NCBI GenBank assembly: GCA_025055755.1
Contig: JANWWF010000014.1
Span: 1-39,458 of the forward strand
Source: Candidatus Kapaibacterium sp.
GTDB taxonomy: Bacteria; Bacteroidota; Ignavibacteria; Kapaibacteriales; NICIL-2
Direction: 5' to 3'
Length of the DNA stretch: 39,458 bases
The notes beneath the pieces are model-generated. The model searched no databases, was not told where the DNA came from, and saw only the letters and a list, made by a program, of their open reading frames with translations. Below, piece by piece: positions 1 to 39,458 of this stretch (the stretch's first letter is position 1; each line of letters opens with the position of its first letter). Made by a program: the position numbers and the translations under genes.

Positions 1-245
1 TAACTTCGTCCTACAGCTACATTTTCTATGCCAGCTCACCCCCCAGTATGCGGGGCAAATCCCTCGTAAGCGTAAGCAGTGTGCAGGGGAAGTTCTGCTG
101 TAGTTTCTTCTTTGAGCATTCCCTCTATTAGGAAGGTCTAAAACAGTTACATCCGCGAAGTATTCCCTGCAAGCCTGAATTGAGGGAAAACAAAGTTCTC
201 TCTCTTGTTGGGACCTGTTGGGGGGAAGGGTGGTATTTTCGTTTC
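1..245. other. leading non-coding stretch
   Basis: No convincing gene is seen before the asparaginase start. The window opens with a TAA that might be the stop of an upstream gene, but this cannot be decided. A G-rich tract at about 219-229 lies upstream of the asparaginase ATG and could serve as a distant ribosome-binding site. No clear terminator or promoter was found. Confidence 0.4.
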
Positions 246-1229
246 ATGAAACCACGGGTGGCAATTATTTTCACCGGCGGAACCATTGCTTCGAGGCTGT
301 CGGAAGCATTCGGGGGAGTAGTGCCGGCGCTTTCTGCTCAGGACATCCTCGACGCTGTCCCGGAGGTGCGGCAGATTGCGGAGATCGAGGCAATCGAATA
401 CGGCAAATTCCCTGGTCCCCACATGACTCCCCAGCGAATGTTCGAAGTTGCCCAACAGGCAGCAGCACTTCTTTCCCGGGATGATATCGCGGGCGTTGTT
501 GTGACACATGGGACAGATACGCTGGAGGAAACGGCCTTTCTGCTCGATTGCACCGTGGATAGCCCAAAACCGATTGTGGTGGTTGGTGCAATGCGTAACT
601 CAAGCGAGCCGGACTGGGATGGGCCCCGTAACCTTCGCGATGCAGTCACTATAGCGGTAAGCCCCCAGTTTCGGGGGATGGGTACGTTAGTATGCCTTGC
701 CGGTATTATCAATGCTGCCTCAGAGGTGACCAAAACCGACACCGAGGAGATCAACACTTTCCGCAGTCTGGACTTTGGTCCTCTGGGACGCATTTCGAAT
801 GGTCGTCCGATCCGTTACCGCGCGCCTGTGCATCGGCAGACGTTCCCCGTTCAGCGAATTCCGGACAATGTGCCGCTCATCAAATGCTATGCGGGCATGG
901 ATGGTTTTCTTGTGCGCGCAGCGGTGGAAAACGGCGCCGAGGGATTGGTCATCGAGGCAATGGGAGTGGGCAATGTTCCTCCACCGGTGTACTATGAGCT
1001 TCGGGCAGCGGTTGAGCGTGGCATTCCCGTTGTGCTGGTCTCGCGCTGCCCTGTTGGGCGTGCCGAGCACGTGTATGCATACGAAGGGGCAGGCAAACAC
1101 TTACACGAAGCAGGGGTGATCTTTGCGGACTTTCTCAACGGTCAAAAAGCTCGCATTAAGCTCCTCTGTGCGTTAGGAGCGGGATATAGCCTCGAACAGA
1201 TTCGTGCTGCATTCGAGTGGGTCGAGTAA
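246..1229 (+). CDS. L-asparaginase family amidohydrolase
   Basis: Predicted to hydrolyse L-asparagine to aspartate and ammonia. The N-terminus carries the TGGTIAS signature (residues 10-16, with the nucleophile threonine) and the second signature VVVTHGTDT (about 84-92) supplies the Thr-Asp pair that activates water. The frame is open from a TTG at 180, but the ATG at 246 puts the beta strand before TGGT at the N-terminus, as usual in the family, so 246 was chosen. The product is 327 residues, normal for bacterial asparaginases, and has no signal peptide, so it should be cytoplasmic (type I-like). The mutS start lies 12 bases after its stop, so the two may share a transcript although their functions are unrelated. 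A Glu-tRNA(Gln) amidotransferase GatD-like role is less likely because the fused N-terminal domain of GatD is absent. Confidence 0.9.
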   Translation: MKPRVAIIFTGGTIASRLSEAFGGVVPALSAQDILDAVPEVRQIAEIEAIEYGKFPGPHMTPQRMFEVAQQAAALLSRDDIAGVVVTHGTDTLEETAFLLDCTVDSPKPIVVVGAMRNSSEPDWDGPRNLRDAVTIAVSPQFRGMGTLVCLAGIINAASEVTKTDTEEINTFRSLDFGPLGRISNGRPIRYRAPVHRQTFPVQRIPDNVPLIKCYAGMDGFLVRAAVENGAEGLVIEAMGVGNVPPPVYYELRAAVERGIPVVLVSRCPVGRAEHVYAYEGAGKHLHEAGVIFADFLNGQKARIKLLCALGAGYSLEQIRAAFEWVE

Positions 1230-1241
1230 TTTCGTTTTGCT

Positions 1242-3833
1242 ATGCCACACCCTTCGATATCCGCAAGCACGCCGCTCATGCGGCAATACGAAGCAATCAA
1301 GCGGCAGCATCCCGATGCAATTGTGCTGTTCCGCATGGGAGACTTTTTCGAAACCTTTGGAGAGGATGCCGTCATTACTGCCCGCGTGTGCGGAATTGTG
1401 CTAACCAAGCGTAACAATGGCGCTGCTGGAGAGGTCCCCCTGGCAGGATTCCCGCATCACCAGCTCGATACGTACTTGCCCAAACTTGTCGCAGCGGGCT
1501 ATCGCGTCGCTGTCTGCGAGCAGCTCGAAGACCCCAAGCTTGCGCGAGGGCTGGTCAAACGAGGGGTGGTCGAGATTGTTACTCCGGGAGTTGCGCTCTA
1601 CGACAAGGTCCTGGAGGCCTCAACCAACCGCTACGTTGCCGCTCTCATCGAGGGACGCCACGAATGGGGCATTGCCTATGCCGATGCCTCAACGGGCGAA
1701 TTTGTCGTCGGCCAGCTAAGCGAGCAAGAGCTGGTACCGTTGCTGGAAACCCTTGCACCGGCGGAAATCGTCATTCCCAAGCCGCTTACCGAACGCATAG
1801 CGCGGCTACGGGAGCGCTTGACGGTCAAGCCAGCCACAACGCGCATCGAGCCGTGGTACTTCGACGCTGCCGATGCGCGCCGGCTGCTCAGCGAACATTT
1901 CCGCACTTCCTCGCTGAAAGGATTCGGCATTGAGCATCTCGACGTTGGGCTCCAAGCAGCAGGAGCATTGTTCCGGTACATTAGCGACGCGCAGTTGGGG
2001 AGAGTAGAGCATCTGCGCAGCATACGGCTCTGGCATAACTCGGATGTTATGCTCCTTGATGCAGGCACGCGGCGCAATCTCGACTTGGTGCCGTCTGCCG
2101 ATGGACGCGTGTCGCTTTTTACCGTGATGGACAGTACGGTCACCCCCATGGGAGCACGACTGCTCAAGCAGTGGCTCACCGTCCCCCTTCGGCGTCGCGA
2201 CGTAATCGAATGGCGGCTGGACATGGTTGCCCAGCTTCGGGATAACCACGCCGTGCGAGAGCAGATTGCCCGAGCGCTTAGTGCGATGGGAGACTTCGAG
2301 CGCACAGTGACGAAAATCTGCACTGCACGCGCAACCCCACGCGATGTGCGCAATCTTGCGATCGCCTTGGCTGCAATCCCGGTGCTTCGGGCACTCCATG
2401 GGCATGTACAGTCTCCCCTGGCGGAGTTTGTGGGACAGCTTCCAGATTTTGCTGTCCTTCGCCAACGCATCGAAGCAGCACTTGTGGATGAACCGAGTGT
2501 CCAGCTTGGTACAGGGAATGTCTTTCGTCCGGGCTACAGCGCGGAGCTTGATGCGGCACTTGATGCCCTGCTCCATGGGAAAGAATGGCTTGCCCGCTAT
2601 CAGGAGCAACTCCGAGCAGAGACGCAGATCCCCTCGCTCAAGCTCGGCTACAACAACGTGTTCGGCTACTACATCGAGGTCACGCATGCACACCGGGCAA
2701 AGGTACCTGCGTGGTTCGAGCGGAAGCAAACCCTCACCAATGCAGAGCGCTACACTACTCCAGAGCTCCGGCAATTGGAAAGCCGCATTGCGCAAGCATC
2801 CGACGATGTTGAACGACTGGAGCACCAGCTTTTCGCCGAACTCCGCGCCGAGATTGCTGAGCATGCTGCCGATCTCCAAGCGCTAGCACGGAGTATTGCA
2901 ACACTCGACGTGCTGCAGTCCTATGCCACAGTGGCGCAGGAGCGCCGGTATGTTCGGCCAGTGCTCCGTGACGATGGCGTTTTGCGCATTACTGCGGGGC
3001 GCCATCCGGTTGTCGAGACTATTCTGCCAGTTGGGCAGCACTACCAGCCAAATTCCACTGTGCTGGGAACACCGGAGGAACGCATCCACATTATCACCGG
3101 TCCCAACATGGCGGGCAAAAGCTGCTACCTGCGCCAGGTGGGACTCATCGTGTTGCTGGCACATGCGGGGTCGTTCGTCCCGGCAGAAGAAGCGGAAATT
3201 CCTCTGGTGGATCGCATCTTTACGCGCGTCGGAGCACAAGACAACCTTACCGCAGGGGAGAGCACGTTTTTGGTTGAAATGCAGGAAGCCGCTGCTATCC
3301 TCAACAACGCAACACGCGACAGTCTCATCCTGCTCGATGAAGTTGGGCGGGGAACTGCCACGCGAGAGGGCATTGCGATTGCATGGGCAATCGTGGAGTA
3401 CATCTATCACGCAATTGGTGCCAAGACGCTCTTTGCTACGCACTATCGGGAGCTTACCGAACTGGCTACTCACTATCCCGGCATTCGGCTCTACCAGGCA
3501 GAGGTCAAGGAGGTAGGCTCGACACTCCTTTTTCCTCATCGCATCATTCCGGGAGTGGCGGATCATTCCTTTGGCATCCACGTTGCACAGATGGCTGGTG
3601 TTCCCTCCGTGGTTGTTGAGCGCGCGCGGCAGATTCTTCAAAGCCTCGAGCAGCAGTCTCCTTCGGCGACCCAGCCGGTGCATATTGCTGCTACGCGTAC
3701 TGTGCAGCTTTCGATCTTCGAACAAGCCGCCGATCCTCTCCGCGAGTTTCTCTGCCAGCTTGATCCTGAACGCATGACCCCTCTCCAGGCACTGCAAACG
3801 CTCACAGAGCTGGTTCAGCGTTCTCGCCACTGA
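1242..3833 (+). CDS. mutS: DNA mismatch repair protein MutS
   Basis: Recognises base mismatches and small loops and recruits MutL in an ATP-dependent way. At 863 residues it is full length. The N-terminal mismatch-binding domain has the Phe-x-Glu wedge in MGDFFETF (near residue 30), which contacts the mispaired base. The clamp and lever domains follow, and the ABC-type ATPase has Walker A GPNMAGKS at about 620, Walker B LILLDEVGRG at about 695-704 and the switch histidine in FATHYRE. The C-terminal helix-turn-helix dimerisation region (FGIHVAQMAGVP) is present. The Phe-x-Glu marks it as MutS1, not MutS2, and no Smr nuclease domain is seen. The start ATG is 12 bases past the asparaginase stop with no clear Shine-Dalgarno. 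MutL is not in the window. Confidence 0.97.
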   Translation: MPHPSISASTPLMRQYEAIKRQHPDAIVLFRMGDFFETFGEDAVITARVCGIVLTKRNNGAAGEVPLAGFPHHQLDTYLPKLVAAGYRVAVCEQLEDPKLARGLVKRGVVEIVTPGVALYDKVLEASTNRYVAALIEGRHEWGIAYADASTGEFVVGQLSEQELVPLLETLAPAEIVIPKPLTERIARLRERLTVKPATTRIEPWYFDAADARRLLSEHFRTSSLKGFGIEHLDVGLQAAGALFRYISDAQLGRVEHLRSIRLWHNSDVMLLDAGTRRNLDLVPSADGRVSLFTVMDSTVTPMGARLLKQWLTVPLRRRDVIEWRLDMVAQLRDNHAVREQIARALSAMGDFERTVTKICTARATPRDVRNLAIALAAIPVLRALHGHVQSPLAEFVGQLPDFAVLRQRIEAALVDEPSVQLGTGNVFRPGYSAELDAALDALLHGKEWLARYQEQLRAETQIPSLKLGYNNVFGYYIEVTHAHRAKVPAWFERKQTLTNAERYTTPELRQLESRIAQASDDVERLEHQLFAELRAEIAEHAADLQALARSIATLDVLQSYATVAQERRYVRPVLRDDGVLRITAGRHPVVETILPVGQHYQPNSTVLGTPEERIHIITGPNMAGKSCYLRQVGLIVLLAHAGSFVPAEEAEIPLVDRIFTRVGAQDNLTAGESTFLVEMQEAAAILNNATRDSLILLDEVGRGTATREGIAIAWAIVEYIYHAIGAKTLFATHYRELTELATHYPGIRLYQAEVKEVGSTLLFPHRIIPGVADHSFGIHVAQMAGVPSVVVERARQILQSLEQQSPSATQPVHIAATRTVQLSIFEQAADPLREFLCQLDPERMTPLQALQTLTELVQRSRH

Positions 3834-3869
3834 AACAAATCACATCTGCTCTTTGTTAGTTTGGAACGT

Positions 3870-5207
3870 ATGAAACGGCGAGTGCAGAAATGGGCGGTTG
3901 CTGCGTTGGTAGCGATGGCGGTTAGCTGCCAGGAAGCTCCAACCCCATCGAGTGGTCCTGCCAGGGATTCGGCGGCGATCTGGCAGAAAGTGTTTACGCC
4001 GCCGGAACAATGCCAGCCATGTCACCCCGACCATTACCGCGAGTGGGCAATGTCTATGCATGCCTACGCCGTGGTGGACCCTGTTTTCCATTCGATGAAT
4101 GCCCTGGGACAACAGCAGACCGGTGGCCGCCTTGGACAGTTCTGCATTGCATGCCATTCGCCAGCAGCGACCCTGCTCAACGAAGCACCCGATGGCATTA
4201 TCCGCAAGCCGCTTTCTCCGCATTCGCGGGGAGGGGTGACGTGCGTTACCTGCCACGCAGCCGTCGAGCAAGTGCCAGGGCATGGAATTACACGCTTCCG
4301 TTTCGACGGTGTCATGAGCGGGACGGTGCTCGATCCTCTGCCTAATGATTTCCATGGTTCTGTTTACGATCGGCGCTTTGGGCAAAGCGAGGTTTGTGCC
4401 GGCTGCCATGATGTAATCAACCCACGGGGCTTTCGGGTCGAGGAGACCTTCACCGAGTGGAAAAATAGTCTCTATCCCGCACGAGACTTGCCCTGCCAGG
4501 CATGCCATATGAAGTGGGTTCGGGAGCCAATCGTGCCGGGCGGACCTATTCGCCGCCGCCACACCCACGTCATGGAGGGTGTTGACGTGCCGCTTACCCC
4601 TACCTTCCCCGGACGAGAAGAAACAATCGCTCTCATTCAGTACGCTCTCGAAAATGCCTTGATTGTCACAATCGAGTCACCGCTGGTTGCTTCTCGCCGT
4701 CAGCCGCTTGTGGTGCTGGTGAACCTGTTCAATCAAACAGTCGGGCATAACATCCCCAGCGGCACAATCTTCGAGCGCCAAATGTGGGTGGAATTTATTG
4801 CCACAAATGAACGGGGCGATACACTCTACGCCAGCGGGTTGCTCGATCCAAATGGGGATCTGCGCACTACCGGCAGCGAATACGTCGAACGAGGGTTGCT
4901 GCCTCGAGATACTGCTCTTGCCTTGTTCAATGGGACAGCATTTCGACACGGGCGACCGATTGAATTTTTCTTCGATGCCGATGCGGTACTCAATCGCACT
5001 ATTCCACCGTTTGAGTCGCGCATTGCTCGCTATACACTTCTCCCTGCAACTCTCCGTGACGCGCAAGAGGTACGGCTCAACGTGCGGGTGCTGTTTCGTC
5101 CCTTCCCGCCTTACTTTTTGCGCAAGCTCGGACACCACGACCTTGTTAGCAGAGTGCCAATCTTTACCATGAAAACGGTGACTGAAACCGTCCGGCTGCA
5201 AGATTGA
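3870..5207 (+). CDS. pentaheme c-type cytochrome lipoprotein
   Basis: A membrane-anchored electron carrier or oxidoreductase of unknown substrate. The N-terminus is a lipoprotein signal (MKRR, hydrophobic stretch, lipobox AVSC at about residue 20). The ATG at 3870 was chosen over an in-frame TTG at 3861 because it gives a standard signal peptide. Five CxxCH heme sites are visible: CQPCH (48), CIACH (92), CVTCH (125), CAGCH (176) and CQACH (209). The second half (about 230-445) has no heme site; it carries a VGHNIPSG motif like the GHxxPTG element in many multiheme cytochromes, and looks beta-rich. A cytochrome c554-like or respiratory multiheme family is likely; no catalytic role can be assigned. 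It follows mutS by 36 bases and converges on the minus-strand gene at 5217, only 9 bases away. The distant oxidase cluster is not adjacent. Confidence 0.85.
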   Translation: MKRRVQKWAVAALVAMAVSCQEAPTPSSGPARDSAAIWQKVFTPPEQCQPCHPDHYREWAMSMHAYAVVDPVFHSMNALGQQQTGGRLGQFCIACHSPAATLLNEAPDGIIRKPLSPHSRGGVTCVTCHAAVEQVPGHGITRFRFDGVMSGTVLDPLPNDFHGSVYDRRFGQSEVCAGCHDVINPRGFRVEETFTEWKNSLYPARDLPCQACHMKWVREPIVPGGPIRRRHTHVMEGVDVPLTPTFPGREETIALIQYALENALIVTIESPLVASRRQPLVVLVNLFNQTVGHNIPSGTIFERQMWVEFIATNERGDTLYASGLLDPNGDLRTTGSEYVERGLLPRDTALALFNGTAFRHGRPIEFFFDADAVLNRTIPPFESRIARYTLLPATLRDAQEVRLNVRVLFRPFPPYFLRKLGHHDLVSRVPIFTMKTVTETVRLQD

Positions 5208-5216
5208 GCGGAGGAA

Positions 5217-6134
5217 TTAGAGCGGGACTTCCTCTTCTGCGCTAAAGGTCCAGTCAGGAGAAAGATAATACTGTTGCAATGCTGCCCCGAAAGCAGGTGC
5301 AAATAGATGACCCAGCGGCGCCACAGCGCTGCAAAGCGTTTGGTGCAATCCACATTCTGCCATCCGGAATGCGTCGAGCGGGGCAGGGGGTTCTGCGAAT
5401 CTCCCCTCAAAAGCAGTCTGAAAGTGTTCGTACAGCTGTCGCGTGAGCGATGGACCTGCCACGAACACAGTCGTCAGTTCACCGCAGTGAAAGAGAGCCT
5501 GACGAATGAGGCGTTGCAAGCTACTATGCGGGGAATGGTCTGCCGGTGCCCATGCCCAAAAAAGCACGCTGCGGTTGTACACAACAGCAAAGTCGAGCGT
5601 TTGCTCGCTAAGGAGTGCAATCCCAACACGGCGTGTAATGTACTCGGGGTAGTTATACTCAAATCCGGCAATTGTGGCAATTAGTGCAGCAGTAAGCCGG
5701 ACTGGCATACCCAGGGCTTCTTCCAAGGAACCGATAAGCTGACTATGCTGGCGAAGGCGGCATACTGCACAGGCATGCCATCTGCCTTCGGCATCTGGTC
5801 CGATGCGATAGACATCGGCAGTGTAGCCTTCGCTGGGGCTACTGAGGAATTGCTGGATGACTTCTAACTCCAGGAGCTCGCGGATCATAATGGGAGGAGA
5901 GTCCTGCTCGATGGGAAAGCTTGCAATTGCTGCTTCGTTTGTGTCGAGAACAAGTACGACATTGTCCCACTGAGCTGATTCTAACTGAGCGCGAAGCTCT
6001 TGCCAGGGGAATTGCTCCGGAGTTTTGCGATGAACAACCCCTACTGCATCCAGTCGCGCTCCCTTTGTACCTGCACTGATGACCGCCGCAAAAACGGTCT
6101 TTGGAGCAACATAAATCGAAAGTGTGGGAACCAT
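5217..6134 (-). CDS. orphan PilM/EpsL-like actin-fold protein
   Basis: A 305-residue protein that I do not recognise with certainty. The frame is open much further upstream, but that part lies antisense to the PEBP gene, so the start was placed at the ATG at 6134 (MVPTLSIYVAPKT). The pattern is that of the duplicated ASKHA fold in PilM-like pilus proteins: an N-terminal strand-loop-strand, a central EALGMPVRLT segment leading into a helix, then a second set of strands (VGIALLSEQTLDFAVVYN) and a late glycine-containing helix (LFAPAFGAALQ). The classic phosphate-binding glycine loops are weak or absent. No type IV pilus or type II secretion neighbours are present. It is divergent from the PEBP gene and convergent with the pentaheme cytochrome. 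It could equally be a lineage-specific protein. Confidence 0.6.
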   Translation of the reverse strand: MVPTLSIYVAPKTVFAAVISAGTKGARLDAVGVVHRKTPEQFPWQELRAQLESAQWDNVVLVLDTNEAAIASFPIEQDSPPIMIRELLELEVIQQFLSSPSEGYTADVYRIGPDAEGRWHACAVCRLRQHSQLIGSLEEALGMPVRLTAALIATIAGFEYNYPEYITRRVGIALLSEQTLDFAVVYNRSVLFWAWAPADHSPHSSLQRLIRQALFHCGELTTVFVAGPSLTRQLYEHFQTAFEGRFAEPPAPLDAFRMAECGLHQTLCSAVAPLGHLFAPAFGAALQQYYLSPDWTFSAEEEVPL

Positions 6135-6299
6135 CAGCACATCAGCAGTGAAAAGCACAGCAAAAATAGGTGGAGGGCAATTTGCATCCCTGTGGATTGG
6201 GGGAGAGAATTGAGCAAGGAGCAGGCGGATCGCCGATGTTTCTGTTCCCTTCTCTGTGTGTTTATACTTTTGCGTTGTCGGCAGTAGATTGGTGGAGCA

Positions 6300-6863
6300 A
6301 TGCTTGTAAGATGGACACTTTGCAGTGGGCTTGCGATAGCCCTTGCAGTTGTCACTGTAGGTAGCAAGGAAACTTTTCACGTTGCCGGGAAGACAATGGA
6401 ACTTGTTTCGCCAGCGTTTGCACACGGTGATCCGATCCCCCAGCGCTATACGTGTGATGGGGAAGATGTGTCGCCTCCGTTGCGATGGAGCGGAGTTCCT
6501 CCAACTGCGAAAAGTCTTGCTCTTATTGTGGACGATCCGGATGCTCCCGATCCTCGCGCCCCGCGGATGCGATGGGTACATTGGGTGCTGTTCAACATAC
6601 CGCCGACGGTAACCGAACTCCCTGAGAATGCAACAGCAGAACGCTTGCCTGCTGGTACCCGCGAAGGGTTCAACGACTGGAAGCGGCTGGGGTATGGAGG
6701 ACCCTGCCCGCCAATAGGGCGCCATCGCTACTTTTTTACCCTCTATGCGCTCGATACAACGCTGGCACTGGAGCGCCCAACTCGATCGCAGCTTGAAGCG
6801 GCTATGCGAGGCCATGTGATTGCCACAGCAGTCTTGATAGGTACCTACGAGCGGAAGCGCTAA
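6300..6863 (+). CDS. exported YbhB/YbcL-type PEBP family protein
   Basis: A phosphatidylethanolamine-binding protein (Raf kinase inhibitor-like) fold protein of 187 residues; its bacterial role is not well defined. Residues 1-21 form a signal peptide, so it should be periplasmic. Family hallmarks are the ligand-site DDPDAPDP (about 75-82) and the GPCPP-x-GRHRY element (about 140-150), with WVHWVLFNIP between them. The ATG at 6300 has a good ribosome site (GGTGGAG, 6291-6297). It is divergent from the PilM-like gene, with 165 bases between the two starts that must hold promoters for both. The next gene, an esterase, begins about 50 bases after its stop. Confidence 0.9.
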   Translation: MLVRWTLCSGLAIALAVVTVGSKETFHVAGKTMELVSPAFAHGDPIPQRYTCDGEDVSPPLRWSGVPPTAKSLALIVDDPDAPDPRAPRMRWVHWVLFNIPPTVTELPENATAERLPAGTREGFNDWKRLGYGGPCPPIGRHRYFFTLYALDTTLALERPTRSQLEAAMRGHVIATAVLIGTYERKR

Positions 6864-6914
6864 GGTGCTGCTATTTTCGTGGCCTGTAAATTAGGTTCAC
6901 TATCGACCGGTAGA

Positions 6915-7658
6915 ATGCGCCGCGATATTTATTCTTGGTGGAGTCCTCGGCTCAACAAGCAAATGGAGCTCGTCGCCTACGGGCACTATGGCTTTGCGCT
7001 GTTGCTTTTCCCCAGTGCTGCCGCTGATTATCTGGAGTACGAACGCTTTTACTTGATCGAAGCTATCCGCCCCTTCATCGAGCAGGGAAAGGTAAAGGTG
7101 TACTCCATCAACAGCATCAACAGTGAAAGCTGGCTCAACAGCCACATGCACCCGCGGGATAAAGCAATCCGTCACCAGCAGTACAATGCCTACGTCGCAG
7201 AGGAAGTTGTCCCCTTCATTTGGAATGACTGCCGAGGACGAGTGCCAATCATCACCAGCGGGGTATCACTGGGTGCTTACCATGCAGCCAACACATTTTT
7301 GCGCCGTCCAGATCTTTTCGAGGGCACTATTGCAATGAGTGGGACGTATGACCTATCCTGGTACACCGGCGGGTATTGGGACGAAAACTGCTACTTCAAC
7401 TCGCCAGTCCACTACATACCCAATCTCAATGACAACTACTGGTTACCGATGCTCCGTGCCAAACGGCATGTGTATTTCATGACCGGGCGTGGTCCCTACG
7501 AACATCCCGAGAGTTCTATCCGTATGGGTGAGATTCTGGGGGCAAAGGGGATTCCAAACTATGTAGATGTGTGGGGGCCAGAATGGATGCACGATTGGCC
7601 CACTTGGCGTGCAATGTTGCCGGCAGCATTGAATCGGTGGTTTTCTGCAGGGATCTAA
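6915..7658 (+). CDS. esterase-D/PF00756-type alpha/beta hydrolase
   Basis: A putative serine esterase of 247 residues, predicted cytoplasmic, substrate unknown. The nucleophile elbow is GVSLG (S118), in the context SGVSLGAYHA typical of the putative esterase family. The likely catalytic histidine is H226, in a WMHDWPTW motif near the C-terminus. The opening MRRDIYSWWSPRLNKQMEL matches the usual N-terminus of single-domain family members, so the ATG at 6915 was preferred over the upstream GTG at 6879. The stop is immediately followed by the ATG of the MqnA-like gene with no gap, which suggests translational coupling. Confidence 0.85.
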   Translation: MRRDIYSWWSPRLNKQMELVAYGHYGFALLLFPSAAADYLEYERFYLIEAIRPFIEQGKVKVYSINSINSESWLNSHMHPRDKAIRHQQYNAYVAEEVVPFIWNDCRGRVPIITSGVSLGAYHAANTFLRRPDLFEGTIAMSGTYDLSWYTGGYWDENCYFNSPVHYIPNLNDNYWLPMLRAKRHVYFMTGRGPYEHPESSIRMGEILGAKGIPNYVDVWGPEWMHDWPTWRAMLPAALNRWFSAGI

Positions 7659-8360
7659 ATGCGCATAGCAGTGCCATCCCGCCCAATCTTCGATCGACTC
7701 GTTGCCAGCACACGTGGCGAGCACCAAATCATCCGCGCACCGCAGGCAGAATGCGAAATGTTGCTGCGGACAGCTCGTGCAGAGCTTGCATGCATTTCTC
7801 CGCTTGGGATTGGTACTGCCTCTGCATTGAGTGACTACCGCATTGTTGGCACAACATGTCTGGTGGGGGAGGAGCATCTTGCCCTTGCGTCGGTGCGATT
7901 TCGCGCTGGGCTGGAGATTCCCCAAACGTACTATGCTCCAGAGCCCCAGGATTTTATCACAACGGTGGGGCTTCTCCTGCTGGCCGAACAGCATGAGTTG
8001 GTGCTGGAGCAGGTTTCTTCCGCTGCGTTGGCAGATACTATCATTGGCTGGAACGATATGGGTGAATTCCCCGAGCATCCCGTTGTCATTGACCTTACGG
8101 AAGAATGGTGGCTTGCCATGGAATGCGGGTTGCCTCTTGGTGTATGGGTATGTCGCTCAGAGCTTGCCGAAGAGCACGATGTGGTTGCACTGACTCGTTC
8201 GATTGCTGCGGCACAGCTTCCAGAAACGGAATACACAGACAGCGGGGGAGTTCTGCACTGGCAGTGGTCAGACCAAGTGCGAGAGGCTCTGCGAACCACC
8301 GTTGAGATGCTCTACTATCACCGCTTCATCGAGGAAATTCCGGCACTCAACGTGCTATGA
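7659..8360 (+). CDS. MqnA-like (chorismate dehydratase family) protein
   Basis: Resembles MqnA, which dehydrates chorismate to 3-enolpyruvylbenzoate at the start of futalosine-route menaquinone synthesis. The best match is the C-terminal part: VVIDLTEEWWLAMECGLPLG followed by VWVCR (about 144-169) corresponds to the DLxEEWxxLTGxPFxFAVW segment of MqnA. The N-terminal beta-alpha opening (MRIAVPSRPIF) and an 'ISPLGIGT' loop are compatible with the periplasmic-binding-protein-like fold. At 233 residues it is shorter than typical MqnA (about 270-290), and the usual middle VALxxxSRTS strand is not obvious, so a different substrate or a divergent member is possible. It abuts the esterase gene upstream and meets the minus-strand dehydrogenase stop to stop with no spacer. 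Confidence 0.6.
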   Translation: MRIAVPSRPIFDRLVASTRGEHQIIRAPQAECEMLLRTARAELACISPLGIGTASALSDYRIVGTTCLVGEEHLALASVRFRAGLEIPQTYYAPEPQDFITTVGLLLLAEQHELVLEQVSSAALADTIIGWNDMGEFPEHPVVIDLTEEWWLAMECGLPLGVWVCRSELAEEHDVVALTRSIAAAQLPETEYTDSGGVLHWQWSDQVREALRTTVEMLYYHRFIEEIPALNVL

Positions 8361-9089
8361 CTACCAGGGGAGTGGCTTCCCCCGGAAAATGACCACTCCT
8401 GTCGGTGGATCAGGAGCGGTGATAAGGTCTGCAATTGGTCGTGCTGCTTGTTGGGGAGTAATCAACGCACCCTCGCCGCCAAGCTCTGTTTTGACCCACC
8501 CAGGATGAACACCAATGACCTTGATGTTGGTGTTCCGTAGAGCATGCGCCAGATGAACAGTAAATGCGTTGAGAGCAGTTTTTGAGCTGTTGTATCCAAA
8601 TGTTTTCGTGTCATAGGTGTTCGACCCGGGAGTAGCATGGAGCTCCAAGGAAGCCAGAATTGTCGACATGTTCACGATGCGTGCGCTGGTGCTTTTCTCC
8701 AGCAATGGCAGAAGAAGCTGCGTGAGCTCGACAGGACCAAAAAAGTTCACTTGGAATGTGCGGCGGAGAACATCCGGAGAAATCGTGGTCGTTGTGTTGA
8801 CGTTCCATCCTGATGATTCCAGCATTACTCCTGCGTTGTTGACCAGAACATCCAGCACGCCATGAAGAGCAGCAATTCTGTCGCGAGCGTAGATGAAGGT
8901 TTCCGGTTGTTCCATGTCAATCGGAATAGTCTCGGCGCTGATTCCTTGCTGACGGAGCGTAGCGACAGCTTCTTCCCCTCGCTGTAGCACGCGCGAGCCA
9001 ACGATAACGTGAAAACCGCGGTCGCCAAGTTCTTGTGCTAAGGCAAGACCAATCCCACGATTGGCACCGGTTATCAATGCAATGGGCAT
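8361..9089 (-). CDS. short-chain dehydrogenase/reductase (SDR)
   Basis: A classical-type NAD(P)H-dependent oxidoreductase of 242 residues; substrate unknown. It has the cofactor glycine motif TGANRGIG (7-14), the NNAGV structural motif (84-88), the catalytic serine region near 142-147 and the YxxxK pair Y166/K170. GSRVLQRGEE after the second strand carries an arginine that favours NADPH, an inference. The C-terminal HPGWVKTELGG fits the carbonyl-reductase-like subgroup. The ATG at 9089 was chosen because the motif then sits at the N-terminus as expected; the frame is open to 9302 but that extension overlaps the Rsm22-like gene. Divergent from the Rsm22-like gene (138-base spacer) and directly convergent with the MqnA-like gene. 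Confidence 0.9.
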   Translation of the reverse strand: MPIALITGANRGIGLALAQELGDRGFHVIVGSRVLQRGEEAVATLRQQGISAETIPIDMEQPETFIYARDRIAALHGVLDVLVNNAGVMLESSGWNVNTTTTISPDVLRRTFQVNFFGPVELTQLLLPLLEKSTSARIVNMSTILASLELHATPGSNTYDTKTFGYNSSKTALNAFTVHLAHALRNTNIKVIGVHPGWVKTELGGEGALITPQQAARPIADLITAPDPPTGVVIFRGKPLPW

Positions 9090-9227
9090 TTTGTTCCTGG
9101 CGTAAATGTTTGACCAGATGCAGACGCAAACATTCGAAAGAAGGGAAAAAATTCCCGTTCGACTTTCTTGTGGCCCGGGCTGTGCTGTAGCGATGTAACT
9201 TCGCTCGAGACGACGTGAAAAATCGCC

Positions 9228-10157
9228 ATGGAACTGTCGAGCCAGGATTGGAAAATCCTCCAACAGCTTCGAGAGCGTTTTTTGTGTGGTACATCCGTGC
9301 AAGCGCCTTATTGGCGCAGCCGGCGAGAGTTAGAGCTCTACCACGCTACATTAGGGCAGCGAATTGCCTGGAAGTGGCGTGCTGTGCTTGCAGAGCTTGT
9401 CGAGATTGGCTGGTCGCTGCCAGCAGGCGCCCTAGTGGACGTCGGCTGCGGCAGTGGCATTGCAACGGAAATGGTGCTCGAACAGTTTGGATGGCACCAT
9501 CTGACCGAAATCGTGCTGGTGGATATTTCTCCACTTGCCCTGGCATTTGCTGCGGAGCGACTTCAGGAGCGCTTCGGTACGCTCCCGATTCGTCGGACAA
9601 CCGCCGTCGAGATACCGCCACATGCTACAGTGGTGATAAGCCACACCCTGACAGAACTTCCCCTCGATGCATTCGAGCGTCTTGCTGAGCAGGTAATGGT
9701 GGCAGAGGCGATCATCGTCGTTGAACCAGGTACATCCCACGCCAGCAGGCGAGTTGTCGCCTTGCGCGAGCGCGGGCGCCAGCAATTCAGCATCGTTGCA
9801 CCTTGTCCGCACCAGGAACGGTGTGGAATGCTTCAGCCGAGCAATGCACGGCATTGGTGTCACTTTCACGTTTCGCCTCCCGCTGAAGCTTTTACCGAAC
9901 GGCAATGGGCACGATTTGCAGACGCACTGGGCATAGATGTCGGCGATCTTCCTGTCTCTTTTCTCGTTCTCGACAAGCAGTGGGAAGCCGCTTCCAGGGG
10001 ACAGACACGCCTGATTGGTGCGCCAGACAGTAGCCCTGTTGATGTTGTCATTGTAACATGCAGCCAGGAGGGAGTGCGGCAACAACTTGTACGAAAAGCA
10101 GATAATCCCGCGCTCTACCGCCTACTCCGCAAGCACCCGCCGCGGTGGATCGCATAG
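9228..10157 (+). CDS. Rsm22-family methyltransferase-like protein
   Basis: Related to Rsm22/METTL17, assembly factors of the small ribosomal subunit with a methyltransferase fold. The SAM-type glycine loop VDVGCGSG is at 70-77. The family region is clear: VVEPGTSHASRRVVALRERG (about 164-183) followed by APCPHQERCG and HWCHFH. Cysteines C193, C199, C211 and C278 match in order and rough spacing the four cysteines that bind an iron-sulfur cluster in METTL17; assigning them as ligands here is inference. The product is 309 residues and predicted cytoplasmic. It is the first gene of a short plus-strand unit, and the next methyltransferase starts 10 bases after its stop. Confidence 0.8.
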   Translation: MELSSQDWKILQQLRERFLCGTSVQAPYWRSRRELELYHATLGQRIAWKWRAVLAELVEIGWSLPAGALVDVGCGSGIATEMVLEQFGWHHLTEIVLVDISPLALAFAAERLQERFGTLPIRRTTAVEIPPHATVVISHTLTELPLDAFERLAEQVMVAEAIIVVEPGTSHASRRVVALRERGRQQFSIVAPCPHQERCGMLQPSNARHWCHFHVSPPAEAFTERQWARFADALGIDVGDLPVSFLVLDKQWEAASRGQTRLIGAPDSSPVDVVIVTCSQEGVRQQLVRKADNPALYRLLRKHPPRWIA

Positions 10158-10167
10158 TTTTGTGCGT

Positions 10168-11013
10168 ATGCATAATTCGATGTCTACGTTGCCCGATCCT
10201 GTTGAGCTGGTCAAGCAATCTGACGCATTTGCCCCGCATGAGCGATATTACTGGGGCTACCAGTTTTTGTTGGCTACGCATGTGCTTGTGCCCCTTCTCC
10301 GTCAGCAGGGAGTCTTTCGGGAAGGAATGCGCGTATTCGAGTTTGGTTGCGGAGAAGCAGGGGTGCTGGGTGCATTTGCCCATGCAGGAGCACAGGAAAC
10401 AGTCGGAGCGGATATTTCCGCATACCGCATAGAGGTAGGACGTCGGATTGCTGGAGTATGTGGCTTGCCTTTGCAATTAGAAGTGCGAGACCTACTCAGC
10501 GATTCATTGCCCTCGGCATGGCATCACCATTTTGATGTTGTTCTGCTGCGAGATGTTATCGAGCATCTCGATAGCCCCAGCAAAGCACTACAAGTGGTCA
10601 GAGAGTTGCTTTCGCCCTGTGGGGCAGTGCTGGTTACATTCCCACCGTATTATTCGCCGTTCGGTGGGCATCAGCATTTGCTCCAAACGCGCAGTGGCAT
10701 GATACCGTGGGTGCATGTGCTTCCAAAGCCCCTGTTCGAGTGGATTATTCGCCGAAGTTCGCGGCCTGCTGACCAGGAAGAAGTGCGGCGCCTTCGTCAT
10801 ATTCGCCTTACCATTCGAAGGTTCGAGCAAGCAGTTCACCAGACAGGATTCGTGGTTGCACACCGTAGCCTGTACCTCCTGCGTCCAGTGTTCCGTTTCA
10901 AGTTTGGACTACCTGCTTTGCAATTGCCCGCTATCCTCAGTGGTTCTATCCTAGCAGAGATGTGCGCAATGGAAGCATTGTACATTCTCCGCCTTGGCCG
11001 GCAAGAGAATTAG
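10168..11013 (+). CDS. class I SAM-dependent methyltransferase
   Basis: A 281-residue methyltransferase of the type 11/12 group, substrate unknown. SAM-binding motif I is VFEFGCGEAG (about 56-65), followed by an acidic residue ending the second strand (GADIS) and motif IV/post-I LLRDVIEHL (near 127), which resembles UbiE/Coq3-like small-molecule or lipid methyltransferases. A substantial C-terminal extension after VTFPPYYSPFGGHQH contains aromatic and basic residues and may shape the substrate pocket. The ATG at 10168 was chosen over earlier in-frame starts that overlap the preceding gene. It lies 10 bases downstream of the Rsm22-like gene, so co-transcription is likely. A sugar or quinone substrate are both open options. 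Confidence 0.8.
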   Translation: MHNSMSTLPDPVELVKQSDAFAPHERYYWGYQFLLATHVLVPLLRQQGVFREGMRVFEFGCGEAGVLGAFAHAGAQETVGADISAYRIEVGRRIAGVCGLPLQLEVRDLLSDSLPSAWHHHFDVVLLRDVIEHLDSPSKALQVVRELLSPCGAVLVTFPPYYSPFGGHQHLLQTRSGMIPWVHVLPKPLFEWIIRRSSRPADQEEVRRLRHIRLTIRRFEQAVHQTGFVVAHRSLYLLRPVFRFKFGLPALQLPAILSGSILAEMCAMEALYILRLGRQEN

Positions 11014-11032
11014 TGGGCACAGCAACACGGGT

Positions 11033-11039
11033 GGAGGAG
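11033..11039 (+). promoter_or_regulatory. strong Shine-Dalgarno site before the TTG start at 11045
   Basis: GGAGGAG, five bases before the TTG at 11045. It decides the start of the giant protein in favour of TTG over the ATG at 11102, which has no such site although it would give a tidier signal peptide. Confidence 0.55.
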
Positions 11040-11044
11040 TTTGA

Positions 11045-14000
11045 TTGAATCAAAAAAATTCCGTAGCTTCGTCGTGGACACTAACCTTGATTGTGAATGC
11101 CATGAAAGCGGGTTTAGTGTGGATGATCGTTGTCGGTACGATGCTTACCGCGTTGCATGTTCGGGGGCAAGTGTGGGAAGAGGTGACACTACCGGGACAG
11201 TTTGCTCAAGGGTACTATTTGGACGTGTTTTTTCTCCCCTCAAATCCCCAGTATGGCTGGGCATGCGGATTTAGTGGCTTTGTAGTGCGCACTACGAATG
11301 GCGGGCAGACGTGGCAGGGCTCTGTGGTCCCTTACAATGGGCGTGCAGGAGGACATCTCGAATCCATACACTTTGTTGATGCATTCAACGGATATACCTC
11401 GGGACCATGCGGTGTTTTCCGCACAACCGACGGCGGTGCAACGTGGACCGACATTACTCCTCCATTCCCCAGCGAAGGACCGTGGGGATGCTACTTTCTT
11501 TCGGCAACAACGGGTGTGGTGCTCGGCGGCGGCTGCGCCGGACCGCAGAACTTTTTCCGCACCACCAACGGGGGAGCAAGCTGGACGCTCTTTCAGGCAA
11601 ATCTTAACGCCAGTGGGCTGACTGATGCCATCCTCTATCCGAACGGAAGCGGTTTTGCGGTTAGCAGCGGCATTCTGTGGCAGACAAGCGATGGAGGAGC
11701 AACGTGGAGCATCCTTACCTCTACTGGTCCTAACTATTGGAACGAAGAGCTTACTCGCAGTGGCAATTCATTTCTGATTCCGTGGGCAGGGTCCAACTGT
11801 AGCGGCCAGGGTAGCGGCGGGGGTGGACGCTTCTCCACAGACGGTGGACAGACATGGCGTTCGTATTCGACAGGTGTGCCCATGTTTGGCGCATTTCTCC
11901 ATGATAGCCAACGCGGGTGGATATGTGGCTACGCCCGGCAAGTTTGGTACACCACCGATGCAGGGCAAAGCTGGCAGTACCGAGGATGCGGGACCCGTGG
12001 CGATCTGGACGATCTCTGGATGATTGACGACACAACGGGGTTTGTCGTCGGGCAAGGTATCTATCGCTATGCCCGTGCACAGCGAACCGCAAGTAAAACC
12101 CTTGTTGATTTTGGGGCGCACTGCCCGCCTGTGCTACGACTGGACACGCTCTACTTACGGAATCGCTCCTGGAATGCAACAAGTGTGCGCCTCTCCCTTA
12201 GTGGACAGCATGCATCGGCGTTTGCAGTAGTACAGCCAGCGTCGGCGCAAACTATCGGTGTGCCTTCGTGCGATTCGCTGATGGTGGTTGTTCGCTATCA
12301 GCCTTCCACTGACGGCGTCCATACAGCAGCCCTTAGTGCGGAGTTTTCTTCCGGAGAAACACTGGTAGTGCAATTGCGCGGAGAACGCATTGGAAACGCT
12401 GTGACCGTACAGGATACACTTGTGGAGGTAACAGGTGTTCCTGCTGGCGAGGCAGTTACGCTGTCGCTGGGTCTGCAGAATCGCTCCACTCTTTCAGGGC
12501 AAGTGGTCAGCGTTACGCGTCTTAGTGGCGCAACATTTATGGTGGATGGCGCTCTTCCTTTGGCGATTCCGCCAGGAGGAAATACTCTGCGCTTCCGCTT
12601 TGTTCCACCCGATACAGGTTGGTTCGTCTCGCGCGTGCGAATTCGAACCGAACCCTGCAGCCGGGACACAGTTGTTACCCTTCGCGTCTATGCACGCTCG
12701 CCGATTATTAGCGCAACGGCTTTGACGTTCAATTCCCCTTGTGGAGAAGGAGTGCAAGACTCTGTGCTCATCACAAATACTGGCAATAGCGATCTGGTTA
12801 TTAGTGCCCTCTGGATAGAGCCACTGGGGGTGCCGATTCAGGTCATTGGCTCCAGTCGTGGCTCTCTTCCAATTGTAACACCGCCTTCAGAGAGCACATG
12901 GGTGCATTTGCGGTATGAAGGATACGGCAGCGGAACTGCATCGCTGGTGCTGGAGCATAATGACCAAACGCTTGTCCGGCCGATTACTCGGCCGTTGCGT
13001 GTGCCACTTTCGTATGGATCGGCACCGCCAAGCTGGACCAGCTCGCCTCGAGTACTGGACTTCGGAACGCTCTGTGTCGGTGAGTCTCACATTCTTTTTG
13101 CAGAGATTGTTAACACCGGTACTGTACCTCTTGCGCTGACCGCAAGAGCTGATGCTCCCTTTGCGATTGCAGCGAATAGGCAGTTTTCCCTTGCTCCTCG
13201 AACGCGACAGCAGATAGGGGTTTCGTTTACACCAGTGCAAGCGGGGAGATGGAGCAGCGCTCTTGTGCTTGCTATCGAACCATGTAGTCGTGCTGATACC
13301 ATTTTGCTCCAAGGACATGCTGAAACTACCCTGCTTGCGGTCGAGCCGCAGCCAGTTGTGGTTCGCGTGCAGGTAGGGGAAAGCCGGCGGATACCTGTTG
13401 TTGTGCGGTCAACAGGAAGTGCCTACGCACGGATTTCGCAGATTGAGCTTACTCCAGTGCTTACCCAGTGGCGTCTGCGAACACCGCCGCTCCCATTGAC
13501 GCTGCAGCCGGGCAGAGGTGATACCATATGGCTCGATGTTGAGGCAGGAGATACCCCTACCCAGCTAACAGGCAGGCTCTGCGTGGATGCTGACACGCTG
13601 TGTCCTGTGCAGGCATGCGTGGAAGTGCGCTGTATAGTAGAGCCACGGGAGTTTCACGATCTGCAGCTTTCCCCCTTGCAGCACGTGTTTGCATTTCAGC
13701 GATGTACCCCTCGGCGCGAGCGCAGAACGGTAACGATAGCAAACAACGGCACATTTGTCGAAACAGTGACGGCAGCACGAATTGAACCTGCTGGTGCTCC
13801 TTTTGCCATTGTGAGCCCAGTGCTTCCGTTCTCTATTCGTCCGGGTGAACAGGTTGAAATTGGCATTGAGTATGCTCCCGTCGAGGAAGGAATCCACCAA
13901 GCGACTCTTGTACTTGAAAGTCCAGCAGCATGGAGTACACCCCGACAAGTAGAATTGGTCGGGAGTTTTGGGCGTGTGATCACCCAGTGCTCACCTGAGC

Positions 14001-15349
14001 GGACATCCTTTGGGACGTTGGCGACATGTTCGGCTGTGCAAGAACTGCCGGTGCGCTTTTTCAGTCGGGGTATGCTCAGCGATACGCTTGTTCTCGTTGC
14101 AGTACCTGAAAGACCAGGGTGGTCAGTCCCAGCGTCGGCACAGGTAGTGGCCATTGCCCCCAACGACTCTGCAGAAGTTGTCCTCCGCTTCGATCCATCG
14201 GCGGGAGAAGTTGGCGGTGCGTGGGTTGATCAGTTTGTGTGGGAAAGTCGGGTCTGTCCCTTGCAGCTTCGCGTCGAAGTAGCGTACCAAGTTGTACGTC
14301 CGCAGCTGAGCTATTCTCCTGCGGAAATCGACTTGGGTCGCCTGATGCAGCACAGCACCGTTCGAGCACAGGTAGAAATTGGTGCGCTCCCTCCTGTTGA
14401 GGAGTTCACGGTGGTCAGTTGGGAACTCACAACAATAGCGGGTGCTGCTGATTTGCAGCTGGATGCTCCTCTCCCCTTTGCCACCAAAGTACCACAGCGT
14501 GCATTGATTGCATATACAGTCACGCCACGGCAGGTGGGTCCATACCGGGCGCAAGTACGCTTTGCTGTAGTATCCCGGCTTGGATCGGCCCAGTGCCATG
14601 ATACCATCGTCGTTATGCTCACCGGAAACGTCGAGGAAGAGCATTACTGGGGTCGGCTTTCTATGCACCGCCATACAGGACTTGTTGGAGATACCATTCG
14701 TGTGCCGGTGGTTCTTTCAACGCGCGATAGCAGTGCGGATGCTTTATGGCGAGCAATGCCTGCAGCGATCGGTTTTGTTGTGCGGTATGATGCATTTGTG
14801 CTTGATGCTGTAGGAGCAGTAGCGGGCTCTGGTGGAGTCGAATTGCCAACAGTACGAGAATTAGGCCTGCTTCAGGTACGGGTACCTCGAGAAAGCCGAG
14901 TGGGTATGCTTGGCAGTAGTGATACGCTGGCAACACTTGTATTTGTTGGCTTGCAATCGCCGCCCTTGCGCTCAGAGCTTCACTTTACTCGGTCGTGGGC
15001 AGAGACCCTTAAGCCATATACCATTGAGCATGACGATGGCGAAGTAGTCCTCGATGCCTGTGTGCCGTGGGCACGGTTTGTTCTATCTTCAGAAGTGCAC
15101 TTGCGTGTTGTCCCCAATCCTGCCGATGATGCCCATCCACCTACGCTTGAAGTAGTAGCAGATAGTACTACGACACTTGAGTGCGCCCTTTACCGAAATG
15201 ATGGGCGGCAGGTGGCTCAGTGGACCTTGCACGTGGAAAAGGGACATTATTGGCATCTCCTTCCGTGCGAAGGGAGTGGGGTGTACTTTTTGCGTGTTTC
15301 TCAACGCAATGGAGTGTCTCGATGGGTGTTCCCACTGGTAGTGCGATAA
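11045..15349 (+). CDS. giant secreted BNR / HYDIN-like / cohesin-like protein with T9SS tail
   Basis: A 1,434-residue exported protein of unknown role, probably on the cell surface. After a signal segment (up to about residue 41, ...LHVRG/QVW) come six BNR/Asp-box repeats of the form RTTDGGATW at about 82, 126, 172, 213, 264 and 302, which build a sortilin-like beta propeller. From about 350 to 1200 there are repeated immunoglobulin-like HYDIN/ASPM-type units (for example LDFGTLCVGE near 672, with the NTG turn). Around 1210-1330 is a cohesin-like domain (GDTIRVPVVL... FVVRYDAFVLDAVGA). The last 80 residues (VVPNPADD... GVYFLRVSQ) form a type A T9SS sorting domain. The TTG start is backed by a strong ribosome site; the ATG at 11102 (MKAGLVWMIVVG) is the alternative. 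A strong terminator follows at 15418, so it is probably a single-gene unit. Confidence 0.85.
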   Translation: MNQKNSVASSWTLTLIVNAMKAGLVWMIVVGTMLTALHVRGQVWEEVTLPGQFAQGYYLDVFFLPSNPQYGWACGFSGFVVRTTNGGQTWQGSVVPYNGRAGGHLESIHFVDAFNGYTSGPCGVFRTTDGGATWTDITPPFPSEGPWGCYFLSATTGVVLGGGCAGPQNFFRTTNGGASWTLFQANLNASGLTDAILYPNGSGFAVSSGILWQTSDGGATWSILTSTGPNYWNEELTRSGNSFLIPWAGSNCSGQGSGGGGRFSTDGGQTWRSYSTGVPMFGAFLHDSQRGWICGYARQVWYTTDAGQSWQYRGCGTRGDLDDLWMIDDTTGFVVGQGIYRYARAQRTASKTLVDFGAHCPPVLRLDTLYLRNRSWNATSVRLSLSGQHASAFAVVQPASAQTIGVPSCDSLMVVVRYQPSTDGVHTAALSAEFSSGETLVVQLRGERIGNAVTVQDTLVEVTGVPAGEAVTLSLGLQNRSTLSGQVVSVTRLSGATFMVDGALPLAIPPGGNTLRFRFVPPDTGWFVSRVRIRTEPCSRDTVVTLRVYARSPIISATALTFNSPCGEGVQDSVLITNTGNSDLVISALWIEPLGVPIQVIGSSRGSLPIVTPPSESTWVHLRYEGYGSGTASLVLEHNDQTLVRPITRPLRVPLSYGSAPPSWTSSPRVLDFGTLCVGESHILFAEIVNTGTVPLALTARADAPFAIAANRQFSLAPRTRQQIGVSFTPVQAGRWSSALVLAIEPCSRADTILLQGHAETTLLAVEPQPVVVRVQVGESRRIPVVVRSTGSAYARISQIELTPVLTQWRLRTPPLPLTLQPGRGDTIWLDVEAGDTPTQLTGRLCVDADTLCPVQACVEVRCIVEPREFHDLQLSPLQHVFAFQRCTPRRERRTVTIANNGTFVETVTAARIEPAGAPFAIVSPVLPFSIRPGEQVEIGIEYAPVEEGIHQATLVLESPAAWSTPRQVELVGSFGRVITQCSPERTSFGTLATCSAVQELPVRFFSRGMLSDTLVLVAVPERPGWSVPASAQVVAIAPNDSAEVVLRFDPSAGEVGGAWVDQFVWESRVCPLQLRVEVAYQVVRPQLSYSPAEIDLGRLMQHSTVRAQVEIGALPPVEEFTVVSWELTTIAGAADLQLDAPLPFATKVPQRALIAYTVTPRQVGPYRAQVRFAVVSRLGSAQCHDTIVVMLTGNVEEEHYWGRLSMHRHTGLVGDTIRVPVVLSTRDSSADALWRAMPAAIGFVVRYDAFVLDAVGAVAGSGGVELPTVRELGLLQVRVPRESRVGMLGSSDTLATLVFVGLQSPPLRSELHFTRSWAETLKPYTIEHDDGEVVLDACVPWARFVLSSEVHLRVVPNPADDAHPPTLEVVADSTTTLECALYRNDGRQVAQWTLHVEKGHYWHLLPCEGSGVYFLRVSQRNGVSRWVFPLVVR

Positions 15350-15370
15350 AACAGCGGGAACAAAGTCGGG

Positions 15371-15403
15371 GGAGGAGCAGTCTAAGCAACCGCAAGCTCC
15401 TCC
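15371..15403. other. inverted repeat (8-bp stem)
   Basis: GGAGGAGC at 15371-15378 pairs perfectly with GCTCCTCC at 15396-15403 across a 17-base loop. No T tract follows directly, so it is not itself a classic terminator; it lies 15 bases upstream of the true terminator hairpin and may stabilise the 3' end of the giant-gene mRNA. Confidence 0.45.
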
Positions 15404-15417
15404 TACCCACACCAGCG

Positions 15418-15455
15418 CGGGGCGATCGGCTTCGGTCGAGCGCCCCGTTTTATTT
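15418..15455 (+). terminator. rho-independent terminator with UUCG tetraloop
   Basis: CGGGGCG (15418-15424) pairs with CGCCCCG (15441-15447). Inside, after a two-base mismatch on each side, CGGC and GTCG pair around a TTCG tetraloop. The run TTTTATTT follows at once (15448-15455). It ends transcription of the 4.3-kb gene before the ba3 oxidase operon. Confidence 0.8.
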
Positions 15456-15510
15456 GGAATCTTGGGGAGAAATAGTGCATCAAACCAAGCAAATAGGAGT
15501 AAAATGTCCA

Positions 15511-15518
15511 TATTTTTG
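15511..15518 (+). promoter_or_regulatory. candidate -7 element for the ba3 oxidase operon
   Basis: TATTTTTG exactly matches the Bacteroidota sigma-A -7 consensus TAnnTTTG and lies 52 bases before the ATG at 15571, just after a terminator. No TTG at the expected distance (about 19-20 bases upstream) was found, so this remains a weak call. Confidence 0.3.
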
Positions 15519-15557
15519 TATGACCGCTCTGTCGGCGGCAGAAGTTCCACAAATGCC

Positions 15558-15563
15558 GGAGGA
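15558..15563 (+). promoter_or_regulatory. Shine-Dalgarno site of the 41-residue oxidase subunit
   Basis: GGAGGA with a 7-base spacer to the ATG at 15571. This fixes the start of the short gene inside a longer open frame. A second site, GGAGG at 15689-15693, serves the next gene at 15699. Confidence 0.7.
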
Positions 15564-15570
15564 TTCAGTG

Positions 15571-15696
15571 ATGGTAGAACACAGTTCCAGCGAGCGTTTT
15601 GTGCCAAAAGGTGCGATTGCGTTTTTCGCAGCGCTTGCAATCTTCTACGCCATGCTATGGTTTGCGGTGTACGTTGAATTGTTGGGACGGAGGTAG
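15571..15696 (+). CDS. ba3-type oxidase small subunit (subunit IIa-like), 41 residues
   Basis: A single-helix membrane protein: a hydrophilic N-terminus (MVEHSSSERFVPKGA), one transmembrane helix of about 20 residues (IAFFAALAIFYAMLWFAVYV) and a short basic end (LLGRR). It matches in size, place and design the 34-residue subunit IIa of the Thermus thermophilus ba3 oxidase, which packs against subunits I and II and fills the place of a helix missing from subunit II. The gene sits 2 bases before subunit II, as expected. The longer open frame from 15220 covers the terminator, so only the part after the strong ribosome site is real. It is likely to be missed by gene finders that favour longer frames. 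Confidence 0.75.
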   Translation: MVEHSSSERFVPKGAIAFFAALAIFYAMLWFAVYVELLGRR

Positions 15697-15698
15697 CG

Positions 15699-16169
15699 AT
15701 GGACCGGATCGAAAAAGTGATTATCGCAAGTGCGGTAGTGTTGCTCCTTGTTTTTTTTGGTGCGATTGTCATTGCCGCAACAGGATACGGCGTTGATGTG
15801 CCCACCTGTGTCACCGATCGTAAGCCGTTCACTGAAGGACGAGCACCGTTCAAGACATCTGATCAGCCTCTTCGTTATGAGGCACACACAGTTGCCCGTA
15901 TGTGGAATTTCGATCCTCCCGAAATAACCATTCCACCAGGTGCGGAGCTCGATTTATACTTGAGTGCTGCTGATGTGGTGCACGGCTACTTTGTTGAGGG
16001 TACAAACATCAATTTGATGGCAGTGCCTGGTGCAGTGACATACCAGCGCGTCAAGTTCGATCGGGAAGGAACCTACCGTATTCTATGCCATGAGTACTGT
16101 GGCACGGCGCATCACTTGATGGCAGGTACGATTGTTGTCTCACAAGCAGCTATGGAGGAACAGCAATGA
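15699..16169 (+). CDS. cbaB: cytochrome c oxidase subunit II, ba3 (B) type
   Basis: Carries the dinuclear CuA centre that accepts electrons from cytochrome c. At 156 residues it has one N-terminal transmembrane helix (about 8-28) and a periplasmic cupredoxin domain. CuA ligands are visible: H95 (DVVHGYF) and the CHEYCGTAHHLM motif with C130, C134, H138 and M141. The single helix and short length are as in Thermus ba3 subunit II. The ATG at 15699 has a GGAGG site five bases upstream. Its stop overlaps the start of subunit I by 4 bases (ATGA at 16166), which indicates translational coupling and balanced production. Confidence 0.93.
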   Translation: MDRIEKVIIASAVVLLLVFFGAIVIAATGYGVDVPTCVTDRKPFTEGRAPFKTSDQPLRYEAHTVARMWNFDPPEITIPPGAELDLYLSAADVVHGYFVEGTNINLMAVPGAVTYQRVKFDREGTYRILCHEYCGTAHHLMAGTIVVSQAAMEEQQ

Positions 16170-17890
16170 ACGGTGTTCTACGTTTACCGGTTGAGCCAGG
16201 AGCACGGCGACTAATCCTTCTGGAAATTGCGCTGCCCGTAGTGCTTATGGTGCTGGGCATCTATGCAGGATTATTGCAAGTGCTCTTCCGGGCAGGAGTC
16301 ATACAAGCGGCAGAGTTCGGCGGCTGGGAATACTACCAAGCCCTAACACTGCATGGAGTGGTCAATGCAGTGGTTTTCACAACATTTTTTGCTGTAGCAT
16401 TCGGCAATGCTCTTGTTCCTTACGCACTCGGTATGACGCTGCCGCTACGGTGGGCATGGGTATCGGGCATTACCATGATTGTTGGGACGCTCATGGCAGC
16501 ATGGGCGATCTTAGCTGGGAAAGCCTCGGTGCTCTACACGTTCTATCCCCCATTGATGGCACATCCGTTGTTTTACATCGGAGCGGCACTGTTGATTGTT
16601 GGATCGTGGATTGCGTTCTTCAACTGGATCCCTCTCTACGTGCGATGGCGAAGAGAACATCCAGGGGAAAAGACGCCATTAGCGGTGGTTGGCATGTTTG
16701 CAACGTTTATTGTTTGGTTCATCGCAACCATTGCTGTCGCCATTGAAGTTCTGGTGCTGTTGATTCCATGGTCGCTTGGATGGACGCAAGAAGTCAATGT
16801 GCCACTGGCTCGAATGTTGTTTTGGTTTTTCGGGCATCCTTTAGTGTACTTTTGGCTTCTTCCGGCCTACACGATGTATTACACGATGCTTCCGCGACTG
16901 GCAGGAGGGAAGCTCTATTCCGATAAGGTCGCACGATTGGTATTCATGCTCCTGATTTTGTTTTCCATTCCAGTTGGTGCACATCACCAGTACACGGAGC
17001 CGGTCGTTAGTAGCGGATCGAAATTGCTTCATGCGTTCTTAACCTTTGCGGTTGCTCTTCCCAGCCTCATCACGGCTTTTACCATCGCAGCATCGCTGGA
17101 GTATGGGGCACGGCAGCGGGGCGCACAGGGTCTGTTCGATTGGATTGTCAAACAGCCATTTTTCTCCACCGACAACTGGATGTTCGCGTACCTCATTGCA
17201 GGGCTTATCATTTTCATCATGGGTGGGATTTCGGGTATCGTCAATGCTTCCTACAACATGAACCTGGTTGTGCATAACACCAGCTGGATACCAGGACACT
17301 TCCACTTAACCGTAGCTGGGCCGGTCTTATTGGCATTCCTTGGGATGAGTTTGCATTTACTTTCAACGTACAGTGGCAAGGAGCTACGCCTGAAGCGGCT
17401 GGCAGTTGCAGTGCCATACTTGTGGTTGGTTGGAGTGTTTGTCTTCTCTTGGGGCATGATGCGCGGTGGTTTGCACGGTGAACCCCGCCGCTCGAATCTT
17501 GGGTTGTCATACCTAAACCCGGACAGTCCTTTCTATCATCCCGAGTGGAAGCTCTATGTCACCGTTACAATGATTGGTGGCATTATCATGACAATTGCAA
17601 TGCTTGCATACTTCATGGTCTTCTTTACCACGGCATTGAGTAAACGGTCGCAGGAAGCTCAGGTGACATTTCCGCTATCGGAAGCTTACCATGATGAACC
17701 TGCGGGAGCGTTGCTTAATTTTCGGCCATGGCTTATTGCAGCTCTGGTTCTCATTGTTGTTGCATATACGCCGATGGTACGAGACGTTATGCGGGGAACG
17801 TTCAGCAGCGCTCCTGGCTACGAGCCACACAATCCTGCCCCCGTTAATCAGTCTCTCGAGGAAGAAATCGAGCAATCAGCCACCCCGTGA
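16166..17890 (+). CDS. cbaA: cytochrome c oxidase subunit I, ba3 (B) type
   Basis: Reduces O2 to water at a heme a3-CuB site and pumps protons. It has 574 residues and many transmembrane helices. Metal ligands: H63 (LHGVVN) and H380 for the low-spin heme, H378 for heme a3, and H224, H273 and H274 for CuB, with the cross-linkable tyrosine Y228 in HPLVY. HPLVYFWLLPAY and PGHFHLTVAG are nearly the same as in Thermus ba3, and the HPEV glutamate of A-type enzymes is replaced by leucine, marking a B-type enzyme with only a K-channel analogue. Such oxidases have high O2 affinity. It overlaps Sco by 4 bases downstream. Confidence 0.95.
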   Translation: MNGVLRLPVEPGARRLILLEIALPVVLMVLGIYAGLLQVLFRAGVIQAAEFGGWEYYQALTLHGVVNAVVFTTFFAVAFGNALVPYALGMTLPLRWAWVSGITMIVGTLMAAWAILAGKASVLYTFYPPLMAHPLFYIGAALLIVGSWIAFFNWIPLYVRWRREHPGEKTPLAVVGMFATFIVWFIATIAVAIEVLVLLIPWSLGWTQEVNVPLARMLFWFFGHPLVYFWLLPAYTMYYTMLPRLAGGKLYSDKVARLVFMLLILFSIPVGAHHQYTEPVVSSGSKLLHAFLTFAVALPSLITAFTIAASLEYGARQRGAQGLFDWIVKQPFFSTDNWMFAYLIAGLIIFIMGGISGIVNASYNMNLVVHNTSWIPGHFHLTVAGPVLLAFLGMSLHLLSTYSGKELRLKRLAVAVPYLWLVGVFVFSWGMMRGGLHGEPRRSNLGLSYLNPDSPFYHPEWKLYVTVTMIGGIIMTIAMLAYFMVFFTTALSKRSQEAQVTFPLSEAYHDEPAGALLNFRPWLIAALVLIVVAYTPMVRDVMRGTFSSAPGYEPHNPAPVNQSLEEEIEQSATP

Positions 17891-18468
17891 AACAGCGAGC
17901 AGTTTTTTGGACAGTGCTCGTTTCTGCAGTGCTGCTGCTTGGCGGTTGTGATGCTGCCCATCCGCCGAGCAGCAGCCGCCTGCAGGCTACCGATGGACGC
18001 ACGTATAACTTTCCCGCGGACCTGCGAGGACGCATCGTCATTGTAAGCTTTATCTACACTCACTGCCCAGATATTTGCCGGATGACCATTGGGCATTTGC
18101 TCGATCTATGGGAGCGGGTTGGGGGGGATACGAATGTAGTGTTTGCCACCGTTACACTTGATCCAGCCCGAGATACAGTCGCTGCTTTACGGCAATACGC
18201 AGAGGTATGGGGGATCCCGTCAGTACGCTGGCTCCTGCTGACAGGAACTATTGCTGAGGTTGAACGCGTTCATAAAGCATTTGGAATAGTAGCGCGGAAA
18301 AGCTATACCGAGCGTTTGCCTACGGGGGAGAGTGTGTACTTCATTGACCATACAGATGCAGTCTTCTTGCTGGATCGCAATGGCATTGTCCGTGATCGAC
18401 GGGAAGGAAGTTCGCTGGATGTTAGAAAATATGCCCAAATGGTGCAACAATACATTCGTGGCCAATGA
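17887..18468 (+). CDS. SCO1/SenC copper chaperone (lipoprotein)
   Basis: Delivers or reduces copper and thiols for assembly of the oxidase CuA site. It has a lipoprotein signal with lipobox LLGGC (C21), then a thioredoxin-like fold with the copper site CPDIC (C60, C64) in TFxxTxCPxxC context (SFIYTHCPDIC) and the conserved H155 (YFIDHTDAVFLLD). Length 193 is normal. It starts with GTG at 17887, overlapping the stop of subunit I by 4 bases (GTGA), and its own stop overlaps the next copper chaperone by 4 bases. This tight coupling ties it to the ba3 enzyme, although it may serve the A-type oxidase too. Confidence 0.92.
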   Translation: MKQRAVFWTVLVSAVLLLGGCDAAHPPSSSRLQATDGRTYNFPADLRGRIVIVSFIYTHCPDICRMTIGHLLDLWERVGGDTNVVFATVTLDPARDTVAALRQYAEVWGIPSVRWLLLTGTIAEVERVHKAFGIVARKSYTERLPTGESVYFIDHTDAVFLLDRNGIVRDRREGSSLDVRKYAQMVQQYIRGQ

Positions 18469-18884
18469 AGCTGATTATTGTCGCGATAATTACTTTCGTT
18501 GGAGTACATGCTTCGGCGCAGGTTGCTTCCCTCCAGCTGAAGAATGGATGGATGTATAGTGCCGATAGCGGTATGATTACAGGTGCCTTTCTGACCATCC
18601 AGAACCGCTCACCTCAACCGGACACGATAATTGCAGCAATTGCAGAGTGTGCTGAACATACGGAAATTCATACGACCGTCCGCAATGAAGATGGGACGAT
18701 GGGAATGCGCCCCATTCCAGAATTGATTGTTCCATCGCGGGGGAGCCTTGTTCTGAAGCCGCGGAGTCTCCACATCATGCTCTATCATCTCCGGAAAACG
18801 CTCCGACCAGGCGATCGGTGCATCTTATTTCTGCGTAGTAAACGGCACGGCACACTGAAAACAGAACTTATAGTGCGCCGGTAA
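18465..18884 (+). CDS. PCu(A)C-type periplasmic copper chaperone
   Basis: Binds Cu(I) in the periplasm and passes it to CuA or to Sco. It has 139 residues with a signal peptide (1-18, HASAQ). The ligand pattern H69-x11-M81-x21-H103-x-M105 agrees with the known H(M)x10Mx21HxM motif of the family (DUF461), with a one-residue longer first spacing (M79 is also near). It overlaps sco by 4 bases (ATGA at 18465), completing a subunit II - subunit I - Sco - PCu(A)C series, a full assembly set for the CuA centre. Confidence 0.88.
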   Translation: MKLIIVAIITFVGVHASAQVASLQLKNGWMYSADSGMITGAFLTIQNRSPQPDTIIAAIAECAEHTEIHTTVRNEDGTMGMRPIPELIVPSRGSLVLKPRSLHIMLYHLRKTLRPGDRCILFLRSKRHGTLKTELIVRR

Positions 18885-18912
18885 TCATGTATCACAACCT
18901 TGTGTTTCTGTC

Positions 18913-19341
18913 ATGCTTCTCTTTTCTCGCGTAGTAGCTTGTGTGGTAACGCTCACGATTTCCTTTGCAATTGCTTTTGCTGGCGCGGATAAAGCTACGA
19001 TGGAGCGCGGCGCTAAAGTGTACAAAGGCTATTGCAGCACATGCCACCAAGCCAACGGGCAAGGGCTTTCGACAATCTACCCACCCTTGGCAAATTCAGA
19101 TTGGCTCAAGAATAATCCCAAAGAGAAGGTTATCGAGGCGGTCGTCTATGGCATGAAAGGACCTATCACCGTCAACGGAAAAAAGTACAATGGAGTGATG
19201 AATCCGTTGCCTAGCACGTACAAAGACGAGGATGTTGCTGCAGTCATCACCTATGTGTACAATTCCTGGGGAAATCCAGGAACCGTTGTCACGGTTGAAG
19301 ATGTTCGGAAAGTGAAAGCAGCACGAAGCAAGAAAAAGTAA
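18913..19341 (+). CDS. monoheme cytochrome c
   Basis: A small periplasmic class I cytochrome c of 142 residues and the likely electron donor to one or both oxidases. There is a signal peptide or N-terminal anchor (1-23), heme site CSTCH (C41-H45) and axial methionine M96 in GVMNPLP. The C-terminus is rich in lysine (KVKAARSKKK), which may help docking to acidic CuA domains. It lies 28 bases after the PCu(A)C gene and 189 bases before the A-type oxidase, so it sits between the two enzymes; which it serves is not settled by the sequence. Confidence 0.9.
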   Translation: MLLFSRVVACVVTLTISFAIAFAGADKATMERGAKVYKGYCSTCHQANGQGLSTIYPPLANSDWLKNNPKEKVIEAVVYGMKGPITVNGKKYNGVMNPLPSTYKDEDVAAVITYVYNSWGNPGTVVTVEDVRKVKAARSKKK

Positions 19342-19411
19342 AAAGCAGCCGACATTGGTTGCGATTAAGAGCACTCGTTACCTTTACGAGAAAGTGGTAT
19401 AGATGTTGCCG

Positions 19412-19444
19412 CTTCTCTGCTGCAGCTGCAGAGTGGTATTTTCG
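19412..19444 (+). terminator. possible weak terminator after the ba3 - cytochrome c unit
   Basis: CTCTGC (19415-19420) pairs with GCAGAG (19428-19433) around a 7-base loop, followed by TGGTATTTT. The T run is late and short. A smaller hairpin CTCGT/ACGAG lies at 19374-19390. The 189-base gap suggests the A-type oxidase has its own promoter, but none could be read. Confidence 0.25.
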
Positions 19445-19530
19445 CCGCTACTAACATATGATATGCTACAGTTTCAACGAGACAAAAGCGCAGCAGAAAT
19501 AGTTCTATCATCAAGATGCATGGAGAAGCT

Positions 19531-20343
19531 ATGAACTCTTCAACTCGACAGGCGTTGTGGTATGCACTATTTATTCTGATTTTTACCGCAATCGCTACAT
19601 ACACAGTTGCGAACAAGACCTGGTGGTTCCCACCTCTTGCATCGGTACAGGGTGCAGAGATCGATCGCTTGTTCATGATTACTCTTGTTATCACGGGAAT
19701 AGTGTTCATTGCTGTCCATATCGTATTGGCTTACTTTATCTGGCGATATCGCTCACGTCCTGATGCGAAAGCAGCATACATCACTCACAACACGCGTTTC
19801 GAGGTCTCTGCTGCAGCGACGGTTGCATTAGCATTGGTGATTTTGGTAGGGGGTGGTACGACGTTATGGACAAAAATTCAAAGCCCTCCTCCTGAAGATG
19901 CTTTCACAGTAGAAGTGTGGGCAGAACAGTTCCGTTGGACATTCCACTACCCTGGAGCAGATGGGCGAATGGGGAATGTAGATGTGCGTTTCATCAGTGA
20001 TGAAAACCCTTACGGTCTTGATCCAAACGATCCGTATGCGAAGGATGACATTTTCACTACTGAAATGCATGTGCCGTATGGGGCACCAATAGCAGTGATC
20101 CTTCGCTCAAAAGATGTACTCCACAGCTTCTTTCTACCACACTTTCGCATGAAAATGGATGTTGTCCCTGGAATGAAAACGCGCATGTGGTTTACACCGA
20201 CGCAAGCAGGAACGTTTGAAATTCCCTGCACAGAACTCTGTGGTGTTGGTCACTATATCATGCGCGGAGTGCTGACAGTTGAATCCCCCGAACAATTCAA
20301 TGAATGGATACGCCAACAAACACCTGTAGCAATGTCTCAGTAA
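19531..20343 (+). CDS. ctaC: cytochrome c oxidase subunit II, A type
   Basis: The CuA subunit of the A-type oxidase, 270 residues. Two transmembrane helices (about 8-28 and 50-70, plus a further hydrophobic stretch near 95-110) precede the cupredoxin domain, which starts at FRWTFHYPG. CuA ligands: the histidine in DVLHSFFLP and the CTELCGVGHYIM motif. There is no cytochrome c domain at the C-terminus, so it is not a fused caa3-type subunit; the free cytochrome c at 18913 may replace it. An acidic loop (DENPYGLDPNDPYAKDD) is typical of this branch. The ATG at 19531 has GGAG at 19522 and was preferred over the ATG at 19516. Confidence 0.93.
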   Translation: MNSSTRQALWYALFILIFTAIATYTVANKTWWFPPLASVQGAEIDRLFMITLVITGIVFIAVHIVLAYFIWRYRSRPDAKAAYITHNTRFEVSAAATVALALVILVGGGTTLWTKIQSPPPEDAFTVEVWAEQFRWTFHYPGADGRMGNVDVRFISDENPYGLDPNDPYAKDDIFTTEMHVPYGAPIAVILRSKDVLHSFFLPHFRMKMDVVPGMKTRMWFTPTQAGTFEIPCTELCGVGHYIMRGVLTVESPEQFNEWIRQQTPVAMSQ

Positions 20344-20360
20344 CTGCTGAAGGTTAGCCT

Positions 20361-22235
20361 ATGGAAACAACATCAATTGCCCACGCAGAAGCGCCCGTTG
20401 AAGTACATCACCATGAGCCGCAGAGCTTCTGGACCAAGTATGTGTTTAGCCAGGATCACAAGGTTATCGCCATGCAGTATATGATTACTGCACTGGTGAT
20501 GGGCTTTATCGGCATGGTGATGTCGTGGATTTTCCGCATCCAGCTTGCATGGCCAGAGCATAATCTGCCGTTTCTCCGCTTTTTGATGCCGACAAACATG
20601 GAAAGCGGCACACTCCAGACGCCCGGCTACTACATGCTCGTGACCATGCACGGGACGATTATGATCTTTTTTCTCCTCACAGCGATTCTGACGGGAGGCT
20701 TTGGGAATTTTCTCATCCCTCTCCAGGTGGGCGCGCGGGATATGGCATTCCCCTTCCTAAACATGCTGAGCTATTGGTTCTATTTCCTTTCGTGCGTAGT
20801 TATAACTGCATCATTGTTTGTTACAACGGGTGCTGCGTCTGCAGGATGGACCTCGTATCCTCCATTGAGTGCGATAGCGAAGGCAACTCCAGGTTCTGGT
20901 TTAGGACAAGACCTCTGGCTTATTTCGATTGCACTGTTCATTGTTGCCTCGACGATGGGTAGTTTGAACTACGTAACCACTGCGCTCAACATGCGTGCGA
21001 AAGGCATGACGCTGATGCGTATGCCACTGACGGTATGGGGTATCATCGTTGCAGCAATGTTGGGACTATTTGCATTCCCTGCGCTCTTTGCTGGTGCTGT
21101 GCTTCTCCTTCTTGACCGACATTTAGGAACAAGCTTTTTCCTTCCGTACTTGGTAGTTGGAGGAGAGCATATTGTTCGGAATGATGGGAGTCCACTTCTG
21201 TGGCAGCACTTATTCTGGTTTTTGGGACATCCGGAGGTTTACATCTTGATTCTCCCTGCCATGGGGATTACTTCCGAAATTCTCTCCAACGGTGCTCGAA
21301 AGCCGATATTTGGCTACAAAGTAATGGTTGGCTCGATTGCAGCAATCGGGTTTTTGAGCTTTATCGTATGGGGACATCACATGTTCGTTAGTGGCATGAA
21401 TCCATGGCTTGGATTTGCATTCGTTATTACCACCCTCATTATCGCAATTCCCTCAGCCATTAAGACTTTCAACTGGCTTGGGACGTTGTGGAAAGGGAAC
21501 ATCCGCTTTACCACCCCCATGCTGTTTGCTATTGGATTCATCTCAACATTCGTCACGGGGGGATTGACAGGACTATTCCTGGGGAATTCTGCTCTTGATA
21601 TTCCACTGCACGACACCTACTTTGTCGTTGCACACTTCCATGTAGTGATGGGCTTGAGCTCGGTGTTCGGTATCTTCGGCGGTATCTACTACTGGTTCCC
21701 CAAGATGACGGGCAGAATGATGAATGAACTGTGGGGGAAAGTGCACTTCTGGCTGACGTTTGTAGGGTCCTACGGCGTGTTCTGGACGATGCACTACCTT
21801 GGCTTTATGGGTATGCCACGCCGTTACTACAGCTACGAAAGCTATCAGTTCTTGCCGCCAGATATGCATGTTCTGCAGGTGATTATCACCGTGTCCGCTC
21901 TTATTGTGGGTGCAGCTCAGTTCATCTTTATCGTGAATTTCATTGGGTCATGGCTGCGCGGCAAGAAAGCCCCTGATAATCCATGGCAAGCAACGACACT
22001 CGAATGGCAGGCACCAACACCACCTCCTCATGGCAACTGGGGTCCAACACTGCCGGTTGTTCACCGATGGCCATATGACTATAGTGTGCCTGGAGCCTCG
22101 GCTGACTTTGTACCCCAGACAGTTCCGGTGGAAGTAGAGCCCACCGGAGAACATCACCGCGTTGCGGTAGCGGTCAACGGTCATGCGCATGGTCATCCTC
22201 ACACCAATGGAAGTGGCAATGGTCACCATAGCTGA
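20361..22235 (+). CDS. ctaD: cytochrome c oxidase subunit I, A type
   Basis: Catalytic subunit, 624 residues, about 12 transmembrane helices. Ligands: H97 (MHGTIMIFF) and H427 for heme a, H425 for heme a3, H290, H339 and H340 for CuB, with Y294 of HPEVY as the cross-linked tyrosine. E292 in HPEVY and the aspartate in VGARDMAFP mark a D-channel, and IPSAIKTFNW carries the K-channel lysine, so this is an A1-type proton pump. The C-terminal tail, after the last helix (about residue 540 on), ends in a histidine-rich stretch with many HxH pairs (VNGHAHGHPHTNGSGNGHHS), an unusual cytoplasmic tail that could bind metal. Its end overlaps the next gene by 17 bases. Confidence 0.96.
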   Translation: METTSIAHAEAPVEVHHHEPQSFWTKYVFSQDHKVIAMQYMITALVMGFIGMVMSWIFRIQLAWPEHNLPFLRFLMPTNMESGTLQTPGYYMLVTMHGTIMIFFLLTAILTGGFGNFLIPLQVGARDMAFPFLNMLSYWFYFLSCVVITASLFVTTGAASAGWTSYPPLSAIAKATPGSGLGQDLWLISIALFIVASTMGSLNYVTTALNMRAKGMTLMRMPLTVWGIIVAAMLGLFAFPALFAGAVLLLLDRHLGTSFFLPYLVVGGEHIVRNDGSPLLWQHLFWFLGHPEVYILILPAMGITSEILSNGARKPIFGYKVMVGSIAAIGFLSFIVWGHHMFVSGMNPWLGFAFVITTLIIAIPSAIKTFNWLGTLWKGNIRFTTPMLFAIGFISTFVTGGLTGLFLGNSALDIPLHDTYFVVAHFHVVMGLSSVFGIFGGIYYWFPKMTGRMMNELWGKVHFWLTFVGSYGVFWTMHYLGFMGMPRRYYSYESYQFLPPDMHVLQVIITVSALIVGAAQFIFIVNFIGSWLRGKKAPDNPWQATTLEWQAPTPPPHGNWGPTLPVVHRWPYDYSVPGASADFVPQTVPVEVEPTGEHHRVAVAVNGHAHGHPHTNGSGNGHHS

Positions 22236-22857
22236 AAAATCCGCTGAGCGACGTGCTATCGTTCCGCCACCTCCTCGTCGAGATGATGGATGGTGGAACG
22301 GCAGCGACGATCCCCAGTCGCTGGCGGTGCCAAGCTGGCAACTGGGGACGTGGATTGGATTGGGCACTCTCACAGTCCTGTTTGCTGCTCTTTCGAGCGC
22401 GTATATCGTGCGCATCGGTGGCGAACGTCTCGCCTTTGCATTACCTCAAACGGTTTGGCTAAGCACCGCCTTGCTGATAGCTAATAGTGTGGCATTAGTA
22501 GTGGCACGACGTCTTTTGGAACGGCGGCAACGCCGTTTTATACGGTGGCTGTTTGTCTCCGCCGGCATTGGCATCGCATTCCTTGCTGCCCAGGCAATAA
22601 CATGGCAAATTATGGCAGGGCAGGGATTGTTCTTGACAACAAATCCACACAGCAGCTTTTTCTATGTGCTTACGGTCGTGCATGGTGCCCATGTTCTTGG
22701 GGGACTTGTGGCACTGGGTCGGTGCATGTATCATGTGCGCCAGCGCAGCCCACTTTCTCGCATGCGGCGAGCGCTTGGCATGACGGCGACATATTGGCAC
22801 TTTGTTGATGCTGTGTGGCTATGGATTGTCGCGCTCTTTTTGTGGACTTCTTTGTAA
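22219..22857 (+). CDS. heme-copper oxidase subunit III (first of two)
   Basis: A 212-residue membrane protein with about five helices. The family ending TYWHFVDAVWLWIVALFLW and the helix VLTVVHGAHVLGGLVAL carry the conserved HG-x-HV and YWHFVD motifs. A proline-rich charged N-terminus (VPPPPRRDD) precedes the first helix. The start was set at ATG 22219, overlapping subunit I by 17 bases; an ATG at 22207 is possible. It is more divergent than the second copy at 22885, and together they may replace a single seven-helix subunit III or form two different versions. Confidence 0.85.
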   Translation: MVTIAEKSAERRAIVPPPPRRDDGWWNGSDDPQSLAVPSWQLGTWIGLGTLTVLFAALSSAYIVRIGGERLAFALPQTVWLSTALLIANSVALVVARRLLERRQRRFIRWLFVSAGIGIAFLAAQAITWQIMAGQGLFLTTNPHSSFFYVLTVVHGAHVLGGLVALGRCMYHVRQRSPLSRMRRALGMTATYWHFVDAVWLWIVALFLWTSL

Positions 22858-22884
22858 GTTTCATTTGAGTAGCAGGCAGAAACT

Positions 22885-23538
22885 ATGGCAACTGCAGAAT
22901 TATCGCTTCACCAAGAATTCCAAGAATACACGCTGCGCTCGCCCTTTAGAGCAAGCTGGCAGAAGGTGATGATGTGGGTGTTCATCGTTGTGGACGCCCT
23001 TACATTTGGCAGCTTACTTGTTAGCTACGGTTTTACGCGGGTGAGCCTCGGCGAGTGGGCAAACCCTGCAGAAGTGTTTGCGCTCCACATCGGCGGCAAG
23101 GAAATTCCCTTGCTGCTTATTGCTATCATGACGTTTATTCTGGTAAGCTCCAGCGGCACTATGGCGTTGGCGGTAGCAAATGCGTATGAGCGGAAGAAAA
23201 AAGAGACAGTACTTTTCCTGACGCTCACGATGCTGCTGGGGCTAACTTTTGTCGGATGTCAGGTGTATGAATGGACGCACCTCATCACGCATGGTACTCG
23301 TCCCTGGTGGAATCCATACGGACCACCCCAATTTGGCGCATACTTTTTCACGCTGACAGGGTTCCACGGTCTGCATGTGCTTAGTGGGGTCATTTATCTG
23401 GCAATCGTAGCACGGATGGTCGCGAATGGAACACTGGATCGCCGTGGTTCATACCAGCTTGTTGAAATCGCAGGGCTCTACTGGCACTTTGTGGACTTGA
23501 TCTGGGTGTTTATCTTTACCATGTTTTACTTGTTCTGA
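22885..23538 (+). CDS. ctaE: cytochrome c oxidase subunit III (second copy)
   Basis: A 217-residue five-helix subunit III that supports the proton-uptake side and stability of subunit I. The first helix begins WQKVMMWVFIVVDALTFGSL, the fourth has GFHGLHVLSGVIYL and the last is YWHFVDLIWVFIF. The family's conserved acidic and histidine residues are present (YEWTHL). It is the better family match of the two tandem copies. A gap of 27 bases separates it from the first, and only 7 bases lead to subunit IV. Confidence 0.9.
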   Translation: MATAELSLHQEFQEYTLRSPFRASWQKVMMWVFIVVDALTFGSLLVSYGFTRVSLGEWANPAEVFALHIGGKEIPLLLIAIMTFILVSSSGTMALAVANAYERKKKETVLFLTLTMLLGLTFVGCQVYEWTHLITHGTRPWWNPYGPPQFGAYFFTLTGFHGLHVLSGVIYLAIVARMVANGTLDRRGSYQLVEIAGLYWHFVDLIWVFIFTMFYLF

Positions 23539-23545
23539 GGTGACA

Positions 23546-23854
23546 ATGGCAGAAGGCACACACGTTCCGATTCGCAAGTATTTGACAGTATGGTTTTGGC
23601 TTTTTATTCTGAGTGCGCTGGCATACTTTATTGACGTTGTTCATGTGCCATCACCATGGAAGGCAATTCTCCTGGTGATGGTTGCACTCATGAAAGCAGG
23701 GATGATTATGGCGGTGTTCATGCACCTCGGCTATGAGCGGCTAAGTTTGATATATGCTGTTGTTGCACCTTTGATTTTCCTGGTCGTCATGACCATTGCT
23801 TTCTTGCCAGAAGGAACAGCGGTATTAGGTAGTCATGCAATAGCTGCACCATAA
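23546..23854 (+). CDS. ctaF: cytochrome c oxidase subunit IV
   Basis: A small membrane subunit of 102 residues with three hydrophobic segments, of the prokaryotic subunit IV family (PF03626 type). The helix AILLVMVALMKAGMIMAVFM with the following HLGYER is characteristic. The ATG at 23546 has a GAGGTG site that overlaps the stop of the preceding gene; a GTG at 23540 is less likely. Its stop shares one base with the start of the next gene (TAATG), a coupling that links the small CxxC protein to the oxidase. Confidence 0.88.
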   Translation: MAEGTHVPIRKYLTVWFWLFILSALAYFIDVVHVPSPWKAILLVMVALMKAGMIMAVFMHLGYERLSLIYAVVAPLIFLVVMTIAFLPEGTAVLGSHAIAAP

Positions 23855-24096
23855 TGAAGTACCGGTGGATGAAAGTAGTTGTTGCGCTTTTGGCTTTTGC
23901 GCACACAGTGTGGGCGCAGTGCGCCATGTGTAAGTCAGCAGTAGAGACAACCGACAATGCTGGCTTTGTCACTGCGCTTCGCGATGGCATATACCTTATG
24001 CTGGTAACGCCGTATGCTATCGCTGCAGTAATTGCGGTAGCGGTGTATGTGCGCTGGCGAAAACGCCGACGTATTGTTGATCCCTCTTTGAACTAA
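23854..24096 (+). CDS. small CxxC single-pass membrane protein of oxidase loci
   Basis: An 80-residue protein of unknown function. It has a signal peptide ending VWA, so the mature protein begins QCAMCK, placing a CxxC with an embedded methionine at its very N-terminus in the periplasm. A single helix follows (about 45-65, YLMLVTPYAIAAVIAVAVYV) and a basic tail (RWRKRRR) faces the cytoplasm. Short proteins of this layout are common beside oxidase genes in Bacteroidota, from general memory. CxxC plus Met suggests binding of copper or heme-assembly thiols, an inference. It overlaps subunit IV by one base (TAATG) and is followed by the next gene with no gap. Confidence 0.75.
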   Translation: MKYRWMKVVVALLAFAHTVWAQCAMCKSAVETTDNAGFVTALRDGIYLMLVTPYAIAAVIAVAVYVRWRKRRRIVDPSLN

Positions 24097-24465
24097 ATGC
24101 CGCTTCCTCTTTCGCAAAGGGGGTACGTGTGCACCCTATTGATCGTTCTGCTGGGTGGAATTATCGGTTGCCGGACAGCACCGCCTCCCGTACCGGCAGA
24201 TGCAGTCGTTCTTAGTGGGCGTATCAATCCGATGATGGGACCAAGCGGAGCAGTGCTCTGCTGGGTGCTCGAATCGGGGAGTGACCTGCGATCGCTCAAA
24301 TACTACGTCCTCGTCGGGCGAGAAGAACTCATGGAGCGCCTGCGCCAAGAAGATGCAACGGTAACTTTGCGTGCGATTATTCGCAGCGATATATCCACTG
24401 ACTGCCCTGTTGGTACCGTTGCAGAAGTGTATGAAATTATCTCTTTGCGCACCCCAAAAGATTAG
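24097..24465 (+). CDS. small lipoprotein of unknown function
   Basis: A 122-residue product I do not recognise. The N-terminus is a lipoprotein signal with lipobox GIIGC (C25), followed by a proline-rich linker (TAPPPVPAD). The remainder looks beta-rich with two later cysteines (in VLCWVL and in TDCPVG), which might form a disulfide, and an EEL/EDA helix between. It starts right after the stop of the CxxC protein and its 3' end overlaps the next gene by 35 bases, so it is part of the same unit. Confidence 0.6.
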   Translation: MPLPLSQRGYVCTLLIVLLGGIIGCRTAPPPVPADAVVLSGRINPMMGPSGAVLCWVLESGSDLRSLKYYVLVGREELMERLRQEDATVTLRAIIRSDISTDCPVGTVAEVYEIISLRTPKD

Positions 24466-25966
24466 TCTCCTTCTCGCCTTGGTCGTCGCCATCGTGTTTA
24501 TAGGCTGCCCGCAAACGGTGGTCAAGCGAATTGAAGAGCTTCGCCCACCTCCAGGTTACCGTCCGGTCTATGTAGACACCACGGTGGAGATCAGTGCAGA
24601 TACTCTTCTTGTGCGGATACAGCAGGGCAGGGAAGCTTTTTCCTCTGGTGGAAAAGGGGCAGATTCGCTTACCTCTGTTGCGGAAAAACAACATCAGCTA
24701 AGCGATAGCAGCACTGTTATCTCCGGTGACTGCACTTTTGCGCTTTACCCTCGGCAACTTGATGACAGCCGATATCCCCACGAGATCGTATTCGACGTGA
24801 CGGTAACCGACGACCGAGGACGCATTGTAACGGGGCTGGCGCCGCCGAATTATCATCTTCCGCAGCCATGGCGAACGCTCTGGTTCTCACTGTCCGATTC
24901 ATGCAAAGGACAGCGGACAGAGGTGAACTCATTTACCATCGAAGAGGTGCGCTCCCAACGCCAGGAACGCTTTGCTATTGCGTTTGTACTGGACCACTCT
25001 CCTTCCATGGGAGAAGTGCGGGTTGTTCTTTTACGGAGAGCAGTGGCACAGGTTCTTCGCCAGTTCATCAGTGGAGATGCAGCAGCTGTTATTCGTTTTG
25101 GCGGTCGGTCGGTGGTAGAGCTGCCCATTACTGCCGATACTGCTGCATTCCGCCGATTTAATCCCGACCGCGCGGAAATGATTGGCGGCACAGCAATCTA
25201 CGATGCACTTGCAGCAGCTATAAATGAGCTTCGGAAAGTTCCGCCACAGTACCGTCGCGTCGTCGTGCTGTTTACCGATGGAGAGGATAACGCTTCAAAA
25301 GCAACTCTGCAGCAGGTCGTTCGCCAGGCGCTCGATAGTGCAGTGACGGTGTACACGATTGCCTACGGCTGGTTTGAGGAAGAACCACTCCGCTTGCTTG
25401 CCCAAGGAACTCATGGGCAAATGTACCGTATCTACTCGGTGCGCGAATTTCCCCACGTGTTTGCCCGAATTTACCGTGCATTGCGAAGCTTCTATCGCGT
25501 GCGCTACCATCCTCCCGAGTGTGCGGGAATGCATACGGTTCGCCTTGGGTTTCGCTGGGGCCAATGCGCGACATTTACTACAGGACGCTACGACCGGTCT
25601 GTGCTTTCAGCTCTTGATACGGTAGGAACAATAGTCTTTCTGCCAATCGAGTTTGATTACGATCGCGCTTCCCTTCGGCCAGAATCGCTGCCTTTAGTAG
25701 AACGAATTGCCGATGCGATGAAAGCACATCCGTCGCTTAAAATCGAAGTACGAGGGCATACCGACGATCGGGGGAGCGAGGAATACAACCTGCGTCTGTC
25801 GCAACGTCGGGCAGAAGCAGTCGTTGAGGCGCTGGTACAAATGGGAATTGAGCGTTCACGGCTCCGTGCGATTGGCTTTGGTGAAAGCCGTCCTTTAGTG
25901 CCGAACACCAGTGACGAAAACCGTGCACGCAATCGGCGTACAGAGTTTGTTATCATCGCCAACTGA
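24431..25966 (+). CDS. VWA-OmpA fusion lipoprotein
   Basis: A 511-residue envelope protein. Lipoprotein signal with lipobox VFIGC (C25 region) puts it on a membrane. A von Willebrand factor A domain has the MIDAS start DHSPS at 188-192 and later VVLFTDGEDN (about 280), which binds a metal and often a partner protein. The C-terminal part (about 400-511) is an OmpA-like peptidoglycan-binding domain (FDYDRASL... IEVRGHTDDRG... NRRTEFVI). Bridging between peptidoglycan and a membrane is therefore likely; the binding partner is unknown. The ATG at 24431 was chosen for the signal peptide and overlaps the previous lipoprotein gene by 35 bases. It sits at the end of the oxidase series. Confidence 0.85.
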   Translation: MKLSLCAPQKISLLLALVVAIVFIGCPQTVVKRIEELRPPPGYRPVYVDTTVEISADTLLVRIQQGREAFSSGGKGADSLTSVAEKQHQLSDSSTVISGDCTFALYPRQLDDSRYPHEIVFDVTVTDDRGRIVTGLAPPNYHLPQPWRTLWFSLSDSCKGQRTEVNSFTIEEVRSQRQERFAIAFVLDHSPSMGEVRVVLLRRAVAQVLRQFISGDAAAVIRFGGRSVVELPITADTAAFRRFNPDRAEMIGGTAIYDALAAAINELRKVPPQYRRVVVLFTDGEDNASKATLQQVVRQALDSAVTVYTIAYGWFEEEPLRLLAQGTHGQMYRIYSVREFPHVFARIYRALRSFYRVRYHPPECAGMHTVRLGFRWGQCATFTTGRYDRSVLSALDTVGTIVFLPIEFDYDRASLRPESLPLVERIADAMKAHPSLKIEVRGHTDDRGSEEYNLRLSQRRAEAVVEALVQMGIERSRLRAIGFGESRPLVPNTSDENRARNRRTEFVIIAN

Positions 25967-25976
25967 AAAGGCGCGC

Positions 25977-26519
25977 ATGATTGTTTCGATCATCGTCGCC
26001 TATGATAGCAACAGAGGAATTGGCCGCAGTGGACGGCTGCCATGGCATATTCCAGCAGATTTACGACTTTTCAAGGCGCTAACGTGGGGACATCACATTG
26101 TCATGGGGCGGCGAACGTTTGAATCCATTGGACGAGTGCTGCCTGGCCGAACAACGATTGTTGTTACCAGTTCTGCAGCTGAATTACCTCCTGACTGTTT
26201 GCGTGCTTCTTCGCTTCGTAGTGCTCTTGATCTTGCGCAGCAGCGGGGCGAAACGGAATGTTTTATCGTCGGCGGCGCAGTCGTTTATGCGGAAGCAATC
26301 CAGCTTGCCGATCGTCTCTACGTCAGCGAAATTGAGGGGAAGTTCGACTGTGATGTTTTTTTCCCGGCCATTGATGCAAGTCAGTGGAAGGAGCAGTTGT
26401 GTCGCTTTGTTGCCAGCGCAGACACTTCTGTTCCTTCATTTCGCTTTCGGGTGCTCGAGCGGCATGGACGGGTGCTTTCGCCAGTTACGCTCCCTATCGA
26501 AGTGGGAGACCAATGTTAA
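25977..26519 (+). CDS. folA: dihydrofolate reductase
   Basis: Reduces dihydrofolate to tetrahydrofolate with NADPH. It has 180 residues. Features: the N-terminal SIIVAYDSNRGIGRSGRLPW loop, the catalytic acid in LPWHIPADLRLF (an aspartate at the Asp27-type position), VMGRRTFESIG, and the glycine pair in FIVGGAVVYAEAI that binds the cofactor. The ATG at 25977 gives the standard N-terminus. It lies 10 bases after the VWA-OmpA gene and its last 26 bases overlap the 3' end of the minus-strand anti-sigma gene. Thymidylate synthase is not nearby. Confidence 0.95.
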   Translation: MIVSIIVAYDSNRGIGRSGRLPWHIPADLRLFKALTWGHHIVMGRRTFESIGRVLPGRTTIVVTSSAAELPPDCLRASSLRSALDLAQQRGETECFIVGGAVVYAEAIQLADRLYVSEIEGKFDCDVFFPAIDASQWKEQLCRFVASADTSVPSFRFRVLERHGRVLSPVTLPIEVGDQC

Positions 26520-27594
26520 CCCCTAATGTCACACTCAGTGTGGAAGCTACCTGTGAAGAATATACCAGCGCACTTCCATCGAGTCCTGCGCTAAAGCTAA
26601 ATGCCGAAGTAACGGGAAAAGTCAGCCCAGCAGAGAGAGTTGCCAGTGGTCCCATGGAGCTTATGCCTACTGTCGGCTGAACAAACGGCATTCCTCCCAG
26701 AATGCGGACGTCAGGCTCTGTGAACGAATATGCCACAGCCACCGATGAAAGGAGAACGGTAGAAAATGTACCGCTCGGTTGGGCAATGTTGAGGGTGTAT
26801 GGTGCACGGCGGAATTCCAGCCCTATTCGGTGGTTTTCATCAAAACGGTAGAGTGCTGTAATGCTAAAGTTCTGAGGAGATGCTGCTGGACCACTGGCGG
26901 CCAACAGTGAACCGCGATAGGCAAATTGGGTGGAGATACGCGGAGCGTCTATTGCCGTTGCAGAGTGGATGGGTACATGCACCATTCCTATCCTACCGCT
27001 AACCAGGCGGACCAATGGCGATGCAGAGCTAAGTAGAGGATGCCGTTCAAGGGTGAATTCCTCGTCATTGAGCGGAGGTTTTTCTTCCATCCACGTCGAT
27101 GAGGGAGATTCCTCCTGCGAGGAAGGCAACACTGTTCCCCCTGGCACTGCAAGGGAGCGGGCAACATCGTTTTTTCTTAGTTGCTGTATAGAAGGACTAC
27201 TGGTAGTAGGCTCTGCTAAATAGGATGGGGCGGGATGAAGAGAAGGTGGAGCAGGTAGGGGAGCAGTTTCTTTCTGATTCAACCAAACATACATTCCAAC
27301 CGTACCTGCTACCACTGCAGCGGTAGCACTTGCTATCTGAGCGACGCGACGTAAGAGCGAGGAGATCGGGGAAACAGGGCTAATACCGACAGCGGAAAAG
27401 ACAGCAGCCTTGATTTCTGGTGGTGCAGTTGTGACGACCCGTTCTACCTCGATAGCGCGATACAGCTGTACTGCTTCGAAAAATTCTTGCTGGAGCTGTT
27501 CATCCTGGCTGAGCGCCGCAAAGAGCGCTTGTTGCTCTTCTGGTGTTGCTTCTCCATCAAGGTAAAGATAGATGAGCTCCGAGTAGTTATTCAT
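26494..27594 (-). CDS. anti-sigma factor with C-terminal beta-rich domain
   Basis: A 366-residue membrane protein that likely holds the adjacent ECF sigma factor inactive. The first 75 residues (MNNYSELIYLYLDGEATPEE...) resemble the sigma-binding N-terminal domain of anti-sigma factors without a zinc site. A single helix follows (about 82-106, IASATAAVVAGTVGMYVWLN). A proline/serine-rich linker leads to a periplasmic part whose last 150 residues are alternating beta strands (ITALYRFDENHRIGLEF; LSVTLGVNIGLPLR), like a small outer-membrane barrel. Similar sigma-linked barrel fusions are known in Bacteroidota. It overlaps the sigma gene by 8 bases, so they are coupled, and converges with folA by a 26-base overlap. 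Confidence 0.75.
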   Translation of the reverse strand: MNNYSELIYLYLDGEATPEEQQALFAALSQDEQLQQEFFEAVQLYRAIEVERVVTTAPPEIKAAVFSAVGISPVSPISSLLRRVAQIASATAAVVAGTVGMYVWLNQKETAPLPAPPSLHPAPSYLAEPTTSSPSIQQLRKNDVARSLAVPGGTVLPSSQEESPSSTWMEEKPPLNDEEFTLERHPLLSSASPLVRLVSGRIGMVHVPIHSATAIDAPRISTQFAYRGSLLAASGPAASPQNFSITALYRFDENHRIGLEFRRAPYTLNIAQPSGTFSTVLLSSVAVAYSFTEPDVRILGGMPFVQPTVGISSMGPLATLSAGLTFPVTSAFSFSAGLDGSALVYSSQVASTLSVTLGVNIGLPLR

Positions 27595-28243
27595 AATGCT
27601 TAGAGCGGAGTAATGTCACTTTCTGATAGAACTCGTCCTCGCTTACAGTGGTGGGGTTATCTTGCCAGTATGGCTCAAGAATCTTTCGGAGTGCAGCTTT
27701 TGCGCGGACGATCCAGTTACGCACCGTCGTCAGAGGTACACCCAACACATCAGCGACCTCCTGGTACGTTAGGTTGTTGTAGCATTGCAGGACTATTGCC
27801 TCCCGATAGTGAGAGGGAAGCAACTGCAGTGCCATTGTAACAATTTCGGCAAGCTCGTTGTGCTCAATTGCTGCCTCACCCAATGGATTCAATGGCCAAT
27901 TTTCCTGCAATGAAGTTTCGTCGAATTCCGTGGTAAAATGATGCTCATCTCGCTTGATTAGCAAGCACGTGTTGCGTGTAATGCGGAGGAGATAGCCCCG
28001 CAGGTTTGTCATTTGCCGAGTTGGGGAGGCTGAGCGCCAAAAGGCTATGAACACATCCTGACATGCATCCCGTGCTGCGGCAGGATCGCCCAGCGTCTTG
28101 AGACAATAGAGATACACGCGGCTGCTGTGCCGGTTATAAAGTTCTTCGAATGCGCAGTTCTGCTGGCGCTCACTACCGCTGACCATTAGCGCGTAGAGCT
28201 CTTCATCACTCAGCGATGCGTATTTGCTTTTGCGAGATGACAT
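27587..28243 (-). CDS. ECF-type RNA polymerase sigma factor
   Basis: A 218-residue group 4 sigma factor. Region 2 (about 30-100) has the core-binding helix with DACQDVFIAFWR and the -10-reading YLLRITRNTC. Region 4 (about 135-190) is a helix-turn-helix: LPSHYREAIVLQ, then YQEVADVLGVPLTTVRNWIVRAKAALR. It precedes the anti-sigma gene with an 8-base overlap, the usual arrangement for autoregulated sigma/anti-sigma pairs. The target regulon is not visible; the sigma promoter would lie in 28244-28307. An 'iron/FecI' role is not supported as no TonB receptor is near. Confidence 0.92.
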   Translation of the reverse strand: MSSRKSKYASLSDEELYALMVSGSERQQNCAFEELYNRHSSRVYLYCLKTLGDPAAARDACQDVFIAFWRSASPTRQMTNLRGYLLRITRNTCLLIKRDEHHFTTEFDETSLQENWPLNPLGEAAIEHNELAEIVTMALQLLPSHYREAIVLQCYNNLTYQEVADVLGVPLTTVRNWIVRAKAALRKILEPYWQDNPTTVSEDEFYQKVTLLRSKHYE

Positions 28244-28307
28244 CGGCGCGCCTCATGGTACGATGCACTGCTTTAGCGCTCTGCTGATGCAATAATACGG
28301 CGTCCTG

Positions 28308-29513
28308 CTATTTTGTTTCGCTGTTAGTTTGGAGTATTGCCCAGAAGAATCCATCACACTGGTGCTCACTTGGATCGAGGCGGCCGGAGGCGCATATGGT
28401 TACCTGGGGGAAGTTGATACGTAGCCAATCGAGATGACGCTCGCCTTCTTCCGGGAAAATGCTGCAGGTAGAAATGAGCGCCTTGCCGGCAGGAGCAAGC
28501 ATCGAAAGGTACGACCCTATGATAGTGCGCTGAAGCTTGCAAAAGGAAGCGGGATCGTCCGGCTGGAGATGCCATTTGCCATCAGGATTGCGCCGCCAGA
28601 CGCCAGAGCCGGTGCAGGGCAAGTCAAGAAGCAGTCGGTCAGCACGGCGGGCAAGACGCTTGATGACTTTTGTGGAGGTAATCGGTCGCGTTTCGATAAT
28701 GCTTGTCCCTGCGCGGGCAGCTCGGCGCCGAAGTTCATCAAGCTTCCATGCGGCTGTATCAAGTGCGATGATTCGACCTCGATTGCGCATCAAGGCGGCA
28801 AGATGAAGGGTTTTTCCTCCACTGCCAGCACATGCGTCTATCACCTGCATGCCGGGCTGCACGTCGAGAAGATGTGCAATAGCTTGCGAGGCAGCATCCT
28901 GCATTTCGAATAGCCCTGCGTGGAACTCCTCCAACGCAAAAACATTGACGTACTCGTCCACAATGAGCGCTTCTTCTGCAAGCGGATGAGCAGTGGTTGC
29001 GATTCCTTTCTGGCTAAGAAGCGCCTGGAGTTGCTGTGGGGTTGTGCGCAATGTATTTGTTCGAAGCACTACCTGTGGCTCTTGTGCAAAGGCTGCAAGA
29101 TGCTGCTCCCACCGGCTTCCACACTGCTCTTCGCCATAGCGATCAAGCCAATCAGGGACTGAGTAGCGAATGGCACGCGAGGGAGCTGCCTCCCATCGTG
29201 CGCGCAACTCCCGCCGTGGTGGAATGCCGCGGTGGAGAGAACGAGGAAGCTCAATGTTCTCGAGTGTCCAGAACGCACGGATACAGTCGGCAAGTTGATC
29301 AGAGGTGAATGTTTCCCGCTGTCCGAGTGCCCACACCAGCCGTCGAAGATGACGCAGAACGCCGTAGATGGTCCTCGCAATGAGAGCGCGGCGTTCGTCG
29401 GCAGGCGGAAGCTGCCGCAGGAGCCGCTCTATAGCGCGGTCAGCATGCCGACGCTCGTGCACGATGCTTTCCAGCGCGCGCGTAAGCTCGGTAAGCAGAT
29501 GGGGAGTTACCAT
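28308..29513 (-). CDS. RsmB/NOP2-type RNA m5C methyltransferase
   Basis: Predicted to methylate a cytosine of 16S rRNA (RsmB/Fmu, C967-type) with SAM. At 401 residues it has a NusB-like N-terminal domain (MVTPHLLTELTRALESI... ARTIYGVLRHL), then the Rossmann domain with motif I DACAGSGGKT, motif IV LLLDLPCTGSGVWRRNPD (cysteine that releases product) and motif VI STCSIFPEE (catalytic cysteine). The frame opens at 29642, but the ATG at 29513 gives the family start. It overlaps the end of the PAP2 gene by 7 bases and is followed by the sigma gene after 64 bases on the same strand. Confidence 0.9.
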   Translation of the reverse strand: MVTPHLLTELTRALESIVHERRHADRAIERLLRQLPPADERRALIARTIYGVLRHLRRLVWALGQRETFTSDQLADCIRAFWTLENIELPRSLHRGIPPRRELRARWEAAPSRAIRYSVPDWLDRYGEEQCGSRWEQHLAAFAQEPQVVLRTNTLRTTPQQLQALLSQKGIATTAHPLAEEALIVDEYVNVFALEEFHAGLFEMQDAASQAIAHLLDVQPGMQVIDACAGSGGKTLHLAALMRNRGRIIALDTAAWKLDELRRRAARAGTSIIETRPITSTKVIKRLARRADRLLLDLPCTGSGVWRRNPDGKWHLQPDDPASFCKLQRTIIGSYLSMLAPAGKALISTCSIFPEEGERHLDWLRINFPQVTICASGRLDPSEHQCDGFFWAILQTNSETK

Positions 29514-30268
29514 TCGACTGCAACCTGAATGCCTGAAGACGAGGGCAATAGGTGGCATCTTCGCCAAAGGGGCGGCACACGAGCGAGAGCATAACCAATA
29601 CACCCGCCGACGGTTGCGCCCATGAGAACATCGCTTGTCCAATGCTTGTCAGAGTACACACGTGCTCCCATGATGGTAAGGGCAAGGGCTGAGGCAGCAA
29701 CATGCAGCACAGTGCTATTACTCCGCGCAAAGGCAACACCTGCAATCGTACCTGCAACTGTTGCATGCCCCGAGGGGAACGACCACTGGTCGTCATTCCA
29801 GCGGAAAGGCAACAGGTAACTATCTCCTCGGTTGCGGAAGGGGCGCGCACGCCCGACGGCAACCTTGAGAGCAGTGGTCACTGCTCCAGCCACTGCAAGT
29901 GCTTGCAGAAGCTGGCGTCCACTGGTTACGGTGTGCGAAGAATTCGCAATGCTTCCTCCGACGATAAGTGCAAGGGGCAGTGCTGTTGCCGGTCCCAGCC
30001 CGCCAGCAGTATTCCCAATTTGCGCAAGAGCATCAGCGGTAGGACTGCGATGAGTTCGAGCAGCTTCCCGCACTGTTTTGTCTGCTCCGCTAAGCCAGAG
30101 CACTATTGCGACAACGCTGGTAGTTGCTGCAACTGTCGGTACAGGCTCTCGAGTAAGATTGCTGGGCGTCTGGCAGAGCTCATCCCAGACCGTTTGCAGA
30201 AGCGTCTGCGTTGTGTCCGCTGCGGTGCACATTGTTCCGGCAATTGCAAAGGCAAGAACTCCTCGCAT
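29507..30268 (-). CDS. PAP2-superfamily membrane phosphatase
   Basis: A 253-residue phosphatase of the type 2 phosphatidic acid phosphatase superfamily; probable substrates are lipid phosphates such as undecaprenyl pyrophosphate or phosphatidic acid, not determined here. The three catalytic motifs are present in order: KVAVGRARP, then FPSGHAT (with the transition-state histidine), and ARVYSDKHWTSDVLMG (nucleophile histidine and aspartate). There is a signal-like hydrophobic N-terminus (residues 1-17) and several membrane segments. It is probably the first gene of a minus-strand unit with rsmB (7-base overlap) and is divergent from the outer-membrane-type gene that starts about 35 bases away. 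Confidence 0.88.
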   Translation of the reverse strand: MRGVLAFAIAGTMCTAADTTQTLLQTVWDELCQTPSNLTREPVPTVAATTSVVAIVLWLSGADKTVREAARTHRSPTADALAQIGNTAGGLGPATALPLALIVGGSIANSSHTVTSGRQLLQALAVAGAVTTALKVAVGRARPFRNRGDSYLLPFRWNDDQWSFPSGHATVAGTIAGVAFARSNSTVLHVAASALALTIMGARVYSDKHWTSDVLMGATVGGCIGYALARVPPLWRRCHLLPSSSGIQVAVEW

Positions 30269-30303
30269 CGAGTAGCTTTGTAGTTTCGATGGTGCAAATA
30301 TGC

Positions 30304-30906
30304 ATGGTCTTTATGCGGTGCTTTCTTGTGGTAGTAGGAGTAGCAGTAGTAGCTTCTGCGCAGACATACATCGAAACACCGGTGAGCGTCTGTGGTTTTG
30401 TTGGGCTCGCTCGTGGCGCTAACGAGGTTCCCGCAGCCTACCAGCAATGGGGTCCGTCGTTCGGCCTTGCAGCACTGGTGCGAGAACGCAGATCAGGTCT
30501 TATCGCAGGGGAACTGAATTTCTGGTATGCCCGCACTGCAGCTTCTCAGCCCCAGTATCGCTATGCAACGGGGGCAATCATGGTGGATGTGCGTGGGCGA
30601 CTATCGTGGGACATTCCCGTGCAAGTTCCCACAAGCGTTTATGGAGCTGCTGGAATTGGGGCACTTTTTCCTCTCAATGAGCAGGTACTACAGCAACCAC
30701 CCTCGACTACATTCGAGCCAAATACGCCGGCATTGCATTTCCCTATTGCACTTGGTATCCGATCCCAGCTTTTCGAGCAAGTAGGACTGGAACTGGCGGC
30801 AACTTATGTGCTGACCACAACGGATAATCTCAACGCGCCCCACGATGGTCAATTTGATGGATTCTTTGTGCTCTCACTGGGAATTGTTGTGCCCATCGGT
30901 TACTGA
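30304..30906 (+). CDS. small outer-membrane beta-barrel-like protein
   Basis: A 200-residue exported protein of unknown function. It has a signal peptide (MVFMRCFLVVVGVAVVASA/Q; an ATG at 30313 is an equal alternative, 30289 less so). The body has alternating strands (SFGLAALVRERRSGLIAGEL; YATGAIMVDVRGRLSW; LGIRSQLFEQVGLELAATYV) and ends FVLSLGIVVPIGY, with an aromatic C-terminal residue typical of outer-membrane proteins. It is reminiscent of OmpA/porin-family barrels of Bacteroidota. Divergent from PAP2; a hairpin terminator follows at 30940. Confidence 0.65.
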   Translation: MVFMRCFLVVVGVAVVASAQTYIETPVSVCGFVGLARGANEVPAAYQQWGPSFGLAALVRERRSGLIAGELNFWYARTAASQPQYRYATGAIMVDVRGRLSWDIPVQVPTSVYGAAGIGALFPLNEQVLQQPPSTTFEPNTPALHFPIALGIRSQLFEQVGLELAATYVLTTTDNLNAPHDGQFDGFFVLSLGIVVPIGY

Positions 30907-30939
30907 AGCTGCATAGCTGCGGTGTCTAATGTGACTTGT

Positions 30940-30970
30940 AGTAGCTTCCGGAGGAAGACTACTTTCTTCT
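30940..30970 (+). terminator. rho-independent terminator after the outer-membrane gene
   Basis: A stem AGTAG-CTTCC (30940-30949) with loop GGA and partner GGAAG-A-CTACT (30953-30963), ten base pairs with one bulged A, followed by TTCTTCT. It fits the end of the gene at 30304-30906, 33 bases after its stop. Confidence 0.55.
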
Positions 30971-31050
30971 CGTTCCACTGTGCCAGGTAGCTGCGATGCA
31001 CCCATGTTGCCATAGATTTGCTTGGCAGTTTCACCACCGACGGAGTTTTG

Positions 31051-31359
31051 ATGCGTCCACCTTTGTTGGACCAGGCGCAAATTGAGCGCGGTCTTGCCCA
31101 GCATCCGATGTGGCGACTGGAAGAGTCTTCGCTTCCGCCACAGCGCATTGTGCGAGATGTAGTTGCCCCTAATTTTTTAGCGGCGGTCGGGCTTATCAAT
31201 GCGATTGCTCTTGCAGCAGAGAAACTCGATCACCATCCGGATATTCTGCTCTACGGCTGGAACAAGCTCCGCATTACAAGTACCACTCACGACCAAGGGG
31301 GGATAACCGAGCTGGACTTTAAACTTGCAGAGGCAATTGATGCTATTGTGGGCACTTAG
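31051..31359 (+). CDS. phhB: pterin-4a-carbinolamine dehydratase
   Basis: Dehydrates 4a-hydroxytetrahydrobiopterin, the product of pterin-dependent hydroxylases. It has 102 residues. The family signature is the histidine pair in AAEKLDHHPDILLYGWNK (near residue 61) followed by TTHDQGGITELDFKLA. The ATG at 31051 has a GGAG site at 31042 with a five-base spacer. No phenylalanine hydroxylase is in the window. Homologues also occur in bacteria without hydroxylase, where the role is unclear. Its last 4 bases overlap the 3' end of comM. Confidence 0.93.
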   Translation: MRPPLLDQAQIERGLAQHPMWRLEESSLPPQRIVRDVVAPNFLAAVGLINAIALAAEKLDHHPDILLYGWNKLRITSTTHDQGGITELDFKLAEAIDAIVGT

Positions 31360-32900
31360 ACATTCCAGAATTGCCGATCGAGACTGCGGTATTGAATCGC
31401 CTCGCTAATGTGGGCAGCAGTGATCTGGTCACTGTGGTCAAGGTCCGCAATTGTGCGGGCTACTTTCAAGATGCGGTCATACGCACGTGCTGAAAGTCCC
31501 AATCGTCGCATGGCAGCCTCCAGTAGAGTTCGGGCATGGGTGTCAAGCATGCAGAACCGCTCGATCTCGCGTGGTCCCATGTCAGCATTTTTGAACACGC
31601 CGGGGATCCCCTTGAAGCGCTCAAGCTGACGTTGCCGTGCTTCGGTGACGCGCTGCTGAATCACTGTGGAGCTTTCTCCTCGTCGTGCTGCGGAGAGCTC
31701 CCGGTGGTCAACGGGTTGCACCTCGATATGGATGTCAATCCGGTCGAGCAGCGGTCCCGAAATTTTTGCCATGTATCGCTGAATCTGCTGCGGGGTGCAT
31801 GTACATTCATGCCGGGGGTTACCGAAATTGCCACACGGACAAGGGTTCATCGAGCATACCAGCATAACGTTGCAGGGGTATTCTACCGTCATTTTTGAGC
31901 GTGAGATCGTGATGCGCCGTTCTTCGAGGGGCTGGCGGAGAACCTCCAGGACATTCCGAGCAAATTCTGGCAGCTCATCGAGAAATAGCACGCCATGGTG
32001 CGCAAGCGATATTTCTCCAGCACGGATAGTACTCATGCCTCCGCCAACAAGTGCTGCATCGCTGATGGTGTGATGTGGAGCGCGGAAAGGGCGTTCGGTC
32101 ACGAGTGCTTGCCCTGGAGCAAGCAAACCAGCCACTGAGTGAATGCGCGTTGTTTCGAGTGCTTCCGCAAGAGTAAGCGGAGGCAGTATGCCAGGAAGGC
32201 GTCGGGCAAGCATTGTTTTGCCCGATCCGGGAGGACCAATCATGATGACGTTGTGCCCGCCGGCAGCAGCGACTTCAAGAGCACGTTTGACTGCTTCCTG
32301 CCCTTTGACATCAGCAAAGTCCGGCTGAGGATGTGTGCGCTGCTGGGCGAACAACTTTGCTGGTTCAACATGCACCGGTTCGGGGAGGAGTTCTCCTTTG
32401 AGCATAGCGACCACCTCTCCTAACGAATCGGCAGCCAGCACATCCAGTGCCTGTGCGAGAGCTGCCTCTTCAGCATTTGCTCGTGGCAAGATGAGACGGC
32501 GAAAACCTTGTTGTCCTGCCTCGATAGCTATCGAAAGAGCGCCGTGGATAGGACGAAGCATGCCGTCGAGTGCAAGTTCACCGATGATGAGTGTTCTGTC
32601 GAGCTGTTCTTGCGGAATCAATCCAATGGCTGCCAAGATGCCCACGGCGATAGGCAAATCGAATCCTGCACCTTCTTTGCGAACATCAGCGGGGGCTAAG
32701 TTCACTGTGATTTTACGCTGGGGAAAGGAAAAGCCAGAGGACTTGATTGCTGCGGTCACGCGCTCGCGTGATTCCCGGACTGCGGAGTCTGGTAAGCCAA
32801 CAATGGTAAAAGCAGGCAGTTGCTGTTCCAGGTGTGTTTCAACCTCGACTACAAATGCAGAAATTCCAATGACCGATGCAGAGGAAAGCCGTGCATACAT
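31356..32900 (-). CDS. comM: ComM/YifB-type AAA+ Mg-chelatase-like protein
   Basis: A branch-migration helicase that in other bacteria helps integrate incoming DNA during natural transformation. It has 514 residues: an N-terminal Lon-like/ChlI domain (VGLPDSAVRESRERV), AAA+ ATPase with Walker A GPPGSGKT (222-229), LFLDELPEF Walker B and VCSMNPCPCG with the cysteine-rich zinc element (PCPCGNFGN... ECTCTP), then the C-terminal lid domain. The ATG at 32900 gives the family start MYARLSSA. Divergent from the large BNR gene, convergent with phhB (4-base overlap). Other competence genes are not here. Confidence 0.95.
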   Translation of the reverse strand: MYARLSSASVIGISAFVVEVETHLEQQLPAFTIVGLPDSAVRESRERVTAAIKSSGFSFPQRKITVNLAPADVRKEGAGFDLPIAVGILAAIGLIPQEQLDRTLIIGELALDGMLRPIHGALSIAIEAGQQGFRRLILPRANAEEAALAQALDVLAADSLGEVVAMLKGELLPEPVHVEPAKLFAQQRTHPQPDFADVKGQEAVKRALEVAAAGGHNVIMIGPPGSGKTMLARRLPGILPPLTLAEALETTRIHSVAGLLAPGQALVTERPFRAPHHTISDAALVGGGMSTIRAGEISLAHHGVLFLDELPEFARNVLEVLRQPLEERRITISRSKMTVEYPCNVMLVCSMNPCPCGNFGNPRHECTCTPQQIQRYMAKISGPLLDRIDIHIEVQPVDHRELSAARRGESSTVIQQRVTEARQRQLERFKGIPGVFKNADMGPREIERFCMLDTHARTLLEAAMRRLGLSARAYDRILKVARTIADLDHSDQITAAHISEAIQYRSLDRQFWNV

Positions 32901-33117
32901 TGCTGATCTCCGTGGAGACAATCACCTTATGCGAAAATTACGCTGCGGAAAAGAGCCTGCTTGGTCTTTGTCCTTTAACCAGTGTTCTTCTGGCGCAAAT
33001 TCTTTTCATAGGCAAGAAGGAAAGCGCCATCCTCACCGGTGTATTGCTCCAGGGAGTTGCTTTATAACAAAAAGCCGTTGTATTTTCCGTTCGCGTTTCA
33101 CTTTCGTTCCAAGCCAA
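32901..33117. other. intergenic region between divergent comM and BNR gene
   Basis: 217 bases between the comM start and the BNR-protein start that must hold both promoters. A weak candidate for the plus strand is TTG (around 33057) followed after 21 bases by TATTTT (33081-33086), near but not matching the Bacteroidota -33/-7 pattern. No RNA gene or strong hairpin was seen. Confidence 0.4.
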
Positions 33118-36100
33118 ATGCACTGGAGACTGCTTTTGTGGGCAATTGCTATGGCAAGTGGACTTGGTGCTCAAACGTACACCAATGCCTTTGGACAGGA
33201 GGATCCATTTGCGCGAGAGGGAGAATTTTGGAAGCAGCGAGCATTTCCATTTGACCGTATTCCTGAAGGTGCTTATGAACGTGCGCTTGCCCACGCAGAG
33301 CGGTTGCGGCAGCGGAAAGGGGTAGCAGTAACATTAGCAGCACAGCCCCAGTGGCGACTTATCGGACCCACTAATATTGGTGGTCGAACGCGCACGGTAG
33401 TCCATCATCCAACTCGTCCAGGGATAGTGTACGTTGGTGCTGCAGGTGGCGGCATTTGGCGCACGACAGACCATGGACAGTCATGGGAACCACTTTTTGA
33501 CAACGGCGTATCGCTCAGCATGGGAGCACTCGCGATTGATCCGAACAATCCGAACGTGCTGTATGCCGGCACGGGAGAGATGGCACCTGCTTCAAACATG
33601 CAGGATGCATGGGGAACAGGAATGTATAAATCTACCGATGGCGGACGCTCATGGAAGCGGATTGGACTTTCCACAGTAGGCGCATTTTCAAAAGTGTACG
33701 TTCATCCGCGGAATTCGAATCTCATCTACGCAGGGGCAGTGCGCTCTGCACCAGGGTTGTATAAATCCACTGATGCAGGCATGACGTGGCAGCGGATGAA
33801 CCGCTTTGCCATCAGTGACATTACAATTAATCCTTCTCAGGAGGACATGCTGTGGATAGGGGTGTGGGGAAATGGCGTGTGGCGTTCCACCGACGGAGGA
33901 GTAACATTTGGGCGCGCATCAGCTGGCATGCCGCCCCCCGAGCAGATTGGGCGAGTGTCAGTGCAATGTGCACCGTCGAATCCGGAGGTACTTTATGCAC
34001 TCATTGAAGGTCCCGATCCGAGTGGGCAGTCAACAGAAAACACCTTTGGTGCTATTTACAAATCCACTGATGGGGGGAACTCCTGGCGAAAGGTGTACCA
34101 AGGAGATGCCAGCTTTTTCAATGGGCAGGGGGCTTATGACAACTTTATTATGGTGCACCCAACAAATCCTGACATTGCATTTGCAGGAGGAATTGATCTA
34201 TGGCGCACGACTAACGGAGGGTTTTCCTGGGTGAACGTAACTGATGGCTACGGCAGTGGCTCTGTTCATGTGGACCAACATGCGGGCGCATTCAATCCTC
34301 TCGATCCCAGAGAGATTTACCTTGCAAACGATGGGGGGATGTATCGAACAACCACAGGAGGAGGGTTTGGCGAATGGTACCCCATTAACAATGGCTATGC
34401 AGTTACTCAATTCTACGCTATGGATATTGACCGCAGTGCGGAAAACAAAACATACGGCGGCACACAAGACAATGGGACGTTAGGTAGTGTGCGCCAGCAG
34501 ACCGACTGGCAGTCCATTTGGGGAGGAGATGGATTCTACACGGTTGTCAACATGTTAAATCCTGCCATTATCTACGGGGAGGTTTACTATGGGGACATGT
34601 GGTGGCGCAATGTGCAGACTGGTCAGGGGGGCAGATTTGTCACCGGAATTGACGAAAATGATAGAGGAGCATGGTCGTCGCCATTGGTGTTGGATCGTGC
34701 GACGGGAGCGCTCTACCACGGTCGGGGGAAGCTATACAAAAGCTACCTTGGAGCAAGCCGTTGGGAATTAGGCTCTCCAACGACATTTGATCAAGCAGCA
34801 AAAATCAGTGCGATTGCTCCTTCGCCCCTCGATGAGCTATTGGTGTACGTTGGGCTGGAAAATGGGCGAGTGTTCCGTACTGACAATGGGGGAAGCGATT
34901 GGGTAGAATTAACCCTTAATGGCTTGCCTCTGCGATTTGTGCGTGATATTGTTTGCTCTTCCTCCGATCCAAACACGGCGTGGATTTGCTACTCAGGCTA
35001 CGGCACGGGGCATGTGTTTAAAACCACTGATCGCGGCAGAAGCTGGCAAGATATTAGCACAACACTGCCGGATGCCCCTGTCAATGCAATTGATGTACAT
35101 CCAGAAAACGAGCATATCATCATTGCAGGTACCGATGCGGGAGTGTTTATCACGTTCAACGGAGGGCAATCGTGGACGCCGCTTGGTCGTGGGTTGCCTC
35201 GGTCGCCTGTCCTGGATCTGCAGATATTCCCGGAGCGAAATGTTGTTCGCGTCGCTACACACGGGCGATCAATGTGGGAGTGCTCTATTCCGTTGGAGAG
35301 CATCACAGAGCCGGAAATTACTTCCCCCTTGGGAGGAGAAGTGGTCATTGCCACAAGTGCCATGGTGTTTTCCTGGCATGGATTTAACGAGCCGGTCAAC
35401 GTAGAGATTACGTACACTGACGGGCAATACTGGACAACGTTAGCAACAAACGTTGTTGGCGGCTCCTTCCGCTGGATTGTCGAAAACCGACCGTCGGAGC
35501 GCGTGCGAATACGGATTACGGAAGTAGGCAATCCATTCGTATCGCTTGTGTCTAATCCATTTACCATTTTGGAGTTCAAGCGGGGGTCGGTGCAGAAGAC
35601 CGTTTCAGTGGCGCATGTTGCCTATGGACTTGCCTACGATGGCAACAATGGGCTATGGACGACAAGTTTCTACACACCATACCTATTCAAGCTTGATGCA
35701 ACAACCCTCCAAGTAGTCAAGTCAATTAAGTTGCCAGCGGGCGATACCGTCAACTGTACCGATTTGACAATTGATCGGCAGCGAGGTATTCTGTACGTTC
35801 ACCGGTTATTAAGCACAACAGCGGGAGCAGGATCACGAATACTGGTTCTGGATACAAATGGTACCCTGCTACGCCGAGCGACAAGTCCTGCCACTTCTTA
35901 CGGCATAGGTATTGAATTAGTCAACGGAAAACTCATTCTTAGTGAACGGGATGGCTCACAGCGGTTGCTTATCTGCGATCCCCAGACGTTTGCTGTCGAG
36001 CAAAGTATTCCCAATCCGTTCCGAGAGTATTACGGACCACGCTGCCTTGCGTATGATGGGAGTCAATATCTCTACCAAGTGGGTACAGTCTTTGCCACTG

Positions 36101-36600
36101 GAAACGGTGGATTGCAAGCGGCCTACCTTATTCGCCATCGTCCAGAAGATGTGGGGCGGGAAGTTGATCGCATGGAAATGCTCAACACTAATGGGGGCAC
36201 TATCAATGCCCGCGGCATTGAAATCGACCCGCGGGATGGGAACTACTGGGTGACGGATCTGGCAGGAAACATTTACAAAATCGCGAGCTTCGAAACGCCA
36301 TCAAATCCTCTCAGCGGGATTGATATGCCCAGCCCACGTTCTCGTTCTATTCTTCGCGTTATCCCCAATCCGGTGCATGAGTGGGCAGCGTTTCGCATCT
36401 TCACAGAAGAACCCTTACCCGTAAAAGTTGAGATTATTGACATGCAGGGCAGGAGAGTCGCTTTGGTAGAGGATCAAACAATCCACAATGACCACACCGT
36501 GGTACTCAATTGTACCGACTGGCCAGTTGGGGTATATGGTGTGCTCCTCTGGGTAGATGGGAGAGTGCTTGCTTCAGAGCGCTTTACGATTATGCGGTAG
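33118..36600 (+). CDS. secreted BNR/sortilin-like multi-propeller protein with T9SS tail
   Basis: A 1,160-residue exported protein. The ATG at 33118 gives a clean signal peptide (MHWRLLLWAIAMASGLGA/Q); the long open frame upstream overlaps comM and is not used. A sortilin-like propeller region (about 75-710) holds Asp-box repeats such as RTTDHGQSW (115), KSTDGGRSW (171), KSTDAGMTW (216), RSTDGGVTF (256), KSTDGGNSW (315), RTTNGGFSW (363), RTDNGGSDW (587) and KTTDRGRSW (635). After an immunoglobulin-like segment (about 725-820) a second, NHL-like propeller reads as WTTSFYTPYLFKLDATT (about 840-1070). The end (VIPNPVHEW... GVYGVLLWVDG) is a type A T9SS sorting domain. Such proteins can be glycosidases or binding proteins; no active site was found. 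Confidence 0.85.
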   Translation: MHWRLLLWAIAMASGLGAQTYTNAFGQEDPFAREGEFWKQRAFPFDRIPEGAYERALAHAERLRQRKGVAVTLAAQPQWRLIGPTNIGGRTRTVVHHPTRPGIVYVGAAGGGIWRTTDHGQSWEPLFDNGVSLSMGALAIDPNNPNVLYAGTGEMAPASNMQDAWGTGMYKSTDGGRSWKRIGLSTVGAFSKVYVHPRNSNLIYAGAVRSAPGLYKSTDAGMTWQRMNRFAISDITINPSQEDMLWIGVWGNGVWRSTDGGVTFGRASAGMPPPEQIGRVSVQCAPSNPEVLYALIEGPDPSGQSTENTFGAIYKSTDGGNSWRKVYQGDASFFNGQGAYDNFIMVHPTNPDIAFAGGIDLWRTTNGGFSWVNVTDGYGSGSVHVDQHAGAFNPLDPREIYLANDGGMYRTTTGGGFGEWYPINNGYAVTQFYAMDIDRSAENKTYGGTQDNGTLGSVRQQTDWQSIWGGDGFYTVVNMLNPAIIYGEVYYGDMWWRNVQTGQGGRFVTGIDENDRGAWSSPLVLDRATGALYHGRGKLYKSYLGASRWELGSPTTFDQAAKISAIAPSPLDELLVYVGLENGRVFRTDNGGSDWVELTLNGLPLRFVRDIVCSSSDPNTAWICYSGYGTGHVFKTTDRGRSWQDISTTLPDAPVNAIDVHPENEHIIIAGTDAGVFITFNGGQSWTPLGRGLPRSPVLDLQIFPERNVVRVATHGRSMWECSIPLESITEPEITSPLGGEVVIATSAMVFSWHGFNEPVNVEITYTDGQYWTTLATNVVGGSFRWIVENRPSERVRIRITEVGNPFVSLVSNPFTILEFKRGSVQKTVSVAHVAYGLAYDGNNGLWTTSFYTPYLFKLDATTLQVVKSIKLPAGDTVNCTDLTIDRQRGILYVHRLLSTTAGAGSRILVLDTNGTLLRRATSPATSYGIGIELVNGKLILSERDGSQRLLICDPQTFAVEQSIPNPFREYYGPRCLAYDGSQYLYQVGTVFATGNGGLQAAYLIRHRPEDVGREVDRMEMLNTNGGTINARGIEIDPRDGNYWVTDLAGNIYKIASFETPSNPLSGIDMPSPRSRSILRVIPNPVHEWAAFRIFTEEPLPVKVEIIDMQGRRVALVEDQTIHNDHTVVLNCTDWPVGVYGVLLWVDGRVLASERFTIMR

Positions 36601-36788
36601 AAAGATAGGAGGTACTTTGTTGCTGTTTTTTCTCTCATGCAAAAAAGTTTGGTTTTATCAAATAACTTTTGTATGTTAGCACTGCCATAAAAGCTGGCTA
36701 AACCCTAATTAAGTGGTGAGCGATAGCCGCTCACATGGTAGCGAGGAAATTCCAAGAATGTGTTCCATTATTGATGTCTGGAGGATCC
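36601..36788. other. AT-rich promoter region of the last gene
   Basis: 188 bases with a locally AT-rich segment (36640-36720), unlike the flanks. TAACTTTTG near 36663-36671 resembles the TAnnTTTG box but with one extra base, so it is only suggestive. A GGAGG ribosome site lies at 36780-36784, four bases before the ATG. No hairpin terminator for the previous gene was found. Confidence 0.35.
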
Positions 36789-39458
36789 ATGAAACGCTGT
36801 GCGTCACTCTTCGCTGCGGTAATTGTCGCTGTAGTCGCTTTCTGTGTGCCAAAAAGCATGGCGCAAGTTGAAGTGGTTATTGGGACAGGTAATTCTTACT
36901 CTTACTACTACCCCTTTATGCCATACTATCCCAGCAACCGTTACCAATATATTCTGCTGGCATCGGAGATACAAGCAGCAGGTGGCTTTGGGGGGTTGAT
37001 TCTCAAAATGGCGTTGCAGAATTACACGTGGTACAACGGTACAACGGCGCAAAATGCTGAGAATTTCACGATTCGGATGCAGAACACAACACTGACGACA
37101 TTGAGTGCAGGTTGGGTCAACACGGGTTTTACCACAGTATTCGGTCCTGCTAACTTCCAAGCGACGGTCAATACTACCGCGGGGAGCTGGACCGAGTTTC
37201 CAAACTTTACTACGCCTTTTGTGTGGGATGGAAGTTCAAATTTGCTCATTGATATCTGCCATCAGAACTCAAATCAAAACACCTTTGGGGGGGCGTATCC
37301 TTATTTCTATGGTTTCTCGGCATCAGGCACTCAACGGGCGCGGTGGGATTTCGACTATTACGGCTATTACGGCTGTACTAACGGGAGTATCTGCGCGGGG
37401 ACATGTGGATATGCCCAAACATACAACTATTGGTACACATCCAACTGTCCTGTGACTAAGCTATGGATCGCAGCAGGAATTGAACAGTCCTTCCCCGATG
37501 ATGTAGATCCGCGACGTGTCCTTGTTACAACCAGTAACTATGATGGCTCGTCGAGCCAATTTCCCAAACCATCTATTACTTTCCGAAGAATGGGGAACAA
37601 TCCATCGTTCTTTACTTACGTCATTCGTGGCCCTCTCCCCTCGCAGAATATTGTTTACCGCGGACTTAATTCATCCAACGTCAATGATACTGTCATTGTG
37701 CACAATACGGGAACGGGGTTGGTGACACGAACGATTGACTTTTCAACCGGTCCTCTTGGAGCAGTGACAGGACAGCAGATTGGGAATGGAACCCTTTTCA
37801 CGACCCAAGCAACTGGAGGGGAGTACCAATTAGAAGTTCGCTATTCGGTTCCTGCCGTAGGCTTTACGCAGAATTGGTCGAAACGATTTATCATTGCCTT
37901 CAATAACGATGTAGCGTTGCGGCAGGTGATAGCCCCACGTCTTTCGCCGTATAAGTACTTGCGAGGGGTGAATATTCCAGTAGTTGTTCAGGTACAAAAC
38001 ATCGGTCTGAATAATGCAACTCATTTCCGGGTCATAAGTCAAATTCGTTTCCAAGGGACGGTCGTTCGTGGTCCTGACACAGTTGTTTACAACCAAACTC
38101 CAGGGCTTTCCATCGGACAAACCTTTACGGCGAATTTCCCGAATTTCAACACATTGCAAGTGGGTACGTACACCCTCGAAGCGTGGGTCGAGTTACTGAA
38201 TGCGTCCGATCAAAATGCCAATAACAATACCATTGCATACGTATTACCCTCCGGGGTAAGTAGCTGGACATTCGATGTCCAGTACGACACGGAGGTCGAG
38301 ACCAATGCAATCTTGCAGCCAACGGCGAGCAGTAATGATGTCACGGTCAATCGCCCCTATAATGTTGTTGCTCGTTTCCGTAACAACGGGGCAGCTGATC
38401 AGTCCGATATTCCTACTACACTCACTATTGAGCGTTGGAATGGGACAACATGGGAGCAAGTGTTCCAAACCACCAAGATATTGCCCGATATCGCAGCAAC
38501 ACCACCTGCGACTGCAACCCTATTCTACGATCCTTGGACGCCGCAGCAGACGGGCTTGCATCGGGTGTGCGTGACCATCAGCGCGCCGGGCGATCCGGTG
38601 ACAGCAAACAATACGCTGTGCGAGACATTTACCGTCAACGATGGATTGTCAGGGACCTACACGATTGGCACTGCTAATGCGGGGAGTCCACGCAACTTCC
38701 TAACCATTCAAGATGCAGTCGATGCGTTGTATCGAATGGGTATCAGTGGTCCGGTGACGTTTGAGTTGACCGATGCCAGCTACACGGTGGGGAGCTTGAG
38801 TGGGCCGCCGGGACCGGCGCTTGACTTGAGTTCGCGGATATTGGGAGTTAGTGCGACGAACACGATTACGTTCAAGCCCTCGCTGATGCGGAGCCTGACG
38901 CGGGGTTCGGTGTCTATCCGACTCCAGACCCAAACAGGCGTGGGGATTTTCTTCGGGCAGAACATGAATCCTGCTAATCCCAATGCGATTATGAATCAAC
39001 AGCGGGGTTATCCGCAGCTTTATGCAAATCCGACGCCGTACATACGGTTTGATGGTGGGGATCAGAAGTCGTTGCGGTTTTTGTTGGACGTAGGAGGTGC
39101 GACGCCGCAGCAGTTGCCGCATCGGGCGGTGTTTTACTTGGGGACGGGGGCGTCGAACATAGTGATACGGAACTGTTTGATCGAGAACTGGCCGCAGTCG
39201 TCGGCGTCGTATGCGAGTGATTTGCCGGTGGTGCGGTATGTAGCGCCGACGTTTACGTTTGAGTCGGATGTGCGGCAGTTGGCGGCGGGGCCGTCGAGTT
39301 ATTCGGCGGGGGTGGTGATGCGGTCGGTGGTGCCGTCGCAAGGGGGTGTGAATGCGTTTGGGTTGGACACGTTGACCAACGACAACAACGTGGTGGAGGG
39401 GTGTGAGATTAGTGGTTTTGGCTATGGGGTAGTGGTGTTGGGAGTTGGTCCGTTGTTT
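36789..39458 (+). CDS. giant secreted protein, 3' end beyond the window (CARDB and beta-helix domains)
   Basis: Open for 890 codons with no stop before the window ends. The start ATG has a GGAGG site. Residues 1-25 form a signal peptide (ending KSMA/Q). Next is a tyrosine-rich N-terminal module (SYSYYYPFMPYYPSN near 37; DFDYYGYYG near 191) with a cysteine cluster (CTNGSICAGTCG and a later SNCPV). CARDB-like domains follow (about 395-500 and 510-620; for example NIPVVVQVQNIGLNN). From about 621 (SGTYTIGTANAGSPRN... TIQDAVDALY) it matches the opening of right-handed beta-helix modules seen in Bacteroidota surface proteins. T9SS export is inferred from its neighbours; the C-terminus is unseen. 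Codon choice shifts strongly to G-ending codons from about 38745. Confidence 0.8.
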   Translation, partial: MKRCASLFAAVIVAVVAFCVPKSMAQVEVVIGTGNSYSYYYPFMPYYPSNRYQYILLASEIQAAGGFGGLILKMALQNYTWYNGTTAQNAENFTIRMQNTTLTTLSAGWVNTGFTTVFGPANFQATVNTTAGSWTEFPNFTTPFVWDGSSNLLIDICHQNSNQNTFGGAYPYFYGFSASGTQRARWDFDYYGYYGCTNGSICAGTCGYAQTYNYWYTSNCPVTKLWIAAGIEQSFPDDVDPRRVLVTTSNYDGSSSQFPKPSITFRRMGNNPSFFTYVIRGPLPSQNIVYRGLNSSNVNDTVIVHNTGTGLVTRTIDFSTGPLGAVTGQQIGNGTLFTTQATGGEYQLEVRYSVPAVGFTQNWSKRFIIAFNNDVALRQVIAPRLSPYKYLRGVNIPVVVQVQNIGLNNATHFRVISQIRFQGTVVRGPDTVVYNQTPGLSIGQTFTANFPNFNTLQVGTYTLEAWVELLNASDQNANNNTIAYVLPSGVSSWTFDVQYDTEVETNAILQPTASSNDVTVNRPYNVVARFRNNGAADQSDIPTTLTIERWNGTTWEQVFQTTKILPDIAATPPATATLFYDPWTPQQTGLHRVCVTISAPGDPVTANNTLCETFTVNDGLSGTYTIGTANAGSPRNFLTIQDAVDALYRMGISGPVTFELTDASYTVGSLSGPPGPALDLSSRILGVSATNTITFKPSLMRSLTRGSVSIRLQTQTGVGIFFGQNMNPANPNAIMNQQRGYPQLYANPTPYIRFDGGDQKSLRFLLDVGGATPQQLPHRAVFYLGTGASNIVIRNCLIENWPQSSASYASDLPVVRYVAPTFTFESDVRQLAAGPSSYSAGVVMRSVVPSQGGVNAFGLDTLTNDNNVVEGCEISGFGYGVVVLGVGPLF

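Follow-up and report, generated by a model that had tools for sequence, protein, structure and literature searches.

What does a very small membrane protein do at the end of an operon for an A-type heme-copper oxidase? The question is raised by an open reading frame (ORF) in the window, the whole 39,458-nucleotide stretch of Candidatus Kapaibacterium DNA analyzed here, in which genes for COX2, COX1, two copies of COX3 and COX4 lie upstream of it (Table 1). The A-type oxidases of Bacteroidota go without Cox11 and Caa3_CtaG in nearly all genomes tested, and the family of this protein offers one defined, conserved and genetically testable candidate for copper loading. For one oxidase branch, we consider it a candidate for an assembly factor that is still missing and would handle copper or thiols, or else for a subunit that has been overlooked. 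The family would also correct the gene content assumed in the aa3/ACIII supercomplex field, where the protein is apparently unnamed.

Table 1. Features of the oxidase cluster, in window positions.
Feature	Coordinates	Strand	Basis
SCO1/SenC copper/thiol assembly factor, upstream in same cluster	17887..18468	+	PF02630 4.4e-26
PCuAC copper chaperone, upstream in same cluster	18465..18884	+	PF04314 3.5e-24
Oxidase subunit II, CuA loop CTELCGVGHYIM	19516..20343	+	PF00116, TIGR02866, motif
Oxidase subunit I, A1-type helix VI motif GHPEVY	20361..22235	+	PF00115 8.3e-153, motif
Oxidase subunit III, first copy; overlaps cox1 end, true start probably downstream of 22183	22183..22857	+	PF00510 3.7e-11
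Oxidase subunit III, second copy	22885..23538	+	PF00510 9.2e-18
Oxidase subunit IV (COX4_pro), one-base overlap with SP-CxxC-TM ORF	23540..23854	+	PF03626 8.6e-12
SP-CxxC-TM protein, 80 aa	23854..24096	+	ORF list, family searches
Signal peptide, predicted cleavage between VWA and Q (Bacteroidetes Q-rule)	23854..23916	+	Sequence, PMC5837995
Codons of invariant C-A-M-C pair (residues 23-26), mature N-terminus	23920..23931	+	Alignments, 75/75 members
TM helix, about residues 46-65, then basic WRKRRR tail	23989..24048	+	Hydropathy, charge; AlphaFold2 helix 36-75
Putative lipoprotein, 122 aa, begins at base after SP-CxxC-TM stop	24097..24465	+	ORF list

An undescribed family with an N-terminal cysteine pair

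The ORF was confirmed, and its complete product reads MKYRWMKVVVALLAFAHTVWAQCAMCKSAVETTDNAGFVTALRDGIYLMLVTPYAIAAVIAVAVYVRWRKRRRIVDPSLN. At its start (letters around 23845-23860: ...CCATAATGAAG) the cox4 stop codon TAA (23852-23854) gives its last A to the ATG, forming a TAATG junction. The one-base overlap reported in the sequence-only reading is therefore present; the accompanying phrase "fused by overlap" applies to translational overlap with cox4 and not to fusion in any further sense. The protein begins with a hydrophobic, signal-like stretch, MKYRWMKVVVALLAFAHTVWA, followed by QCAMCK with its CxxC, a single transmembrane (TM) helix and a basic tail. These are the features seen by the earlier reading in a small uncharacterized ORF, and the ones that characterize the family: signal peptide, mature N-terminus with a CxxC, single TM helix and basic tail. 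An AlphaFold2 model of the full protein contains helices at residues 2-32 and 36-75, with pLDDT above 90 in the second helix only.

Relatives within the genus are 69-77% identical, and the three comparisons made with the window protein each gave a dN of 0.03-0.10, with dS saturated, out of range or unreliable. Given this identity, the low dN and the presence of relatives in 112 of 395 sampled Bacteroidota genomes (profile search, E <2e-5), the ORF is more than a chance reading frame. Neither Pfam nor NCBIfam returned a significant match to the window protein, to 40 relatives scanned together or to divergent members, and no PDB chain significantly matched the protein or its family. The window protein did not match the thioredoxin-like domain of SCO1/SenC (PF02630) or COX4_pro (PF03626), both of which are encoded by separate genes, nor Caa3_CtaG (PF09678), the window protein having a single TM helix; Cox11 (PF04442) was matched neither by it nor by members of alignments A2 and A4. 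A description of the protein was not found in a literature search, and it belongs to an undescribed family. The putative lipoprotein encoded next has relatives in the genus only (L118, L121 and L122) and no Pfam or NCBIfam match.

Family profiles were built from seven sequences and then from 40 (A2); five partial, low-scoring matches (L110-L114) were left out. The CxxC occurs in all 75 members inspected and is invariant in alignments A2 and A5, with variable residues between the cysteines (CAMC, CPNC, CPAC, CPMC, CSIC, CPVC, CERC). The Met of CAMC is thus not conserved. The residue before the first Cys is Q in 57/75 members and A in 16/75, and in 55 of the 57 with Q the position preceding it is occupied by A, S or G, as in the Q-rule of Bacteroidetes signal peptidase (PMC5837995). 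We therefore read the Q as a predicted, ordinary product of this rule rather than part of a special motif. With the Q so explained and the Met not conserved, a functional role is left to the Cys pair alone. In Q-type and A-type members alike the mature protein has the pair at its very N-terminal end. Net charge averages -0.8 on the N-terminal side of the TM helix and +3.7 on the C-terminal side, which predicts an N-out, C-in topology. In non-Q members (ACPNC, ACPAC; L061, L064, L072 and similar) the first Cys would be +1 after cleavage; some of them end the signal in a lipobox-like LVAC, and a lipid-anchored form is possible.

Could the pair bind heme? A c-type cytochrome, with CXXCH and an axial ligand, was rejected, given that His directly follows the CxxC in 0/75 members and that a conserved His or Met ligand was not found in the family. 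A variant heme motif of the form CXXCK is known from NrfA, and K or R directly follows the CxxC in 60/75 members, as an unusual covalent heme c site would have it. However, the residue at this position varies (K, R, T, S, and F, Y or W in A4), and with the conserved ligand likewise missing we regard such a site as highly improbable.

Gene neighborhood and the COX1 branch

To place the family in its genomic context, 80 loci of 9-16 kb were retrieved, 75 of which contained true members; one lies at a contig edge (L090), leaving 74 assessable. In 66 of these the gene lies within an A-type oxidase operon or immediately adjoins one, and the linkage that the sequence-only reading had named as support is thus strong. 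Three gene orders are found repeatedly: that of the window, COX2-COX1-COX3-COX3-COX4-family(-SCO); CtaB-COX3-COX3-COX4-SCO-DUF420-family, seen for example in flavobacteria; and cytc-COX2-COX1-CtaA-CtaB-COX3-COX4-SCO-DUF420-family-ActABCDEF, in which alternative complex III (ACIII) follows the family gene. A scan of 84,980 GTDB species with the pattern AQCAMC[KR][SAG], which covers the AQCAMC[KR] subset of the family, gave at least 588 stretches, at least 544 of them relatives; among the matches listed, SCO and/or DUF420 adjoined in 80/80 kept loci, and COX3 or COX4 did too in 76/80.

Presence of the family follows the oxidase. COX3 was found in 112/112 family-positive genomes and the family in 0/106 genomes lacking COX3 (Fisher 6e-19, not corrected for kinship), and the absence expected where the oxidase is missing was thereby borne out. 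Many COX3-positive genomes have no family member by the 40-sequence profile. Among COX3 loci retrieved from genomes without a clear family match, thirteen oxidase operons contain a small signal-CxxC-TM gene (ACPVCFG, ACEVCWG, ACERCFG and similar), often between COX4 and COX2. The QCAMC and CPVCFG types are homologous by profile comparison (hhalign of A2 against A4: probability 95.6, E 1.2e-8) and occupy the same operon place. Operons of the YSHPAVY (A2) oxidase type without the family gene numbered 37; exclusivity to HPEVY (A1) oxidases was dropped as an explanation, since 18 family-bearing operons have a YSHPAVY COX1.

A COX1 tree of 104 proteins (IQ-TREE, C20 mixture, quick search) accounts for this distribution by one change: 65 proteins with and 39 without the family lie on either side of a branch with support 98, three Chitinophagaceae-like operons with the family gene elsewhere in the genome being counted as having it. 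A FastTree tree gave the same split except for one mislabelled divergent gene. A single change means that the co-occurrence statistics do not reflect many independent events. Functional weight comes instead from three other observations: no loss of the family is seen across the 65 COX1 tips of its branch, which span 22 family codes; it is retained in trans after unlinking; and in five dual-oxidase genomes (G064, G112, G088, G406, G338) the gene lies only beside the oxidase of its branch. A further genome, G007, has two oxidases of the family-bearing branch and one family copy for each (L103, L127), and a full-length copy was found in 0/30 genomes in which only the other branch was sampled. The family goes with one COX1 branch of A-type oxidases, and a dedicated link is well supported; the earlier link to A-type oxidases thus stands for this branch and not for all A-type oxidases. 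We regard it as a new oxidase-branch-specific accessory family.

One oxidase was left out of the 104-protein tree for its very long branch: an HPEVY enzyme (L256; G091 C1:184500-199500) with an aromatic CuA loop (CSEFCG), a heme c motif on COX2 and no family gene nearby.

Assembly factor or subunit

The same retention is what an intrinsic accessory subunit would show, one whose single TM helix packs against subunits I/III/IV and whose Cys pair is structural or stabilizing. Single-TM accessory subunits are common in bacterial oxidases, and the small single-TM gene is interleaved between subunit genes in several lineages (COX4-family-COX2), and G007 has a copy for each of its two oxidases. Such a subunit might have been missed, since the family has no match among PDB chains and the window COX1 finds its nearest PDB relatives among proteobacterial and actinobacterial enzymes. 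The strong retention of the gene and its place among subunit genes make this alternative a serious one. However, it would be unusual for a purely structural helix in an oxidizing compartment to carry an invariant CxxC on its flexible mature N-terminus, and eight members are unlinked from the oxidase operon, with COX3 present in their genomes; at the loci examined in such genomes (L254, L255, L257) the subunit genes have stayed together. Assembly genes, namely SCO, DUF420/CtaM, CtaA and CtaB, adjoin the family gene. Unlinking and assembly-gene neighbors are easier to explain for an assembly factor, which we favor over the intrinsic subunit, itself a somewhat unlikely reading.

We therefore lean, with a little better than even confidence, towards a lineage-specific, membrane-anchored Cys-pair assembly factor of one A-type oxidase branch, probably handling copper for CuB or CuA. 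After export and removal of the signal peptide, (pyroGlu-)Cys-x-x-Cys would form the start of the protein on the periplasmic side, and one TM helix with a positive cytoplasmic tail would anchor it. The Cys pair, perhaps in a dimer, might hold Cu(I) or exchange thiol/disulfide with the apo-oxidase, and the protein would work beside SCO, and usually DUF420/CtaM too, in delivering copper to the oxidase. CuB in subunit I would be the first candidate target, because the known CuB factors are missing, and the CuA site of subunit II the second. The assembly role, the copper/thiol chemistry and the preference for CuB over CuA are each what we infer.

Among 73 genomes, Cox11 was found in two and Caa3_CtaG in none. 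Both Cox11 genomes (G078, G129) have two A-type oxidases each: one has Cox11 between CtaB and COX3 and no family gene, and the other has the family gene. DUF420/CtaM is present in 47/73 genomes, including nearly all family-positive ones; it is missing from four of the latter and present in some whose sampled oxidase is without the family. The other Bacteroidota oxidase branch has neither Cox11, Caa3_CtaG nor the family protein, which argues against any universal requirement of a cysteine factor for CuB in the phylum. It is conceivable, if doubtful, that the family constitutes a third, unrelated kind of CuB metallochaperone, in which a minimal single-helix protein would stand in for Cox11 and Caa3_CtaG by its N-terminal CxxC across a large A-type branch.

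A different division of labor would be that of a thiol-disulfide factor only, in which the CxxC maintains the reduced state of SCO, or of the subunit II cysteines at CuA, and carries no copper. The motif itself and the frequent neighborhood of SCO suit this role, as does the CuA-loop residue between the Glu and the second Cys, which is aliphatic or Met in the family-bearing branch and aromatic in the other; the pattern hints at subunit II. However, the protein lacks a thioredoxin fold and is too small for an autonomous oxidoreductase, so that it would need a reducing partner. The CuA-loop pattern, moreover, is the same single phylogenetic change, and the Cox11-type oxidase of G078 and G129 breaks it, having an aliphatic loop without the family; we rejected it as independent evidence for CuA, and since it tracks the same branch it cannot separate CuA from CuB. 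A purely thiol-based role thus seems rather improbable.

Comparison of the favored assembly factor with named systems gives partial likenesses. Cox11 is a small single-helix protein with its Cys pair at the outer face (PMC9145763) and is likewise encoded with oxidase genes, which makes its replacement by the family plausible; it is absent or replaced where the family occurs. In contrast to the N-out family protein, which has a CxxC and no folded domain, Cox11 is anchored by its N-terminus and carries an Ig-like domain and a CXC motif (PMC9145763), and the Pfam scan gave no sequence relation between them. Caa3_CtaG is also an oxidase-operon gene product, proposed for CuB in Bacillus (PMC9145763), but is multi-TM and has no CxxC. 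CtaM/YozB (DUF420, PF04238), whose gene is often directly upstream of the family gene, is required for the aa3/caa3 oxidases of Bacillus and Staphylococcus (PMC4958251, PMC9145763) and has been proposed as a copper exporter (PMC13344008); unlike the family protein, it has 4-5 TM helices. CutF of Rhodobacter capsulatus is also small, exported and equipped with a Cys motif, and its gene accompanies that of its cuproenzyme (PMC8456105), but its motif is CXXXC, it is proline-rich and it serves a multicopper oxidase; we set it apart by description, not sequence. SCO1/SenC and PCuAC resemble the family as periplasm-facing copper/thiol factors of the same cluster, and SCO uses a Cys pair, but both have folded thioredoxin-like or cupredoxin-like domains and are encoded separately in the window.

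Occurrence outside Bacteroidota and other features of the window

In a Pseudomonadota sample the family was found in 0/149 genomes besides one Rhodobacter-titled MAG contig, and Cox11 in 58/150. The contig has the Bacteroidota-type gene order of oxidase operon and family, and looks like misbinning. On plasmids, the family was not found. A Bacteroidota-type oxidase operon is found on contigs (L176, L194) of two MAGs, one titled Rhodobacter and the other Bdellovibrio sp. ZAP7; the "Bdellovibrio" MAG group was discarded as a separate sample, shared coordinates indicating that it is the same as the Bacteroidota sample.

The window encodes a second heme-copper oxidase at 15699-17890, with a 156-aa COX2-like protein (CuA loop CHEYCGTAHHLM) and a B-type-like COX1 carrying GHPLVY. 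SCO1, PCuAC and a cytochrome c lie directly downstream, and the two oxidases may share them. The C-terminus of the A-type COX1 (22150-22235) is a His-rich tail, NGHAHGHPHTNGSGNGHHS, conserved within the genus and not typical of the family-bearing branch (7/64 vs 3/41). Elsewhere in the same genome lies an ACIII operon (ActA-F; L289, G000 contig C59, 133500-149500) with cytochrome c, CtaB, SCO and DUF420; relatives of the same order have ACIII, oxidase and SP-CxxC-TM gene in one operon. At 11045-15349 the window encodes a very large secreted repeat protein whose end, by eye, resembles a type IX secretion sorting domain.
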